DNA of 64,000 bases, taken from NCBI RefSeq assembly GCF_003097535.1, contig NZ_CP029187.1:868001-932000 (forward strand), given 5' to 3'. Origin of the DNA: Flavobacterium pallidum (GTDB taxonomy: Bacteria > Bacteroidota > Bacteroidia > Flavobacteriales > Flavobacteriaceae). Under the pieces are notes generated by a model that saw only the letters and a program-made list of their open reading frames with translations, was not told the DNA's origin and did no database searches. Below, in pieces: positions 1 through 64,000 of the stretch. The position numbers and the translations under genes are program-made. Within the stretch, counting starts at the first letter, position 1. Every line of letters begins with the position of its first letter.

Positions 1-744
1 ATCAGGCGCACTGTATGGAAATGTAAGGTCCTCGTTGAAATTGACGGTTTGGTATTCAATATTGATGGCGGTTTTCTTTTGGTTGTCAAAAGCCTCGATT
101 TTTATTTCGGTAGGCAGTGACATTACCGGATATTCTTTGTAATTCGGGTAGAAGACATGCAGCATGCGGTTTTTTTGCATCTGCTCGATTTCCTGTTTTT
201 TGGTCAGGAATTTAGAGGCTTCGAAATAAAATTCCTTTTGGGTTTCCTGGCCATTCAAATCCTCGAGTTTGTAAAATTTATCTTCGATTGAGGATTTGTA
301 TTTGCCTTTCTTAAGATCATCCATCGCCTGCCCGATGAGCATGTTCTGGACTTTGCTGAAATTGAGGTCGGTCCCCAGCCACTTGCTCAGTGTCGAATAA
401 TCGCCTTCAAAAAACTTGCCGTTGATTTTTTCGTAATATTTGACTTCAGTCGGCGTAATCAGTGCCTTAGCCATTGTAATGCCAAGCACGCGGATGCTCA
501 CCAGGATTTTTTCGTCCTTTTTGATCTTGATTTCAGCATTGACATTTTGTGACTGCCTGTCGTCTTTATAAGAAACACTGGCTTTGATGTAGAGCGTTTT
601 AAAATCACGTTGGGTGCTGTAGTGGTTTTCGATGACTTTTGCCGCCGTCAACGTAGTCGTGGCATTGGTTTCGGACACCAGTCCTTTCGTCGATTTACAG
701 GAAACCAACAGCATCAGAACTCCGAGGCTGATATACTTTTTCAT
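1..744 (-). CDS. DUF4292 family lipoprotein (C-terminus cut by window edge)
   Basis: The reading frame starts at an ATG (744-742) and stays open to the window edge, giving 248 residues of an incomplete protein. The N-terminus is a lipoprotein signal: MKKY, a short hydrophobic run, then LVSC with the acylated Cys at residue 16. The rest is mostly polar and resembles the outer-membrane-associated DUF4292 family of Bacteroidota, whose role is unknown. The start overlaps the stop of the upstream TPR gene as ATGA, so the two are translationally coupled. The family call is from recognition of the sequence and its neighbourhood. Confidence 0.8.
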   Translation of the reverse strand, partial: MKKYISLGVLMLLVSCKSTKGLVSETNATTTLTAAKVIENHYSTQRDFKTLYIKASVSYKDDRQSQNVNAEIKIKKDEKILVSIRVLGITMAKALITPTEVKYYEKINGKFFEGDYSTLSKWLGTDLNFSKVQNMLIGQAMDDLKKGKYKSSIEDKFYKLEDLNGQETQKEFYFEASKFLTKKQEIEQMQKNRMLHVFYPNYKEYPVMSLPTEIKIEAFDNQKKTAINIEYQTVNFNEDLTFPYSAPD

Positions 745-2090
745 TGCTTTTTCTTTTTTAATAACTGGTCGGCTTTCAGGAAATACTGTTCTTTTTTCTT
801 AGCATCGCCAAGGCCATTCCAGGCTTCCCCGAGCTGGATATTGAAATTGATTTCCATATCGCGGTTGTCGACAAGGTAATCGATTCCGGCTTCAAGGGTG
901 TCTTTAGCCTTTTTGAAATCCTTGAGCTGGTTGTATGCCAATCCTGAGAAATAATATAATTCCGGCTGCAGCGGAAACAATTCGATCAGTGCATCGGCTT
1001 TTTTTGCCAAAACATCAAACTGCTTGTTTTCGGCGTAAGCCTGGAGCATCAGGATCCTGGTTTCAAGGTCGTCGGGATGGTTTGCGGCATCGATTTCATA
1101 ATATTTTGCGGCTTTGGCCCAGTCTTTTTGGTTTTGGTAGAATTTACCCAACTCCTTTGCAGCATTTACATCCTTATCGCCATTCACATAACCGATGGCT
1201 TTTTCAAGATCGGCATCATATTTGGGATTGGTTTTGGTAAAAATCAAAAACTCGTTGATGATGCGTTGCTTCACTTTATTGTCAATCTTGCTGCTTTTCA
1301 AAGCCTGGTTCATTGAAACGACCGCCTTATCGCCGTCATTATTATTCAAATGGAATTTGAAAAGGCTTACCTGCGCCCAGTCTGATGTCGGGATTTCCTT
1401 TTCCAGCTGTTTTGCGATTTCCTGTGCTTTCTGTTCCTGGTTGCTGTTGGAATAGAGGTAAATCAGGGCAATATAATTCGACTCTTCCTTCGGGTTTTTC
1501 TTAATCTGATCGATAAGGTTGTCCTTTTCAGAACCCTGATATTTTGTATCTTTCAGGATGTCAGCTTTGTAAGCATCCCTTTTATCGGAATGCCCAACGG
1601 ATTCGTTAAGCTCGTTGATCATTGCAAGGGCTTTATCAAATTGTCCCGTTTTCATGTACAAAGAGGTGAGGTCTTCCTTATAACTGTCATCAAACGGGAC
1701 CAGTTTCTGTACCAGCGTAATGGAATTGTTGTAATCTTTGGTCTCATAGGTTACATCATACATCCCGGCCAGATACCAACGGTTTTTAGGCTCGATTTGT
1801 GAGGCTTTCTCATACGCTTCATAAGCCTCCTTATACCTTTTAAGATGCAGGTAATTTTTGCCGAGCTCACTTAAAACCACCGGATTATTCGGTTGCAGCT
1901 TAAGGCATTTTTCTAATGATTCCACCGCCTTGTCATAATTCTCGATTCCTTTTTGCTTCAGGGATTCGAAAAAAGACTCCTGGAACTGGTCCGAAACCGC
2001 GGCAATATCCTCAGGTTCACCCTGGGCATGGAGCGCCTGCGGCCTGAAACCGGTAAGCAGTATAACCAATAATAAAAAAATCCTTCTCAT
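741..2090 (-). CDS. TPR-repeat protein with signal peptide
   Basis: 449 residues. It begins with a cleavable signal peptide (MRRIFLLLVILLTGF, then a likely cut after ALHAQ), so it is exported. The mature protein is a chain of tetratricopeptide repeats, with clear units near residues 45-110 (NNPVVLSELGKNYLHLKRYKEAYEAY) and again near 330-430. TPRs serve as protein-protein scaffolds; the partner is not visible. It lies 6 bp downstream of the nucleotidyltransferase gene and overlaps the DUF4292 gene by 4 bp, so it is inside an operon. A role in envelope assembly with the lipoprotein is inference. Confidence 0.85.
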   Translation of the reverse strand: MRRIFLLLVILLTGFRPQALHAQGEPEDIAAVSDQFQESFFESLKQKGIENYDKAVESLEKCLKLQPNNPVVLSELGKNYLHLKRYKEAYEAYEKASQIEPKNRWYLAGMYDVTYETKDYNNSITLVQKLVPFDDSYKEDLTSLYMKTGQFDKALAMINELNESVGHSDKRDAYKADILKDTKYQGSEKDNLIDQIKKNPKEESNYIALIYLYSNSNQEQKAQEIAKQLEKEIPTSDWAQVSLFKFHLNNNDGDKAVVSMNQALKSSKIDNKVKQRIINEFLIFTKTNPKYDADLEKAIGYVNGDKDVNAAKELGKFYQNQKDWAKAAKYYEIDAANHPDDLETRILMLQAYAENKQFDVLAKKADALIELFPLQPELYYFSGLAYNQLKDFKKAKDTLEAGIDYLVDNRDMEINFNIQLGEAWNGLGDAKKKEQYFLKADQLLKKKKQ

Positions 2091-2096
2091 AATATC

Positions 2097-3107
2097 TTAT
2101 TCTAAAACCGAGTAATCGCCGATGCTGATACTGGTAAATTTTCCGTCAAATGTTGCGTGGCTTCCTACCATTGCATTGTCAAGATCGGCATTGCGTATTT
2201 TGGAATGTGTCTGGATCAGGCTGTTCTTCACCGTACTGTTGATGATGTGGCAGCCACGGCCCAGCGAAACATTCGGGCCGACAGTCGCATTGATTAATAT
2301 GACATCCGGGCCGATATAACATGGCGGGATGATTTTCGAGTTTTCCGCCTTCACATGGGCATCGACAAGATCTTCGCCATCTGCATTTAAAAAGGCAAGC
2401 ATCCGCGAATTGGTTTCGACAGTAACGTTTTTGTTGCCGCAGTCCATCCACTCATCCACTTTACCGGGAACGAATTTTAGGCCTTTCACTTTCATGTTCT
2501 CCAGTCCGTCGGTCAATTGGTATTCGCCACCCTTTACAACATTATTATCGAGTAAATATTGTAACTCATCGCGTAAAGTTTCTCCGCTTTTAAAGTAATA
2601 AATCCCGATAATAGCCAGGTCTGAAACAAAAGTCTGAGGTTTTTCAACGAAATTCACAATCTGGTTATTATCATTGAGCTGTACTACTCCGAAGGCGCTC
2701 GGATCTTCCACCTGCTTTACCCAGATTACACTATCGGCGGTAGTATCGAGGGTGAAATCGGCACGGAAAAGCGTATCGGCATAAGCCACGACAATCGGTC
2801 CCTGCATCGACTCTTTGGCACACATGATCGCATGCGCGGTTCCCAAAGCCTCATTCTGATAATATATCGTCCCTTTCGCGCCAAGCTTTTCCGCAATCGC
2901 GACCAGGTCTTTTTCTACATGAGACCCGAAATCTTCATGGATGATGAATGCGATTTCATCGATTTTCTGGTGTATTACGCCGGCGATGTCTTCTACCAGA
3001 CGGTGTACGATCGGTTTTCCGGCTATAGGAATCAATGGTTTCGGCACTGTTAATGTATGCGGGCGTAATCTGGAGCCGCGACCGGCCATGGGTACTATTA
3101 TTTTCAT
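2097..3107 (-). CDS. sugar-phosphate nucleotidyltransferase
   Basis: 336 residues. The N-terminus carries the nucleotide-binding signature of sugar nucleotidyltransferases (PMAGRGSRLRPHT, residues 6-18, followed by PKPLIPIAGKP). The FVEKP element is also present. Residues from about 250 to the end form hexapeptide left-handed beta-helix turns (IGPDVILINATVGPNVSLG). Such enzymes join a sugar-1-phosphate to NTP to give an NDP-sugar and pyrophosphate; the sugar and base cannot be read from the sequence. Its place after a flippase gene suggests supply of a surface-glycan precursor. It is distinct from the RmlA encoded at 49093-49950. Confidence 0.88.
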   Translation of the reverse strand: MKIIVPMAGRGSRLRPHTLTVPKPLIPIAGKPIVHRLVEDIAGVIHQKIDEIAFIIHEDFGSHVEKDLVAIAEKLGAKGTIYYQNEALGTAHAIMCAKESMQGPIVVAYADTLFRADFTLDTTADSVIWVKQVEDPSAFGVVQLNDNNQIVNFVEKPQTFVSDLAIIGIYYFKSGETLRDELQYLLDNNVVKGGEYQLTDGLENMKVKGLKFVPGKVDEWMDCGNKNVTVETNSRMLAFLNADGEDLVDAHVKAENSKIIPPCYIGPDVILINATVGPNVSLGRGCHIINSTVKNSLIQTHSKIRNADLDNAMVGSHATFDGKFTSISIGDYSVLE

Positions 3108-3111
3108 ATTT

Positions 3112-3196
3112 TATATTGAAAGATTGAAGAATTGAAAGATTTAAAATTCCGTTTGAACGGGCGCTTTCAGTTGTCAATTATTAATTGTTTAAGTAT
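3112..3196. repeat. low-complexity intergenic repeat (type B)
   Basis: The gap between dut and the nucleotidyltransferase gene is made of repeated words such as GAAAGATTGAAGAATTG followed by TCAATTATTAATTG. A similar run occurs in opposite sense at 53547-53586. No open frame or clear terminator is present. Confidence 0.5.
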
Positions 3197-3199
3197 TCA

Positions 3200-3634
3200 T
3201 TATTTCACGCCTGTACTTCCAAAACCACCTTCACCTCTCGAAGTTTCGCTTAATACATCAACCTCAAGCCACTCCGCGCGTTCATGTTTTGCAATGACGA
3301 GCTGTGCAATGCGTTCGCCGTTTTCCACGGTAAAGTCCTCATTGGATAAATTTACTAAAATCACCCCGATTTCCCCACGATAATCTGCATCAACAGTTCC
3401 GGGTGAATTCAGTACCGTAATCCCTTTTTTTGCAGCCAATCCGCTGCGGGGCCGTACCTGCGCTTCATGACCGATCGGCAATTCAATAAAAAGCCCTGTT
3501 TTTATGATAGCCCTTCCCAATGGTTTCAAAACAACGGATTGGTCCAGGTTTGCCCTGAGGTCCATTCCTGCCGAAGCAATGGTTTCATAATTTGGTAACG
3601 GATGCTGTGATTTATTGACGATCTGGATCTTCAT
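3200..3634 (-). CDS. dut: dUTP diphosphatase
   Basis: 144 residues from the ATG at 3634; an upstream extension of 12 codons is possible but starts inside the flippase gene and is not family-like. All trimeric dUTPase motifs are present: AGMDLRA (motif 1), RPRSGLA (motif 2), [13 protein letters not shown] (motif 3 with the catalytic Asp), NGERIAQLV (motif 4), and the C-terminal Phe/Gly-rich [10 protein letters not shown] (motif 5). The enzyme hydrolyses dUTP to dUMP, keeping uracil out of DNA and feeding dTMP synthesis. The start overlaps the flippase 3' end by 23 bp, so it is in the same operon. Confidence 0.97.
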
Positions 3635-5159
3635 CTGGATTTTGGGTATTTGGTATGATATCTTTTGCAACCGGCGCTGTTGCCTTTCTTTTGATGATGG
3701 CGTTGAGCGTGGCTTTTTCGTTGTAATATATGAAATAAAGGAAAATCAGCAAAAAGGCCGACCCTATAAAATAATTTTCCCGGAAATAATAAAATGACAT
3801 TCCGGAAAATAGGATCGAAAGCCCCAGGTAACCGCCAATTTTTTTACCATCATAAGGAATCGGATAGTGGCGGTTGCCCCAGATGTAAGAGATCAGCATC
3901 ATGCTTCCATAGGCAGCGATCGTGGCGATGGCCGAGCCCATGTAGCCATCATAGCCATTGTTTTCAAAAAACGGGATCAGGATAAAATTAAGCGCCAAGG
4001 TAATGATGGCACCGATCACCGAAATATAAGCACCGATGTAAGTTTTGTCGATCAGTTTGTACCAAACAGAAAGATTGGTGTAAATGCCAAGGAAGAAATT
4101 CGCAAGGATAATCAGTGGGACGACTTTCATGGCTTCCCAGTATTGCGGGTTTGGGATCATGACTTTTTTGAAAACATCTGCAAAAACGATCACGAACAAC
4201 AATATGAACGACCCGAAAATCACGAAATATTTTGTCACCGTCGCATACGTCTGGCTCGCATTTTCCTTGTCGGCATGGCTGAAGAAAAACGGTTCAATAC
4301 CCAGTGTATAAGCGGTCCGGTACAACACCATAAACAATCCGAGTTTATAACAGGCCGCATAGACACCCACTTCTGCTTTGGCAATATCAGCAGGAAGCAA
4401 TTTTTCGAGCAGGATCTTATCGAATTGGTCGTTAATGGCAAACGCGATCCCGGCCACAAGGATGGGCAGGCCATAGCGCATCATGCGTTTCCACAGATTG
4501 AAATCGAACTGCCATTTGATGTTGAAATAATTGGGCGAAAGGATGAGCAACGTCAGTCCGCTTGCAATGATATTCGACACGAAAATATACCCCGCCTGAA
4601 AATCCCTGAAATAAAAACCGCTGAGCAAAGAATCCGGCCAGGTTTTTGCTATTTTCGGCAGGTAAATCAGGAAGAACACGTTGAGCAGCAGGTTCACCCC
4701 CACATTCCCAATCTTTACTGAGGCATAAAGCAACGGCCGGCCGTGCGCACGTAATTTCGAAAAAGGCACCACCGCCAAGGCATCAAGAACAATGATCCAG
4801 ATGGTATAAGTTATAAACCGGACATCAAATCCTATCAGGTGTGCCAATGCATTCCGGAATAAAAGCGCGGCACCCAGAAAAACGACAGACGACCAGAACA
4901 GTGAAATGGTAGATGTCCTGATGACATTATCCTTATCGGTTTCCTTATTATAAAAACGGAAAAACGAGGTTTCCATGCCATAAGCCAAAATCACATTAAA
5001 GAAAATAATGTAGGCGTAAATGACATTTACCGAGCCATAATCCGCTTTGTTGAGCAGCTTCACATACAGCGGCACCAGCAGGAAACTGAAAATCCTCGGC
5101 AATACCGTGGCCAGGCCATAAATGGCGGTCTGCTTGAAAAGGTTTTTATATAAACTCAA
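3612..5159 (-). CDS. Wzx-like polysaccharide flippase (MOP superfamily)
   Basis: 515 residues with about 12-14 hydrophobic membrane segments spread over the length and a basic N-terminus ([32 protein letters not shown]) typical of oligosaccharide flippases. Such proteins move lipid-linked sugar units across the inner membrane. The C-terminal 40 residues are polar and overlap the dut start. It is the first gene of the leftward operon flippase, dut, nucleotidyltransferase, TPR, DUF4292. Its substrate is unknown; a second Wzx (40282-41559) lies in the polysaccharide locus. Confidence 0.88.
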
Positions 5160-5181
5160 GGATATCCGGTTATTTGTGGTT

Positions 5182-5189
5182 CAAAAATA
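5182..5189 (-). promoter_or_regulatory. -7 promoter element for the flippase-dut operon
   Basis: On the minus strand this reads TATTTTTG, matching the Bacteroidota -7 consensus TAnnTTTG, 22 bp before the flippase ATG. No clear -33 TTG was found. Confidence 0.45.
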
Positions 5190-5279
5190 ATTAATCTTTA
5201 CGGTTTGTTGCGCGTGTAGGCCTATTTTGTTTCCGTAAGTTACCCTTAAAGGACTATTTTTACGCTGAAATCATTTATC

Positions 5280-7355
5280 ATGAGAAAATTCCTGCTGCTT
5301 AGCTTCCTTACCATGTTTTCATATGGCTTTTCCCAATCGCCTGAGACGAAAAAAACACCAACCGTTGTAACCCGCCACGGACTTTCATTTACAGATGACT
5401 ACACCTGGCTGCAGCAGATGAATTCCCCGGAAACCAAGGCTTGGGTTGAAGCCAACAACCATGTCACCGATGAAGCGATAAAACTGGCAAGGAAATCATA
5501 TGACCCAATCTCCAAAATAAAGGAGTATGATTTCCTGTCGTCAAACTCGTTGCCTGCCCGGAAAGGGGCGTATTTCTATTCGCGTTACCGCACCGACAAG
5601 AATTATCCGGCAGCGCTGCATTACCGTAAGAACCTGAAAGACCAGTCGATTGAACTCGTGGATCCGTATAAATTGACAAAGAATAAGAATGTTGTTTTGG
5701 ATGATTATATGCCGTCTGCCAATTCGGTTTACATGGCTTACATGTTGAGCCAGAATGGTGGGGACCGGAAGGAAATACGGTTTTGCCCATTTTCAGGATC
5801 GGCAAAAATGGAAGATTTGATTACCGATGTGAAGTTTTCAGGCATCAGCTGGAATGGTGACAAAGGCATTTTTTACAAAAAGAATATGAACAAAAGTACG
5901 TTTGCGCGCGATTCGACATATCAGTTGTTTTATCATAAAATCGGGACGGACCAAAGCATTGATAAACTGGTTTTGGACACGAGCAAAAATGATGGAAAGA
6001 TCAGCTTTCATACCAAGGACAATTATCTTTTTGTAACCGAATCCAGTCCGAAAAGTGCTGCCATTTACTATTATTGCTTTCTTGATGATGAGGAATTTGA
6101 CCTTGTAAAGTTTTATGAGAATGAGGTGGATGGATTCGATTTTTTCGGTTACAGCGATGGGCGTATCTATTATTCGTCAGGGAAATTCGATTGGGGCGAC
6201 ATCCGGTCGTTTGATCTGAGGCATCCTGAAGATGACAAACAAGTGGTGCCGCAGCTGTACCAAAACCTGTTGGTATCGACAACCATTTCAGACGAATACC
6301 TTTTCTGCAAATACAAAACTGTCGGGAAGAATTACATCGTTGTTTATACCAAGGCCGGGCAGTTCGTACGAAAATTCGATGCGCCGGCGGGCATGGATTT
6401 CGACATGCGTTTTTATGTAAAGGAAACCAAAGAGCTGTTCGTGACATTTTATTCCAATACGATTTCGTTCCAGAATTTCAGGTTGAATATTGAAACCGGC
6501 GACGCCGGATATTATTATAATGATTACATCAGGCCGAAGGTTTTGTTGTTCCCGCTGGATTATTTCATTACCAAAAATATTACGTACAAGAGCCGCGATA
6601 ACGTAGACGTGCCGATTACCATCATTTATAAAAAGACTTTGAAACTGGATGGAAATAATCCCACTTTACTGTCCGCTTACGGGGGATTCGGGAACATCTC
6701 CGAACCGGATTATGATACCGGGATATTGTATTTCCTCGAAAAAGGCGGCGTGTATGCCTTTGCTGAAGTGCGTGGCGGCGGCGAGAAAGGTTTGGGATGG
6801 CACCGCGAGGGAAAGGATGAAAACAAGCCCAATTCGATTCATGATTTTGTTGATGCAGCGGAATTCCTGATCATTGAGAAATATACTTCGCCGCAGAAAC
6901 TCGCGATTACGGGCGGTTCCCACGGCGGTTTGCTTGTGGGTGGCGCTGTTGTGGAAAGACCAGACTTATTTAAGGTTGCCGTGCCGTATTCCGGGCGACT
7001 GGATGTGTTGAGTATTGACGATTATACATCTGGGAGATTCCACCTCGAGGAATACGGCAACCCGAATGACAAAGAAGATTATAAACGGATGCTGGCGTAT
7101 TCGCCATACCAGAATATTAAGGAAGAGGTAAATTATCCGACAATGCTGATTGTTACTTCTGAAAATGATGACCGTGTGCCGCCGTTACAGTCATATAAAT
7201 TTGCCGCGAAAATGCAGAACCGGGCTGCGCAGAAGAATCCAATTTACCTGCGGACACAGCATGATTCGGGACATTCCGGGAAGATAGCGAGTTATCAGGA
7301 CCGAAAGGAAGCTCAGGCGGATTTCTTTGGGTTTTTGCTTTATATTTTAATGTAG
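5280..7355 (+). CDS. exported prolyl oligopeptidase family serine peptidase (S9A)
   Basis: 691 residues with a signal peptide (MRKFLLLSFLTMFSYGFSQ). Residues about 25-410 resemble the seven-bladed propeller that gates access to the active site; the C-terminal part is an alpha/beta hydrolase. The catalytic Ser is residue 547 in GGSHGG (family usual GGSNGG), the Asp lies in ENDDRV (630/631) and the His is 665 in SGHSG. These enzymes cut short peptides after proline, here probably in the periplasm. It stands alone, divergent from the flippase operon and convergent with atpG. Confidence 0.95.
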   Translation: MRKFLLLSFLTMFSYGFSQSPETKKTPTVVTRHGLSFTDDYTWLQQMNSPETKAWVEANNHVTDEAIKLARKSYDPISKIKEYDFLSSNSLPARKGAYFYSRYRTDKNYPAALHYRKNLKDQSIELVDPYKLTKNKNVVLDDYMPSANSVYMAYMLSQNGGDRKEIRFCPFSGSAKMEDLITDVKFSGISWNGDKGIFYKKNMNKSTFARDSTYQLFYHKIGTDQSIDKLVLDTSKNDGKISFHTKDNYLFVTESSPKSAAIYYYCFLDDEEFDLVKFYENEVDGFDFFGYSDGRIYYSSGKFDWGDIRSFDLRHPEDDKQVVPQLYQNLLVSTTISDEYLFCKYKTVGKNYIVVYTKAGQFVRKFDAPAGMDFDMRFYVKETKELFVTFYSNTISFQNFRLNIETGDAGYYYNDYIRPKVLLFPLDYFITKNITYKSRDNVDVPITIIYKKTLKLDGNNPTLLSAYGGFGNISEPDYDTGILYFLEKGGVYAFAEVRGGGEKGLGWHREGKDENKPNSIHDFVDAAEFLIIEKYTSPQKLAITGGSHGGLLVGGAVVERPDLFKVAVPYSGRLDVLSIDDYTSGRFHLEEYGNPNDKEDYKRMLAYSPYQNIKEEVNYPTMLIVTSENDDRVPPLQSYKFAAKMQNRAAQKNPIYLRTQHDSGHSGKIASYQDRKEAQADFFGFLLYILM

Positions 7356-7362
7356 GGTCTGT

Positions 7363-7459
7363 TGCGTTAGCGATTACAGCGGAAATCCTTTTGGAAGGCC
7401 GGCGCAGCAAGGCGTTCCAAAAGATTGCAGCGGAAAGCGCGGGCCGCAGGCAACGCCCA
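7363..7459. repeat. dispersed intergenic repeat, copy 1 (type A)
   Basis: The sequence contains ATTACAGCGGAAATCC, then an inverted pair CTTTTGGAA (7388-7396) and TTCCAAAAG (7415-7423), then GATTGCAGCGGAAAGCG. In reverse complement it aligns with 16869-16980: both have TCCGCT, an AT-only block ending in CTTTT, a spacer, AAAAGGAT, CCGCT and a final CGCA. It fills the gap between two convergent genes. Confidence 0.7.
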
Positions 7460-7465
7460 AAACAA

Positions 7466-7491
7466 AAAAGCCGATCAAATGACCGGCTTTT
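7466..7491. terminator. bidirectional rho-independent terminator
   Basis: AAAAGCCGATCA pairs with TGACCGGCTTTT around a 2-base loop with one G-T wobble on one strand. T-rich tails flank it on both strands. It sits between the convergent prolyl oligopeptidase and atpG genes and can end transcripts from both. Confidence 0.85.
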
Positions 7492-7510
7492 GTATATCTG
7501 ATAAAATGAA

Positions 7511-8374
7511 TTATCCTTTCAATGCTTCCGCACCACCAACGATCTCGAGGATTTCGTTTGTAATAGCGGCCTGGCGTGCTTTGTTGTAGGTCAGTTTCAA
7601 CTGGTTTCTCAACTCGGTTGCGTTATCAGTTGCTTTGTGCATGGCAGTCATACGGGCACCGTGCTCAGAAGCGAATGAATCACGAACTGCTTTGTACAAT
7701 TGTGTTTTCAGCATTTTCGGGATTAATGTCAATACGATTTCCTCTTTTGAAGGTTCGAAGATGTAATCCACATTTGAATTCACCGATCCTGAAACTACAG
7801 GAGCCAATGGCAGGAATTGCTCGGTTTGGATGATCTGCGTTGCCGCATTCTTGAATTGATTGTACACCAAAACGATTTTATCGTATTTACCGTCTGTAAA
7901 GAGCTTTACCAATTCGTCGGCTACCTCTGATACACGCTCGAAAGTAAGATCATCGAAAATGTGGTTGTGGTTTGACAATACGGTATTGGTTTTACGGATA
8001 ACGTCATTACCTTTCTTACCGATGGTAACAAAATCAACCTGTTTTCCGGCGTATTCGTTTTCAAGCAGACGCTTGGTTTCTTTTACGACATTGGAGTTGA
8101 AGGCACCGCTCAATCCCCTGTTTGAAGTGATTGCCACCACCAGCACGCGTTTCACGATGCGTTGTGTAGTAAACTCTCCACCTGCATCACCATCAAGTGT
8201 TGCAGAAAGGTTTTGAAGCAGTTCCGTCAGTTTTTCGGCATAAGGGCGCATGGCTGTGATTGCATCCTGTGCCTTCTTCAGCTTGGCCGCAGAAACCATT
8301 TTCATCGCTGATGTGATTTGCATCGTTGATGAAACGGAGGTAATTCTGTTACGGATTTCCTTTAAGTTTGCCAT
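7511..8374 (-). CDS. atpG: F1Fo ATP synthase gamma subunit
   Basis: 287 residues, the usual length. The start MANLKEIRNRITSVSSTMQITSAMKMVSAAKL is the conserved N-terminal helix of the rotor shaft, and the C-terminus (NELRNQLKLTYNKARQAAITNEILEIVGGAEAL) is the matching helix. Gamma turns inside the alpha3-beta3 head and couples proton flow to ATP synthesis. It is the last gene of atpB-E-F-H-A-G; a repeat-filled gap of 80 bp separates it from atpA. atpD and atpC do not follow. Confidence 0.98.
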   Translation of the reverse strand: MANLKEIRNRITSVSSTMQITSAMKMVSAAKLKKAQDAITAMRPYAEKLTELLQNLSATLDGDAGGEFTTQRIVKRVLVVAITSNRGLSGAFNSNVVKETKRLLENEYAGKQVDFVTIGKKGNDVIRKTNTVLSNHNHIFDDLTFERVSEVADELVKLFTDGKYDKIVLVYNQFKNAATQIIQTEQFLPLAPVVSGSVNSNVDYIFEPSKEEIVLTLIPKMLKTQLYKAVRDSFASEHGARMTAMHKATDNATELRNQLKLTYNKARQAAITNEILEIVGGAEALKG

Positions 8375-8381
8375 TTTTTAT

Positions 8382-8452
8382 GGATTCAGGGTTCAGGGTT
8401 CAGGGTTCAAGACTCAGGAATCCCTGTACCTTGCACCCTGTACCTTGCACCT
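8382..8452. repeat. low-complexity intergenic repeat (CAGGGTT / GTACCTTGCACC type), copy 1
   Basis: The gap between atpA and atpG holds tandem CAGGGTT units followed by two CTGTACCTTGCACC units. Relatives occur at 23990-24060 and 24751-24774. Confidence 0.7.
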
Positions 8453-8454
8453 AT

Positions 8455-10032
8455 TTAGTTATATTTTGCTGAAACTTCTTTCGCTACTTTTTCAATAACA
8501 TCAGTAATCGAATCGTCCAGTTTTCCAGCCTTTAATGCGTTCAGCGTGTCTTTGTGCTGTGCATTAAGGTATTCAAGGAAATCTTTTTCGAATTCTTTCA
8601 CTTTGTTCACAGGAACGTTCCTCAACAGGTTTTTAGAACCTGCGTAGATAATCGCCACCTGGTCTTCTACTTTATAAGGATCGTTCAATCCTTGTTTCAG
8701 GATCTCTACGTTTCTTTTTCCCTTTTCGATTACGTTCAACGTAACAGCATCAAGGTCAGAACCGAATTTAGCAAACGCTTCCAGTTCACGGAATTGTGCC
8801 TGATCCAGCTTTAATGTTCCCGATACTTTCTTCATCGACTTGATCTGTGCGTTACCTCCAACACGTGATACAGAAATACCCACGTTGATGGCAGGACGAA
8901 CCCCTGAGTTAAACAAATCTCCGTCAAGGAAAATCTGCCCGTCGGTAATCGAGATTACGTTGGTTGGGATGTATGCAGAAACGTCACCCGCCTGTGTTTC
9001 GATGATTGGCAAAGCCGTTAAAGATCCACCACCTTTTACGATTGGTTTCAGGTTGTCCGGAAGATCGTTCATCGCTTTTGCGATTTCATCGTTGTTGATT
9101 ACTTTACAAGCTCTTTCCAATAAACGGCTGTGCAGGTAGAAAACGTCTCCAGGGTAAGCCTCACGGCCCGGTGGCCTTCTTAAAAGAAGGGAAACCTCAC
9201 GGTAAGCCACCGCCTGTTTTGACAAATCATCATAAACGATTAATGCAGGACGACCGGTGTCACGGAAATACTCACCGATGGCAGCACCCGCAAGTGGCGC
9301 GTAAACCTGCATTGGCGCAGGATCAGAAGCGTTCGCTGCAACGATAATAGTATAAGCCATTGCGCCCTTTTCTTCTAATGTTTTTGCAATACTGGCTACA
9401 GTCGAAGCTTTTTGCCCGATCGCAACATATATACAGAATACAGGCTGGCCTGCATCGTAAAATTCTTTTTGGTTCAAAATGGTATCAATACAAACTGTAG
9501 ATTTACCAGTCTGACGGTCACCGATTACAAGCTCCCTTTGTCCACGTCCCACAGGAATCATGGCATCAACAGCTTTTACACCTGTCTGAAGCGGCTCTGT
9601 TACCGGCTGACGGAAGATAACTCCCGGTGCTTTCCTTTCTAATGGCATGTCGTAAAGTTCACCACCGATTGGGCCTTTGCCATCGATTGGCTGGCCCAGC
9701 GTATTTACTACACGGCCAACGATTTGCTCACCCACTTTCAAAGAAGCGATACGTTGAGTCCTTTTTACAGTAGAACCTTCTTTGATTCCGGTTGATGGGC
9801 CTAATAATACCACACCTACGTTGTCTTCTTCAAGGTTCAGTACGATGCCTTCCATACCGCTGTCAAACGATACAAGCTCACCGTATTGTACATTCGATAA
9901 GCCGTAAACACGGGCAATACCATCTCCAACCTGAAGTACAGATCCCACTTCTTCAAGTGTGGCTCCTGACTCAAAATTCTCAACTTGTTTCTTTAATATT
10001 GCTGAAATTTCAGCAGGTTTAATTTCCGCCAT
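8455..10032 (-). CDS. atpA: F1Fo ATP synthase alpha subunit
   Basis: 525 residues. The P-loop GDRQTGKS lies at residues 171-178, and the alpha-type N-terminal barrel ([16 protein letters not shown]) and C-terminal helical region are intact. The alpha subunit binds non-catalytic nucleotide in the F1 head. It is 16 bp downstream of atpH. The catalytic beta subunit gene is not in this window. Confidence 0.99.
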
Positions 10033-10048
10033 AATTATATAAAAATAA

Positions 10049-10582
10049 CTAGTTACTTAATTCTCTTTTTAATACCTGTAATTTGTTGGCAATGGAAGCA
10101 TTATATTGCTGATCGCCCATCCTTAGTATAAATCCACCGATGATGGCAGGATCCACTATATTTTCCAATACCACTTTCTTATTTGAAAGCGTTAATACTT
10201 TTGACAATACTTTGGCTTCCAACTCCGGAGTCATCGGGAAAGCAGTGGTTACCGTAGCTTTCTCCATGCCGTTCATTTCGTCAAAAAGCCGTCCGTATTC
10301 AGAAGCGATGGCGCTTAAGATTTCAAACCGCTTGTTTTCAAGTAACAACCTGAAAAGATTTTTGGTTACGCCGTTTACATCAGCAAAAATCTCAGAAACC
10401 GCTTTTTCCTTATTTTCAACTTTCGTGGTTGGGTTACCGATGAAAGTGGTCAGTTCTGCATTACCGGTAATGGTTGCTGCAATGGTATCCATATCATTGT
10501 TCACCTCATTAGCCACACCTTTTGAGTGCGCCAGGTCAAGGATCGCTTTCGCGTAACGGATTGCTGCTCTGCTTCCTGCCAT
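10049..10582 (-). CDS. atpH: F1Fo ATP synthase delta subunit
   Basis: 177 residues, normal length. The N-terminus [15 protein letters not shown] and the C-terminal [21 protein letters not shown] are the two conserved blocks of the delta/OSCP family. It joins the peripheral stalk to the top of the F1 head. It begins 2 bp after the atpF stop, which suggests coupled translation. Confidence 0.97.
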
Positions 10583-10584
10583 GA

Positions 10585-11085
10585 TTAGTTCAGTTTAGCG
10601 TCACCCAACATTTTCTCAACCAGTTTGGTTTGCGCTTCTTTGTTGGATAATTCGTCCTGTAATAATTTTTCTGCGATTTCAAGGGATAATGAAGATACTT
10701 TGGCTTTCAATTCGGCCATAGCAGCGTTTTTCTCGCTTTCGATAGCGGCTTTGGCCTGCTCGATCATTTTTAATCCGGCTGCCTGCGCTTCGTTTTTAGA
10801 ATCCGCAATCATTTTATCTTTCATTTCACGGGCTTCTTTGATCATCGCATCGCGCTCAGCACGTGCCTGTTGCAAAGTCCTTTCGTTGTCTGCCTGAAGG
10901 TTCTGCATTTCTTTCCTTGCATTTTCTGCAGAAAGCAATGCGTTCCTGATACCTTCTTCTCTTTCATTAACAGCGTTCAGGATTGGTTTCCAGGCAAAAG
11001 CCCTTAAAAGAAATATCAATCCGACGAAGATCAGCATCTGCCAGAAGAACAAACCAAACGAAAAATCATCTACTAACTTTCCCAT
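10585..11085 (-). CDS. atpF: F1Fo ATP synthase b subunit
   Basis: 166 residues. One hydrophobic segment (about residues 9-28, FGLFFWQMLIFVGLIFLLRAF) is followed by a long charged, Ala/Glu/Lys-rich helix typical of the dimeric peripheral stalk. It holds alpha and beta still against rotor torque. An 88-bp gap with a strong hairpin separates it from atpE. Confidence 0.96.
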   Translation of the reverse strand: MGKLVDDFSFGLFFWQMLIFVGLIFLLRAFAWKPILNAVNEREEGIRNALLSAENARKEMQNLQADNERTLQQARAERDAMIKEAREMKDKMIADSKNEAQAAGLKMIEQAKAAIESEKNAAMAELKAKVSSLSLEIAEKLLQDELSNKEAQTKLVEKMLGDAKLN

Positions 11086-11138
11086 AATATTTATATAAGT
11101 AAATTATCTTTTTATTATCAATGTCATTTTTAAAACAA

Positions 11139-11161
11139 GGCTGCAACCAACCGTTACAGCC
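11139..11161 (-). terminator. hairpin between atpE and atpF
   Basis: On the minus strand GGCTGTAAC pairs with GTTGCAGCC (one wobble) around GGTTG, followed by a T-rich stretch. As it lies inside the operon, it may be a partial terminator or a 3' stabiliser for the atpE message. Confidence 0.55.
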
Positions 11162-11173
11162 TGATGTTTTCTA

Positions 11174-11374
11174 CTAGTTTTCAGCAACTGCGAACAATGC
11201 AGCAAAACCGATACCTTCAATAAGCGCCGCTGCAATAAGCATCGCTGTTTGAATTTTTCCTGTAGCTTCTGGTTGACGCGCGATAGCATCCATAGCTGAT
11301 CCACCGATCTTACCGATACCGATACCAGCTCCGATAACTACTAAACCTGCTCCAACGATTCTAGGAATTTCCAT
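11174..11374 (-). CDS. atpE: F1Fo ATP synthase c subunit
   Basis: 66 residues forming two membrane helices with a polar loop containing ARQPE, the F1-contact motif. The ion-binding Glu is in LIEGIGFAALFAV; the residue after it is Gly, not Ser or Thr, so the Na+-binding signature is absent and H+ coupling is expected. Several copies form the rotating c-ring. It lies between atpB and atpF with longer gaps than the rest of the operon. Confidence 0.97.
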   Translation of the reverse strand: MEIPRIVGAGLVVIGAGIGIGKIGGSAMDAIARQPEATGKIQTAMLIAAALIEGIGFAALFAVAEN

Positions 11375-11399
11375 AATATATGTATTAAAAATTAAACAT

Positions 11400-11474
11400 T
11401 CTGTTTATAAATTATGAATTGTAACTTATGAATTACGCCCTTCGGATTCTTAATTCATGATTCTTAATTCATAA
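11400..11474. repeat. low-complexity repeat between atpB and atpE
   Basis: Words such as TTCTTAATTCATGA and TTCTTAATTCATAA are repeated, along with AATTATGAATTG and ACTTATGAATTAC. The region is AT-rich and non-coding. Confidence 0.5.
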
Positions 11475-12632
11475 TTAATGGTGTGCTTCTTCGTGGTGGT
11501 GTTCTTCAACAGCCGACCCGAAATATAAAGCGGATAACATCGTGAAAATATACGCCTGCAATAAGGCAACCAATATCTCAATGGTTGAAATCGCGAAGGA
11601 AAGCAGGAATGACAACGTTCCGCCAACCCAGCTTTTGAAAATGAAAATCAGTGCGATCAGACTCATCAATACGATGTGGCCTGCAATAATGTTCGCATAC
11701 AAACGGATCATTAATGAGAATGGCTTGATCAATACCCCAAGCAATTCAATCGGTGCCAAAATGATTTTCATTGGAAGCGGCACGCCCGGCATCCAGAAGA
11801 TGTGTCCCCAGTAATTCCTGTTGGCAGTAAGGTTTGTAATCAGGAAAGTGATGACAGCCAGACCGGCAGTGATGGCGATGTTTCCTGTAACGTTGATCCC
11901 CAGTGGTGTCAACCCGAAAATATTCAGGAACCATACGAAGAAAAAGATCGTAAGCAGGTAGCTCATATATCTTTTATAGTGCTTTTCACCAATGTTTGGG
12001 ATAGCGATTTCATCACGAACGTACAATACAATTGGTTCGAAAATCCTTCCGAAACCCGAAGAAATACCCCCGTTCTTAGCAAATGATTTGCCAAGTCCTG
12101 CAAAAATAAAAAACATCAGGATGGCAACGACAAACATGGAAAGCACATTTTTCGTAATGGAAAAGTCCAGTTTCACCTGCTCGTTTGTCGGGTGGTGCTC
12201 ATCTCCTGACAATTCAGCATCAGCACTTTCTACCTTATATATTTTCTCGTTGTGCCCTAACCTGTAGTAATTGCCGTTTGATTCGGCAACAGCATGGCCG
12301 TGCTCGAATTTTGAAGAGGAAAATATATGCAGGCCATTGTCCCAAAGGATAATAGGCAATGAGAAACCATAATGCTTGCCTTCTTTTTCATCAGAAAAAA
12401 GGGTAAACTCGTGAGAATCTAAAACGTGGTGGTTTTTGTAAGCGTCAATCTTTGATTTTAAATCAGTTGGCTCGTGGCCTTCATGTGAAGTTTCGCCGGC
12501 AACCGCTTCGTGTTGAACAGCTTCACCGTGGGTTTGTGTAGAATCGGCAACTGTGTTTGCAAAACCAAAAAACGGAAGTGCGGCAACAAGAACGGTGATT
12601 ATGAATTGGTGTAATTTATTCGAAAACATCAT
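11475..12632 (-). CDS. atpB: F1Fo ATP synthase a subunit with long N-terminal extension
   Basis: 385 residues, longer than the roughly 270 of E. coli. The first 25-30 residues look like a signal peptide (FIITVLVAALPFFGFA). A His- and acidic-rich, probably periplasmic region runs to about residue 160. The canonical membrane domain follows; it includes the essential Arg in SLMIRLYANIIAGH, which faces the c-ring. The C-terminus is His-rich (EEHHHEEAHH). It is the first gene of the atp transcript, behind a clear promoter at 12672-12699. Confidence 0.97.
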   Translation of the reverse strand: MMFSNKLHQFIITVLVAALPFFGFANTVADSTQTHGEAVQHEAVAGETSHEGHEPTDLKSKIDAYKNHHVLDSHEFTLFSDEKEGKHYGFSLPIILWDNGLHIFSSSKFEHGHAVAESNGNYYRLGHNEKIYKVESADAELSGDEHHPTNEQVKLDFSITKNVLSMFVVAILMFFIFAGLGKSFAKNGGISSGFGRIFEPIVLYVRDEIAIPNIGEKHYKRYMSYLLTIFFFVWFLNIFGLTPLGINVTGNIAITAGLAVITFLITNLTANRNYWGHIFWMPGVPLPMKIILAPIELLGVLIKPFSLMIRLYANIIAGHIVLMSLIALIFIFKSWVGGTLSFLLSFAISTIEILVALLQAYIFTMLSALYFGSAVEEHHHEEAHH

Positions 12633-12671
12633 ACCTGATAATTATCTTAATTGTACTTCTGAAATTTGGTG

Positions 12672-12699
12672 CAAAGGTACATTTTTTATTTACACGCAA
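12672..12699 (-). promoter_or_regulatory. promoter of the atpBEFHAG operon
   Basis: On the minus strand there is a -33 TTG (12699-12697), a 17-bp spacer and TACCTTTG (12679-12672), an exact TAnnTTTG match. The atpB ATG is 39 bp further on. Confidence 0.75.
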
Positions 12700-12748
12700 A
12701 AGCATATGAAAAATATTTTTTTGTTGAAATAACCGATTTGGAAACGTT

Positions 12749-13144
12749 TTATTGATTTTTGTTTAATAAACGTATCGTCAGGATTGTTTCTATTGCCAAA
12801 AAGAATAAAAATACGATAATGAAATTTCCTTTCTCGAAAGAGACTGAAGTTCCGGAACTGCTTAAGCCACTGTAGAAAAGCCCGAAGCACAAAGCCATTT
12901 CAACAAAAGTGAGTAACATAAAAAACTGCCCGACGCTGTGTACGCTGGAACCTTTAATGAAAACAGAGGTTAAGGTGATCGCTACGCAGCAGGCAGTGAA
13001 AAAACCATAAATGGTAAGGAGTGGAAAAGCAAATGCGGTTTCGGCTTGGGGGAATAACAGGTAAAACAAGCCTTTATGTATCAAAAATGCCATTGCTGAA
13101 ATCATGAATGCCCATAAAACCGCGGAAAAATCTTTTATTTTCAT
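12749..13144 (-). CDS. four-helix membrane protein in the AtpI position
   Basis: 131 residues with about four hydrophobic segments and little else. It sits between the AtpZ-like gene (ATGA overlap at 13141-13144) and atpB, where many bacteria have atpI. I do not recognise a motif. By position it may help c-ring assembly or Mg2+ supply, as proposed for AtpI/AtpZ, but this is inference. It ends 117 bp before the atpB start, and the atp promoter lies in that gap. Confidence 0.7.
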   Translation of the reverse strand: MKIKDFSAVLWAFMISAMAFLIHKGLFYLLFPQAETAFAFPLLTIYGFFTACCVAITLTSVFIKGSSVHSVGQFFMLLTFVEMALCFGLFYSGLSSSGTSVSFEKGNFIIVFLFFLAIETILTIRLLNKNQ

Positions 13145-13374
13145 TGATCCGACTTGTTAATGTCTTTCAGTTGCCTGTTGATATTGTAAAAGGCAATTCC
13201 AACTCCGGCAATCGTAAGCACCTTAACCCAAAGTCCATTTTCGTTGTGGTATTTGCCATCGAGCCATTTTCCGGCCCAGGCAAAAGCGAAAACGATAATC
13301 CCCATTTGTATGGGAATATTAATCAGTGCCAGCCATTTATTGGGCTTTCTCTTCGGGGTATTGTCTGGTGTCAT
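13141..13374 (-). CDS. AtpZ/AtpI family protein
   Basis: 77 residues with two membrane helices. The sequence PIQMGIIVFAFAWAGKWLDGKY resembles the Gly- and Asp-containing hairpin (GxxxGxxxD-like) of AtpZ, the F1Fo gene-1 family. The start ATG at 13374 overlaps the bactofilin 3' end by 38 bp, and its stop overlaps the next start as ATGA. Such proteins are proposed to act in ATP synthase assembly or Mg2+ entry. Confidence 0.8.
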   Translation of the reverse strand: MTPDNTPKRKPNKWLALINIPIQMGIIVFAFAWAGKWLDGKYHNENGLWVKVLTIAGVGIAFYNINRQLKDINKSDQ

Positions 13375-13747
13375 TCGGCGGCTGGTTTTTGATATTGGGT
13401 TTCATAAGGCAGGACGCACTGAAGTCGGCGCCCGGTTCCACCGAAAGCTTGCCGCAAATCACTTCACCATGTATGCTCGCTTTTGATTTTACATTCAGGA
13501 TTTCCGAGACCTGTATCTTGCCGTCAAAAATCCCTTCAATATCGGCATTTTTGCAGATGATATCGCCTTTAATGACACCGGCCGGACCGATTACGATTTT
13601 TCCTTTTGAAGTAAAATTCCCATGCAATTCGCCATCCAACCTGAAATCGGCTTGCGAAAGAATATCGCCTGTGATGGTAGTCCCTTCCACAATCCTGTTG
13701 GTCTTACCTAAAAGATCTGTATATGATTTTGGGCTTTTCTCAAACAT
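13337..13747 (-). CDS. bactofilin
   Basis: 136 residues. The core (RIVEGTTITGDILSQADFRLDGELHGN, then G(K)IVIGPAGVIKGDIICKNADIEGIFDGKI) is the repetitive beta-helix of bactofilins, with flexible tails at both ends. Bactofilins polymerise without nucleotide and act as cytoskeletal scaffolds. It starts 2 bp after the SprE-like gene ends, so the two are probably co-expressed. A link to the envelope or motility machinery is inference from position. Confidence 0.92.
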   Translation of the reverse strand: MFEKSPKSYTDLLGKTNRIVEGTTITGDILSQADFRLDGELHGNFTSKGKIVIGPAGVIKGDIICKNADIEGIFDGKIQVSEILNVKSKASIHGEVICGKLSVEPGADFSASCLMKPNIKNQPPNDTRQYPEEKAQ

Positions 13748-13749
13748 GA

Positions 13750-16700
13750 TTATTTCCCTTTTACAGGCGGAGCCGGTGGGTTTGGTGAATCTTCCGGATC
13801 ATCAGAGTTCACGTCTACAGGTTGCGGTGGCTCCTGTTTTTTCGTTTTCTCATCTAAATCCCTGCGTTTTTGTTCAGCTTCGCGGATTTGCTGCTCGAGC
13901 AATTGTTGCTTTTTTTGTGCATCATCGCCTGATGGTGGCATGCTGCCTGGTGCTGGTGGCACTCCTTTTTGTGATGTCGGAGGATTCGCCTGTGATTGTC
14001 CCGCTTTTTCAGCTGGTTTATTCTTGTCCTGAGAAATCGGGGTAGGGCCTTGTGCTCTTGGGCCCGGTTTCAGGTATTCTTCAAGGTTTTTCTTGATCTG
14101 GACAATCTTGTAATTTTCATTTGAAATCACAATCGCCTTTAATGGGATGTTATAATCCTTGTAATCCCTGAGGATTGTGGCTATATCATTGGCTTTTTGT
14201 TCCGTCCCGATGCCGTGGATTACGATAAAGTTTTCAGTCATCGTGTAAACGTCCTGTGACAATGTCAGTTTTTCTGTGGTTCGCTCTGACGCGAATTTTT
14301 TCAGTTTATCTTCCACAGCTTTGGTTGCAGGCGTTTCCACATTACTGACCTTATAAATAATTTTCCAGCTCAGTGGTTCCGCTGCATCAAACTGCAATTG
14401 TTCCAATGCCGGAATATCCTTCGCAATCATCGCCTCGGCCTGTTTGCCTTCTTCTACATTCGGATAATTCAAGGCGACATAGTTAAGCGCTTTTCTATAT
14501 TCAGCCAATCCTTTGAGTTTCCCGATGACAGCCGCCTTAAGCAATTCCATTTTGGGTACGATCTCTTCACCGGTGAATTGTTCAGTAGCTTTTTCCAGGC
14601 CTTCAAGCGTTTGTATAAACTGGCCGTCATCATACATTTTATAAAGGTTCTTGTACGCTAGTTCAGGAGAAAGTGCGGCGCTGTTTGGATCTGTAGTGCC
14701 ATTCTTCAGGATTTGCGCATACCTTGATTCCGGGTATTGGCTGATGATTTTGTTTTTCATCGCTTCTGCCTTTGGTTTGTCAATGATTTCATAAATCTTG
14801 AAAAGATGGTACATTGATGGCAAAACCAGCCTTTCTTCAGGCTTATTCAACAAAAGTTGCTCCAGTTTTGACGCTGCCAATTGATATTCCTTGAATTTTT
14901 CCTTATAAATTATACCGAGCTGGTAATAGGCAAAATTGCGCTCCTTCGCCAGGCTGTCCAGCAGTTTCTTGTCTTCCGGAAGTTGTTTGAGATAAAAATC
15001 GGCCGTATACCTTTCATCGATTTTATCCTTTTTAGCATCTCCTGAAAGGCTGTCCTTGCTGTTCGAAGCATCATTTTTCTTATCGCTGTCAGACTCTTTT
15101 GATGAGGAAATGCGCCAATTGTCTTTTAATCCGCGGCTGCCCCATTTTTTCTTAAACTCCAGTTTCCCGTAAGCTACTGTTGAAGGGTTGTAAAAGTAGA
15201 ATGCATCGTTCTTTCCGGCTGTAGTTTTCGTAATATCGCTGCCGCCCTTATTTGCAAGCGTTTTTTCATTCAGTTTGTCATTTGTTTTTCCCTGTACGCC
15301 AGATCCCGGAGCTGATGGCAATCCCGGTGATCTTTTGCTGTTCACAGGATCAATCACATCGTCATTGCTGCTGGCATTCCTGGCCAGGCGCTCCGCTTTT
15401 TCCTGTGCGGCTTTTTCGGCAGCGGCTTTTTCAGCATCTGATTTTTTCAGCCTGACGATATAATCTTCGTAAAAACTTTTTCTGTCTGCTGGAGATAATG
15501 ATACCACATTGAGGATACTGTCATGGTGCTGTGCAATGCCTTCATACTTGATGACATCGGCGAGGTTTTCGCGCTTGTTTTTAATGTAGCGGTATTCCCG
15601 TGTTTTCGGCATAAGCCTGGTCAGGGTACTGTCGTAGTACTGTCCTGCCTGCTGGTACTTTGCATTATCAAAATAAATCTTGGCCAGGTTCCTGTAATTG
15701 GAAGCCATCAGGTATTGGTCCTGGGATTTGGTGCGCAGTGATTTATTGTAGTATTTAACAGCTTGTTTCCTATTCGTTTTCTTGTCATAAAACAAAGCCA
15801 TCTGATGGTTCAGTACATCGAGGAACGGCCTGTTTTCCCTGTCGTCCATCAGTTTTTTATACTTTTTCAGGAACGCTATCGTATCGCCTTTTGCAAAATC
15901 AAACTGAGCTGCCTGCCTTGCATGCGCCTGGATAATATAACGCCGCGGAGAATTGCGCTTCATGTCGATGATCGTCTGGAATGCTGCGTAAGCGCTATCC
16001 TTTTCTCCCGCCTCATCATACAATTGGCCGAGGATAAAAGTATACCTTGCTTTTTCTTCTTTGGATTTGGTGAGTTCCCGTGCATCTTTCAGCCTTGCCC
16101 TTGCGCTGTCACGCTCTTCCATATTCAGGAAAGCCTGTGCCAGTGTGGCATTCACGTCAGCATAAACCTGTTGCTTGAGTTTGGTTTTAAGCTTGATGTC
16201 AATCAGCAGTTTCTTGAGGTTTTTCACGGCCAGCGCATCATTGTCCATACGCATATTGGTGCGCTCTCGCCAAATTTTGGCCTCATAAATCTTGTCGCTT
16301 TCCGGATATTTGTAAAGTATGTAATTGAATGCCTCGAGGGCCGGTACATAACGCTGGTCATAATAACGCGCTTTCCCTAAAAGCAGGTGCGCTTCGTCCA
16401 TCTGCGGGTTTTTCTCCTTGCCGTCAATATTCATGGAACGTTTCTGGATGGCTTTGGTGGCTTTTTCTTCTGCCCTTGCGAAGTTCGCGTTGCGGTTTTG
16501 TCCCGGAAGTATATTCTCGGCGCTGACCTGCATGCGCTCTACCGGCAGGATTTCCCAGAAATTGTCTGTATAGGTGAGTTTCACATCTTCAATCCCTTTA
16601 TCCAGGGCGATGTTCCCGTTGTAAAGCACATTGTATTCAGTATTGAGCGCCTGCCATTTCCGGTTTACCCATTTGTCTTTTTTGGTCGAACAGGCAAACA

Positions 16701-16782
16701 GTAACACCACAAAAAGCAGGGAAAATATATATCGTAAGTCGTTATTCTTCAATTTCAAAACGTTTTTAGGCATAACTTCCAA
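13750..16782 (-). CDS. sprE: SprE/PorW-like TPR lipoprotein (gliding motility and type IX secretion)
   Basis: 1010 residues. A lipoprotein signal is present (LLFVVLLFACSTKKDKW; acylated Cys near residue 31). A start three codons downstream is also possible. The mature N-terminus KWVNRKWQALNTEYNVLYNGN and several TPR units (for example near residues 130-160, 200-300 and 330-400) match the SprE/PorW family. F. johnsoniae SprE and P. gingivalis PorW are needed for type IX secretion. Unlike the shorter PorW, it has long Lys/Ser-rich and Pro-rich linkers and a C-terminal coiled coil (QKKQQLLEQQIREAEQKRRD). It leads the operon with bactofilin and AtpZ. Confidence 0.8.
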   Translation of the reverse strand: MEVMPKNVLKLKNNDLRYIFSLLFVVLLFACSTKKDKWVNRKWQALNTEYNVLYNGNIALDKGIEDVKLTYTDNFWEILPVERMQVSAENILPGQNRNANFARAEEKATKAIQKRSMNIDGKEKNPQMDEAHLLLGKARYYDQRYVPALEAFNYILYKYPESDKIYEAKIWRERTNMRMDNDALAVKNLKKLLIDIKLKTKLKQQVYADVNATLAQAFLNMEERDSARARLKDARELTKSKEEKARYTFILGQLYDEAGEKDSAYAAFQTIIDMKRNSPRRYIIQAHARQAAQFDFAKGDTIAFLKKYKKLMDDRENRPFLDVLNHQMALFYDKKTNRKQAVKYYNKSLRTKSQDQYLMASNYRNLAKIYFDNAKYQQAGQYYDSTLTRLMPKTREYRYIKNKRENLADVIKYEGIAQHHDSILNVVSLSPADRKSFYEDYIVRLKKSDAEKAAAEKAAQEKAERLARNASSNDDVIDPVNSKRSPGLPSAPGSGVQGKTNDKLNEKTLANKGGSDITKTTAGKNDAFYFYNPSTVAYGKLEFKKKWGSRGLKDNWRISSSKESDSDKKNDASNSKDSLSGDAKKDKIDERYTADFYLKQLPEDKKLLDSLAKERNFAYYQLGIIYKEKFKEYQLAASKLEQLLLNKPEERLVLPSMYHLFKIYEIIDKPKAEAMKNKIISQYPESRYAQILKNGTTDPNSAALSPELAYKNLYKMYDDGQFIQTLEGLEKATEQFTGEEIVPKMELLKAAVIGKLKGLAEYRKALNYVALNYPNVEEGKQAEAMIAKDIPALEQLQFDAAEPLSWKIIYKVSNVETPATKAVEDKLKKFASERTTEKLTLSQDVYTMTENFIVIHGIGTEQKANDIATILRDYKDYNIPLKAIVISNENYKIVQIKKNLEEYLKPGPRAQGPTPISQDKNKPAEKAGQSQANPPTSQKGVPPAPGSMPPSGDDAQKKQQLLEQQIREAEQKRRDLDEKTKKQEPPQPVDVNSDDPEDSPNPPAPPVKGK

Positions 16783-16868
16783 AAGCTATTTTTAGTATAC
16801 AACCGGTAAAAATACGTTTCTTTTTGATATGAGGAAAAATTTGGGTGGTTTTTAGTTTGTTTGGGTTT

Positions 16869-16980
16869 TGGGCACCTCCCGTTATTGCTTCCTGCGTCGC
16901 AATAACGGGAACGGGCTGTCCGCTATATCTTTTTTAACCCTGCGGGATTAAAAAAGGATGCCGCTTCCATCCCTGGCGCA
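16869..16980. repeat. dispersed intergenic repeat, copy 2 (type A)
   Basis: It has a perfect 11-bp inverted pair CCCGTTATTGC (16878-16888) and GCAATAACGGG (16899-16909), then TCCGCT, TCTTTTTTAA, a short GC loop, TTAAAAAAGGAT, CCGCTTCCATCCCTGGCGCA. It aligns with copy 1 at 7363-7459 in reverse orientation. It lies between the sprE start and the ABC operon terminator. Confidence 0.7.
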
Positions 16981-16992
16981 AATCTTCCTAAA

Positions 16993-17020
16993 AATGAAAA
17001 AAGCCCTCAAATTGAGGGCT
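16993..17020 (-). terminator. rho-independent terminator of the ABC transporter operon
   Basis: AGCCCTCAA (17002-17010) and TTGAGGGCT (17012-17020) form a perfect 9-bp stem. On the minus strand it is followed by a T-run, 5 bp after the ATPase gene stop. Confidence 0.88.
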
Positions 17021-17025
17021 GTCAT

Positions 17026-17721
17026 CTATATTGCAAAGAATGCCTCAAGTTCTTTCAGGGTTTCTTCCGAAGTAACAATGTCTTTCACAACTTCGCCTTT
17101 ATTCAATACCACAATCCTGTCCGAAACCTCAACGGTGTGCATCAGGTCATGGCTTGAAACCAGGATGGTTACCCTTGGGTCATCGGCCAGTTCCTTGATG
17201 ATTTTCTTGAGTCGGAATTGCGTCGTCGGGTCCAGGTTTGCAAAAGGCTCGTCGAGCACGATCACATCGGGATTGCCGATCAGTGTAGCGATGATGCCTA
17301 CTTTCTTTTGGTTTCCTTTTGAGAAATCCCTGATGTATTTCTTGCTTTTCAGGATTTCACCGTTGAAGAATTCATCGTGTTTTGCCAGTAATGCATCGAC
17401 ATCGGCTTTGTTCTGCCCGCGCAATTCCCCGATGAAATAAAAATATTCCTCCGGTGTCAGGTAACCGATCAGGAAACTTTCGTCAAGGAACGATGCCGTA
17501 AACGTTTTCCATTTTTCATTGGTATTGATCTGGATGCCTTTTGTCGTGATATGGCCTGTAGAAGGCTCGATCAAATCGAGCAATAAACTGAAAAAGGTCG
17601 TTTTTCCGGCGCCATTGTTTCCCACCAGGCCGAAACTTTCACCCTGGTTAATGACAAGATTTTCTATTTTAAGGACACGTTGCCCGTTGTATGATTTTGA
17701 AAGATTGGTAACTTGTATCAT
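17026..17721 (-). CDS. ABC transporter ATP-binding protein
   Basis: 231 residues. Walker A is GNNGAGKTT (about residues 37-45), the signature is FSKGNQKKVG, Walker B is DVIVLDEPFANLD, and the H-loop His lies in VSSHD. It energises transport by the membrane partner encoded 12 bp upstream (17734-19206). The substrate is unknown; the pair resembles simple exporters. Confidence 0.95.
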   Translation of the reverse strand: MIQVTNLSKSYNGQRVLKIENLVINQGESFGLVGNNGAGKTTFFSLLLDLIEPSTGHITTKGIQINTNEKWKTFTASFLDESFLIGYLTPEEYFYFIGELRGQNKADVDALLAKHDEFFNGEILKSKKYIRDFSKGNQKKVGIIATLIGNPDVIVLDEPFANLDPTTQFRLKKIIKELADDPRVTILVSSHDLMHTVEVSDRIVVLNKGEVVKDIVTSEETLKELEAFFAI

Positions 17722-17733
17722 GGTTTGTGTGGT

Positions 17734-19206
17734 TTAATTTTTTTGTTTGTATGCGTCTAAAGTGGCGTATTTTTCGGTTTTGTATATTTTTTCAATCATG
17801 GAAAACACCTTATTCCTGAAAACGAGGCCCAAAATGCCCATTGCGGCCACAAAAACAAGTCCTAAATCCGGGCTGTAAATCGCGGATCCAAGGAAATAAA
17901 GCAGTATCGGCAGTAATAATTTCGGCATCGAAATGAGCATCGTTTTTACATTAAACGCTTTCTTGTCCCCAAAAGCACCTTTGGTGCTTGACAGGTCTAT
18001 AGGTGTTTTTGTAAATGCCCCGCCGAGCAGCACCAGGTGCGAATTGAACCCAATGTTGAAAATAGCGCCCACCACAATCATCATGTAAATGTGCCATCCG
18101 AAATACAGGTAAAACGAGGCCAGCAAGGTGGAAACACAGGTTGCGATTACGATCAGCCACCATTTCGCCTGCAGGTATCCTTTATAGGGGATGTTCTGTG
18201 TCATCATTAACGGATAATAGGAACTGTCCCAGCTCGGCACGAACTGCCCGAAAGTGAACAGGAACCCACCCGTTACAAAGATCCCGGCAAACATGTGCAT
18301 CACCGGATTGTCATACGTTTCAATCCCTCCGGAGAAAAACAACAGTCCGTAAAACAGGAACAATACACTCATCATGACCGTAGTCTTGGAGCGTTTGTTG
18401 CGCTTGATCAGCCTGATGTCATTTTTCATAAATGTCCCTATGGTCCCGAATTGGTTAAGCCAGTCAAACTGCTCCGTTTTCGCCACAGCATGTTTTGCGG
18501 CAAGTCCGGCATCGAGGTACAGGTTTTTCATCAGGTATTTGTGTGTGATGATATATAACGCCGCCACGGCGGCCAATGGCAACGCAAACATCCAGCCTGA
18601 AGTGTACAACCCATCAAAAAATACTGCCGTATAGGCCGTGATATCAAACAAATCATAATATTGCGAAGCGCCTAAAGCCGCAACAACCACAAGGAAAATC
18701 GCAAAAAGGTTGTCCTTGTTATTCAGCAGGATGTTCAGGAAGTTGTTGCAATATAAAAGGCACAAGATGGACAAATGCCACAGCAGCACGCCGCTTACAT
18801 CATAACCTTCCCTTAAAAGCACAATAGTAAACGGCACAAAAAGGAAAGCGTGGATCAGGTTAAAAAAAGACAGCATCGTTTTGCCGATAGAAAAATTGAC
18901 GATTATCGGCCTTTTTATGGGCAATATCAGCATCGGACGTATGTTCATCACGGGGATTTTCTGCAGCAGCAGCCTGATAATCAAGTCAAAAATAAAATAA
19001 TAGACAATCATTTTATTGAGGAGCGTCAGCGGATCAAGCTTCATTTCATCGCGCACGGCATAAAATCCTCCGATACCCGCTAAAAGAAATATCGAAATCA
19101 TGTAAATCGCCATAAATCCCATGAAGATCTTCAGCGCAAGGTTCGTCGCGAAGGAAGCCGACCTTATGAACGACTTCCATTCGAGGTAAAGAAATTTTCC
19201 AATCAT
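17734..19206 (-). CDS. DUF5687-type ABC transporter permease
   Basis: 490 residues with about 10-12 hydrophobic segments. The N-terminus MIGKFLYLEWKSFIRSASFATNLALKIFMGFMAIY is typical of ABC-2-like permeases. I recognise the family as DUF5687, found in Bacteroidota next to an ATPase. It forms the membrane pore for the ATPase encoded just downstream. Cargo cannot be read from the sequence. Confidence 0.82.
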   Translation of the reverse strand: MIGKFLYLEWKSFIRSASFATNLALKIFMGFMAIYMISIFLLAGIGGFYAVRDEMKLDPLTLLNKMIVYYFIFDLIIRLLLQKIPVMNIRPMLILPIKRPIIVNFSIGKTMLSFFNLIHAFLFVPFTIVLLREGYDVSGVLLWHLSILCLLYCNNFLNILLNNKDNLFAIFLVVVAALGASQYYDLFDITAYTAVFFDGLYTSGWMFALPLAAVAALYIITHKYLMKNLYLDAGLAAKHAVAKTEQFDWLNQFGTIGTFMKNDIRLIKRNKRSKTTVMMSVLFLFYGLLFFSGGIETYDNPVMHMFAGIFVTGGFLFTFGQFVPSWDSSYYPLMMTQNIPYKGYLQAKWWLIVIATCVSTLLASFYLYFGWHIYMMIVVGAIFNIGFNSHLVLLGGAFTKTPIDLSSTKGAFGDKKAFNVKTMLISMPKLLLPILLYFLGSAIYSPDLGLVFVAAMGILGLVFRNKVFSMIEKIYKTEKYATLDAYKQKN

Positions 19207-19255
19207 GTAGTTTTGGTTTTGGTTATTGGGAGTGAGTTGCTAAAATAAGAAAATG

Positions 19256-19953
19256 TTACACTTTTGCGACGGAATATTCGGGATACATTTCCGTAAGGTA
19301 GTGTTTTGCCTTTAGCGGAATTAAAACCACGACCACATACACCAGCAGGGAATAGACGACGAGCGATGACGCAGCGATCCACAGTGCCGTATTGCTTTGA
19401 AAAACCGTACTGTCGTACATCCTGCTAACGGCCTGCAGCGGAAAAAAAAGAAACGCCGAAATGCTCCCGTAACGGTTGATGATATCTTCAAAAAGCCATT
19501 TTTTTTCAGGTTTTGCCTTGTTCCGGTTCCGGATTGCGGCTGCAATAATTTTGATGTACAAAATAAGGGTAATGCCCAAAAGCAACGTTGCGAAGTGATT
19601 TCTCGCCAAAGGATTAGTTTCAGTACATAAAACAACAGCACTACCGCCATTGCCGACAAGGCGATTTTAGGGAGTTTGAAAAACGTGACGAAGTGCTTCC
19701 ACACCATTTTATGGTATTTTTTCGTCAAAGCGGCCTGCCTGCTTTCGATGACATCCATAAACCCGAAAATGCCGAACTTCCTGAACTCGGCCTGCAGCGC
19801 GTGATCGAAGGTTAGTGTTGGATTTTCAGCCATCACCGCTTCAATAGCGTTGGCGAGGTGGTCTACGAGTTCCGACTGTACGTCGTAATATTCCACGTAA
19901 TGTTGTTTGGTGAAATCGTAAAGATGCTGTATTTGCTGGTCGTTGAGTGTCAT
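19256..19953 (-). pseudogene. frameshifted membrane protein of the PadR operon (HAAS-like N-terminus)
   Basis: The first frame runs from ATG 19953 and is homologous in its start to the upstream gene (DVQSELVDHLANAIEAVM against DIRSEMTDHIATAIEAEM). Near 19615-19625 hydrophobic sequence (VVLLFYVL) turns to unlikely residues, while the frame shifted by one base continues with ETNPLARNHFATLLLGITLILYIKI and further membrane segments to 19256. One missing base near 19622 would restore a protein of about 230 residues. It is either a true null mutation, a phase-variable site or a sequencing error. The start overlaps the previous stop as ATGA. Confidence 0.75.
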
Positions 19954-20579
19954 TTTACTATAGCTGTAAGGTAAATTTTGTTGGTGTAAAACTGCCTGAG
20001 GTTGTACAGGGTGTAAAATATATATCCGATACTGATATAGCTGCTTATGGCAATGCCTACCGCGCTGAAGTCTTCAGAGAATAGCGTCAGGAAATACGAA
20101 GCCTGGTATAAGCTTGCCATCAGAAACCCGCTTCTTTCAATATAATAAAACCGCTTTTTGGTAACGGCATACACCAGCAGTTGGGGAGAAAGGACAATGG
20201 CCATCCAAATGAGCGGAAAGATATAAAAACTGCCATCCATGCTAAAAGCCTCGGTTTGCGAACGGAAAGTTACCGTCAGTAGAAAGAAATTCAGCAAGGC
20301 AAAAACAATCATCCAGGGTTTTTTCAAAAAGTCGAAATAGTGCCTTGCGACCACCATCGACGAAGTCCCGTTGCGCCTGTTCATTTTCATCAGCTCTTTC
20401 TTATGCTGTACCATGTAATCTTTGAATAAGATAAGGAACTCCCCGCCGGTTTCGGTCATTTCCGCCTCGATTGCTGTTGCGATGTGGTCGGTCATTTCAG
20501 AGCGTATGTCTGCATAAATCACGTCTGAATTCCTCAGGTATTTGTCGATAAATTCAATGTTTTCAGGTGTGAGCGCCAT
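19950..20579 (-). CDS. membrane protein partnered with a PadR regulator (HAAS/DUF1700-like)
   Basis: 209 residues. The N-terminal 45 residues form a soluble helical unit (YADIRSEMTDHIATAIEAEM) like the HAAS-type domains that accompany PadR regulators. About four membrane segments follow from residue 90. Its start shares one base with the padR stop (TGATG). It is paralogous to the frameshifted gene downstream. Function is unknown; by analogy it may be a membrane signalling or stress protein controlled by PadR. Confidence 0.75.
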   Translation of the reverse strand: MALTPENIEFIDKYLRNSDVIYADIRSEMTDHIATAIEAEMTETGGEFLILFKDYMVQHKKELMKMNRRNGTSSMVVARHYFDFLKKPWMIVFALLNFFLLTVTFRSQTEAFSMDGSFYIFPLIWMAIVLSPQLLVYAVTKKRFYYIERSGFLMASLYQASYFLTLFSEDFSAVGIAISSYISIGYIFYTLYNLRQFYTNKIYLTAIVK

Positions 20580-20914
20580 CAGAATTCAAGGTTTGGTTTT
20601 ACTAATGTCTGCATGTTCCTTATAAAAGACTCGAGTTCCGAAAGCAGGTTTTGCGTTTCGGCAGTGCCTTTTGATGTCAGCCGGTAATACTTGCGCGGGC
20701 GGTTGCCTACTTTCTCGAATTCGACTTCAAGCAATCCATCGGCTTCGAGCTTATGTAATGCCGGATAAAGCGCGCCTTCGGTAATATTGAGTTCGCCGGT
20801 GGTGATCGCTTTCACCTTTTGGGTAATCTCATAACCATACATCCTGCCATTTTCCTGCAGCAGTTTCATGATGATGGTGGTGAGGCTTCCTTTATATAAT
20901 TGGGAGTTTTTCAT
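20579..20914 (-). CDS. PadR family transcriptional regulator
   Basis: 111 residues, winged-helix. The conserved pattern is clear: YKGSLTTIIMKLLQENGRMYGYEITQKV, then LNITEGALYPALHKLEADGLLEVE and GNRPRKYYRLTSKG. It lacks a large effector domain and should act as a small dimer that releases DNA on ligand or stress. It heads the operon with the two membrane proteins and faces the reductase gene across a gap carrying a dyad (20953-20973). Confidence 0.93.
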   Translation of the reverse strand: MKNSQLYKGSLTTIIMKLLQENGRMYGYEITQKVKAITTGELNITEGALYPALHKLEADGLLEVEFEKVGNRPRKYYRLTSKGTAETQNLLSELESFIRNMQTLVKPNLEF

Positions 20915-20936
20915 AGTGGTAAAATTACGAGGCTAA

Positions 20937-20973
20937 TATACATAAGATTTTTATACATAAACAAATTATGTAT
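20937..20973. promoter_or_regulatory. candidate PadR operator
   Basis: ATACATAA (20953-20960) and TTATGTAT (20966-20973) form a perfect 8-bp dyad with a 5-bp spacer. TATACATAA also occurs at 20937-20945, 15 bp ahead of the second copy at 20952-20960. The dyad overlaps a TTTG that could be the padR -33 element. Autoregulation is inference. Confidence 0.5.
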
Positions 20974-21015
20974 TATAAATTTCAAAAGTAACTTTCACGA
21001 CGCTTTATCGTTTAG

Positions 21016-21023
21016 TATCTTTG
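21016..21023 (+). promoter_or_regulatory. -7 promoter element of the reductase gene
   Basis: TATCTTTG fits TAnnTTTG and lies 17 bp before the ATG at 21041, which also supports that start. Confidence 0.6.
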
Positions 21024-21040
21024 CAAAAAAAGAACTTTAC

Positions 21041-22093
21041 ATGTCCTCATTTTATAAATTACAGATTAAAGAAGTAAAAAGGGAAACTGAAAATGCGGTT
21101 TCCGTACTTTTCAATATCGCTGATGAATTAAAGCCAAACTATAAATTTACCGCCGGGCAATACATCAACCTGAAGCTGACGCTTGACGGAAATGAAATCC
21201 GCCGCGCCTATTCCTTATGCTCTTCACCCGACAGCGGCGAATTGCGTATCGCCGTAAAATCTGTAAAAAACGGGACTTTCTCCCCGTTTGCAAACAAGAC
21301 ATTAAAAGCCGGCGACATCCTTGAAGTGGGCACTCCGGAAGGAAAATTTACCTTTGAGCCACAAGCCGGGAAAAGGAAAAATTATGCAGCCTTTGCCGCA
21401 GGAAGCGGGATCACGCCGGTGATGAGCATCCTTAAATCGGTGCTGCTCAGCGAGCCTGACAGTACCTTTGTGCTGGTTTACGGAAATAAGACACCTGCCG
21501 AAACGATCTTCCATCAGGAACTGCACGACCTGCAATTACAATATGTAGGGCGCCTCATGGTGCATTATGTGTACAGCCAGGCAAAAGTGGAAAATGAATT
21601 GTTCGGCCGGATTGAAAAATCCACGGTGAATTTCATCCTGAACAACAAATATAAAAATGTCGCTTTCGATAAATTCTACCTTTGCGGCCCCGAGGAAATG
21701 ATCAACACGGTTTCGAATGTCCTGAAAGAACACAACATCCCTGAAAAGGACATTAAATTCGAGCTTTTTTCCACGACACTTACCAAAGACAATATCGACC
21801 ATCCGCTCGAAGGCCATACGAAAATCACCGTGCTTGTCGACGACGAGGAAACGACTTTTGAAATGTCGAAAAAGCAGACGCTGCTTGACGCGGCTTTAAA
21901 ACAAGGTTTGGATGCGCCATATTCCTGCCAGGGCGGCATCTGCAGTAGCTGTCTCGCCAGAATCACTTCGGGAACGGCAGAAATGAAGAAAAACGCCATA
22001 CTTACCGACAGTGAAATTGCCGACGGATTGATCCTGACATGCCAGGCACATCCTACTTCTGCAGAAATTTACGTGAATTACGACGACGTTTAG
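21041..22093 (+). CDS. ferredoxin-NADP reductase-type flavoprotein with C-terminal 2Fe-2S domain (PaaE-like)
   Basis: 350 residues from ATG 21041; an upstream in-frame extension to 20900 crosses the promoter and is rejected. FAD-binding motif RRAYSLCSS, NAD(P)-binding GSGITPVMSILKS and FYLCGPEEM are in order. The C-terminal plant-type ferredoxin domain has Cys ligands in CQGGICSSC and LTCQAHP. It passes electrons from NAD(P)H through FAD to 2Fe-2S and then to an oxygenase or desaturase. PaaE is the nearest relative by layout, but no paaABCD genes are here, so the partner is unknown. Confidence 0.93.
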   Translation: MSSFYKLQIKEVKRETENAVSVLFNIADELKPNYKFTAGQYINLKLTLDGNEIRRAYSLCSSPDSGELRIAVKSVKNGTFSPFANKTLKAGDILEVGTPEGKFTFEPQAGKRKNYAAFAAGSGITPVMSILKSVLLSEPDSTFVLVYGNKTPAETIFHQELHDLQLQYVGRLMVHYVYSQAKVENELFGRIEKSTVNFILNNKYKNVAFDKFYLCGPEEMINTVSNVLKEHNIPEKDIKFELFSTTLTKDNIDHPLEGHTKITVLVDDEETTFEMSKKQTLLDAALKQGLDAPYSCQGGICSSCLARITSGTAEMKKNAILTDSEIADGLILTCQAHPTSAEIYVNYDDV

Positions 22094-22101
22094 GAAAGTT
22101 A

Positions 22102-22126
22102 GCAGTCGCAGTTTTCAGTATGCAGT
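22102..22126. repeat. CAGTCGCAGTT-type repeat, left copy
   Basis: CAGTCGCAGTT (22103-22113) and nearby CAGTATGCAGTTGCCAG occur between the two convergent genes. The reverse complement of the 11-mer is at 22968-22978, on the other side of the DUF3050 gene. Confidence 0.55.
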
Positions 22127-22132
22127 TGCCAG

Positions 22133-22942
22133 CTACCGCCCAACGACATTTCTTTCAGCGATTTGACTTAAAGCTCCATCCCAAAGCAACTTTCGTTTTT
22201 TCAGGGATTCGATTGTAGCCTGTTCTGCTTCTTTCCAAAACTGACTTTCCGTACCACAAAGGTTTGATGTCATCTGGATGGCAAGGTGGCTGTGATGGTC
22301 ACCATCAACTTCAATATGCCTTTCGAGATAATACTTAAAGATGGAAATGCTGTTAGGAAAATGTTGGTGGATGTCATTTACGATTGAAATAAACATACCC
22401 GGAATCAGGTCTTCACGCCCGAAGGTAAAAACCGCTGATTGGAGATAATCCTTGTCGCTTTCGATAACCTCAAAAGTATAATTCACAAAATCACGCGCTT
22501 CTTCTGGCGTTCCCGAGGCCGCAAATGCTACTTCCAAATCACCAGAATCCTTCAGCACACTTATAAATTTTCCAATTTCTGAGGTGTCAGCTCCGCACTG
22601 CTGCATAGCATCAAGATACAATTCGAAATGGCTTTTCCGTACACCTTCCGGATCAACATCAGATTCCTCCCCTGCGACAATCTCATTGATCAGGTAACGC
22701 GTTTCAGCATCGCCTTTGGGAAACCAAGGCACACTCGTACAGGTTAAATTATTCTGCAATGCCTTAAGTAAAGACATAAAATCCCAAACCGCATACACGT
22801 GGTATTGCATGAAAATTTTCAGGTCTTCTATATCCTTAATAGCGGCATACACTGGATGGCTGATGATTTCCTGTCGCAATTGCGTGATACTGTCCTGTAT
22901 CTGTTCTATCTCTTTTCTCATATTTTCACTGTTGTCTTTCAT
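22133..22942 (-). CDS. DUF3050 family protein (heme-oxygenase-like fold)
   Basis: 269 residues from ATG 22942; a TTG at 22951 overlaps the GT9 stop and is less likely. The sequence is helical with conserved-looking His/Glu positions (FMQYHVYAVWDFMSLLKALQ near the start, VNDIHQHFP, and EVDGDHHSHLAIQM near residues 220-233). These fit the DUF3050 family, related to the heme-oxygenase/TenA-like helical fold and possibly metal-binding. No function is established. The gene is flanked by inverted copies of a short repeat. Confidence 0.82.
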   Translation of the reverse strand: MKDNSENMRKEIEQIQDSITQLRQEIISHPVYAAIKDIEDLKIFMQYHVYAVWDFMSLLKALQNNLTCTSVPWFPKGDAETRYLINEIVAGEESDVDPEGVRKSHFELYLDAMQQCGADTSEIGKFISVLKDSGDLEVAFAASGTPEEARDFVNYTFEVIESDKDYLQSAVFTFGREDLIPGMFISIVNDIHQHFPNSISIFKYYLERHIEVDGDHHSHLAIQMTSNLCGTESQFWKEAEQATIESLKKRKLLWDGALSQIAERNVVGR

Positions 22943-22947
22943 ACGGC

Positions 22948-23985
22948 TCAAACTGCCAACTGCGACTGAATACTGCTCACTATAACCGAAGGCGCAATCG
23001 TCCGCATGGCATCCTCATACCCTTCCACTTTTTTATTTCCATATACTGATGTCGGGATTTTCGGGAATTGATTGCGGTCGGCGGTCAGGGCGTTTTCCAT
23101 TTTTTGGTTGAAAGGCAAAAATCCTGCATAGGGGTGCGTGGCGCCCCAGAGTGTAATGACTTCCACGCCGAGCATCGCTGCAATATGTGCATTCCCGGAA
23201 TCCATGGAAAGCATGATATCGAGGTGGCTGATGAGCTGCAGTTCCTGTTTGAAATTGATTTTTCCGGCAACGACAATGATGTTCTTCCTGTTTTGGGCAA
23301 ACGCTTCCAGTTTATTTACTTCATCCTTTCCGCCAAAAAGAAAAAGTTTGTGATTGTGGTTTTCAGAAAGTTGGTCAATAACCTGTTGCATCAAATCTGC
23401 AGGGTAGACTTTTGAATCATATTGTGCATAAGGCGCAATACCGATCCATTTTCCTTCTTTTTTTCCGGTTACTGAAAGCAATTCTGAAGTGAATTCCGGT
23501 TTTTGGGGGAATTTCGGGTTTGATAAATTTACCGGAAAACCCAATTGACGGAACACTTCCGCATGGCGTTCGAACATCGTTGGCAACGGCTCGAAGATTT
23601 TATTTTCAGGTCGGATTAATGCTTTTTTTGCGGCGCGGGCTTTATCGACAAATGCCGTTTTTTTGCCGCTTAAAGCAAAAAGGGTTCGGATAATTTTAGA
23701 GCGCAAAACGTTATGTAAGTCGGCAAAAGCGTCGATATTCAATTTTTTCAAATCCCCGAATAACCGCAGCAATCCGAAAAAATCTTTGTGCCGTTGCTTG
23801 TCATCAAACTCGAAAAATGAAAGATTGGGGATGCCGTCAAAAAAAGGCCTGAAGAATGGCCGCGAAATGACCGTAATACTTACTTCGGGATATTGTTGAG
23901 AAAACGCGCGAAGCACAGGTACCGTCATCGCGACGTCACCCATTGCGGAGAGCCTCATTACGGCGATATGTTTGATGGGTTTCAA
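22948..23985 (-). CDS. glycosyltransferase family 9 (heptosyltransferase-like)
   Basis: 345 residues using the TTG at 23985, which gives MKPIKHIAVMRLSAMGDVAMTVPVL, the family N-terminus; ATG 23958 is the alternative. A longer frame to 24054 adds Pro/Ser/Asp repeats encoded by an intergenic repeat and is rejected. The C-terminal donor-site region includes GIAPYAQYDSKVYP and MDSGNAHIAAMLGVEVITLWGATHP. GT9 enzymes add heptose or related sugars to the LPS core from the cytoplasmic side. The last residues SIQSQLAV are encoded by a short dispersed repeat. It pairs with the DUF4254 gene upstream. Confidence 0.93.
   Translation of the reverse strand: MKPIKHIAVMRLSAMGDVAMTVPVLRAFSQQYPEVSITVISRPFFRPFFDGIPNLSFFEFDDKQRHKDFFGLLRLFGDLKKLNIDAFADLHNVLRSKIIRTLFALSGKKTAFVDKARAAKKALIRPENKIFEPLPTMFERHAEVFRQLGFPVNLSNPKFPQKPEFTSELLSVTGKKEGKWIGIAPYAQYDSKVYPADLMQQVIDQLSENHNHKLFLFGGKDEVNKLEAFAQNRKNIIVVAGKINFKQELQLISHLDIMLSMDSGNAHIAAMLGVEVITLWGATHPYAGFLPFNQKMENALTADRNQFPKIPTSVYGNKKVEGYEDAMRTIAPSVIVSSIQSQLAV
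22961..22985. repeat. CAGTCGCAGTT-type repeat, right copy (inverted)
   Basis: AACTGCGACTG (22968-22978) with neighbouring AACTGCCAACTG. It lies inside the 3' end of the GT9 gene. Confidence 0.5.
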
Positions 23986-23989
23986 GGTT

Positions 23990-24058
23990 AAAGGGTCAGG
24001 GTCAGGGCTTGGGCTTGGGTATACTGGTTTCTTGTGCCTTGTACCCTGCGCCATGTAC
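23990..24058. repeat. low-complexity intergenic repeat (CAGGG / GTACC type), copy 2
   Basis: Tandem GTCAGG and CTTGGG units are followed by TTGTGCCTTGTACCCTGCGCCATGTACCTA. The order matches 8382-8452. Confidence 0.65.
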
Positions 24059-24664
24059 CTATTTTTTATTCTGGTACAACACTGGATTCAAATCGTCGTC
24101 GTTGTACATCTTCATTTGTTTGTACACTTTCATGAACTTGTCGCCGTTTTCGATATCTTTCAGTAAATCATCGATGGCTGTTGATAAATCTGTGCGCTGC
24201 TCCAGCAAAACATTGAGTTTTTCCTGACATTTGTCGCGGTGTTCCTGCGTGGCTTCCCCGCGGGTGGCTTCTTCCTGCATGTGGTAGATCTTCAATGCCA
24301 GGATGGACAACCTGTCAAACGCCCAGGCCGGGCTTTCAGAATTGATTTTTGCGGTTTCTTTTACCTTGACACCGCTGTATTTCTGTAAAAAATAACTGTC
24401 GATGTATTCTACCATGTCCGTACGCTCCTGATTTGACGCGTCAATCCTTCTTTTCAATGTTAAAGCTGCAACGGGATCAATTTGCGGATCACGGATGATG
24501 TCTTCAAAATGCCATTGCACGGTATCGATCCAGTTTTTCATGTACAACAAATGTTCGAATTTATCTTTCGGGTACGGATTGTTTATCGGCTGGTCCACGC
24601 TGTCAAACTGGTGGTAGTCCCTGATACTTTGCTCGAAAACGGAATAGGCTAGTTTTGAAAACAT
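24059..24664 (-). CDS. DUF4254 family protein
   Basis: 201 residues from ATG 24664; the longer TTG start at 24685 falls within the promoter. The protein is helical and charged, with motifs such as HFEDIIRDPQIDP, ALTLKRRIDASNQERTDMVEYID and AWAFDRLSILALKIYHM. I recognise it as DUF4254, a Bacteroidota family often next to a GT9 gene, as here. No enzymatic residues are known; a role in LPS core or lipid sugar assembly is inferred from context only. Confidence 0.85.
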   Translation of the reverse strand: MFSKLAYSVFEQSIRDYHQFDSVDQPINNPYPKDKFEHLLYMKNWIDTVQWHFEDIIRDPQIDPVAALTLKRRIDASNQERTDMVEYIDSYFLQKYSGVKVKETAKINSESPAWAFDRLSILALKIYHMQEEATRGEATQEHRDKCQEKLNVLLEQRTDLSTAIDDLLKDIENGDKFMKVYKQMKMYNDDDLNPVLYQNKK

Positions 24665-24682
24665 ATTTTTGATTTTAAAAGG

Positions 24683-24690
24683 CAAAGATA
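24683..24690 (-). promoter_or_regulatory. -7 promoter element of the DUF4254-GT9 operon
   Basis: Minus strand TATCTTTG, 18 bp before the ATG at 24664. It shows that the ATG, not the TTG at 24685, is the start. Confidence 0.65.
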
Positions 24691-24718
24691 CTTTTTATAC
24701 TTTTACGTTTTGAAAAAA

Positions 24719-24774
24719 AGTCCGAAAGTCCGAAAGTCCGAAAGTCCGAACCCTGTACCCTAAACCCTGCACCA
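24719..24774. repeat. AGTCCGAA tandem repeat and CCCTGTACCC block upstream of upp
   Basis: AGTCCGAA occurs four times head to tail (24719-24750), then CCCTGTACCCTAAACCCTGCACC, which resembles the repeats at 8382 and 23990. It ends just before the upp ATG, so it is in the upp leader. Confidence 0.8.
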
Positions 24775-24777
24775 CTT

Positions 24778-25431
24778 ATGCAAATCCACTACATATCCGA
24801 AGCCAACAGCGTCCTGAATCATTTCCTGGGCCAGATTCGAAACATACATGTGCAGAAAGACAGTATGCGTTTCCGCAGGAATATTGAGCGTATCGGGGAA
24901 ATCATGGCATATGAGCTCAGTAAGGACCTGGTGTATAAAAATGTGGAGATCACAACGCCTTTAGGGATTAAGAAAACGACTGAAATCGCAAATGAACTGG
25001 TGTTGTGTTCGATCCTGCGCGCGGGTTTGCCATTGCATTTGGGATTTTTAAATTATTTTGATGCGGCGGAAAACGGATTTGTTTCAGCCTATCGTCACCA
25101 CCACAATAACGGCGATGATTTTACCATCAAGGTGGAATACCAGGCCGTCCCGAATATCGAAGATAAAACGTTATTGCTCATCGATCCGATGCTTGCTACA
25201 GGACATTCGATGGTGGCGGTTTTCAATACGCTCCTGGAAAAAGGCAACCCAAAGGAAATCCATATTGCCGTCGTGATTGCCGCTCCTGAAGGCGTGGCTT
25301 ACTTAAAGGACCAGTTGCCTGACAACTGTCATTTATGGGTCGCCACTCTGGATGAAAAACTCAACGGGAAAAACTACATTGTCCCAGGATTGGGCGATGC
25401 CGGCGATCTGGCTTACGGCAGTAAATTATAA
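24778..25431 (+). CDS. upp: uracil phosphoribosyltransferase
   Basis: 217 residues. The PRPP-binding loop is LLIDPMLATGHSM, the uracil-binding C-terminus is PGLGDAGDLAYGSK, and the R-A-G stretch (LCSILRAGLPLHLG) is present. The enzyme makes UMP from uracil and PRPP in pyrimidine salvage. It converges on the DUF6427 gene with a 6-bp overlap of ends. Its leader contains an unusual 8-bp tandem repeat. Confidence 0.97.
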   Translation: MQIHYISEANSVLNHFLGQIRNIHVQKDSMRFRRNIERIGEIMAYELSKDLVYKNVEITTPLGIKKTTEIANELVLCSILRAGLPLHLGFLNYFDAAENGFVSAYRHHHNNGDDFTIKVEYQAVPNIEDKTLLLIDPMLATGHSMVAVFNTLLEKGNPKEIHIAVVIAAPEGVAYLKDQLPDNCHLWVATLDEKLNGKNYIVPGLGDAGDLAYGSKL

Positions 25432-26355
25432 CTGGGCGAAAAACGAAAATAAGCTTGTCGCGGCCAAAATCAGCATGGCAACTTCCCTTACTGTAGTCAT
25501 TTTCAGGTTTTCAATATAGCTTGTCGCCATAATCGACAACGGCATGAACGTATACACCAAAAGGCTGTTGTCTTTGCCCGGAGAGATTATGAAAACGACC
25601 ACCGCTATCACAAAACCAAAAAGCACTTTTTTGTATGAAGCGTGTAAAATCAACGGCTTTGAAGGCAAAGAGATCAACTGCGCGCCAAAGAACAGGAATG
25701 CGATAGCAGCGAAAACCGAAAATGCGATGTTCTCCGCCTTATTCGTGAAATACGAAAAGGTCAAATCGATTTGTGATTGATTGATTACATCGTCAATCAG
25801 GCTCCTGTCAAAAATGATCGCAATCATAAGGTACGTCACACTCACCCCAAAAAAAGCGATGTACGGTAATATCCAATTCCGGTAATCGCGCGACACATGG
25901 AAAAACACGGAAATAAATACCAGTAGGATAAACAATATCGCCCAAAAATGGAACAAGGCCGCAACGAAAATCCACAGCGAGGCATCGAATATTTTTTCCT
26001 TTGGCGTAATCAACGATTGCAACGATACGAGCCTGCGCATGGCTAAAAGCAGGAAAAAATTAGACACGACAATCTTTGAATCCAGCAATACCGACGGAAA
26101 CAAAATCAGGAACAGGAAGAAAAACAGGAACGGGTAAGTACTGTCCTTGCTGAGGCCGTTCCTTTTGGTCACAAAATTCGTAATGAACAGCGAGCTGATC
26201 AATATCCCCAGAAAAGCAGCTTTTTTAGCCAACACCAAACCGAAATCAATGCCAGTCAGGTGGGTTGACTGGATCATTATGAAGCATATTATCAGCAGCC
26301 CTGTGACCAAAATATAATTAAATGGCCTCGATTTGCTAAAAATAGTTGTTATCAT
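25426..26355 (-). CDS. DUF6427 family membrane protein
   Basis: 309 residues with about 8-9 hydrophobic segments, starting MITTIFSKSRPFNYILVTGLLIICFIMIQ. It resembles the DUF6427 family, found in Flavobacteriia near upp and purD. No catalytic motif was seen. It is divergent from the DUF6341 gene, with only 46 bp between starts. Confidence 0.75.
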   Translation of the reverse strand: MITTIFSKSRPFNYILVTGLLIICFIMIQSTHLTGIDFGLVLAKKAAFLGILISSLFITNFVTKRNGLSKDSTYPFLFFFLFLILFPSVLLDSKIVVSNFFLLLAMRRLVSLQSLITPKEKIFDASLWIFVAALFHFWAILFILLVFISVFFHVSRDYRNWILPYIAFFGVSVTYLMIAIIFDRSLIDDVINQSQIDLTFSYFTNKAENIAFSVFAAIAFLFFGAQLISLPSKPLILHASYKKVLFGFVIAVVVFIISPGKDNSLLVYTFMPLSIMATSYIENLKMTTVREVAMLILAATSLFSFFAQL

Positions 26356-26375
26356 GCGGATATTTTATATTTTTG
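26346..26375 (+). promoter_or_regulatory. promoter of the DUF6341 gene
   Basis: A -33 TTG (26346-26348), a 19-bp spacer and TATTTTTG (26368-26375), 26 bp before the ATG at 26402. The -33 lies in the first codons of the divergent gene. Confidence 0.65.
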
Positions 26376-26401
26376 TGGCTGTAAATATAATACTTGAAAC
26401 C

Positions 26402-26647
26402 ATGTTTAAAGCATTTTTTGAAGCCATCCAGTTCCTTTTTGTGGACATCCTTTTCAAACCGCTTGACCTTTTGAGGCATTTGGAATTGAAAAGCTGGTAT
26501 GGTTGGTGGATTTCGAACGGCGTGAGCTGGATCCTTATGGGAATTTGTGCTTACTATACTGTTTACTGGATTAAACAATTACAGCTTCACAAAGAAAACG
26601 GAGAAGAAAACCAGGATACTACCGCGCATTCGTTCTTAAACAAATAA
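26402..26647 (+). CDS. DUF6341 family small membrane protein
   Basis: 81 residues from ATG 26402, downstream of the promoter. One long amphipathic N-terminal helix (FKAFFEAIQFLFVDILFKPLDLLRHLEL) is followed by one membrane segment (WISNGVSWILMGICAYYTVYW) and a polar tail. It matches the small DUF6341 family known next to purD in Flavobacteriia. The function is unknown. Its 3' end overlaps the purD 3' end by 12 bp in opposite sense. Confidence 0.75.
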   Translation: MFKAFFEAIQFLFVDILFKPLDLLRHLELKSWYGWWISNGVSWILMGICAYYTVYWIKQLQLHKENGEENQDTTAHSFLNK

Positions 26648-27913
26648 GTCGAAACCGATATCCTTCCTATAATACATCTTATCAAAATGTAGTTTCGCTA
26701 TATTTTGGTAAGATTTTTTTATGGCCTCATCGAAGTTGTCGCCGTAAGATGTAATCGCAAGGACACGTCCTCCGTTGGTAACCACTTCCCCGTTTTTCTC
26801 AGCTGTTCCTGCATGGAAAACAATCGAATCCTCAATCATTTCCAACCCGCTGATGATTTTTCCTTTCTCGTAATCTTCAGGATAACCGCCGGAAACGACC
26901 ATAATGGTCGTGGCGCTGCGCTCGTCAATCTCCAAAGGGAAATCCTCAAGCTGCTGGTTCGCCACAGCAGTAAACATAGCCACCAGATCGGATTTCAGCC
27001 TCGGGATGACGACTTCCGTTTCCGGATCGCCCATACGCACATTGTATTCAATCACCATGGGCTCGCCTTTCACATTGATCAATCCGATAAATACAAAACC
27101 CTTATATGGGATGTCATCTTCCTGTAGCCCAGCAATCGTAGGCTTAACAATGTGTGTTTCTATTTTTTCCAATAATACCGCATCGGCAAAAGGAACCGGT
27201 GACACTGCGCCCATTCCACCCGTATTCAATCCGGTGTCGCCCTCCCCGATACGTTTGTAATCTTTTGCGGTGGGCAGGATCTTATAATTTTTGCCGTCGG
27301 TGATTACAAAGCAACTCAGCTCGATGCCATCCAGGAATTCCTCAATCACGACTTTCGTACTGGCGTTCCCGAACTTTTTATCGACAAGCATGTTGTGCAG
27401 TTCCCTTTTGGCTTCAGCAAGATCATGGATGATTAAAACGCCTTTTCCTGCTGCCAGTCCGTCGGCTTTTAAAACATATGGCGGCTGCAAAGTTTCGAGG
27501 AATTCCCATCCTTGCGCCACGGTTTCAGCAGTAAAGCTTTCATAAGCAGCGGTTGGGATGTTGTGTTTCACTAAAAACTCCTTCGCAAATTCCTTACTGC
27601 CTTCGAGTTGCGCGCCGATTTTCGACGGCCCGATCACCGGTATATGTTCCAATGCTTTATCATCACGGAAAAAATCAAAAATACCGTGCACCAAAGGGTC
27701 TTCGGGACCTACCACGACCATGTCCACATCTTCCTGGAGCACAAAGTTTTTGATGGCTTCGAAATCTGTCGGGTTTATCGAAACGTTCTTCGCAATCGAA
27801 GCGGTTCCGGCATTTCCCGGCGCCACAAAAAGCGCATCGCATAAAGGGCTTTGAAGCATTTTCCATGCCAGTGCGTGTTCTCTTCCGCCGGAACCTAAAA
27901 GTAAAATCGTCAT
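26636..27913 (-). CDS. purD: phosphoribosylamine-glycine ligase
   Basis: 425 residues from ATG 27913. N-terminal LLLGSGGREHALAWK, ATP-grasp residues VLKADGLAAGKGVLI and the metal site EYNVRMGDPETE are intact. The enzyme adds glycine to phosphoribosylamine in the second committed step of purine synthesis. An upstream start at 27940 overlaps the promoter region and is rejected. It is transcribed alone. Confidence 0.97.
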   Translation of the reverse strand: MTILLLGSGGREHALAWKMLQSPLCDALFVAPGNAGTASIAKNVSINPTDFEAIKNFVLQEDVDMVVVGPEDPLVHGIFDFFRDDKALEHIPVIGPSKIGAQLEGSKEFAKEFLVKHNIPTAAYESFTAETVAQGWEFLETLQPPYVLKADGLAAGKGVLIIHDLAEAKRELHNMLVDKKFGNASTKVVIEEFLDGIELSCFVITDGKNYKILPTAKDYKRIGEGDTGLNTGGMGAVSPVPFADAVLLEKIETHIVKPTIAGLQEDDIPYKGFVFIGLINVKGEPMVIEYNVRMGDPETEVVIPRLKSDLVAMFTAVANQQLEDFPLEIDERSATTIMVVSGGYPEDYEKGKIISGLEMIEDSIVFHAGTAEKNGEVVTNGGRVLAITSYGDNFDEAIKKSYQNIAKLHFDKMYYRKDIGFDLFV

Positions 27914-27937
27914 AATATTGTGTTTAGTTGTGTGCCG

Positions 27938-27945
27938 CAAAAATA
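27938..27945 (-). promoter_or_regulatory. -7 promoter element of purD
   Basis: Minus strand TATTTTTG, 24 bp before the purD ATG. Confidence 0.55.
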
Positions 27946-27969
27946 GGCTGTTTTACGCTCAAAAAATAA

Positions 27970-27977
27970 TATATTTG
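27970..27977 (+). promoter_or_regulatory. -7 promoter element of the CapK-like gene
   Basis: TATATTTG, 16 bp before the TTG start at 27994; the purD promoter lies 25 bp away on the other strand. Confidence 0.55.
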
Positions 27978-27993
27978 TTGAAAACCCCGCCGC

Positions 27994-29301
27994 TTGAAGT
28001 TATTCGACCTTACCTTAAAACTGAACGGTTTCCCGATGAAGGAAGCAAAGGCCGAATTGGATAAAATCATCCGCCTGAACGACGAACAGCATCATGCTTT
28101 CATTGAAAATAAAAAAAGGGATATTGCAGAATTCCATTTAAAGCACAATGCTTTTTACCGGAATTTAAACACTTCCGCAGAATATACTTGGTGGAAAAAT
28201 CTGCCGGTGCTTACAAAGAAAAATCTTCAGGTCCCTTTACAACAAAGGCTTTCTGAGGGTTTCCCAGAAACAAAAGTTTACATCAACAAGACTTCCGGTT
28301 CCTCGGGCGACCCTTTTATTTTTGCAAAGGACAAATACAGCCACGCACTGACCTGGGCTTCCAATATTTACCGTTTCGGATGGTATGGCATCGATTTCAA
28401 CGAGGCGCTACAGGCAAGGTTTTATGGTATTCCGCTTGACTTTATGGGCTATAAAAAAGAGCGGCTTAAAGATTGGCTGGCGCACCGTTACCGTTTCCCG
28501 ATTTTTGACCTTTCGGATAAAGTGCTTGACGATTTTCTGAAGCATTTCCGCACCAAAAAATTCGACTACATCAATGGATATACGAGTTCAATCGTTTTGT
28601 TCGCCAAATTTCTGAAACGCAAAAACATCCTTTTAAAAGACATTTGCCCAACGTTGAAAGTCTGCATGGTGACTTCTGAAATGCTTTTTGACGATGATAA
28701 AAACCTGTTGGAAACACAATTTGGGTGTCCGGTTGTCAATGAATACGGGGCTTCGGAACTGGATTTGATTGCTTTCCAGAATCCGCAGGACGAGTGGCAG
28801 GTGAACGCCGAGACGCTTTTTGTCGAAATCCTGGACGAGCATAATAATGTCCTGCCTTACGGAGAAGAAGGACGCATCGTCATCACGTCGCTGTTCAATA
28901 AGGCGCATCCGTTTATCCGTTATGATATAGGCGATATCGGGATCCTGGATGAAAAAAGTACGCTGAAAAAACCTTTACTCAAAAAACTCGTTGGCCGTAC
29001 AAATGATATTGCGTTATTGCCAAGCGGCAAAAAATCCCCGGGACTGACATTTTATTATGTCACCAAAAGCATTATCGAAGATGACGGTAATGTCAAGGAA
29101 TTCATCATCATCCAAACCAAAAAAGATACTTTTGAAATTGATTACGTCAGCGAAAAAATACTGGCTCCTGAACAGATTGCAAAAATTGAAGCAGCCATCG
29201 CACAATATCTCGAACCCGGATTGCATTTTACCTTCAACAGGAAAACGACACTGGAACGCAGCAATCGGGGGAAACTCAAACAATTCCGCAGCTTGCTATG
29301 A
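27994..29301 (+). CDS. PaaK/CapK-like adenylate-forming enzyme
   Basis: 435 residues from TTG 27994, supported by a family-like N-terminus (LFDLTLKLNGFPMKEAKAELD) and the promoter just before it. The AMP-forming P-loop is KTSGSSGDPF, and NEYGASE and RYDIGDIG match the later motifs. It is the PaaK-like CapK family found in capsule and O-antigen loci, where it may activate an acyl or phenolic group. It marks the left edge of the polysaccharide locus. Its stop overlaps the GT2 end by 6 bp in opposite sense. Confidence 0.87.
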   Translation: MKLFDLTLKLNGFPMKEAKAELDKIIRLNDEQHHAFIENKKRDIAEFHLKHNAFYRNLNTSAEYTWWKNLPVLTKKNLQVPLQQRLSEGFPETKVYINKTSGSSGDPFIFAKDKYSHALTWASNIYRFGWYGIDFNEALQARFYGIPLDFMGYKKERLKDWLAHRYRFPIFDLSDKVLDDFLKHFRTKKFDYINGYTSSIVLFAKFLKRKNILLKDICPTLKVCMVTSEMLFDDDKNLLETQFGCPVVNEYGASELDLIAFQNPQDEWQVNAETLFVEILDEHNNVLPYGEEGRIVITSLFNKAHPFIRYDIGDIGILDEKSTLKKPLLKKLVGRTNDIALLPSGKKSPGLTFYYVTKSIIEDDGNVKEFIIIQTKKDTFEIDYVSEKILAPEQIAKIEAAIAQYLEPGLHFTFNRKTTLERSNRGKLKQFRSLL

Positions 29302-30066
29302 CTTTTTGACGTAACGCGGCTTGACCAACAGCTGTACCACCAGGAAAATCGCCATGCAGGCTAATGCCGCGATGACATTCAACCGATGGAAGTCTCGGTA
29401 TACGGCATAATTGTATTGCAGTAAATTCATTTTTGAAGACGACACCGATTTTGTCCTGATCCTGTATACAGCAAGGCTTTCCGGAACAGGTTTCGCATAC
29501 TTCAGCTTTTTGAGGATGGTGAGCCATACGATCCAGTCCTGCCGTTTTTTTATGGATGAAACGGGGATTTTGCCGAAATAATCGCTGTCGTAAATCCCGG
29601 TCAGGTTGCCGACGTAATTGCAAAAGAAAAGCTGCTTGTAAGACAATGTTTCCGGGGCTTCGACACGTTGGTTCATCAAATCGCCGTTTTCATCCATGCA
29701 ATCATAAAAAGTGAAAGTGAAATGCTGGCCCGATTGCGCCATGAAACGGATTTGCTTTTCCAGTTTTTCAGGTTTCCAGAGGTCATCGGAATCAAGGAAG
29801 GCGATGTATTTTCCGGCCGCATGGTTCAGGGAATGGTTTCGGGCCACACCCGGCCCTGCATTCTGCGGAAGCGTAAAAAGCTTTATCCGGCTGTCTGCTT
29901 TTATGAAAGCGTTGATGATTTCCACCGTGTCGTCCGTGGAGCAATCATCGGTAATCAGCAGCTCCCAATGCAAAAAGGTCTGTTCCTGGACAGAGCGTAT
30001 GGTTTGGGTAATAAACGAAGCGGAATTGTAAGATGGCGTGATGATGCTGACGACCGGCCTTTCCAT
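29296..30066 (-). CDS. glycosyltransferase family 2
   Basis: 256 residues from ATG 30066, one base after the upstream gene stop. GT-A fold signs are VSIITPSYNSASFI, the LITDDCSTDDT block and LDSDDLW with the metal-binding DxD. The last 25 residues form a hydrophobic segment, suggesting membrane attachment. It adds a sugar during polysaccharide repeat assembly; donor and acceptor are unknown. Confidence 0.92.
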   Translation of the reverse strand: MERPVVSIITPSYNSASFITQTIRSVQEQTFLHWELLITDDCSTDDTVEIINAFIKADSRIKLFTLPQNAGPGVARNHSLNHAAGKYIAFLDSDDLWKPEKLEKQIRFMAQSGQHFTFTFYDCMDENGDLMNQRVEAPETLSYKQLFFCNYVGNLTGIYDSDYFGKIPVSSIKKRQDWIVWLTILKKLKYAKPVPESLAVYRIRTKSVSSSKMNLLQYNYAVYRDFHRLNVIAALACMAIFLVVQLLVKPRYVKKS

Positions 30067-30067
30067 C

Positions 30068-31435
30068 TTAATAGGCTTTATCTTCTCCTTTGAAGATGTT
30101 GACAACAGTTTGCACGATAATTTTCAAATCCAGCAGCAGCGACCAGTTTTCGATATAAAAAACGTCAAACTTAATCCTGTTGATCATATCGTCATCGGTT
30201 TCGATTTCACCACGGAAGCCGCGAACCTGAGCCAGTCCGGTAATGCCCGGTTTAACATAATGGCGCATCATGTATTTCTTGATTTTGTTCCCGTATGCTT
30301 TATTTTGTGACCAAAGGTGTGGCCTTGGCCCTACGACCGACATGTCACCGAGCAATACATTGAGGAACTGCGGCATTTCATCTACGCTGGTCTTGCGCAT
30401 GAATTTCCCTATTTTGGTCACCCGCGGGTCGTTTTTAGACGCTTCCCTTTCTGTGGTTTTGTTGATTTTCATCGAGCGGAATTTGTAGCAGAAAAATTCC
30501 TTTTCATCTATTCCCGGCCTTCCCTGCTTAAAGAATACAGGCCCTTTGGATTCCAGTTTGATGATGATCGCTAAAATCGGGACGAGCCACGAGAGCAGGC
30601 CCAGGATGACGAACAGGGAGAAAACAATGTCGAAAGCCCTTTTGAATATTTTGGTTGCGGGATCATGCAGGATCGTTTTTTTGAGCGATAAAACCGGGAA
30701 CATCTCATAGTAATCCATTTTCAGGTTTTTTGAGAAAATTTCCTTTGAATCCGGGATAAACTTGATCGTTTTGTTGTTTTCATCGGCAAAGTCCACGATA
30801 TCCCTTACTTGTTCGTTGCTCATTTCGTTCAGTGAGCAATAAATTTCATCGACGTTATGCTCGAGCACAAATCCTTTGAGGTTGTCGATTTTACCGGTGA
30901 TGTTCTGGTTGGTTTTCTTATCTGAAAAATAGCCCATAAAACGGTATCCGTAATCATTCCTGACCTCGAATAATTCCTTAAGCCGTATGGCTTCTGGCGT
31001 ATAGCCAATGATTACTGCGCTGCGGAAATTGCTTCCGGTGACAATCCTGTATTTTTTCAGATAATAGAAAAGCAGGAACTTGAATATTGTAATCAGTGCA
31101 AAGCTCCAGATCATGAAGATGGCAATCGCATTTCCGCTGAAAATGACATTTTTCGAAAACGGAAAAAAAGCAATGACAATCAGGGTAAATATGACGCCCT
31201 GTTTGACCAGCCTTGAGAGGATTTCAACCGGGGTCGTAAAACGGTACACTTCATAAAATTTTACGAAATACGAAATGATGAACCAGCCCAGTGTCTGGTA
31301 AGCAATATAATACAGCGTATTGAGATTCAGTTCCCTGAAGAAAAACAGGCACAATACATTGATGACCAATAGGTCGATAGCGACACTAATGGGGCGTATG
31401 TATTTTGAGTATCTACCTGTGTGGGCTGCGGTCAT
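30068..31435 (-). CDS. polyprenyl-phosphate sugar-1-phosphate transferase (WcaJ/WbaP type)
   Basis: 455 residues. Four N-terminal membrane helices precede a CoA-binding-like domain (RSAVIIGYTPEAIRLKEL). The C-terminal bacterial sugar transferase domain has KRAFDIVFSL, KFRSM and KTSVDEMPQFLNVLLGDMSVVGPRP. Such enzymes start repeat-unit synthesis by moving a sugar-1-phosphate to undecaprenyl phosphate. This is the likely initiating enzyme of the locus. It lies one base downstream of the UXS gene. Confidence 0.95.
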   Translation of the reverse strand: MTAAHTGRYSKYIRPISVAIDLLVINVLCLFFFRELNLNTLYYIAYQTLGWFIISYFVKFYEVYRFTTPVEILSRLVKQGVIFTLIVIAFFPFSKNVIFSGNAIAIFMIWSFALITIFKFLLFYYLKKYRIVTGSNFRSAVIIGYTPEAIRLKELFEVRNDYGYRFMGYFSDKKTNQNITGKIDNLKGFVLEHNVDEIYCSLNEMSNEQVRDIVDFADENNKTIKFIPDSKEIFSKNLKMDYYEMFPVLSLKKTILHDPATKIFKRAFDIVFSLFVILGLLSWLVPILAIIIKLESKGPVFFKQGRPGIDEKEFFCYKFRSMKINKTTEREASKNDPRVTKIGKFMRKTSVDEMPQFLNVLLGDMSVVGPRPHLWSQNKAYGNKIKKYMMRHYVKPGITGLAQVRGFRGEIETDDDMINRIKFDVFYIENWSLLLDLKIIVQTVVNIFKGEDKAY

Positions 31436-31436
31436 T

Positions 31437-32420
31437 TTAATGTATAAATCCCGTAAAGTCTTTGTGTTCTTCCTTAAGGAGTTCTTCAGAAGATAACGAT
31501 TTAAAATAGTCGTAGGTTATTTTCATACCCTCTTCCCTGTTTACTTTAGGTTCCCAACCTAAAATGGCTTTGGCTTTCGAAATATCCGGCTGGCGTTGCA
31601 GCGGATCATTTACAGGCAGCGGATGGTACACTACTTTTTGTTTTGTACCGGTAAGTTTTATGATTTCTTCGGCAAAATCCTTTATCGTAATTTCATCCGG
31701 GTTCCCGATATTCACGGGAAGTGCATAATCAGACTGCAGCAGCCTGTATATTCCCTCTACCTGGTCATCGACATAACAGAAGGAACGCGTCTGCATGCCA
31801 TCACCGAAAATGGTCAGGTCCTCGCCCCGCAATGCCTGCCCGATAAACGCTGGGATAACCCGCCCGTCGTTGAGTCGCATCCGTGGTCCATAGGTATTGA
31901 AAATCCTCACGATCCGTGTTTCGACATTATGGAACGTATGGTAGGCCATCGTGATGGATTCCTGGAACCGCTTGGCTTCATCGTAAACGCCACGCGGGCC
32001 AATGGTATTAACGTTTCCGTAATAATCCTCAGTCTGTGGATGTACCAGCGGATCCCCATAAACTTCTGATGTCGACGCAATCAAAATCCTGGATTTCTTG
32101 ACCCTGGCCAATCCAAGGAGGTTGTGGGTACCTAAGGAACCCACTTTGAGCGTCTGGATAGGAATCTTAAGGTAATCGATCGGGCTTGCCGGTGAGGCGA
32201 AATGCAGGATATAATCCAATCTCCCGGGAATGTGTACGAATTTAGTAATGTCGTGATGGTAAAATTCAAAGTCTTTATGACCGAATAAATGCTGGATATT
32301 TTTAAGGTCTCCGGTAATCAGGTTATCCATTCCAATGACATAATATCCTTCTGAGATAAAACGATCACAAAGATGCGATCCTAAAAAACCTGCCGCGCCG
32401 GTAATGAGTATTCTTTTCAT
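31437..32420 (-). CDS. UDP-glucuronate decarboxylase (UDP-xylose synthase)
   Basis: 327 residues of the extended SDR family. NAD-binding [10 protein letters not shown] is followed by [36 protein letters not shown] (Tyr and Lys of the active site) and [10 protein letters not shown]. These are diagnostic of UXS, which turns UDP-glucuronate to UDP-xylose with loss of CO2. It is not RmlB, which lacks the SPASP and GDP.VHPQ motifs. The UDP-glucose dehydrogenase that feeds it is not in the window. Confidence 0.93.
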
Positions 32421-32426
32421 AGTTTT

Positions 32427-33755
32427 TTATTCTTTATCCCGGGATTTTAGCGCAATCCCTGAATTGAAAAGGCAATAGATCGCTGCAAAAAACACCACAC
32501 CCCTTTGCCTTGCGAGGAATGATTCGGTCAAAAATAAACTTATCATTAGAATTGCGAAAGAAATATGCACAAAATCTTTGGTTTTAAAGGCGTTTTTTAA
32601 ATTCACAAATACGATGATAAGCAGCAGCAGGAATCCAAAAACGCCTGTTTCGGCAAACAGCTGTACATATTGGTTGTGGAAATTCTTTTTCTGGTAGCCT
32701 TCGTTTTCCCCATTTCCTGAGAAAACCGTGTGCTCCAATCCTTTCTGCTCAATCCTGAAATCGGTCGCATTGAGTCCGTAACCCGTAAAAAAAATGTCAT
32801 CTTCATGAAGCATTTCAGTAAAAATCCTGAATTGGTACACCCGGAAAGCCGCTCCGGGGAAATATTCATTTTGCTCAAAATGCTCTTTTTCCCACGCTTG
32901 TTTGATGCTGACGTTATACACTTTACCCTGGGGGCCAAAATCCGTATTGATAGTGCCTTCCTGTTGGTTCGATTTAAACTCGACAAGAAACCTGTCCCTG
33001 ATCTTACTGGAAAACAGCATCGTGGCCGATAGCAGCACTAAGAGTCCCAGCGTAATCCATTTTATCTTCTGTGTGGCCTTGAAGTAAAAAATCTCATAGA
33101 AGATCATGAGTACCACCAGCATCAAGATGACATTCTTCGAAGATAATAAAACGATAAAAATGGCCAACAAGAACATAGCCAGTTTATCAAAAGTACGTTT
33201 TTCATTTTTTGTGAAAAACCAGAAAAATGCCAGCGCGGCGTAAATCGATACGTGTATCGCGTTTACATCCTCTGTTACCAGCTTATGATAAAAGAACGTT
33301 GAAAAATCATTGGTTTCTATATAGTTTACCAATGCCTTTACCAGGTAAAATATACAGTAAAGTAATATTCCATAACTGTAGAACATCATGATTTTTCGCT
33401 TCTGGTTCAGCGAATACCTGGGTCCTATGATAAAACAGGCGGGCAAAACCAACAGCGGCAGGACCTTGGATATGGCCCGTGTGGTGGCTTCCTTATCGTG
33501 GCTCCAGATGATGGAGGCGGCCATGAGCAGGTACAATAAAACCGGATAAACCAGCGCCCTTTCTATACGGATATTGGCCTTTTTACAGCAGATGATTGTC
33601 ACCAGAGCGAAAAGCCCCACGGCAATCCCGTTTACGGCATACGGCATAGGAATGGAAAGCAGGGAAAGGATGAGGAACAAAAAAGGCGGGTTGCGCTTAG
33701 TTTCGTTTTTTAGTTCCTGAAAAGCATTCGTGGAATAATTGGAGGTATTGGCCAT
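32427..33755 (-). CDS. O-antigen ligase/polymerase-like membrane protein (first)
   Basis: 442 residues with about 11-12 membrane segments. The large periplasmic loop near residues 270-340 with FFTGYGLNAT and NFHNQYVQLFAETG is typical of the Wzy_C/O-antigen ligase family. It either polymerises repeat units or ligates the glycan to its carrier. The ATG at 33755 overlaps the upstream gene by 59 bp; a start nearer codon 20 cannot be excluded but has no ATG. Confidence 0.88.
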   Translation of the reverse strand: MANTSNYSTNAFQELKNETKRNPPFLFLILSLLSIPMPYAVNGIAVGLFALVTIICCKKANIRIERALVYPVLLYLLMAASIIWSHDKEATTRAISKVLPLLVLPACFIIGPRYSLNQKRKIMMFYSYGILLYCIFYLVKALVNYIETNDFSTFFYHKLVTEDVNAIHVSIYAALAFFWFFTKNEKRTFDKLAMFLLAIFIVLLSSKNVILMLVVLMIFYEIFYFKATQKIKWITLGLLVLLSATMLFSSKIRDRFLVEFKSNQQEGTINTDFGPQGKVYNVSIKQAWEKEHFEQNEYFPGAAFRVYQFRIFTEMLHEDDIFFTGYGLNATDFRIEQKGLEHTVFSGNGENEGYQKKNFHNQYVQLFAETGVFGFLLLLIIVFVNLKNAFKTKDFVHISFAILMISLFLTESFLARQRGVVFFAAIYCLFNSGIALKSRDKE

Positions 33756-34803
33756 TGATTTTTTCCCAGTTAAAGTCGTTTACTATGGATTCAAAATTAT
33801 GCTGAACCAACTGCAAGTTATCATTTTTTTTGATTGACTGAAGGATATTTTTCACTTCCTGCGGATTCGAAAAATACACTGCATTTTCCCCTAGCACACC
33901 GCGGTTGAAACTGTTGTTGTGTGCCGCAATGAATGCCCTGGATGCCATCGCCTCGAGCAACGATGGATTTGTTCCCCCCACGGAATGCCCGTGAAAGTAA
34001 ATGTTGGAATAAAACCGAAGGTTATTGAGGTGTTCCAGGTTATAGATTCCGCCCATAAAGCGGATGTGTGAATGTTCGCGGAATTTATCCTTGAGGTATT
34101 TCCCATATTTGGTTTCATGTTTGCCGACAACCAAAATCGGCGTTACGTCACCGCTCAACACCACGCCTTCCAACACCATGTCCAGGTTGTTCTCGGGTTC
34201 GAACCGCGCCATGATCATGTTGTACTTGCCGCTTTCAACCTGGTATTGCTGCAACAGCGAGGCATCAGGATTTTCAAACGGATGCGCACCATAAGCGATG
34301 TAAGTCGAATCCTTTCCGTAGCGCTTTTTAAGGAAATCCTTTATCCCGAGCGAATCTGATACCAGGAAATCACTGCTGATGGCGGCAAGCCTTTCGGCAA
34401 ATTTAAGGAACTGCTGCACCGGCCTGGAATACTTGGAGCGTTTCCATTCGATGCCATCCATATTGGTGATGATTACCGGCTTTTTGGGCAAAAGGAAAAA
34501 CCAAATGGAATTGCTGGTATATCCAAGTTGCAGGATGATGTCAAAACCGCGCTTACGGGAATCCATGATGCAGTTATAATCATAGATGAATTGTCCGAAA
34601 GTTCCTAACTTATGCTCCGGGTCATTTTTATGGATGATGTTCACCTGATGGAAAACCGGTTCCTGGAATGGGTGGTTGTGCGAATTGTAAACATACACCT
34701 CGTGCCCTTTTTCAGCGAGGTAAACTGAAAAAAATTCGGCAAATTGCTCGAAACCACCATAATAATTTGGTATTCCGCGGGTTCCGAGTATGGCTATTTT
34801 CAT
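33697..34803 (-). CDS. DUF1972/GT4 glycosyltransferase
   Basis: 368 residues. MKIAILGTRGIPNYYGGFEQFAEFFSVYLAEKGHEVYVYN is the DUF1972 N-terminal domain, and the C-terminal half has the GT4 Rossmann fold (IMARFEPENNLDMVLEGV, GHSVGGTNPSLLEAMASRAFI). Relatives transfer rhamnose or similar sugars. It heads the operon with the polymerase/ligase-like, UXS, initiator and GT2 genes. Confidence 0.92.
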   Translation of the reverse strand: MKIAILGTRGIPNYYGGFEQFAEFFSVYLAEKGHEVYVYNSHNHPFQEPVFHQVNIIHKNDPEHKLGTFGQFIYDYNCIMDSRKRGFDIILQLGYTSNSIWFFLLPKKPVIITNMDGIEWKRSKYSRPVQQFLKFAERLAAISSDFLVSDSLGIKDFLKKRYGKDSTYIAYGAHPFENPDASLLQQYQVESGKYNMIMARFEPENNLDMVLEGVVLSGDVTPILVVGKHETKYGKYLKDKFREHSHIRFMGGIYNLEHLNNLRFYSNIYFHGHSVGGTNPSLLEAMASRAFIAAHNNSFNRGVLGENAVYFSNPQEVKNILQSIKKNDNLQLVQHNFESIVNDFNWEKINGQYLQLFHECFSGTKKRN

Positions 34804-34826
34804 TAGTGAGTTTCTTTTTCGGTTGC

Positions 34827-34834
34827 CAAAAATA
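34827..34834 (-). promoter_or_regulatory. -7 promoter element of the GT4-UXS operon
   Basis: Minus strand TATTTTTG, 23 bp before the ATG at 34803. Confidence 0.5.
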
Positions 34835-34968
34835 GTATTTTTTTCACCTTAAGCGTCGGTTACCGTAAAAAATATAGCCTCGGGTTTTTTAAGTTTCCGG
34901 AATTTATAGGCCGGCCATTATGGTTTTATTGTAGTTTTACAATTCTAAAATAACATCATTATTTCCTG

Positions 34969-36093
34969 ATGAAAAGCATTTTATTCCTTTTTGGGACAAG
35001 GCCTGAAGCAATCAAAATGGCGCCGCTTATCCATTGCCTGAGTAACGATCCAGAGTTCCGCATAAAGGTTGGCGTTACGGCACAGCATCGGGAAATGCTG
35101 GACCAGGTTTTGGATTTTTTTGAAATAAATGTGGATTACGACCTCAATGTCATGTCGCCTGACCAGAAGCTGCACACTTTAACCTCCCGTTTGATTGCCG
35201 ACATTACCAACGATATTTTATTAAAGGAGTCTTTCGATTTTGTATTGGTCCAGGGCGATACCACAACGGTGCTTGCAGCATCGCTGGCCGCTTTTTATCA
35301 GAAAGTAAAAGTAGTCCATCTCGAAGCAGGGTTGCGGAGTGGCAACATGGATGCCCCCTTTCCTGAAGAAATGAACAGGATACTGACATCAAAACTGGCC
35401 AGCATACACCTCTGCCCTACGGAAAATGCCAAAGCCAATTTATTTGCAGAAAACATCAAGGAAAACGTTTATGTAGTGGGGAACACCGTTATTGATGCCT
35501 TATTCCTGGGTTTGGAAAAACTGCGTGAAATGCCCGATACGTCATTTTCTGAAAAATACCACAACATTGATTTTACCAAAAAAATCATCCTGGTGACCTG
35601 CCACAGGCGGGAAAATTTTGGGCAGCCATTCGAATCAATCTGTAAAGCACTATTAACCATTGCTGCACAGCACCAGGACGATGTGGAGATTGTATACCCT
35701 GTACATCCCAACCCAAATGTGCAAAAAGCAGCGCACCAGCATCTCGTGGCCAGGAATATAAAACTCATCTCCCCGCTTGATTATCCTGACCTGATCTGGA
35801 TGATGAGCAAATCCTATATGATCCTCACCGATTCAGGGGGCATACAAGAGGAAGCGCCAAGCCTTGGGAAACCGGTGATTGTTTTAAGGGAAGTCACCGA
35901 GCGGATTGAAGGTATCACTGCCGGAAATGCCGTTTTGGCCGGATCTTCGGTTGAAAAAATCATTGCTGAAACCTCGCGGCTGCTTTCTGATAGGTACTAT
36001 TATGATTCGTTTACAGCTTCAGCAAACCCTTATGGCGACGGCAATGCGGGCAGTAAAATTGTGGCATTGTTTAAAACCGCTTTCAGCGGCTAG
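34969..36093 (+). CDS. wecB: UDP-N-acetylglucosamine 2-epimerase (non-hydrolysing)
   Basis: 374 residues. Motifs LFGTRPEAIKMAPL, HLEAGLRSG and DSGGIQEEAPSLGKP with REVTERIEG are all intact. The enzyme interconverts UDP-GlcNAc and UDP-ManNAc. The usual partner WecC (UDP-ManNAc dehydrogenase) is missing here. Its presence indicates ManNAc or a derivative in the polymer. It is divergent from the GT4 operon. Confidence 0.96.
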   Translation: MKSILFLFGTRPEAIKMAPLIHCLSNDPEFRIKVGVTAQHREMLDQVLDFFEINVDYDLNVMSPDQKLHTLTSRLIADITNDILLKESFDFVLVQGDTTTVLAASLAAFYQKVKVVHLEAGLRSGNMDAPFPEEMNRILTSKLASIHLCPTENAKANLFAENIKENVYVVGNTVIDALFLGLEKLREMPDTSFSEKYHNIDFTKKIILVTCHRRENFGQPFESICKALLTIAAQHQDDVEIVYPVHPNPNVQKAAHQHLVARNIKLISPLDYPDLIWMMSKSYMILTDSGGIQEEAPSLGKPVIVLREVTERIEGITAGNAVLAGSSVEKIIAETSRLLSDRYYYDSFTASANPYGDGNAGSKIVALFKTAFSG

Positions 36094-36178
36094 GTTTTTT
36101 TTCGTCCTTTGCCGCAATTTTAACATGAATTGTCGCTTATCCTGGCATTATTCTGTGTGATTAATTTCTTTATTTTGT

Positions 36179-36186
36179 TACTTTTG
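36179..36186 (+). promoter_or_regulatory. -7 promoter element of the 2OG oxygenase gene
   Basis: TACTTTTG, 25 bp before the ATG at 36212; no good -33. Confidence 0.45.
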
Positions 36187-36211
36187 CTGGAACTATAATA
36201 CTTCTTAGAGT

Positions 36212-36988
36212 ATGATTAATTTTGAATTTTTGGAAAAAAACCTGGAAACATTGCGCATCCAGTATTTATCCGCACAACCATTCCCGCACTTGTTGATTGA
36301 TAATTTCTGTGATGAGGAAAAGCTGTTAAAAGCTTACAGCAATGTTCCCGAACTCAATAATAAGAGCCGCGATTATGCTTTTGCGAACAACAAATTCGAA
36401 AAGTCAAATTACAGGGAAATCTGTCCTGAGTTTATGGAGTTATACAATGACCTGTCTTCGGAAAGATTCAACCGGATCCTTGCTTTCATTACTGCTAAAA
36501 AAACTTTCGTTGACCCAAAAAATTTCGGAGGCGGGCTGCACCAGGGTAAAAAGAACAGCTTCCTGGATATGCACCTCGATTTTAATTACCATCCGTTAAA
36601 CAAAAACTGGTATCGCGAACTGAACCTGCTTTTGTACCTCAATAAAGATTGGAAACCTGAATACAAAGGCCAGCTCAAGATTAAGGATTTAAGGACAAAT
36701 GACGAAGCAGAGCTCGACGTGCCTTTCAACAGGCTGATCATTCAGCAGTGTGCGCCATATACCCTGCATGGTTATGATATGACCAATTTCCCGGAGGGCC
36801 GGTACCGTACTTCCATAGCAACTTATGCTTACCAGGTGCATGAACGCCTGATAGAAACGCCCAGGACAACTGACTGGTTTCCTAAAGAAAATGCGTCGTT
36901 CTGGAAAAAGCAATTCGCTAAAAACTATAACTTTCTGGTAAAGACAAAAAACAAATTCTTCGGAAGCGCTACTGCAAAAAATCAGTAA
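36212..36988 (+). CDS. 2OG-Fe(II) oxygenase
   Basis: 258 residues. The iron ligands are visible as His and Asp in MHLDFNYHP (about residues 117-125) and a distal His in TLHGY. The 2-oxoglutarate-binding Arg is probably in GRYRTSIATYAY. It resembles the prolyl-4-hydroxylase-like family found in glycan loci. It would hydroxylate a sugar, lipid or protein with O2 and 2-oxoglutarate. It ends over the 3' end of the GT4 gene (20-bp convergent overlap). Confidence 0.85.
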   Translation: MINFEFLEKNLETLRIQYLSAQPFPHLLIDNFCDEEKLLKAYSNVPELNNKSRDYAFANNKFEKSNYREICPEFMELYNDLSSERFNRILAFITAKKTFVDPKNFGGGLHQGKKNSFLDMHLDFNYHPLNKNWYRELNLLLYLNKDWKPEYKGQLKIKDLRTNDEAELDVPFNRLIIQQCAPYTLHGYDMTNFPEGRYRTSIATYAYQVHERLIETPRTTDWFPKENASFWKKQFAKNYNFLVKTKNKFFGSATAKNQ

Positions 36989-38090
36989 TCGCCTGATTGT
37001 ATACAGCCGCAGCCAACGGCCAGTTGTACTTTTGCTTCAAGGCCGCAATCTTCCCCTCAAATCCGTAATCGGCATGGCCGCTTGTAACGTATACCAGTTT
37101 TTCCTCAAAGTCTTTTGGGTTGGCAGGATCGAAAGAAACATCTTCCAGGAAATCAAAATCCGCCATCGCGGTAAGATTCGATGTGATTGTGGGTATCCTT
37201 GCAGCAACCGATTCAAGTGGCGGAATACCGAATCCCTCTGCTCTTGAAGGATATACTGCGATTGCCGCACCCCTTAAAAGCAGCAACATGTCCGGAAAGC
37301 TTACTTTCTGGAAACTGAAAATCTTCCGTTTAACATCGTCATCAAGGCTGTCGAAAAGCTGATCGTATTTCTTATTATGAAAAGTAGTGTCGCCAATAAA
37401 GACCAGGTTAAAATCGCGGAACAATCCCAGGTTAACGAATTGTTCCAGCAACAGATGATGGTTTTTTCTGGGTTCCCAACGGCTGACGTAGATGATATAC
37501 CGCGACGATATCCCGAATTTCCCTGATACTGCAGCGGTTACGCCAGCTTTGTCATACGGCTCAAAAAAAACGTCTTCCACTGCATTCGGCGTTACCCATA
37601 CCCTTTTTACTTTCAGGTGACGTTCTATCTGCTTTTTTGAATAGTCCGAAACAGTCAGGACAATATCCGACATTCGTGCGCTTGCCTTATAGGTAAGGAA
37701 GCTTTGAAGCCGGTTGAGTTTTGGGAAATCTTCCGGGAAATCTTCAAAAAGCACATCATGTATGGTGACGATGTACCTGCAAAGCTTTACGGGTGGCACC
37801 CGGTATTGGAAATGTGCGAAATCAATTTGATTTTTCCTTATCATACGGGGTATTTCAATACCCAGCCTCGATAAGGCTTTTGATGATTTGTATTTCAGGT
37901 AGGTAATGTTTTCTGCCTTTCCGAAGATGTCCTGCAGATTGCCAGTGTCTGAAGCCGCAAGGAAAAAATGCCTCGAATTGTCTTTGATCAGTTCCAGGTA
38001 TAATCCCTGAATGTATGTCCTGGTGCCCTGAAATCCTTTGTCGAAAACATGGCAATCCACAAATATGCGGAGCCTCTTAGGTGTTTTCAT
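36969..38090 (-). CDS. glycosyltransferase family 4
   Basis: 373 residues. The C-terminal nucleotide-sugar-binding half is clear (RYIIYVSRWEPRKNHHLLLEQF, then VYPSRAEGFGIPPLESVAARIPTITSN). The N-terminal part includes RIFVDCHVFDKGFQGTRTYIQGLY. It adds a sugar to the growing repeat unit. It starts inside the end of the Wzy-like gene (14-bp overlap), so the two are coupled. Confidence 0.93.
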   Translation of the reverse strand: MKTPKRLRIFVDCHVFDKGFQGTRTYIQGLYLELIKDNSRHFFLAASDTGNLQDIFGKAENITYLKYKSSKALSRLGIEIPRMIRKNQIDFAHFQYRVPPVKLCRYIVTIHDVLFEDFPEDFPKLNRLQSFLTYKASARMSDIVLTVSDYSKKQIERHLKVKRVWVTPNAVEDVFFEPYDKAGVTAAVSGKFGISSRYIIYVSRWEPRKNHHLLLEQFVNLGLFRDFNLVFIGDTTFHNKKYDQLFDSLDDDVKRKIFSFQKVSFPDMLLLLRGAAIAVYPSRAEGFGIPPLESVAARIPTITSNLTAMADFDFLEDVSFDPANPKDFEEKLVYVTSGHADYGFEGKIAALKQKYNWPLAAAVYNQAITDFLQ

Positions 38091-39324
38091 ACTGTTCCTG
38101 TTCTTTTAAAAGCAGCTCTTTATAGCATAGTAAAAAACCGATAAAAATGGATTTATTATCCAGTTTCAGGTAAAAACCCATAAAAACCCAATTAGATAAT
38201 ATCAGGAAGACTGCACTTCCTACTAACAGGTAATTGATATTGCGGATAATGTCGCTGTTTGCCTTTGGATGCTTATAGACGAGGCGCATGCTGTAAATCA
38301 AAAGCAAAACCCCTAAAAGCCCTGATTTAAGGAAAATCGTCATATAGGAATTATGCAATGCCGGGACATAGCGGATGTATTCCCCGTCGTTGGTCCACAT
38401 TTCCCTGCCAATATCAATTGTAGAGCCCATTCCTTCACCAAAAATTATGGTAAACCAGCCATGGCCGGTCACCTGCTTTACGGTAATGATATTTTCAAAA
38501 GACCGGTAATTATCGTTGAATTCTTTCCAGTCGTTTTCATTGATGTGCGTTTTAAATGCTTCAATCGGGGCAATTTTTATCTTGTAGAAAAAAGCTTCAA
38601 GGCCTTGTGCATTCCGTTGTGGATAAGAATAGTAAATAGCGGTATAGGACAGGCTTGAGATGATGATGAACGCGCCCAATATCCCGAGGCTCCGCTTTGT
38701 CATCCTCAAGTGTCCTTTCATGGCAAGGACCAGGATCAGGAACTGTATGATGTTCGTCCTGGCGAGGTATAAAAACGACGAACACGCAATAACCGCTATG
38801 AATAGATAGACCGTGGTCTGTTTTAACCCAATGTCAAATTTCTTATAGAATAGGAGAAGTACCAGGATGTAAATTTCATAATCGTCGAAATAACCCCCGT
38901 ATTGCCTCAGTTCGTTGATGTTCCTTATCCCGAATACCACATAGTAAAATCCTACGGTGGCTATGTGTATCGCCGCGAGGGCAACACCGGAATAGATTAT
39001 GGTGATAATGGCCTGTTTTCCGACGCTTTTGCAAAAATTATATCCTACCAGCAGTCCGAGGATCGGTTTGAGCAGGTAGGCAACATCCCTGAAAAAATTA
39101 TAAGCCCTGAAATCCCTGAAAAAAGAACTGAAAAGCGCAATCAGCATAATCACGGAAAATACAAGGATCAGTTTGGATATTTGCACGGAGTAGCGGTTCC
39201 TCAATGAAACAAAAGCCGACAATGACCATACGAGGAATGTTATTTCATAACTCGTCAACAGCAACACCAGCACTGATGCGATTAATAAGGACTTGTGGAA
39301 TGTACTTTTGCGGATGGATATCAT
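38077..39324 (-). CDS. O-antigen ligase/polymerase-like membrane protein (second)
   Basis: 415 residues with about 10-11 membrane segments. A large loop near residues 260-330 contains WFTIIFGEGMGSTIDIG and RYVPALHNSYMTIFLKSGLLG, the HNxY pattern of Wzy/WaaL proteins. Two such genes in one locus suggest that one is Wzy and one the ligase; which is which cannot be told from sequence alone. Confidence 0.83.
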   Translation of the reverse strand: MISIRKSTFHKSLLIASVLVLLLTSYEITFLVWSLSAFVSLRNRYSVQISKLILVFSVIMLIALFSSFFRDFRAYNFFRDVAYLLKPILGLLVGYNFCKSVGKQAIITIIYSGVALAAIHIATVGFYYVVFGIRNINELRQYGGYFDDYEIYILVLLLFYKKFDIGLKQTTVYLFIAVIACSSFLYLARTNIIQFLILVLAMKGHLRMTKRSLGILGAFIIISSLSYTAIYYSYPQRNAQGLEAFFYKIKIAPIEAFKTHINENDWKEFNDNYRSFENIITVKQVTGHGWFTIIFGEGMGSTIDIGREMWTNDGEYIRYVPALHNSYMTIFLKSGLLGVLLLIYSMRLVYKHPKANSDIIRNINYLLVGSAVFLILSNWVFMGFYLKLDNKSIFIGFLLCYKELLLKEQEQYENT

Positions 39325-39335
39325 GGCTTACCAGC

Positions 39336-40259
39336 TTATTTATCTTGGGACCAGTTGATGTCCTTGATTTTAGTGAGCTGCTGCTTTTCAATGTCAAAGA
39401 CCGGTAGGTCTTCAATCATCTTCAGCCTTTCGTGGTGCCTTAAAAAGAGCAGTTCCCCTTTCTCATTTTTCGAATCCCTGTTGGCCGATTCATTGAAGCC
39501 GGTTTCCGGATTGTATTTCAAAAACGGCGCCGAAAGATCTTTCCTTACAAAATAAGCATTTACACCTGCCCGTGTTGTTCCGATGAAGTCGTAGCCTTTC
39601 TTATCGGCTAAATCACAAAATGCAGCAAGCGACGCGCCGAAATAGAGTTCGGAGTAGTGTTCTTTGCTGCGGACAAAATCCTGCTTATAGGGTACCGTAA
39701 CTTTCTTTTTGCTCCCAAATGCCGAATTGTATTCACATACCACTATTCGTGGATTGATACAATCAATCTGCTCCCAAACCCAGTAGTCATTGCCATCGAT
39801 ATCGACACTCAGCAGCCCGATATCTTTAACAGAAGTGTAGTTGCCAATCAGCTTATTGATGTTTTCTTTAGTAATAAAACTGTTTACGGCAACAAGGTCA
39901 TACTTCCAATACACCAGGTCTTTTTTTATGAAGTCCACATTTTTTTCTGAACCATCTATGACAAGTCCTGACCAATTATCGTTAAAAAGCAGGAATCTTG
40001 TATTGGATTCGGTATAAGTTTCTACGCCGAATTCAACAAAAATCTTGTTTGGAATTTCAATCTTATTGATAATATATTGGATGATTCCATCTTCGCCGCG
40101 TTGTGAAAAAACCTGGAATTCAACCTCATCCAGGGATTTGATTTGTTGTTTCTGGTTGTTTTGGTTTGATAAGATTTTGCCGTTTAACAACAGTGCCTTC
40201 TGGACATCATAATTAAGTTTTTGGTAAATCTTCTTATAAAGTAGCTTAATGAAACTCAT
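39336..40259 (-). CDS. FkbM-like methyltransferase family protein
   Basis: 307 residues. FSQRGEDGIIQYIINKI, IFVEFGVETYTESNTRFL and IGLLSVDIDGNDYWVWE recall the FkbM-type Rossmann methyltransferase fold found in glycan loci. The usual SAM-binding Gly loop is only partly clear, so activity is uncertain. It lies between the flippase and the Wzy-like gene. Confidence 0.72.
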   Translation of the reverse strand: MSFIKLLYKKIYQKLNYDVQKALLLNGKILSNQNNQKQQIKSLDEVEFQVFSQRGEDGIIQYIINKIEIPNKIFVEFGVETYTESNTRFLLFNDNWSGLVIDGSEKNVDFIKKDLVYWKYDLVAVNSFITKENINKLIGNYTSVKDIGLLSVDIDGNDYWVWEQIDCINPRIVVCEYNSAFGSKKKVTVPYKQDFVRSKEHYSELYFGASLAAFCDLADKKGYDFIGTTRAGVNAYFVRKDLSAPFLKYNPETGFNESANRDSKNEKGELLFLRHHERLKMIEDLPVFDIEKQQLTKIKDINWSQDK

Positions 40260-40281
40260 TCGGAATTTTAAAGTATTTTAT

Positions 40282-41559
40282 TTAGTGCTTCGGATCAGAT
40301 ACCGCAAAATAAGGTTTTAATATCAGTAAATATATACATATCAAACAAAGCTCGGTTATAATCAGCACAAAAAAGGCTTCCCTTAATGCAAAATAGGTCA
40401 TTGCAATTGTTATACCTACGGCATTCAGGATCGTTGATGCAATCGTAATGCTGATATAATAGCGATTTTTGTTCAGGCTGAATAAAAGCTGTTCCATGGG
40501 CAATGTCACGCCTATGAGCAGTGGGATCAATAATCCGATGTGCAGGTAGCTGACGAATTCCAGGAGCATTGTTTTGTCGACTTTGAAAAACCTCAGCACC
40601 AGGTCTGAAAAAAAGAAAACCACAGTCAGCAACACGATAAGGAAAATGGTATTGAGCCCGTTTAGTTTCTTCCACAAATGTATGCCTTTTTTCAGATTCC
40701 TGTCGATTTCAAAACAAATATAGCTGTAGGAAAACTTAAAGAACATCTGTAAATAAGTCCGGAAAAGATTGACAATCTGCTCGATGACCTTGAATTGTCC
40801 CGCCACATAATTTCCGGCAAAGAAACCAATGATCATTACTGAAGAATAATTCCTTATCGCAAAAAACAGCTGGGAAACGCAAAACGGAAAATTATTCCTT
40901 AACAAATCCGCAATGGCAACTGAAGAAAAATCCCTGAAGGAAAATTTATATTTTTTCACCAACCACAGGAACCCTATCAGGTTGGCTACGATAGCCCCGC
41001 CGCCAAGTAACAGATTGGCGTAAATGTAATCGTCTGCGGAGGTAATAAGCAAAATCACTCCTATAACGTTTATTGCTTTTGAGATGACATTGATTATTGT
41101 GATCCATAAGAAGTTTTCAATGCCCTGCAGAAACCACGTCGGGTTGATAAACTGGCCCACAATGATGCTTAAGCTCAGATAAAAAACGACCATGTTTTCA
41201 CGAAAGTAAGGCACAAATACCGTTAGTAAAAACGTAATCAGGCACACCAGCAACAACAGCAGGAACTTTGCCGCATAATTGGTTTTAAAGATGTCCTGAA
41301 GTGCGGCATGGTCATCCCTGTTGATAGACGTTTCGCGAACGCCCACGATGTAGGAACTGTAATCAACCACTACAATGAGGATGTATGCGAACGCCTGGCC
41401 CATGGCAATCACGCCGAGTTTTTCAAATCCGCACACAAACAACAGGTATGGGGTAATCAATAATGGTGTCAGAATATTTACAACCTGTCCGATTCCGTAT
41501 ACAAAAAAGTCTTTTGTCTTTTTCTTATAAAGTACAGAAAGTAGTTTTTCTTTTATCAT
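40282..41559 (-). CDS. wzx: Wzx flippase (second)
   Basis: 425 residues, about 12 membrane segments, with an N-terminus (DFFVYGIGQVVNILTPLLITPYLLFVCGFEKLG) typical of O-antigen flippases. It should move the undecaprenyl-linked repeat unit to the periplasmic side for Wzy. It leads the operon Wzx, FkbM-like, Wzy-like, GT4. Confidence 0.92.
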   Translation of the reverse strand: MIKEKLLSVLYKKKTKDFFVYGIGQVVNILTPLLITPYLLFVCGFEKLGVIAMGQAFAYILIVVVDYSSYIVGVRETSINRDDHAALQDIFKTNYAAKFLLLLLVCLITFLLTVFVPYFRENMVVFYLSLSIIVGQFINPTWFLQGIENFLWITIINVISKAINVIGVILLITSADDYIYANLLLGGGAIVANLIGFLWLVKKYKFSFRDFSSVAIADLLRNNFPFCVSQLFFAIRNYSSVMIIGFFAGNYVAGQFKVIEQIVNLFRTYLQMFFKFSYSYICFEIDRNLKKGIHLWKKLNGLNTIFLIVLLTVVFFFSDLVLRFFKVDKTMLLEFVSYLHIGLLIPLLIGVTLPMEQLLFSLNKNRYYISITIASTILNAVGITIAMTYFALREAFFVLIITELCLICIYLLILKPYFAVSDPKH

Positions 41560-41582
41560 TGGTTAACACCGAATTTGAATAA

Positions 41583-41617
41583 TATAAAAAACAAAAGCCA
41601 TAGAATACTATGGCTTT
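41583..41617 (-). terminator. rho-independent terminator after the lipoprotein gene
   Basis: AAAGCCATAG (41594-41603) and CTATGGCTTT (41608-41617) form a perfect 10-bp stem with loop AATA, and a T-run follows on the minus strand. It separates the lipoprotein transcript from the flippase operon. Confidence 0.88.
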
Positions 41618-41636
41618 CGAAAGATATATTTAAGAT

Positions 41637-42176
41637 TTACATCGCCAGTTTAGGCAATTCTGCTGCCATTATAGCCTCATTAGGATATAAGGAAGGCGTT
41701 TGTTTTTTTCCGTCTTTCACTAAAGCTTTGATCACGCCGGTTGAAGAATCAAATGTACATTTTGATGGATCTGGCCTGAAGAACAATCCCAATTCCGCAC
41801 CTTTTAATTCTCTGGTTTTACCTGCATATTCAAATTTAACAGATTTGATTACCATGTCATCCTGTTCCTGGCCTTTTCCTAAATCCAGTCTCAATTGCGT
41901 TGGGTATACATTTGCCGGTAAAGCAATCTCGATGGCTTGCTCATTTTCCATTCCTGTAACGCCTTTCCAGGTCCCTTCGTTAAATTCCAGTGATCCGTTT
42001 TGAGTATATAATACACAAAAGTCGTCGTTCTTTTTTACGACGGCATTAATCACCACCTTAAACACATCGGCCTCAACTTCAGGAGCTTGATTTCCATCAG
42101 GTCCATCTGGCTTGTCTTTGCAGCCTACAACAGTTAAAATAAAAAGAGATAATATACAATAAAATCCGGCTTTCAT
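41637..42176 (-). CDS. hypothetical lipoprotein
   Basis: 179 residues. A lipoprotein signal is clear (MKAGFYCILSLFILTVVGCK; Cys at residue 19), followed by a Pro/Gly/Asp linker. The mature part is beta-rich with no motif I recognise. It is a single-gene transcript closed by its own terminator and sits inside the polysaccharide locus, facing away from the GtrII-like gene. A surface or outer-membrane location is likely. Confidence 0.8.
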   Translation of the reverse strand: MKAGFYCILSLFILTVVGCKDKPDGPDGNQAPEVEADVFKVVINAVVKKNDDFCVLYTQNGSLEFNEGTWKGVTGMENEQAIEIALPANVYPTQLRLDLGKGQEQDDMVIKSVKFEYAGKTRELKGAELGLFFRPDPSKCTFDSSTGVIKALVKDGKKQTPSLYPNEAIMAAELPKLAM

Positions 42177-42284
42177 GTGGTTTTCGATTAGAGAGTTACA
42201 ATTTATTTGCTTTATTTTGCAAACTAAATGATTATTTTTTTAATAAACAAATATAATTAATCCTTTTCCTTATTTAATATTTTT

Positions 42285-43781
42285 ATGTTAAACTCCAATA
42301 ATATCAGCACTTACAACACGTACAAATTATTTGTTTTTTCTTTTTTATTAGCCATCCTCACGTACGGATTTGCCCTTACGAATTTTACTGTAAGTATTGA
42401 TAATGAGATTCCTATTTTGCCCGATTACGGACTGGATTTAGGAAGATGGGGGCAAAACCTGATCGTGTATCACTTATTCAAAGGGCATTTACAATATTTT
42501 TCGCTTGCGTTAAGCCTGTTCTTATTCAGCATTGCGGCTGTTCGCTTAACCAATTTGTTTAAATTCCAGGGGTATTCCGCTTTGTTTTTTTGTGCCTTGT
42601 TTGTGACTTTTCCACAAATCTCCTATCAGGTTGTTTTTGGAATGATGGCCGATATTGCTGCGCTTGGCGTCTTACTGTCTGTTTTTGCTGTGGAGTTATT
42701 TCAGAAAGGAATTGAAACGCCATCACCGAAAAAGAAAGTACTGCTTTTTTTATCAGTTGCCTTGCTGCTGATGTTTACACTGTCAATGTACCAGGCATTT
42801 ATATTGGTTCCTACGGCGATATATGCCATTTTATTTTTCCAAAATTCCTTTAAGGATACATTCAGCTTAAAGTCAGAGATTAAAAATATACTGCTTTTTG
42901 GCGGTATCCTGATCGTTGCGTTATTATTATATTACATATCGGTGAAGATCATTTGCCCTATCCAGCAAGGCGGATACCTCACCTCGTTTGTTTCAGAAGG
43001 TTCGACTGATAACCGGTTTCTGAACTTTTGCTCCATTTGGGGGAAAAACCTTCTCGGGGCATTTTACTATGGCGAAAAGCTTTTTACTGTGGCAACCTTG
43101 TCGGGATTGTGTTTATTGGTGTACTTTTTTATCGCAAAAAAACATATTGCCGTTCGCTTCGTCACGCTTCTGGTGATTCTGATGCTTCCTTTTATGATGT
43201 CTTCCATCATTACGAATGGATACCATCCTCCGCGCTTATACCTGACATCCAACCTTGTCTTCGCATTTCTTATAGTATTCGTCGCAGATCATTTTAATAT
43301 AAGCACCAGGATGATTACCAAAACCGTTTTGACCGTAATCGTACTCGTAAATTTTTACTTTGTGACAAACCTCTTTAATGCTGTTCATAAAATATATAAA
43401 TACGATAAAAAAATTGCGGAAAAAATCGATTTTACAATCCAGTCGAAATACCCTGATTTCTCTTCTTCGGATAAGTATGTTTATTTTTACGGGCACTTCC
43501 CGTTTGACAATTACCAGAAATTCCAATTGAAAAATTCAGAGATTTTCAGTGGTTCAATCTTTGTATGGGATAATGGGAATAATTACCGCATCACGAATTT
43601 CTTCAGGGAAGCGGATGTCGCGGAGTACAGGATGATTGATACAAAAGAGCAGTTTAACTCCGTAAAGGATTCTATAGCTAAAATGCCAATCTGGCCAAAC
43701 CATGAATCCGTTAAGATGTTCAACAACATCGTAGTGGTGAAGTTAGGAAACGAAAAAGGATCTCCGCTTAATATCGAATAA
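42285..43781 (+). CDS. GtrII-like membrane glucosyltransferase (GT-C type)
   Basis: 498 residues with about 10-12 membrane segments in the first 370. The early loop SIDNEIPILPDYGLDLGRWGQNL (Asp/Glu and GRW) and SMYQAFILVP match the GtrII family, which adds glucosyl groups to O-antigen in the periplasm from a polyprenyl-phosphate sugar. A GtrB-like GT2 (46781-47707) could supply this donor. The C-terminal 120 residues are soluble. It is the only rightward gene between 37 and 56 kb. Confidence 0.78.
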   Translation: MLNSNNISTYNTYKLFVFSFLLAILTYGFALTNFTVSIDNEIPILPDYGLDLGRWGQNLIVYHLFKGHLQYFSLALSLFLFSIAAVRLTNLFKFQGYSALFFCALFVTFPQISYQVVFGMMADIAALGVLLSVFAVELFQKGIETPSPKKKVLLFLSVALLLMFTLSMYQAFILVPTAIYAILFFQNSFKDTFSLKSEIKNILLFGGILIVALLLYYISVKIICPIQQGGYLTSFVSEGSTDNRFLNFCSIWGKNLLGAFYYGEKLFTVATLSGLCLLVYFFIAKKHIAVRFVTLLVILMLPFMMSSIITNGYHPPRLYLTSNLVFAFLIVFVADHFNISTRMITKTVLTVIVLVNFYFVTNLFNAVHKIYKYDKKIAEKIDFTIQSKYPDFSSSDKYVYFYGHFPFDNYQKFQLKNSEIFSGSIFVWDNGNNYRITNFFREADVAEYRMIDTKEQFNSVKDSIAKMPIWPNHESVKMFNNIVVVKLGNEKGSPLNIE

Positions 43782-43799
43782 TCCGGGTTATGATGACTT

Positions 43800-44924
43800 T
43801 TAAAATTTTAAGAGCGCTTCGATTACTTCATCGGGATTCAACTCATAAAAGAGCGGCAGCCGCACCAGGGTGTCCGTAAATCTATCTGTCTCAGGCAATT
43901 CGCCACCTTCATGCTTTGGCGCATAAAACGGGCTTGTGTGGAGGCTTATGTAATGGAAAACAGCCAATATCCTATTTTGCTTCAGATAACCCAGCAATTT
44001 TGTCCTTTGTTCCAAACTGTTGCAAACCAGGTAAAACATATGCCCATTATTGGTAGCATATTCCGGAACCTTAGGCAATTCTATCTGATTTGCACCGGCC
44101 CAATCGCTTAGTTTATCGAAATAGCCTTCCCAATGGTTTTTCCGGACGGTTTGAATCTGCTTTAAGTTTTCCAGTTGCGCCCATAAGAAAGCCGCTATGA
44201 TTTCTGATGGCAGAAAGGAACTTCCGATATCTACCCAGCCGTACTTATCAACTTCGCCCCTGAAAAAGGAGGATCGGTTAGTTCCTTTTTCCCAAATTAT
44301 TTCGGCCCTGTTTATAAATTCCTCATCATTTATGGCCAATAACCCACCTTCCCCTGAAATGATATTCTTGGTTTCATGAAACGAAAAAGCCGCCATGTGG
44401 CCAATGGATCCAAGGGGTCTTCGGATGTTGTCCTTTCCAATGTAATAACTGTCGATTGCCTGAGCTGCATCTTCTATGACGTAAATGTTATGCTTTTTTG
44501 CGATTTCCATGATGGTATCCATTTCGCAGGCAACACCGGCATAATGGACAGGCACAATGGCTTTTGTTTTTGTCGTGATCAATCCTTCAATCGCATTTTC
44601 ATCCATATTGGGATGGTCTTTGCGGCTGTCAGCGAAAACAATCTTAGCACCTCTCAGCACAAAGGCATTTGCTGTGGAAACAAACGTATAACTTGGCATA
44701 ATTACCTCATCACCCGGCTGAATATCGATTAATATCGCTGCCATTTCAAGTGCATCAGTACACGACGTGGTCAGCAAGCATTTTTTGAAGCCATAATGCT
44801 GCTCGAAAAAAGCCTGGCATTTTTTGGTATAATCGCCATTGCCTGAAATTTTTCCTGAGCTTACAGCGTCTTCAATATATTTTGTTTCGTTTCCGGTAAA
44901 GTACGGTTTATTAAATGGCAGCAT
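43800..44924 (-). CDS. wecE: dTDP-4-amino-4,6-dideoxygalactose transaminase
   Basis: 374 residues. The whole protein follows E. coli WecE/RffA closely (GDEVIMPSYTFVSTANAFVLRGAKIVF, VPVHYAGVACEMDTIM, SFHETKN with the PLP Lys, EKGTNRSSFFRGEVDKYGW, AVFHYI.LH). It converts dTDP-4-keto-6-deoxyglucose and glutamate to dTDP-Fuc4N with PLP. The next step, N-acetylation, is likely done by the gene at 46104-46784. It is the last gene of the rml operon. Confidence 0.95.
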   Translation of the reverse strand: MLPFNKPYFTGNETKYIEDAVSSGKISGNGDYTKKCQAFFEQHYGFKKCLLTTSCTDALEMAAILIDIQPGDEVIMPSYTFVSTANAFVLRGAKIVFADSRKDHPNMDENAIEGLITTKTKAIVPVHYAGVACEMDTIMEIAKKHNIYVIEDAAQAIDSYYIGKDNIRRPLGSIGHMAAFSFHETKNIISGEGGLLAINDEEFINRAEIIWEKGTNRSSFFRGEVDKYGWVDIGSSFLPSEIIAAFLWAQLENLKQIQTVRKNHWEGYFDKLSDWAGANQIELPKVPEYATNNGHMFYLVCNSLEQRTKLLGYLKQNRILAVFHYISLHTSPFYAPKHEGGELPETDRFTDTLVRLPLFYELNPDEVIEALLKF

Positions 44925-44925
44925 T

Positions 44926-46098
44926 TTAATTATAAGTGTCTAAAAATGTTAGTCGATAAAAATAATAAATCCCCGATATCAAATGGAGTAAAAAAGCAAC
45001 AATCTCTATTTTATGAGCGCGCCAGCCAAGCGGATTGGTGAAAATGGATTTCAGTAACTGAATGATGCAAACGAAAAACAGTAAGAAACTGCACATAAAG
45101 GTTTGCCATATAAAATTACCGTCGAATTCCCTTTCGCCCGTTTCGCTCAAGGCATAAAAGATCAGCAAGCCGACAACCGTGCATAAAACAGCAAAAAAAA
45201 CCATATCCTGCTTCAAAAGTCGCCTGTTTTTTGCCAAAAACACAATCGGGAACAAATAACTTGAGATGATTGTACTGACTACAATAAGCAAAATCTGATA
45301 CCAATGCGTGGATCCGGTCCAATGTGCCAGAACGTTAAAGAAATCGATCTTTACTGACGATTGTTTTGCCACGGTCTCAGCAGAAATAAAAACATAATAA
45401 TATTGCAGGATGACAAAGAAAAAGGCCACAAAAACAGGAATGATGTTGATCCAAAACTGCCTGCTGAATTTATACTTCAGGAAGTTGAGCAGCGGATATG
45501 CTACCACATATACAAATATAAAACTGGGTTTGATTACAATATTGACCGCAATCAGCAATATGATGACAAGCGTGCGTGTGGGTTTATAGTCTGAAATTTG
45601 CTGTAACGAATTCCAAAACAACAATATCACAAATGGCATGGCAAATATAATCGTAGAATTATGCCAGATATTCGCCGGGAAATTTGCCAGGTAATAGATG
45701 TTATCAAGATATAAAATTGAAGGCAGGCTAAAACAAACCAGCAGTAAAAACGCAGCTAATGAAGAGACGATAATGGGTTTTTTGGCAATCGTCCCAATCT
45801 CAGAATGGATGATTTTTTTGGCAACATAATACTTTAAATACGAAATTGCCGCCAATACATAAATAGATACAAACAGTAATAGAATCAGGTCTTTTGAATA
45901 AAAACTCAAAGCATATACCGTAAAATAATATAAAAAGTTTACCTGAAACGGCATCTGTCCATCGGTATAACTTTTTATAAATTGGGCATGCAATTGGATG
46001 TCCGTGGCAACGACGTATGTCAAATGATTGAAGATCGATATCAAAAGCACCACAAGTATCAACTCGAAAACTCCATGGTTTTTACTAAAAAATTTCAT
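44926..46098 (-). CDS. polytopic membrane protein of the polysaccharide locus
   Basis: 390 residues with about 10 membrane segments; an early loop has TYVVATDIQLHAQFIKSYTDGQMPFQ, with an acidic residue in the first periplasmic loop as in GT-C enzymes. I do not recognise the family. It sits between the WecD-like gene (5 bp) and wecE (1 bp), so it may act on the Fuc4NAc-containing unit, perhaps as a GT-C transferase. This is inference. Confidence 0.7.
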   Translation of the reverse strand: MKFFSKNHGVFELILVVLLISIFNHLTYVVATDIQLHAQFIKSYTDGQMPFQVNFLYYFTVYALSFYSKDLILLLFVSIYVLAAISYLKYYVAKKIIHSEIGTIAKKPIIVSSLAAFLLLVCFSLPSILYLDNIYYLANFPANIWHNSTIIFAMPFVILLFWNSLQQISDYKPTRTLVIILLIAVNIVIKPSFIFVYVVAYPLLNFLKYKFSRQFWINIIPVFVAFFFVILQYYYVFISAETVAKQSSVKIDFFNVLAHWTGSTHWYQILLIVVSTIISSYLFPIVFLAKNRRLLKQDMVFFAVLCTVVGLLIFYALSETGEREFDGNFIWQTFMCSFLLFFVCIIQLLKSIFTNPLGWRAHKIEIVAFLLHLISGIYYFYRLTFLDTYN

Positions 46099-46103
46099 GC
46101 CTG

Positions 46104-46784
46104 TTATATTAATTTAACACTCCAATAATGCTTTATAAATGTTCTTTCGGAAATTCCGTACCCTTGCTTCTTATAAAAATTGCAGGCAGCCAGGTTATTT
46201 TCCTGAGTAGGTATCTGCAGTTTGCGAATGTTTTTTTTCCATAAACTGCCTTCCAGGAATTGCAGCAACTTCCCTCCAATTCCTTTTCCCTGGTGATCAG
46301 GGCTAACGGCAATCAGGCCGATTGTTGCCAAATCATTGTTGGTTTTATAGGTCACAAAACCCGTAATGTCGTTTCCCTCAACATACACCAGAACATCATC
46401 TGCGATTGTTTTTGAAATAGAATTGTCAATCCACTTCTGGTATAGTTCACGGAATTTTTCAACAGTAAAATGTGTGTCTAAAAAGAAACGGCTGAATTTC
46501 CCGCTTTCATAAGCCAGATCGTAGATTTCTTGCTTATCATATGGGATTTGGTCAATAGAAACAATAGGATTTGCTTCGTGATTGCCCTCGACAAGTGCTT
46601 TAGAAAAAACCAGCTTCACTTCTGAAAATCCGTTTTCAAATCCTTCAATCTGGGCATCAAAATCGTTGTTTGCCTTTACATACAACAAGTCATAGTCCGG
46701 TGTGGAGGTTAATTTTTCTTCATAAAAAGCCTCGCCAATCCTTAATCCGAAAAAATCGCTGTCCCAATCCAATCGCTTTATCAT
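46104..46784 (-). CDS. GNAT acetyltransferase, WecD-like
   Basis: 226 residues, the length of WecD. It begins with LDWDSDFFGLRIG, the family start, and the acetyl-CoA site is IGLIAVSPDHQGKGIGGKLLQFLE. It probably acetylates dTDP-Fuc4N, made by the wecE product two genes downstream, to dTDP-Fuc4NAc. It overlaps the GT2 stop as ATGA. Another amino-sugar acceptor cannot be excluded. Confidence 0.82.
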   Translation of the reverse strand: MIKRLDWDSDFFGLRIGEAFYEEKLTSTPDYDLLYVKANNDFDAQIEGFENGFSEVKLVFSKALVEGNHEANPIVSIDQIPYDKQEIYDLAYESGKFSRFFLDTHFTVEKFRELYQKWIDNSISKTIADDVLVYVEGNDITGFVTYKTNNDLATIGLIAVSPDHQGKGIGGKLLQFLEGSLWKKNIRKLQIPTQENNLAACNFYKKQGYGISERTFIKHYWSVKLI

Positions 46785-47707
46785 ATGATTTCGTCGATAA
46801 TATATACAGGCCTGTTTTTAGTCTGGTCGAATATCTTTCCGACATAAATCCCTACGACGCCGATCGTTGTTATGATAATGCCGGATAAAAACCATATTGA
46901 AACCATGATCGAGGTAAATCCGAGCACTTCGATTTCATGATGCATCGCCTGATAAATATAATAAATCCCGACGCAAAATGACAGCAGGGAAATGATCATT
47001 CCGAATTTCACAAAAAGCTTCAACGGTTTATTCGAGAACGAAATTATGGTATTGAAAGCCAGGCTCACCAATTTCGAAAAACTATAACTTGTCGTTCCCG
47101 AATCCCTTGGTGCATGTTCCACAATGATGGATGTAGATTTGTATCCGACAAAAGCTATGAATAATGGGAAAAACTTGATGTAATCGGATACCTCCAGCAC
47201 TGACTTAATGACTTGCTTATGGTAAATCCCATAATTTGCTATTTCATTATCGTACTTTGTATCTGTAAAGTAACCGTAAACTTTAGAGAAAATCTTCGAT
47301 GAAAGCTTTTTCAGGAAACTGTCTTCCCTGTTTTTCCTTCTTGCCTGCACGACTTCGAAACCTTCCTGTGCCTTGTTGTAGAGTTTTACGATTTCTTTCG
47401 GCTGGTCTTGTAAATCACAATCCATGACGACAGTCCACTCCCCTTTCGCCTGGCTTAATCCTGCCATAATTGCGGGATGCTGCCCGAAATTCCGACTGAG
47501 CCGGACACTTTTCACGTGGGGTTTTTTTGAAGACAGGACTTTCATGATTTCCCATGAATTGTCTTTGCTTCTGTCATCAACGAGAATTATTTCATAATCA
47601 ACATCGAGGGTAAGCATGGCCTTTTCGATTTCAGCGACCAATTTGTCTAAAAAACCCTCCGCTTTATAAATCGGGCTTACAATCGATATTTCAGGATTAC
47701 TCTTCAC
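46781..47707 (-). CDS. GtrB/DPM1-like polyprenyl-phosphate glycosyltransferase
   Basis: 308 residues. The GT2 domain has ISIVSPIYKAEGFL, ILVDDRSKDNSWE and VVMDCDLQDQP, and two membrane helices follow at the C-terminus. This layout is that of GtrB/ArnC/DPM1, which make polyprenyl-phosphate sugars. The start is GTG, sharing its G with the rmlD stop (TAGTG). It may feed the GtrII-like enzyme at 42285-43781. Confidence 0.92.
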   Translation of the reverse strand: MKSNPEISIVSPIYKAEGFLDKLVAEIEKAMLTLDVDYEIILVDDRSKDNSWEIMKVLSSKKPHVKSVRLSRNFGQHPAIMAGLSQAKGEWTVVMDCDLQDQPKEIVKLYNKAQEGFEVVQARRKNREDSFLKKLSSKIFSKVYGYFTDTKYDNEIANYGIYHKQVIKSVLEVSDYIKFFPLFIAFVGYKSTSIIVEHAPRDSGTTSYSFSKLVSLAFNTIISFSNKPLKLFVKFGMIISLLSFCVGIYYIYQAMHHEIEVLGFTSIMVSIWFLSGIIITTIGVVGIYVGKIFDQTKNRPVYIIDEII

Positions 47708-48543
47708 TATTTATTTTTTAAGCTCGTTTCCCAATTACTGATTTCAATTCCAAACGTTTTCTTTATTTTACTTTTATCCAGAACACTAAAATACGGACGC
47801 TTCGCCGGCGTTGGATAATGTGTTGTCGGAATTGGCTGTAAATCTATTTTAATTTTATTGATTTCAAATATTTTATTTGCAAAATCATACCATGAACACT
47901 GTCCTTCATTGCTGAAATTGTAAATCCCGAAAGTATTTTTCCCACTCCTTATCATTGTTATCAAAGCCTCGGCTAAATCCAAAGCGTTTGTAGGTGTTCC
48001 GAATTGATCGTTAACCACCGATAAACTCGTTTTTTCTGAAGCAAGCCTTAACATTGTTTTCCTGAAATTATTGCCAAAATCAGAATAAACCCAGGAGGTC
48101 CTGACAATGAAATGCTTATCCCAAATCGCAGCAATGGCTTTTTCACCTTCTAATTTTGTCTTACCGTAAACACCCGTTGGATTGGGCAGGTCTTCTTCGG
48201 TGTAAGGTTTGTCTGCATTTCCGTCGAAAACAAAATCTGTGGAAATATGTATAAGCAATGTCCCGAATTCCCTGCAAACCTTCGCCAGGTTTTCAGGACC
48301 TGTCACGTTTACGGCAAATGCTTTCGCCGGTTCGCTTTCGGCCTTATCAACTGCTGTATACGCCGCAGCGTTGATGCAATATGAAGGTTTTACAGCAGAA
48401 AAAACTGTTTCGCATTGTGCTAAGTCTGTGATATCAAGTTCAGACGAGCTATAAAAATGGAAAATGATCTGTGGATGGTTTGCTGCTATTTTCTGCAATG
48501 ACTGCCCCAATTGTCCAGAAGAACCGGTTACTAAAACTACCAT
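47707..48543 (-). CDS. rfbD: dTDP-4-dehydrorhamnose reductase
   Basis: 278 residues. NADPH-binding VTGSSGQLGQSL, INAAAYTAVDKAE, STDFVFDG, YGKTKLEGE (Tyr and Lys of the active site) and the late NDQFGTPTNALDLA are all present. The enzyme makes dTDP-L-rhamnose. It overlaps rmlC by 7 bp and the GT2 by 1 bp. Confidence 0.96.
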   Translation of the reverse strand: MVVLVTGSSGQLGQSLQKIAANHPQIIFHFYSSSELDITDLAQCETVFSAVKPSYCINAAAYTAVDKAESEPAKAFAVNVTGPENLAKVCREFGTLLIHISTDFVFDGNADKPYTEEDLPNPTGVYGKTKLEGEKAIAAIWDKHFIVRTSWVYSDFGNNFRKTMLRLASEKTSLSVVNDQFGTPTNALDLAEALITMIRSGKNTFGIYNFSNEGQCSWYDFANKIFEINKIKIDLQPIPTTHYPTPAKRPYFSVLDKSKIKKTFGIEISNWETSLKNK

Positions 48544-49088
48544 ATTTTTCTTGCGTTGGCGAGATTGTCGAGAAATTGGTCTTTTTCAGAGATGATCAGG
48601 TTGGCTGGATTGAATTGCCAGTCGATATTAATGTCAGGATCATTATACATAATGCCGCCTTCGGATTCTTTGTTGTAAAAATTATCGCATTTATAAAAAA
48701 AAGTAGCCGTCTCGCTAAGCACCAGAAATCCATGTGCAAAGCCCCTTGGAACAAAGAACTGGCGTTGATTTTCAGCCGAAAGTATGACATCGGCATGTTT
48801 TCCGAAAGTTGGTGACCCGGGTCGGAGATCCACAGCTACATCCAGTACCTCTCCCTGCAATACCCTGACGAGCTTTGCCTGTACATGATCGCCGGTCTGG
48901 TAATGCAGTCCCCTGAGTACCCCTTTCGACGAAAATGATTGATTGTCCTGGACAAAGTGAGTATCCGTACCGGTTTTTTCGCGGAAAATCCTTTCATTGA
49001 AACTTTCCATGAAATAACCTCTTCCGTCATAAATCAGTTTCGGCTCGATGATAAAACAGCCTTCGAGTTCCGTTTCGATGAAGTTCAT
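48537..49088 (-). CDS. rfbC: dTDP-4-dehydrorhamnose 3,5-epimerase
   Basis: 183 residues of the RmlC cupin family. GVLRGLHYQ holds the catalytic His, and DLRPGSPTFGKH with VPRGFAHGFLVLSE are characteristic. It acts after RmlB and before RmlD. It begins 4 bp after rmlA. Confidence 0.97.
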   Translation of the reverse strand: MNFIETELEGCFIIEPKLIYDGRGYFMESFNERIFREKTGTDTHFVQDNQSFSSKGVLRGLHYQTGDHVQAKLVRVLQGEVLDVAVDLRPGSPTFGKHADVILSAENQRQFFVPRGFAHGFLVLSETATFFYKCDNFYNKESEGGIMYNDPDINIDWQFNPANLIISEKDQFLDNLANARKIW

Positions 49089-49092
49089 TAGG

Positions 49093-49950
<858 letters not shown>

Positions 49951-49953
49951 AAT

Positions 49954-50934
49954 TTAGTTTGCTGTGCTTTCCTTAAATTTTAAGGATTGCCTTTTATAAA
50001 AACGAATGAACAATTTTCCAAAAATAAACAGTACGATTAAAAGCACCGGGAAAACATAAGTTTCCGACGAAGGTGTTTCAATATTCGAAACAATGCTGAT
50101 GTCCTTTATGATCTTTTGATAATTGATAAGCTCAATCCTCCTGTTTCCCTGTTCGGTAACAAGGTTATATTTTGATTTCAAAACCTCATCAATCTGCGTG
50201 TCCTCACTGTAATAAATCAGGTTGCCGTTTTTTGCGCCTTTTCCGTCAGCATTGGAAAAATTATCAAGCAGGGCATTGATCTGGTTGATGGTTTGTTCGT
50301 TATATTGCATCTTTTGCTTTACATTCTCAAGCGCTTCTTTCTGGATGATTTTCAAATAATCGTTGTCGTTTAAGGCCGCCAGCAGCGGTTGTATGGTGTT
50401 TGCGTCCGTGGCCTTGCCTTTGGTGGAGAAAGTGATTTGGTGATAGGAATAATTTTTGCTTGTAATCTTATCTTTCAAAACCTTGTCGATACTTCCGTTT
50501 TCAGCCATAAGACGTAGAAGATCCATGTTTTCCTCCCTGTCCCTTACAAAATTGTAAGGGTCAATGATAGGCTCTATTTTTAGTTTTGATATGTTTTTAG
50601 GGAATTGTAATCCCATTTTTTTTAGAAAAACAGTATCTCCTTCACTGATTTTGGAATTGATCAGCTCAATTTTAGCATACAGATAATCCGAGCTCCCGAA
50701 GTTCGGCAATACGATGATTTCATGGTTGTACTTCTTTTGGTTGCTGTCCATGAAAATTCCCAATCCGACCCCTACAGCAAACAATATCAGGATAATGACC
50801 GCATTTTTTATAAAAAACCGGATTGATTTAAATATACCTGTACCAATATTCTTAAATCCACTGTTAATCTTTTTGGAAATCTGGGACAGGTCAATTTCCT
50901 TGTCTTCCGGAACGTTTTTAGGGGTATTACTCAT
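49954..50934 (-). CDS. Wzz-like chain-length determinant protein
   Basis: 326 residues with two membrane helices (about residues 45-65 and 290-310) enclosing a periplasmic coiled region, the polysaccharide co-polymerase layout. A second-helix region VFPVLLIVLFIFGKLFIRFYKRQ precedes a short basic tail. It should set the chain length made by Wzy. No tyrosine-kinase domain is attached. It is 8 bp after the DUF6909-like gene. Confidence 0.8.
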   Translation of the reverse strand: MSNTPKNVPEDKEIDLSQISKKINSGFKNIGTGIFKSIRFFIKNAVIILILFAVGVGLGIFMDSNQKKYNHEIIVLPNFGSSDYLYAKIELINSKISEGDTVFLKKMGLQFPKNISKLKIEPIIDPYNFVRDREENMDLLRLMAENGSIDKVLKDKITSKNYSYHQITFSTKGKATDANTIQPLLAALNDNDYLKIIQKEALENVKQKMQYNEQTINQINALLDNFSNADGKGAKNGNLIYYSEDTQIDEVLKSKYNLVTEQGNRRIELINYQKIIKDISIVSNIETPSSETYVFPVLLIVLFIFGKLFIRFYKRQSLKFKESTAN

Positions 50935-50942
50935 TTTATGCT

Positions 50943-52631
50943 TTATTTTATGTTAAAGATTTGTTCTAGTATTTTAATTGTGATCAGGTATGTCGGCTTT
51001 ACCCCTGTGGTACCCAATCCTCCTGAAGCGAGTGTGCTTCCGGTTTCAAGCGGGTTATCCGAAGCGTAATAGGCATACCTTACTTTCACATCGGGATTGA
51101 TGCTCTTCCTTATTTTCGAAGCCGATTGTATCGCTTTCTGGTAGTAAGCGCCTTCCATTTCCAATCCGATTACACCCCAGGTCGAGTCGTGGAAAAACTT
51201 CAGCAAATCCTTATTTTGCAATGAAGTCCCTAAAACGGTGACCATCGGTCCGGCAAAAACCGGGATATCATTCCCTTCAAGCATTTCAGCTGTCAGCTCA
51301 TTTTCAAACGGGTAATTGTCGCCGGTGCCTTCGTTGATGTGCGCTGACGGAATCATGATATCGCCTTTTCCGCCTTCCAGAATACCGGCTTTCCCCATAA
51401 TCGACACGGATTCTACATTCAGGAAATGCTTTTTATTTTTCGATTCCTGGTATGGTTTCAGCAATTCGTCGATTGTTTCATAAGCCTGTTCGCCAAAGGC
51501 ATAATCCATAACGATGATTACGGGTTCTCCGTTTGGCTTTGCTTTTGCAAAAGTGGATTTTTTCCAGTCAATTTTGGCTGTATCGAAAATCTGCACGTCA
51601 ATATTAGTACCAGAAGTATCCGGCAGTGAAATCATGCCGTGAAGCTTTGCAAAATCTTCCACTTTGTCACGAACGTCATGTGCTCCGGGCCTGCTCAGCT
51701 CTTCATACACATGGAAATCCGGCTTGTCCTTGTATTTGATGCGGTGTACATAAGGCGCGAAAATCGAATTCATCACGCTGTGCATGTTCGCGCTGATGAT
51801 GTGGATTGGCCTGTCGAGCAGGTTATTTTCCTTCAAGGTCTGCTTGATATTCGTGGCCCAGATTTCTCCGTGGATGTGGTGCCCAAGCCTTTCGCGTAAA
51901 ATCGGGCTGAAGGTAATGGTGCGTTTGCTGCTCTCCAAAACCTCTTCCAAAGCGCCTTTCCCGAGCCAGTAAATGACGTGCAGGAAACGGTCGGGCTTTT
52001 CAGCATTCCCGAACCCGTCATAAATCGAAAGGATTTCAGCGAACGAGCGCCCAAGGATATTTGCTGTATGCGAAATCGCTTTCTCCTTTTCGATCTGCGT
52101 CAGTTTTTTAGTCTGTAGGACGGTTTGTTCCAGTTTTTGCCAGTCGCGGGACACTTCGCCGCTTTCATCAAGCAGGATGCGGTTCTTAATCTTATGCGAT
52201 TCGATGAAGATGAATGTAAGGTGGGTCAGGATATCATAAATATCGGAGCGCCCGCGCGTGATTTCCACGTTCATCTGCTCATCGTCGATGCGGTAGCAAT
52301 TGCGTTTCCGCTTTGGTGGCACAATGGCCTTGAAATGGGATTTCGAATAGCCTTCATCTGAAATCAAATTGATGAAACGGCATTCCTCTATCCCGACCGG
52401 AAGCCTTTCAATGACATACAAAAGGCCGCTCAATTCGACTTTCTCTTCGGCAATGGAGCCGTAAATTTCAGGCCTTAAATCCAGTAAGGCTTCACGTAAG
52501 GTTTCACCTGAAACCCCCATCGGCTTATAGAAACCGCGGTTGAATAAATGCCTGATGGTAATGTACAATCGTTCAATAGCTGCTGACGATTCTTGCGCCC
52601 TGGAGCGCGAAATGTTTTTAACTTCACTCAT
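50943..52631 (-). CDS. DUF6909-like protein with C-terminal nucleoside-phosphorylase signature
   Basis: 562 residues, soluble. The N-terminal half has an unusual charged, helical region (RHLFNRGFYKPMGVSGETLREALLDLRPEIYG). The C-terminal half holds IVMDYAFGEQAYETIDELL and GVIGLEMEGAYYQKAI; the GLEMEGAY stretch is the ribose-binding motif of the PNP/MTA nucleosidase fold. I recall it as DUF6909. It could cleave a nucleoside or nucleotide, but the substrate is unknown. It is the first gene of the operon with wzz and rml, behind a -7 element. Confidence 0.65.
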   Translation of the reverse strand: MSEVKNISRSRAQESSAAIERLYITIRHLFNRGFYKPMGVSGETLREALLDLRPEIYGSIAEEKVELSGLLYVIERLPVGIEECRFINLISDEGYSKSHFKAIVPPKRKRNCYRIDDEQMNVEITRGRSDIYDILTHLTFIFIESHKIKNRILLDESGEVSRDWQKLEQTVLQTKKLTQIEKEKAISHTANILGRSFAEILSIYDGFGNAEKPDRFLHVIYWLGKGALEEVLESSKRTITFSPILRERLGHHIHGEIWATNIKQTLKENNLLDRPIHIISANMHSVMNSIFAPYVHRIKYKDKPDFHVYEELSRPGAHDVRDKVEDFAKLHGMISLPDTSGTNIDVQIFDTAKIDWKKSTFAKAKPNGEPVIIVMDYAFGEQAYETIDELLKPYQESKNKKHFLNVESVSIMGKAGILEGGKGDIMIPSAHINEGTGDNYPFENELTAEMLEGNDIPVFAGPMVTVLGTSLQNKDLLKFFHDSTWGVIGLEMEGAYYQKAIQSASKIRKSINPDVKVRYAYYASDNPLETGSTLASGGLGTTGVKPTYLITIKILEQIFNIK

Positions 52632-52652
52632 TAAATGTTATTTTCTAACCTG

Positions 52653-52660
52653 CAAATGTA
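52653..52660 (-). promoter_or_regulatory. -7 promoter element of the DUF6909-wzz-rml operon
   Basis: Minus strand TACATTTG, 21 bp before the ATG at 52631; no clear TTG at -33. Confidence 0.6.
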
Positions 52661-52673
52661 GGGTTTTTATTTT

Positions 52674-53567
52674 TTAATTGGTCAGTGTAAGATTTATCGC
52701 GGGTTCAATCACGGTGCCTTTGTATTTTCCTTCGTAAGTGCTCTTCTTTACATTCTTAAACCATTTGCCGCCTTGAAAACGGAAAGTATGTTCCTTTTCT
52801 ACAGGATTACAGACCACCGTCGGGGCATAGGTATCGAAACTGTTTTTCTTACGGTTTTCATCCCTGTATTCATAAATATACTTGTTGCTTTCTATGATCA
52901 TCCATTCAAAACCGATGAAGATTCCGTTTTCAGGAATGGAAAGATGGTACTTTGACAAGTCAACGATATTTTTCTTCCCGCCTTTTTTCACGCTAATAAT
53001 AATATCTTCATCCACAAGATCAGCGCCGGGAAAACCGTTTTCTGCTACAGCAAAAATCCTGAGTTTAAAAGTGGCATCTTTAATATTGCTTTCGGTAAAA
53101 ATGATGGCATTTTTGATAAAAGGGGTTTCGGTATACGTGTTTTCAAAAGGGAAAAATTTCGCATCAATCCATGGTGTTGCGCCACAAAGTTGATTGTGGT
53201 GGATTTTTTCAGAACCGCCAATTTCTATTTCTTTTATGTCTGACGGTTTTCTGGCCGTAACTTTTACCTCATCCAGTTTAATTACGGCTTCCTTTAATAA
53301 TACAATGGCTGCGTCTGCGGTTTTTACGGTTTTCGCCTGATAACCAACTCCTGTGAAAACGAGGTTTTTGCTTGCATCAGCCTGTATTGAAAAGGTCCCG
53401 TCCTGTTCAGAAGTGGTGCCTGTATTTCCGTTTTCAATCCAAATGTTGATGTACGGGATCGGTTGCCCGGAAAGGCTGTCTTTTACGATGCCAAGGATTT
53501 GGCTGAAGCCTGAAAAGCTAACAAGCAACGTCAAACAAAGCCAACTTCCAATCTTTAAATTCTTCAA
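52674..53567 (-). CDS. exported protein with CarboxypepD_reg-like domain
   Basis: 297 residues with a signal peptide (LCLTLLVSFSGFSQ). Residues 24-100 form the Ig-like carboxypeptidase-regulatory domain (GIVKDSLSGQPIPYINIWIENGNTGTTSEQDGTFSI), common at the N-terminus of Bacteroidota outer-membrane proteins. The remaining 190 residues are beta-rich and unrecognised. It starts 3 bp after the GH3-like gene stop. Confidence 0.85.
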   Translation of the reverse strand: MKNLKIGSWLCLTLLVSFSGFSQILGIVKDSLSGQPIPYINIWIENGNTGTTSEQDGTFSIQADASKNLVFTGVGYQAKTVKTADAAIVLLKEAVIKLDEVKVTARKPSDIKEIEIGGSEKIHHNQLCGATPWIDAKFFPFENTYTETPFIKNAIIFTESNIKDATFKLRIFAVAENGFPGADLVDEDIIISVKKGGKKNIVDLSKYHLSIPENGIFIGFEWMIIESNKYIYEYRDENRKKNSFDTYAPTVVCNPVEKEHTFRFQGGKWFKNVKKSTYEGKYKGTVIEPAINLTLTN

Positions 53568-53586
53568 TTTTTAAATCTTTAAATTT
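53547..53586. repeat. low-complexity repeat spanning a gene junction (type B)
   Basis: CTTTAAATTCTTCAATTTTTAAATCTTTAAATTTTCC runs across the end of the GH3-like gene and the start of the next gene. Because of it both proteins have NLKI (C-terminal ENLKI and N-terminal MKNLKI). Confidence 0.55.
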
Positions 53587-55067
53587 TCCAACTCTCCTGC
53601 AATGTTCCGGTCATTCGACAACCTCGGGATCTTATTCTGTCCGCCTAATTTTCCTATCGATTTCATATAATCGTTGAATCCGTTCGGCTTTACTTTCGAA
53701 ATGACCAGCGTCCGCAACACATTCCCGGAAATCAAATCGTCGTAATACGTGTTTTGTTTTCGCATCGCGTTATCGATTTTCAAAGAAAAATCCTCCAGGT
53801 TTTGCGGTTCGTTTTCAAATTCGATAAACCATTCGTGGTACGGAAGTCCGTTCTGCGGATTGATTTGCGGTGCCACGGTGAATTCATTGATGCGGACATG
53901 CGTATCCTGGATCGCTTCCTGTAACGCCCTTTCGACTTCCTTGCCAATGACATGTTCGCCAAAAGCAGAAATGAAATGCTTGATCCTTCCGGAGACGATC
54001 AAACGATACGGTTTTAGTGACGTAAATTGCACCGTATCGCCAATATTATACGCCCAAAGCCCGGCATTGGTGGAAATGATGAGCACGTAATTTTGTTCCA
54101 GTGCCACTTCGCCGATCGTATAACGTTTAGGATTTTCTGTAAAGAATTCTTCGGATTTTACAAATTCATAAAAGATGCCTGAATTCAAAAGCAGCAACAT
54201 GCCCTTTTCCTTTTGCGAATCCTGGTAGGCGAAAAACCCTTCCGAAGCCGGGAATAGTTCAATGCTGTCCACTTTGCGGCCAATCAGGTTCTCGAATTTC
54301 GCGCGGTACGGTTCATAGTTTACACCGCCGTAGATAAACAGGTTGAAGTTTTCAAACAAGGTCCCGACAGGCTTTCCGGTTTTCTCTTTCAGTTTTTCAA
54401 AATACATCTGCACCCACGACGGAATCCCGGAAATCACCGTCATATTTTCATTGACGGTTTCTTTTACAATCGCATCAACCTTGGTTTCCCAATCTTCAAT
54501 GCAATTTGTTTTTAAGGATGGAAGACGGTTTTTCTGCAAATATTTCGGGACATAATGCGCTACGATTCCGGACAATCTCCCAAGTTTAATCCCATTTTTT
54601 TCATCGAGTTCGGGACTGCCCTGCAGGAAAATCATTTTGCCGTTCACGAAATCTGCATTTCCGGTTTCATGGATGTAATGTAAAATCGCATCGCGTGCCG
54701 CCTGGATGTGAGATGGCATCGACTCCTTTGTCAGTGGGATGTATTTTGCACCGGAGGTCGTTCCGGAAGTTTTGGCGAAATAAAGCGGTTTTCCGGGCCA
54801 AAGTACATTTTCTTCGCCATGAACCACTTTTTCAACATACGGTTTCAGCTGCTCATAATCACGGACCGGGACGTTTTTTACAAAATCAGCGTGATTTTTA
54901 ATCTGATTGAAATGATGGTCTTTCCCGAATTGCGTCTGACCTGCTTTTGCAATCAAATCTTTAAAAACTTTTTGCTGCGTGGCCACTGGATTTTGTGCCC
55001 ATTTTTGGGTTTTCTTAAAAATTCGCGAAGCGAAAATTTTTGCGGCGACCGCCTTGATTGAAGCCAT
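53571..55067 (-). CDS. GH3 family acyl-adenylate enzyme
   Basis: 498 residues. The ATP-binding motif FAKTSGTTSGAKYIPLT, LFPASEGFFAYQD and YNIGDTVQFTS are those of the plant auxin-responsive GH3 fold, which adenylates carboxylates and joins them to amino acids. The bacterial family's substrate is unknown. It lies one base after the M23 peptidase gene. Confidence 0.92.
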   Translation of the reverse strand: MASIKAVAAKIFASRIFKKTQKWAQNPVATQQKVFKDLIAKAGQTQFGKDHHFNQIKNHADFVKNVPVRDYEQLKPYVEKVVHGEENVLWPGKPLYFAKTSGTTSGAKYIPLTKESMPSHIQAARDAILHYIHETGNADFVNGKMIFLQGSPELDEKNGIKLGRLSGIVAHYVPKYLQKNRLPSLKTNCIEDWETKVDAIVKETVNENMTVISGIPSWVQMYFEKLKEKTGKPVGTLFENFNLFIYGGVNYEPYRAKFENLIGRKVDSIELFPASEGFFAYQDSQKEKGMLLLLNSGIFYEFVKSEEFFTENPKRYTIGEVALEQNYVLIISTNAGLWAYNIGDTVQFTSLKPYRLIVSGRIKHFISAFGEHVIGKEVERALQEAIQDTHVRINEFTVAPQINPQNGLPYHEWFIEFENEPQNLEDFSLKIDNAMRKQNTYYDDLISGNVLRTLVISKVKPNGFNDYMKSIGKLGGQNKIPRLSNDRNIAGELENLKI

Positions 55068-55068
55068 A

Positions 55069-55938
55069 TTATTCGAATTCTATGAATTGTGATGGATCGA
55101 TCGGGTAGCCGTCTTTCCACAATTCAAAATGAAGGTGCACGCCGGTCGATTGTTCGCCCGTGGTGCCTGCAATGGCGATGACTTCGCCGGTTTTAACTTT
55201 GTCCCCTTGCTCTGCATTTAATGATTCGCAATGTTTGTAAACCGAAATCAATCCGTCGTTATGGCGCAGCAAAATCACGTTCCCGTTTGTGGGGGTCCAG
55301 TCGGCAAAAATCACCGAACCTGCCGCAATGGACTTGATCGGCGTATCTTTTGCCAAAGCGATATCCACCGCATAGTGTCGGTTTTTGATACTATATGGTT
55401 CTGTAACCATGCCTTTAACAGGGGAGAAAAGCACAGCGCCAGCCTTTGACGAAGCCTGCTCAAACAGGTTGTATTTGTCTTCCTGGGCAACTTCTTTGCG
55501 AAGCTTTAAGTCTGCCTCACCTGGTTCCATGTTGAGTTTTGTTTCGTCAAGCGTTTGGCCTGCCGTAATGGAATCTTTGTTGAGTTTGGCATAGTCTACG
55601 TCACCGGTAAGGATTTTCCTGATAGAAGTGATATAAGCTTCATTCTTTTTCAGGGCATTGGTCAGCGAATCGGATTTCAGGGCAAGTTCAGTGGCGTCTT
55701 TTTTAAGCTGTGACGATGCATAACCGGGAATGTATTCGCGCAAAGGCGTAAAAGCGATAATATAGGTCGTTACAAAAATGATCAGGACGGCGCCTACAGA
55801 GGCTACCACAAAAACGTTCATCAGTGTCAGCCTTAAGGAGAAGATTTCCTCGAAGGTATCCTCATTCAGGATTACCAGCCTGTTTTTGGTAAACAGTTTC
55901 TTTTTAATCCGTTGTCTTTTGAGTCTTTTGTCCGACAT
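55069..55938 (-). CDS. M23 family metallopeptidase
   Basis: 289 residues. One N-terminal membrane segment (about residues 35-60), a coiled region, then the LytM domain with zinc ligands in RHYAVDIA and GVHLHFELW. These enzymes cut peptidoglycan cross-links in the periplasm. All zinc positions appear intact, so it should be active. It heads the M23, GH3, CarboxypepD_reg operon. Confidence 0.95.
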   Translation of the reverse strand: MSDKRLKRQRIKKKLFTKNRLVILNEDTFEEIFSLRLTLMNVFVVASVGAVLIIFVTTYIIAFTPLREYIPGYASSQLKKDATELALKSDSLTNALKKNEAYITSIRKILTGDVDYAKLNKDSITAGQTLDETKLNMEPGEADLKLRKEVAQEDKYNLFEQASSKAGAVLFSPVKGMVTEPYSIKNRHYAVDIALAKDTPIKSIAAGSVIFADWTPTNGNVILLRHNDGLISVYKHCESLNAEQGDKVKTGEVIAIAGTTGEQSTGVHLHFELWKDGYPIDPSQFIEFE

Positions 55939-55955
55939 GGTCTGAGTTTGTGCTA

Positions 55956-55963
55956 CAAATATA
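55956..55963 (-). promoter_or_regulatory. -7 promoter element of the M23-GH3 operon
   Basis: Minus strand TATATTTG, 17 bp before the ATG at 55938. Confidence 0.55.
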
Positions 55964-56076
55964 AAAATTTATCAATGCCCGTTTTGGAAAGCGCCATAAC
56001 ATAACGCGGGCTTTCTTTTTTATTTTAAAAAAATCACAAATAAAAAGCGTAGTTTCATTAGGCAGAAGATTTTTTA

Positions 56077-56084
56077 TACCTTTG
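56077..56084 (+). promoter_or_regulatory. -7 promoter element of the tatA pair
   Basis: TACCTTTG with a TTTC at 56053-56056 about 20 bp upstream, 23 bp before the ATG at 56108. Confidence 0.6.
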
Positions 56085-56107
56085 TTGCCTTATTTTAATA
56101 TGAATAT

Positions 56108-56362
56108 ATGGTTTCTTCAATAGTTTTTCTTGGCGAATTTGGTGGTCCGGAAGTAATTTTCGTCATTATAATTATCCTGCTGCTTTTTGGTGGCAAGAAA
56201 ATTCCGGAATTGATGAGAGGCCTTGGAAGCGGTGTAAAAGAGTTTAAGAATGCTGCAAAAGAGGATACCCCGGCACAGAAAAAACCCGCTTCAACAGACC
56301 CGATAGCGCCTACTTCTCCATTAACGCCGCCACCGGCGCCACAGGATGAAGAAAAGGCTTAG
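56108..56362 (+). CDS. TatA/TatE-type twin-arginine translocase component (first)
   Basis: 84 residues. One N-terminal membrane helix ([12 protein letters not shown]), the [21 protein letters not shown] hinge and amphipathic helix, and a Pro-rich tail. TatA forms the pore for folded Tat substrates. The next gene, 55 bp away, is a close copy. No tatC lies nearby. Confidence 0.92.
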
Positions 56363-56417
56363 AATTTTGATTTCAATTGATTAATGCCTATCTTTAGGTG
56401 AAATAAAAACAAAAAAG

Positions 56418-56618
56418 ATGAATATATTATATGTTTTCCTTGGTGAAATCACTCCGATGAAAGTGATTCTTGTCCTTGCGATTGTTTTGCTGATGTTTGG
56501 CGGCAAGAAAATTCCCGAACTGATGCGAGGGCTTGGAAGCGGCGTAAAAGAATTCAAGAATGCTGCGAAAGGAGAAGATGAAGCTCCTGCTGCACATAGA
56601 GAAGACGAAAAGATTTAA
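56418..56618 (+). CDS. TatA/TatE-type twin-arginine translocase component (second)
   Basis: 66 residues with the same layout. The stretch [25 protein letters not shown] is identical to the first copy; the membrane helix (VILVLAIVLLMF) and short tail differ. The pair is a tandem duplication. A terminator follows at once. Confidence 0.92.
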   Translation: MNILYVFLGEITPMKVILVLAIVLLMFGGKKIPELMRGLGSGVKEFKNAAKGEDEAPAAHREDEKI

Positions 56619-56623
56619 TCAAG

Positions 56624-56650
56624 ATCCCGGTTCAGGCCGGGATTTTTTAT
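56624..56650 (+). terminator. rho-independent terminator of the tatA pair
   Basis: ATCCCGG (56624-56630) and CCGGGAT (56637-56643) around TTCAGG, followed by a T-run. It overlaps the stop codon of the convergent tex gene. Confidence 0.88.
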
Positions 56651-58770
56651 ATAATCATACTGAGCTGCACTCTTTTCCTGGCTTCATCTACGTCGGTCAC
56701 TTTTACCTGAACGTGCTGGTGCAGTTTCACCACTTCATTCACATCGGAAACAAACCCCGCTTTGAGTTGGGAAATGTGTACCAACCCGCTTTCCTTGATG
56801 CCGACATCTACAAAACAGCCGAAATTTGTAATATTATTTACAATTCCCGGCAATACCATTCCAGTTTTTAAATCGGAAATCGTACGGACATTGCTATCGA
56901 ATTCAAACACTTTTGCGGACTTCCGTGGATCAAGCCCGGGCTTTTCCAATTCGCGGATAATGTCTTTCAGTCCAAGCAATCCGATTTCAGGTGTAACATA
57001 TTTATCCGCTGAAATCAATGCGGTTTTTTCCTTATTGGCAATCAGTTCATGTACTGAAATCTTCAGGTCTTTCGCCATTTTTTCGACTAAAGGATAACTT
57101 TCAGGATGCACTGCTGAATTGTCCAGCGGATTTCTGGCATTTGAAATCCTGATGAAAGCCGCGCCCTGCTGGAATGCTTTTTCGCCCAGCCTTGGCACTT
57201 TCTTTAATTGCTTCCGATCTTCAAAAGGCCCGTTTTCTGAACGGTATTGCACGATATTTTCAGCCAGTTTTTCCCCGATTCCGCTCACATACGACAGCAG
57301 ATGCCTGCTCGCCGTGTTAACGTTCACACCAACCGAATTTACACAGCGCATCACTACCGTATCCAATTCCTCTTTCAGTTTTCCCTGATCGACATCATGC
57401 TGGTATTGGCCTACGCCAATGGCTTTAGGGTCGATTTTCACCAATTCTGCCAATGGATCCGATAATCTCCTTCCAATGGAAACCGATCCGCGAACCGTCA
57501 CATCATATGACGGGAACTCATCGCGCGCAATTTTGGATGCGGAATAAACCGAAGCGCCGGCCTCACTGACCACAAAAACCTGCACGGGCTTATCAAACGC
57601 GATTTTCTTGATGAAAAATTCGGTTTCGCGTGACGCGGTTCCGTTCCCGATAGCGATGGCCTCAATTTTATAGGCATTGACCATCGACTTTATTTTTTTC
57701 ATTGCAATGGCGCTTTCATTTTGCGGCGCGTGCGGATAAATGGTTTCATTGTAAAGTAAGTCGCCTTTTTCATCCAGGCACACGATTTTACAGCCACTGC
57801 GGTAGCCGGGATCTATTGCTAAAATCCTCTTTTCGCCTAAAGGGGCTGCCAAAAGCAACTGACTTAAATTCGCCGCGAAAACCTGGATCGAATTCGCATC
57901 TGCTTTGGCTTTGGCTTCCTGCAATGCTTCATTCGAAATCGCCGGTAACAGCAATCGTTTCAGGCTGTCACCGATGGCCAGTTGTATGTGTGGTGTGGTG
58001 TCATTATGTTTTTTTATGATAATCTGGCTAACCAGATCAAAAGCTTCCTCAGGATCAGTTTCAATCTTAAGCTTTACAAATCCTTCATTTTCTGCCCGCA
58101 GCATCGCCAGCAAACGGTGCGGCGGTGCTTTGGCCAGGTTTTCGGACCAGTCGAAATACTGGCTGAATTTCTGCGCAGCTTCATCGTCCTTTTTCGATCT
58201 GGAGACTTTGGTTTCAATGAGTCCGGTGCGGTGGTATAAACGGCGCAATTGCCTGCGTACATAGATATTTTCATTGACCCACTCGGCAATGATATCGCGC
58301 GCACCCTGTAATGCCTCATCTTCGTTCTTTACATTTTTATTCAGGAAACGCGTCGAGACGAAATCGACATCGTCATTCCCTTGCGCCATAATGATTTTAG
58401 CCAAGGGTTCAAGTCCGTTTTCGCGGGCTACATCGGCGCGTGTCTTTTTCTTTTTCTTAAAAGGGAGGTACAAATCCTCGAGCTCCTGAAGGTCGAAACT
58501 TTGCTCGATTTTCTGGCGGAATTCAGGCGTGAGCGCATTTTGCTCGGCAACCGATTTCACGATGGTTTCCTTGCGTTTGATGATGGCTTGGTACCCGGAA
58601 TTCAGTTTTGCAATCTGCTCGACGACAACCTCATCGAGGTTTCCGGTCTGATCTTTGCGATAGCGGGAAATGAATGGGATAGTACAGTCTTCGGCCAGGA
58701 GCTTCAGCGTGTTTTCAATGTTTTTGGGTGCGGTATTTACAAGGTTTTGTATGAATTGGACAGCCGTCAT
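56647..58770 (-). CDS. tex: Tex family RNA-binding transcription accessory protein
   Basis: 707 residues. In order: helical Tex N-terminal region, YqgF-like RNase H fold (RILAIDPGYRSGCKIVCLD, about residue 315), helix-hairpin-helix (ASRHLLSYVSGIGEKLAENIVQYR) and a C-terminal S1 domain (GMVLPGIVNNITNFGCFVDVG). Tex proteins bind nucleic acid and affect transcription and stress tolerance. It starts 22 bp after the HTH gene. Confidence 0.96.
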   Translation of the reverse strand: MTAVQFIQNLVNTAPKNIENTLKLLAEDCTIPFISRYRKDQTGNLDEVVVEQIAKLNSGYQAIIKRKETIVKSVAEQNALTPEFRQKIEQSFDLQELEDLYLPFKKKKKTRADVARENGLEPLAKIIMAQGNDDVDFVSTRFLNKNVKNEDEALQGARDIIAEWVNENIYVRRQLRRLYHRTGLIETKVSRSKKDDEAAQKFSQYFDWSENLAKAPPHRLLAMLRAENEGFVKLKIETDPEEAFDLVSQIIIKKHNDTTPHIQLAIGDSLKRLLLPAISNEALQEAKAKADANSIQVFAANLSQLLLAAPLGEKRILAIDPGYRSGCKIVCLDEKGDLLYNETIYPHAPQNESAIAMKKIKSMVNAYKIEAIAIGNGTASRETEFFIKKIAFDKPVQVFVVSEAGASVYSASKIARDEFPSYDVTVRGSVSIGRRLSDPLAELVKIDPKAIGVGQYQHDVDQGKLKEELDTVVMRCVNSVGVNVNTASRHLLSYVSGIGEKLAENIVQYRSENGPFEDRKQLKKVPRLGEKAFQQGAAFIRISNARNPLDNSAVHPESYPLVEKMAKDLKISVHELIANKEKTALISADKYVTPEIGLLGLKDIIRELEKPGLDPRKSAKVFEFDSNVRTISDLKTGMVLPGIVNNITNFGCFVDVGIKESGLVHISQLKAGFVSDVNEVVKLHQHVQVKVTDVDEARKRVQLSMII

Positions 58771-58792
58771 TTCTGAAATAAAGTTTTGATTC

Positions 58793-59356
58793 TTATTTCA
58801 CAAATCTAATCAGATTCGGGTAGAATTTTTTATTATTTCCTTTATTGATTCTTGAGGCAATGAAAATCGGGTAAAGCAAAGCCACTATGATCAACAGGTA
58901 ATAAATATAAAAAAATGACGGGATTTGATAGTCATGTGAGATTTTGCCATAAACCCCTATGACCAAAAAGACATTTACAAGTATGGTAAATAAAATCTGG
59001 AAATTGAGGATGCTTTTTCCGTGAACATCTACATTGATGATTTTATCGCGTTTGTTAAGCCACAAAATTGCAGGAAGAATAATGTTTCCCAAAGGAATAA
59101 TGATTCCTGTCATTACAGATAAATGAAGAAAAACAAGGTACTTTCGGTCATCGATTTTACCATAATCCACCAATTCTTCAATATTGATTTGTAAAACCTC
59201 GCAGATTTGCTTTAAGGTATTTCCGCGTGGTTCGTTATCGCCTTTTTCAATACGCTGTAATGTACGCAAATTGATTTTTGACAAATCGGCCAGCTGTTCC
59301 TGGGACATTCCCTTCTGCTTCCTTACTTTTAGAATTCTTTCTCCAATAGCTTCCAT
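58793..59356 (-). CDS. XRE-type HTH protein with C-terminal membrane domain (DUF4870-like)
   Basis: 187 residues. Residues 1-65 are a Cro/CI helix-turn-helix (RKQKGMSQEQLADLSKINLRTLQRIEKGDNEPR). From about 75 on there are three to four membrane helices resembling DUF4870 (HLSVMTGIIIPLGNIILPAILWL). A DNA-binding domain anchored to the membrane suggests a sensor that reads the membrane directly. It may be co-transcribed with tex. Confidence 0.85.
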   Translation of the reverse strand: MEAIGERILKVRKQKGMSQEQLADLSKINLRTLQRIEKGDNEPRGNTLKQICEVLQINIEELVDYGKIDDRKYLVFLHLSVMTGIIIPLGNIILPAILWLNKRDKIINVDVHGKSILNFQILFTILVNVFLVIGVYGKISHDYQIPSFFYIYYLLIIVALLYPIFIASRINKGNNKKFYPNLIRFVK

Positions 59357-59378
59357 GTTTTTATATTTAAAGTTTGGA

Positions 59379-59386
59379 CAAAATTA
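59379..59386 (-). promoter_or_regulatory. -7 promoter element of the HTH-tex operon
   Basis: Minus strand TAATTTTG, 22 bp before the ATG at 59356. Confidence 0.45.
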
Positions 59387-59465
59387 TAACCGGAGAAAGT
59401 CTTTTGATGACGGTTTTAATACGACATTTATACGGCATTCGTGCCTAATCGTTATTTTTAAAGGG

Positions 59466-59897
59466 CTAGCTGCAAGCTATTTTATCCACGCGGTTGGCAT
59501 GGCGTCCGCCTTCAAAAGCGGTATTCAGGAACGTATCGACCATCTCCACAGCCTGCGGGATTGAAGTGAACCGCGCCGGGATGCTGATGATATTTGCATT
59601 ATTATGTTGGCGCGCCAGCGCCGAAATTTCCTTGGTCCAGCATAAAGCTGAACGGATGCCCTGGTGTTTGTTGACGGTCATGTTGATACCGTTTCCGCTT
59701 CCGCAGATGACGATGCCGAAGTCCGCATTTCCATTTTCGACATCCTGAGCGACGGGATGCCCGAAATCCGGATAATCCACGCTGTCCGTAGTATCTGTTC
59801 CGTGGTTGGTTACCTGATGCCCTTTTTCTTCGAGCATTTTGACGATCGCTTTTTTATAATCAGGGCCTGCGTGGTCGTTTCCGATGGAGATTTTCAT
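59466..59897 (-). CDS. rpiB: ribose 5-phosphate isomerase B
   Basis: 143 residues. ISIGNDHAGPDYK and DYPDFG are the ligand-binding parts; the catalytic Cys is in FGIVICGSGNGI. It interconverts ribose 5-phosphate and ribulose 5-phosphate in the pentose phosphate pathway. It borders the large gene-free interval and is transcribed away from it. Confidence 0.96.
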   Translation of the reverse strand: MKISIGNDHAGPDYKKAIVKMLEEKGHQVTNHGTDTTDSVDYPDFGHPVAQDVENGNADFGIVICGSGNGINMTVNKHQGIRSALCWTKEISALARQHNNANIISIPARFTSIPQAVEMVDTFLNTAFEGGRHANRVDKIACS

Positions 59898-60565
59898 GTT
59901 ATCGTGTTAAGTTGTGTCGCACAAAGTTAGTTACAATCTTTTACAAAGGCAATGAGCCGTGCTTCCTTTAAGTTTAATTCAAATTCCTTTGCAGAAATGT
60001 TAAATTATTTCAATGTTGATACATTTTACAAACGCTTGATATTCAGTCAACTTTAAATTAACAGCTTTTGTTTATAACTTAAAAACGATTTTTAGAAGTT
60101 TTTTTTGGTCGTACGGATTAAATTCCTAATCCAAAACAGTATTGACAAATCCAAGAAATGTTTGATGAATTTTTTGAAGAGTTATCCCTATTTTTTTTGT
60201 GCTTATCAACATGTTTGATCAAACAATTTTGCAACAAAAACTACCTGTTCTGAATTATCAACAACTGTTAATTAAACCTAAAAATTTCTTCATTTTCAGT
60301 CTTTTGCAATGTAAAATTAATGTTAGTAAATTGTTATAACAAGTATAAACTACATAGCAATGCCATCTTTTAAAAATTTATTGTAGCTATCAACACGCTA
60401 TAATAACCACCAAAATTTTAAAATTCTATTTTCTTTTTTTTGTGATGTTTTTAAATGTTGTTGAAAACTTGGATGTGTTGGAGCGTTATATTTTTTATAA
60501 ATGTTAAAGCGAATGAAAGCGTTGTAGATTCTTATTCGTAATTTTCCGCTTTAAGAAAAAAATAT
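59898..60565. other. 668-bp AT-rich gene-free interval; candidate replication origin
   Basis: No convincing gene is present on either strand. TATCAACA occurs four times: inverted in TGTTGATAC (60014-60022) and direct in TTATCAACA (60203-60211), TTATCAACA (60255-60263) and CTATCAACA (60387-60395). TTATCAACA differs by one base from the DnaA box TTATCCACA. A perfect palindrome GTTTGATCAAAC (60213-60224) follows the second site, and AT-only runs lie around 60370-60440. Genes on the left run mostly left and those on the right run right, as around an origin. No dnaA gene is adjacent, so this rests on motifs and gene direction. Confidence 0.5.
59922..59952 (-). promoter_or_regulatory. promoter of rpiB
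   Basis: Minus strand TAACTTTG (59929-59922), with TTG at 59952-59950, a 20-bp spacer. It is 24 bp before the ATG. Confidence 0.55.
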
Positions 60566-62749
60566 ATGAGTCACAAGCCAAAAAAGTTTGGAAAGAAAGA
60601 GAAAGACTTCTCAGGGAAAATACTAAAAATACTCGCTGCACACGCCAATAAGGGTTTTAACCACAAGCAGATTGCAGCCATCCTCGATGTTGACGATACC
60701 AAAAGCCGAAACGAAATTATAAAGGACCTTAAAATCCTTGCTTCCCAGAATAAAATCATAGAATCAGAACCCGGAAAATATTTAGTGAAAGCCATCAGTA
60801 AGGATTATTATGAAGGCACGATCGATATGACCAGCAGGAAAACAGCCTATTTTATTTGTAAAGATGAATTTGCTGAAGATGTTTTTATTCCGACAAACAA
60901 CCTCAATCATGCACTCGATAAGGACAAAGTCAAAGTGTATGTTTACAACCGACGCAAAGGCAAACGTCCTGAAGGCGAGGTCATTGAAATCGTGGAACGA
61001 AGCAAAACCGAGTTCGTCGGCGTGATCGATATCCAAAAGAATTTTGCTTTCGTTTCTACCGCCAATGCCAAAATGTATACCGATATTTTTATCCCGAAAG
61101 ATAAGATAGGCGATGCCGAACAAGGGGATGTCGTGATTGCAAAAATCGAAGACTGGCCGAAAAAAGCTGACAGTCCTTTCGGTTCTATCATAAAGGTACT
61201 TGGAAAACCTGGTGAACATGATACTGAAATCCATGCGATTTTAGCAGAATACGGTTTGCCTTATGACTTCCCGATCGATGTGGAAGTATTTGCGCAAAAG
61301 CTTGATACGGAAATCCATCCCGAAGAAATCGCCAGGCGCCGCGACATGCGTGATACGCTGACATTTACGATTGACCCTAAAGATGCAAAGGATTTTGATG
61401 ATGCCCTGTCCTTCAAAAAGCTGGAAAATGGCAACTACGAAATCGGGATCCACATTGCCGATGTGTCCTACTATCTCGAAGAAGGAACTATTCTTGACGA
61501 TGAAGCATACCAACGAGGCACTTCGGTATATCTCGTAGACCGCGTGGTACCGATGCTTCCGGAGGTGTTGTCGAATTTCGCGTGTTCGCTTCGTCCGAAC
61601 GAAGAAAAATATACTTTTTCAGCGATTTTTGAATTGACGGAAAAAGCAGTGGTCGTCAACCAGTGGTTCGGACGGACCGTGATTTATTCGGACCAGCGTT
61701 TTGCTTATGAGGAAGCCCAGTATATCATAGAAACAAAAGACGAAACCATCCCTGCAGAAATCTCCCTGACCGGTGAAGCTTATCCTGTTCCCGATCCGAT
61801 TGTGGAAGCCACTTTAAAGCTCGATGAGCTTGCTAAAATTTTACGATCAAAAAGAATGGCCGATGGTGCGATTTCTTTCGATAAAGTCGAAGTGAAATTC
61901 AACCTGAACGAAAATGCAGAACCTGTCGGCGTGTACTTTAAGCAATCTAAAGATGCGAATCACCTGATTGAGGAATTTATGCTTTTAGCCAACAGGAAAG
62001 TGGCGGAATTCATCGGAAAACAAAAGAAAACCTTCGTGTACCGGATCCACGATGAGCCAAATGAGGACAAATTAATGAACCTTCAGGGCATCATTTCAAA
62101 ATTCGGCTACAGCATCAATTTCAAATCCAAAAAAGATATTTCGCAGTCGCTGAACAACTTACTAGAAAATGTCCAGGGAAAAAAAGAGCAAAATCTTGTA
62201 GATACCCTGACCATCCGAAGCATGAGCAAAGCCAAATATTCAACGGATAATATAGGCCATTACGGTCTGGCGTTCGATTATTATTCGCATTTCACTTCGC
62301 CAATCCGCCGTTATCCTGACGTGATGGTGCACCGCCTGCTGCAATATTATCTCGATGGCGGCAAATCAGTAAGTGAGGAATTGTATGAAGAAAAATGTGA
62401 GCACGCCTCTAATATGGAATCTTTAGCCACCAATGCCGAACGCGACAGCATCAAGTACATGCAGGTCAAATACATGCAGGACCATCAGGATGAGGAATTT
62501 TTGGGAGTGATTTCCGGTGTTACCGAATGGGGAATTTACGTGGAAATCCTGGCAAACAAATGTGAAGGCATGTGCCGTATCCGTGAAATCAAAGACGATT
62601 ATTATACGTTTGATGAGAAGCAATATGCGCTGGTTGGAGAAGTTTCAAAAAATATACTGCAACTCGGTGACGAAGTTTTCGTTAAGGTAAAAAATGCCGA
62701 TCTGGTGAAGAAACAGCTTGATTTCCATTTCATCCGGCGCAATGAATAA
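60566..62749 (+). CDS. rnr: ribonuclease R
   Basis: 727 residues. In order: a basic N-terminal winged-helix region, two cold-shock/OB domains (YEGTIDMTSRKTAYF and TEFVGVIDIQKNFAFV), the RNB catalytic domain with the metal-binding IDPKDAKDFDDALS and later YSHFTSPIRRYPDVMVHRL, and a C-terminal S1 domain (FLGVISGVTEWGIYVEI). It degrades structured RNA 3' to 5' and acts in RNA quality control. It runs away from the gene-free interval. Confidence 0.97.
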   Translation: MSHKPKKFGKKEKDFSGKILKILAAHANKGFNHKQIAAILDVDDTKSRNEIIKDLKILASQNKIIESEPGKYLVKAISKDYYEGTIDMTSRKTAYFICKDEFAEDVFIPTNNLNHALDKDKVKVYVYNRRKGKRPEGEVIEIVERSKTEFVGVIDIQKNFAFVSTANAKMYTDIFIPKDKIGDAEQGDVVIAKIEDWPKKADSPFGSIIKVLGKPGEHDTEIHAILAEYGLPYDFPIDVEVFAQKLDTEIHPEEIARRRDMRDTLTFTIDPKDAKDFDDALSFKKLENGNYEIGIHIADVSYYLEEGTILDDEAYQRGTSVYLVDRVVPMLPEVLSNFACSLRPNEEKYTFSAIFELTEKAVVVNQWFGRTVIYSDQRFAYEEAQYIIETKDETIPAEISLTGEAYPVPDPIVEATLKLDELAKILRSKRMADGAISFDKVEVKFNLNENAEPVGVYFKQSKDANHLIEEFMLLANRKVAEFIGKQKKTFVYRIHDEPNEDKLMNLQGIISKFGYSINFKSKKDISQSLNNLLENVQGKKEQNLVDTLTIRSMSKAKYSTDNIGHYGLAFDYYSHFTSPIRRYPDVMVHRLLQYYLDGGKSVSEELYEEKCEHASNMESLATNAERDSIKYMQVKYMQDHQDEEFLGVISGVTEWGIYVEILANKCEGMCRIREIKDDYYTFDEKQYALVGEVSKNILQLGDEVFVKVKNADLVKKQLDFHFIRRNE

Positions 62750-62767
62750 ACTTTAAAAAATAGATAC

Positions 62768-63439
62768 ATGAAAAAGTTAGCCCTGATTCTGATAGTACTG
62801 ATTGCCAATATTTCTTTGGCACAAACCAATAAAACGCTTGGCGATTTCAGTGATGTCAAGGTTTTTGACCGGATTAATGTAGAGTTGATTCAATCTTCTG
62901 AAAACAGGATTGAAATCAGCGGAAAAAGAAGCGACGAAGTAGAAATCGTAAACAAAAACGGCCTCCTGAAAATACGAATGAAGTTCGGTAAACTGCTTGA
63001 AGGCGATGATGTTAAAGCTAAATTGTATTTCAAAAATATCCAGAGTGTGGATGGAAGTGAAGGCGCTTACATCATCAGTGACGAGATCTTCAGGCAGACT
63101 TCTTTTGAAATTACTGCTAAAGAAGGTGCCGAAATCAGGTTGGCACTCGATGTTTCCAAAGCAAAAATAAAATCGGTAACCGGCGGCATCGTGAAAGTCC
63201 ACGGAAGTGCGCAAAACCAGGAAGCGGCACTCGGAACCGGCGGTATCCTTGAAGCCGCTGAATTGAAAACAGTACAAACTACCGTATCGATCACAACCGG
63301 AGGAGAAGCCGATGTTCAAGCGACGGAACTCGTAGATGCAAAGGTCAGGGCAGGAGGGACCATCACGATTTACGGCAATCCGAAACAGATTAACAAGAAG
63401 ACGGTTTTGGGCGGTGACATTGTAGAATCAAAACAGTGA
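62768..63439 (+). CDS. exported DUF2807 (GIN domain) protein
   Basis: 223 residues with a signal peptide (LALILIVLIANISLAQ). The rest is a right-handed beta-helix-like repeat (FSDVKVFDRINVELIQS, GSEGAYIISDEIF, ITTGGEADVQATELVDAKVRAGGTITIYGNP) typical of the GIN domain, DUF2807, common in Bacteroidota envelopes. Its role is not known. It starts 18 bp after rnr and may share its transcript. Confidence 0.88.
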   Translation: MKKLALILIVLIANISLAQTNKTLGDFSDVKVFDRINVELIQSSENRIEISGKRSDEVEIVNKNGLLKIRMKFGKLLEGDDVKAKLYFKNIQSVDGSEGAYIISDEIFRQTSFEITAKEGAEIRLALDVSKAKIKSVTGGIVKVHGSAQNQEAALGTGGILEAAELKTVQTTVSITTGGEADVQATELVDAKVRAGGTITIYGNPKQINKKTVLGGDIVESKQ

Positions 63440-63464
63440 TTCGGAATTTATTTTATTTTTGATT

Positions 63465-63472
63465 TATATTTG
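63465..63472 (+). promoter_or_regulatory. -7 promoter element of the LysE-family gene
   Basis: TATATTTG, 46 bp before the ATG at 63519. Confidence 0.4.
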
Positions 63473-63518
63473 TGTTGACAAGCACCGGTTTCAGAACAAA
63501 ATTTAGTACCAAAAACGA

Positions 63519-64000
63519 ATGATTCAGGACATTTTATTAGGCATTCCATTAGGCATTTTATTATGTTTCATGATAGGTCCTGTTTTTTTTGTATTGCTTG
63601 AAACCGCCGCCACCAAAGGATTCCGTGCTGCAATGGTTTTCGATTTGGGTGTCGTTACCGCTGATATTGTTTTCATTGCCGTCGCTTTTTTCAGCAGTTA
63701 CCGATTGATCAACAGGATTAAGGATGATCCCGCATTATACATTTTCGGCGGATTGATTATGGTGACTTATGGCATTATTTCGTACCTGAAATTAAAGAAG
63801 AATGCCAAAACAGAACCCGAAGAACCCGAACTCGAAATCATAAAGAAAAACTACGGAAGCCTTTATCTGAAAGGATTCCTGCTGAATTTCATCAACGTGG
63901 GCGTATTGGGTTTCTGGGTATTGGTCTTCATTACTTTCGGGCCTTCGTTGCAACTGGATTATTCCCGGATGTCCATATTTTTTGCCTCAGTAATAGGAAC
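63519..64000 (+). CDS. LysE family transporter (3' end beyond window)
   Basis: The frame opens at ATG 63519 and is open to the window edge, giving 160 residues. The N-terminus GIPLGILLCFMIGPVFFVLLETAATKGFRAA is the LysE family first helix with its GP pair, and two more helices and a loop (LKLKKNAKTEPEEPE) follow. The family exports amino acids or similar metabolites. About a quarter of the protein is probably missing. Confidence 0.88.
   Translation, partial: MIQDILLGIPLGILLCFMIGPVFFVLLETAATKGFRAAMVFDLGVVTADIVFIAVAFFSSYRLINRIKDDPALYIFGGLIMVTYGIISYLKLKKNAKTEPEEPELEIIKKNYGSLYLKGFLLNFINVGVLGFWVLVFITFGPSLQLDYSRMSIFFASVIG

Follow-up and report, generated by a model that had tools for sequence, protein, structure and literature searches.

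A predicted replication origin between rpiB and rnr in a Flavobacterium chromosome, and the apparent move of its conserved core within the genus

The chromosome of Flavobacterium pallidum is complete in a single contig of 3,552,756 bp (3.55 Mb) whose record begins at dnaA (positions 415–900). Within the window, by which we mean the whole 64,000-nucleotide stretch analysed here (868,001–932,000), rpiB and rnr point outward from an intergenic region of 668 bp that lies not beside dnaA but 0.93 Mb distant from it (927,898–928,565). A preliminary description of the window had proposed this gap as a candidate oriC; its sequence and coordinates are as described, with all of the motifs present. The features of the locus, in window coordinates, are as follows.

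59466–59897, minus strand: rpiB (ribose-5-phosphate isomerase B), left flank; Pfam LacAB_rpiB, 2e-57
59898–60565, no strand: rpiB–rnr intergenic region, predicted chromosomal oriC (GC-skew sign change, box cluster, synteny in relatives)
59998–60470, no strand: conserved origin core, about 430–470 bp (85-gap alignment; core search matches here at 60068–60186 and 60372–60470)
60014–60022, minus strand: DnaA-box-like site GTATCAACA, in relatives TATTAACA (gap alignment and box search)
60203–60211, plus strand: DnaA-box-like site TTATCAACA (box search, gap alignment)
60213–60224, no strand: palindrome GTTTGATCAAAC, one base past a box; not conserved, probably outside the origin
60255–60263, plus strand: DnaA-box-like site TTATCAACA (box search, gap alignment)
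60387–60395, plus strand: DnaA-box-like site CTATCAACA, heading the strongly conserved block TATYAACACGCTATAATAACCA (gap alignment)
60396–60458, no strand: candidate duplex-unwinding element, AT-rich, between two inward-pointing box-like sites (GC content; putative role)
60459–60467, minus strand: DnaA-box-like site TTTTCAACA (box search, gap alignment)
60566–62749, plus strand: rnr (ribonuclease R), right flank; Pfam RNB, 2.7e-111

Whether this is by far the longest gene-free stretch of the window, as had been claimed, depends on what is counted as a gene. With open reading frames (ORFs) of at least 60 aa taken as genes, the gap leads with 635 bp, ahead of the left edge of the window (608 bp) and the next stretch (175 bp), but at a cut-off of 100 aa the left edge (739 bp) exceeds the gap (668 bp), and 55939–56559 (621 bp), which contains two shorter ORFs of 84 and 66 aa, comes close behind. 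A riboswitch or other known RNA in the gap was rejected, as Rfam gave no match there. Elsewhere in the window, two Flavo-1 RNAs (RF01705; 7359–7448, plus strand, and 16905–16982, minus strand) scored above the gathering threshold.

The 8-mer TATCAACA occurs four times in the gap, at 60014–60021 (minus strand), 60204–60211, 60256–60263 and 60388–60395 (all plus strand). The preliminary description had counted four copies, two of them extended to TTATCAACA, and both counts are correct, although only the two qualify as 9-mers. In 20,000 Markov shuffles of the gap TATCAACA never appeared more than twice, while the whole window holds 8 copies against 2.47 expected, a number reached by none of 100 shuffles (maximum 7). 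When 668-bp segments were moved in 100-bp steps along 844 kb of the genome, those with at least three copies all overlapped the rpiB–rnr gap; an equal density of the motif elsewhere, raised earlier as a possibility, was not seen in the part scanned. Genome-wide there are 72 copies of TTATCAACA and 20 of the reversed control word, so that little can be read from an isolated box and it is the cluster that counts. These boxes are of the TTATCAACA type; TTATCCACA was rejected as the box, with no copy in this gap and occurrences in only 1 of 85 rpiB–rnr gaps.

The lowest-GC 60-mers of the gap (17%) begin at 60399–60400 and 60411–60412 and extend into the box at 60459, placing the AT-rich segment directly beside the boxes at 60387 and 60459; another low-GC 60-mer (18%) lies at 60047. 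By the rule of at least three NAN trios within 16 bp of a box (PMC8287927, available text), read by eye, no DnaA-trios follow box 60387 within the allowed spacer, and the minimal CTG-TTA-ATT run after box 60255 (box strand) overlaps a reverse box-like word. The palindrome GTTTGATCAAAC is present one base past a box, as had been noted, and is absent from the other parts of the genome sampled, but it did not survive as an origin element, being missing from all 99 other rpiB–rnr gaps, that of the nearest relative included.

Skew across the chromosome was assessed in forty 20-kb stretches (approximately 23% coverage). If the chromosome is divided at the gap and at the point opposite (the antipode, 2.70 Mb), the left arm has negative skew in 18 of 19 stretches and the right arm positive skew in 18 of 21, so that 36 of 40 fit. 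Of the four exceptions, those with midpoints at 2.674 and 2.763 Mb are close to the antipode, and those at 1.253 and 2.141 Mb have skew near zero. Dividing at the gap gives a split score of 8536, against 8840 at the best sampled place (868–896 kb), a plateau just left of the gap that is set by the sampling, and 290 at dnaA, where skew is negative to the left and to the right of position 1. A skew minimum elsewhere had been named as grounds for abandoning the origin, and the sign turns at the gap and near the antipode, not at dnaA. Within an unbroken 104 kb surrounding the gap, cumulative G−C is lowest at window position 58,387, which is 1.5 kb left of the gap and within the Tex gene, and the purine curve reaches its lowest point at 60,552; no keto–amino minimum was found near the gap in the same 104 kb. 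For the terminus, a search with one dif consensus gave only a three-mismatch match near 911 kb (1 match against 15 for the reversed control), and this unconvincing outcome leaves skew as the basis for its position.

Three parS-like sites with at most one mismatch to the consensus searched are located at 943,538, 943,577 and 945,483 and include the only exact match in the genome. They span 943,538–945,498 (L036:11538-13498), flank mnmG and are found 15–17 kb to the right of the gap, inside a radius of about 20 kb around the predicted origin. One other one-mismatch site is at 2,130,859, two mismatches give 17 places against 9 for the control, and parB is at 1.99 Mb. At up to one mismatch, parS-like sites also flank mnmG in G073, G051 and G148, one adjoins mnmG in G092, and seven lie 17–18 kb from the core in G042; the 41-kb views of G143, G103 and G101 showed none.

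The same turn of skew recurs in relatives. Ten stretches in each of eight complete genomes were scored for a flip at rpiB, and six of the eight behave like the genome of the window: 57 of 60 stretches fit in G073, G042 and G051 (same genus) and G143, G148 and G092 (other families). In G103, 9 of 10 stretches fit and in G101, with rpiB at 121,898, only 3 of 10. In 41-kb views (104 kb for the window's own genome), the densest TTNTYAACA cluster sits beside rpiB or in the rpiB–rnr gap in G000, G073, G042, G051, G143 and G092; in G148 the densest cluster, of two boxes, lies together with the skew minimum 11 kb from rpiB, and no cluster was found at rpiB in G103 or G101. The wider pattern TTNTYMACA, in views of 6–10 kb, occurs at least three times at rpiB also in G148, G107, G118, G141, G128, G010, G036, G045 and G019, twice each in G103 and G120, and three times about 3 kb away in G116. 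No such cluster was found at rpiB, in views of this size, in G022, G058, G076, G027, G084 (same genus) or G101, and origins in these six genomes may lie elsewhere.

Both genes were present in 100 of 110 loci examined (own genome among them), and in all 100 they are divergent and separated by a gap of at least 64% AT. Alignment of the 85 gaps of 600–1300 bp (15 outside this range were excluded) revealed conserved blocks spanning window positions 59998–60470 and rich in TTNTYAACA words, of which there are on average 5.62 per gap against 0.64 expected; 84 of the 85 gaps hold at least three, where 1.8 were expected. The window's own gap, with only three, has the lowest count of the set save one. 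Conservation between a single pair of species was rejected as proof of an origin, since the 77% identity of the gap to that of G073 (shuffled control 38–46%) is close to the 72–73% of two gaps beside mnmG; at fourfold sites in rnr, 89 of 253 are identical. As a separate observation, 77 of the 100 gaps carry a conserved small ORF of about 77–79 aa (77 aa in locus L132) with no Pfam match, situated between core and rnr where seen and absent from the window and its nearest relative.

A core match of at least 50 bits was obtained in 77 same-genus genomes, including that of the window, while eight further genomes of the genus with rpiB gave none at this threshold, among them G019 with its box cluster at rpiB. 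Among the 77, the core lies within 1.5 kb of rpiB in 69 (all on the strand opposite to rpiB), and at 1.9 kb in one, with two matches left unplaced. In the remaining five (G009, G011, G020, G072 and G080; the G020 match is partial, 148 bases and 52.7 bits), it is 220–794 bp upstream of gltX and 11–16 kb from rpiB.

Flavobacterium enshiense DK69 (G150; loci L107 and L267) has the same arrangement. Its rpiB–rnr gap, 388 bp long, contains the small ORF (51% identical) and lacks TTNTYAACA; among the places listed, five TTRTYAACA words fall within 400 bp on a different contig from rpiB–rnr. A stretch there matches the F. cheniae core at 69.6% identity over 431 columns (E 1e-40). It is located 350 bp upstream of gltX, and on the side away from gltX its neighbours are a 1106-aa ORF and mnmG. 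The 1106-aa ORF is 63% identical to the 1132-aa ORF (Pfam DUF4175, below cut-off) that separates gltX from mnmG in the window's genome, where gltX is 57 bp from this ORF by longest ORFs, or 144 bp from the conserved gltX start, and where the core search beside gltX found no match. Of 19 further rpiB loci, 17 contain both genes; 14 of their gaps measure 970–2873 bp with 4–8 boxes, and the three short ones belong to G011 (386 bp, one box), G080 (391 bp, one box) and G027 (168 bp, none). In DK69, G080 and G011 the core is missing from the rpiB–rnr gap, yet rpiB and rnr are still adjacent, which indicates that the core is not tied to these genes. A cumulative G−C minimum lies approximately 450 bp from the core in the 15-kb gltX piece of DK69, and a second local minimum falls inside rnr in the 10 kb examined at the old rpiB–rnr locus; as local skew tracks gene direction, neither is decisive.

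Rnr assigns the window's genome to Flavobacterium. An Rnr tree was built from 43 rows (42 loci and the window; 8 of 50 loci were dropped for want of a usable reading, and G009, G072 and G020 are not among the rows). In it DK69, G011 and G080 nest inside the genus with a single change (support 79/92; recovered in 81% of 200 bootstrap trees), which makes the gltX position look derived. GltX is 95% identical to that of DK69 in G009, 79 and 80% in G072 and G020, and 85% in G078, whose core is beside rpiB; that G072 and G020 are less alike than G078 hints at a second move, judged from sequence comparison. A published genome of F. enshiense, strain R6S-5-6, has its skew-defined origin at gltX according to the available text (PMC9867689), and the core upstream of gltX in the related strain DK69 offers a reason for that placement.

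Three other readings of the gap deserve consideration. Ori-Finder places the origin of other Flavobacteriaceae at mnmG (gidA), here 15 kb to the right, and two reports, on [Bizionia]-related and on Mariniflexile genomes, name mnmG and state that GC skew agrees (PMC12843772, PMC11278836; a figure legend in the latter has oriC and ter swapped). Although the parS-like sites of the present genome flank mnmG, skew is mostly positive over the 15 kb before it (only one of eight 2-kb bins from 60 to 76 kb is negative), the gaps on either side of it lack a TTNTYMACA box, and the box cluster is upstream of rpiB rather than at mnmG in 10-kb views of G148, G107, G118 and G141. An offset of 15 kb would, moreover, hardly be visible on a whole-genome skew plot, and we regard an origin at mnmG in this chromosome as highly improbable.

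An origin beside dnaA is the common bacterial arrangement, and the rotation of the record to dnaA would suit it, but the negative skew on either side of position 1 and its low split score make this reading scarcely credible; Bacteroidetes origins are, besides, commonly far from dnaA (PMC4755523, available text). It could also be argued that the gap is simply a long regulatory region, its boxes serving as DnaA-regulated promoter sites, and a gap between divergent genes must indeed contain their promoters. Promoter function alone, however, fits poorly with a whole-chromosome skew that turns at this gap, with a core beside gltX in six genomes and with its loss from rpiB–rnr in DK69, G080 and G011, and we consider this reading very unlikely as well.

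The candidate oriC is supported by the skew turn, the box cluster, synteny and the conserved core, and parS-like sites lie nearby. It remains a prediction drawn from sequence, but one that we make with strong confidence: chromosome replication in this Flavobacterium very probably starts in the rpiB–rnr gap. DnaA, whose gene is 0.93 Mb from the gap, would bind the cluster of TTATCAACA-type boxes in the core and could open the AT-rich segment at about 60396–60458 between the inward-pointing boxes at 60387 and 60459; two forks would then start, the left passing through rpiB and the right through rnr, to meet near 2.7 Mb. With the same core at gltX in some species, and a published skew origin at gltX in a strain of F. 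enshiense, the core looks like a portable origin unit. Our favoured, moderately confident reading is that the Flavobacterium origin is such a unit of about 430 bp, with an ancestral place upstream of rpiB common to other families, and that it moved as a whole, 11–16 kb to the gltX gap, one or more times: once in a lineage comprising F. enshiense, G011, G080 and, probably, G009, and perhaps as an independent event in G072 and G020. The core would have kept its replichore orientation and remained within the parS neighbourhood, rpiB and rnr would have remained together (as checked in DK69, G011 and G080), and origin function would have moved along, the cores at gltX presumably being active.

An origin far from dnaA is of a kind already known in Bacteroidetes (PMC4755523, available text). 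Two points are new: in several families of the order the origin is linked to rpiB, and within a single genus the core has apparently moved. Our search of openly accessible literature found no paper that names rpiB–rnr as an origin or describes such a move. The start point would be corrected for chromosomes whose records are rotated to dnaA, this one included, altering how gene dosage, strand bias and coverage-based growth-rate estimates are read, and experiments gain a DnaA box specific to the genus together with a short core of defined limits. The gltX cores amount to a natural experiment that asks whether sequence or genomic setting makes an origin, and they bear on how an essential and usually immobile site can change place.

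Comparison with described systems, taken from the available text of each report, places the predicted origin among several relatives in kind. The predicted oriC of Prevotella intermedia and other Bacteroidetes (DoriC; PMC4755523) is likewise skew-defined, far from dnaA and furnished with multiple DnaA boxes, but P. intermedia is another species with another locus and E. coli-type boxes, whereas here the boxes are TTNTYAACA and the flanks rpiB and rnr. Elizabethkingia meningoseptica (PMC8994065) has a 649-bp predicted oriC, also far from dnaA and with three box motifs, and differs in its TTATCCACA boxes with at most one mismatch. The basal unwinding system of Bacillus subtilis oriC (PMC8287927, PMC10721633) similarly sets boxes beside an unwinding site, but employs DnaA-trios, of which the window's core has no clear run by eye at boxes 60255 and 60387. 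F. enshiense R6S-5-6 (PMC9867689) is a member of the same genus whose origin was likewise placed where skew turns from negative to positive, there at gltX and in the window at rpiB.
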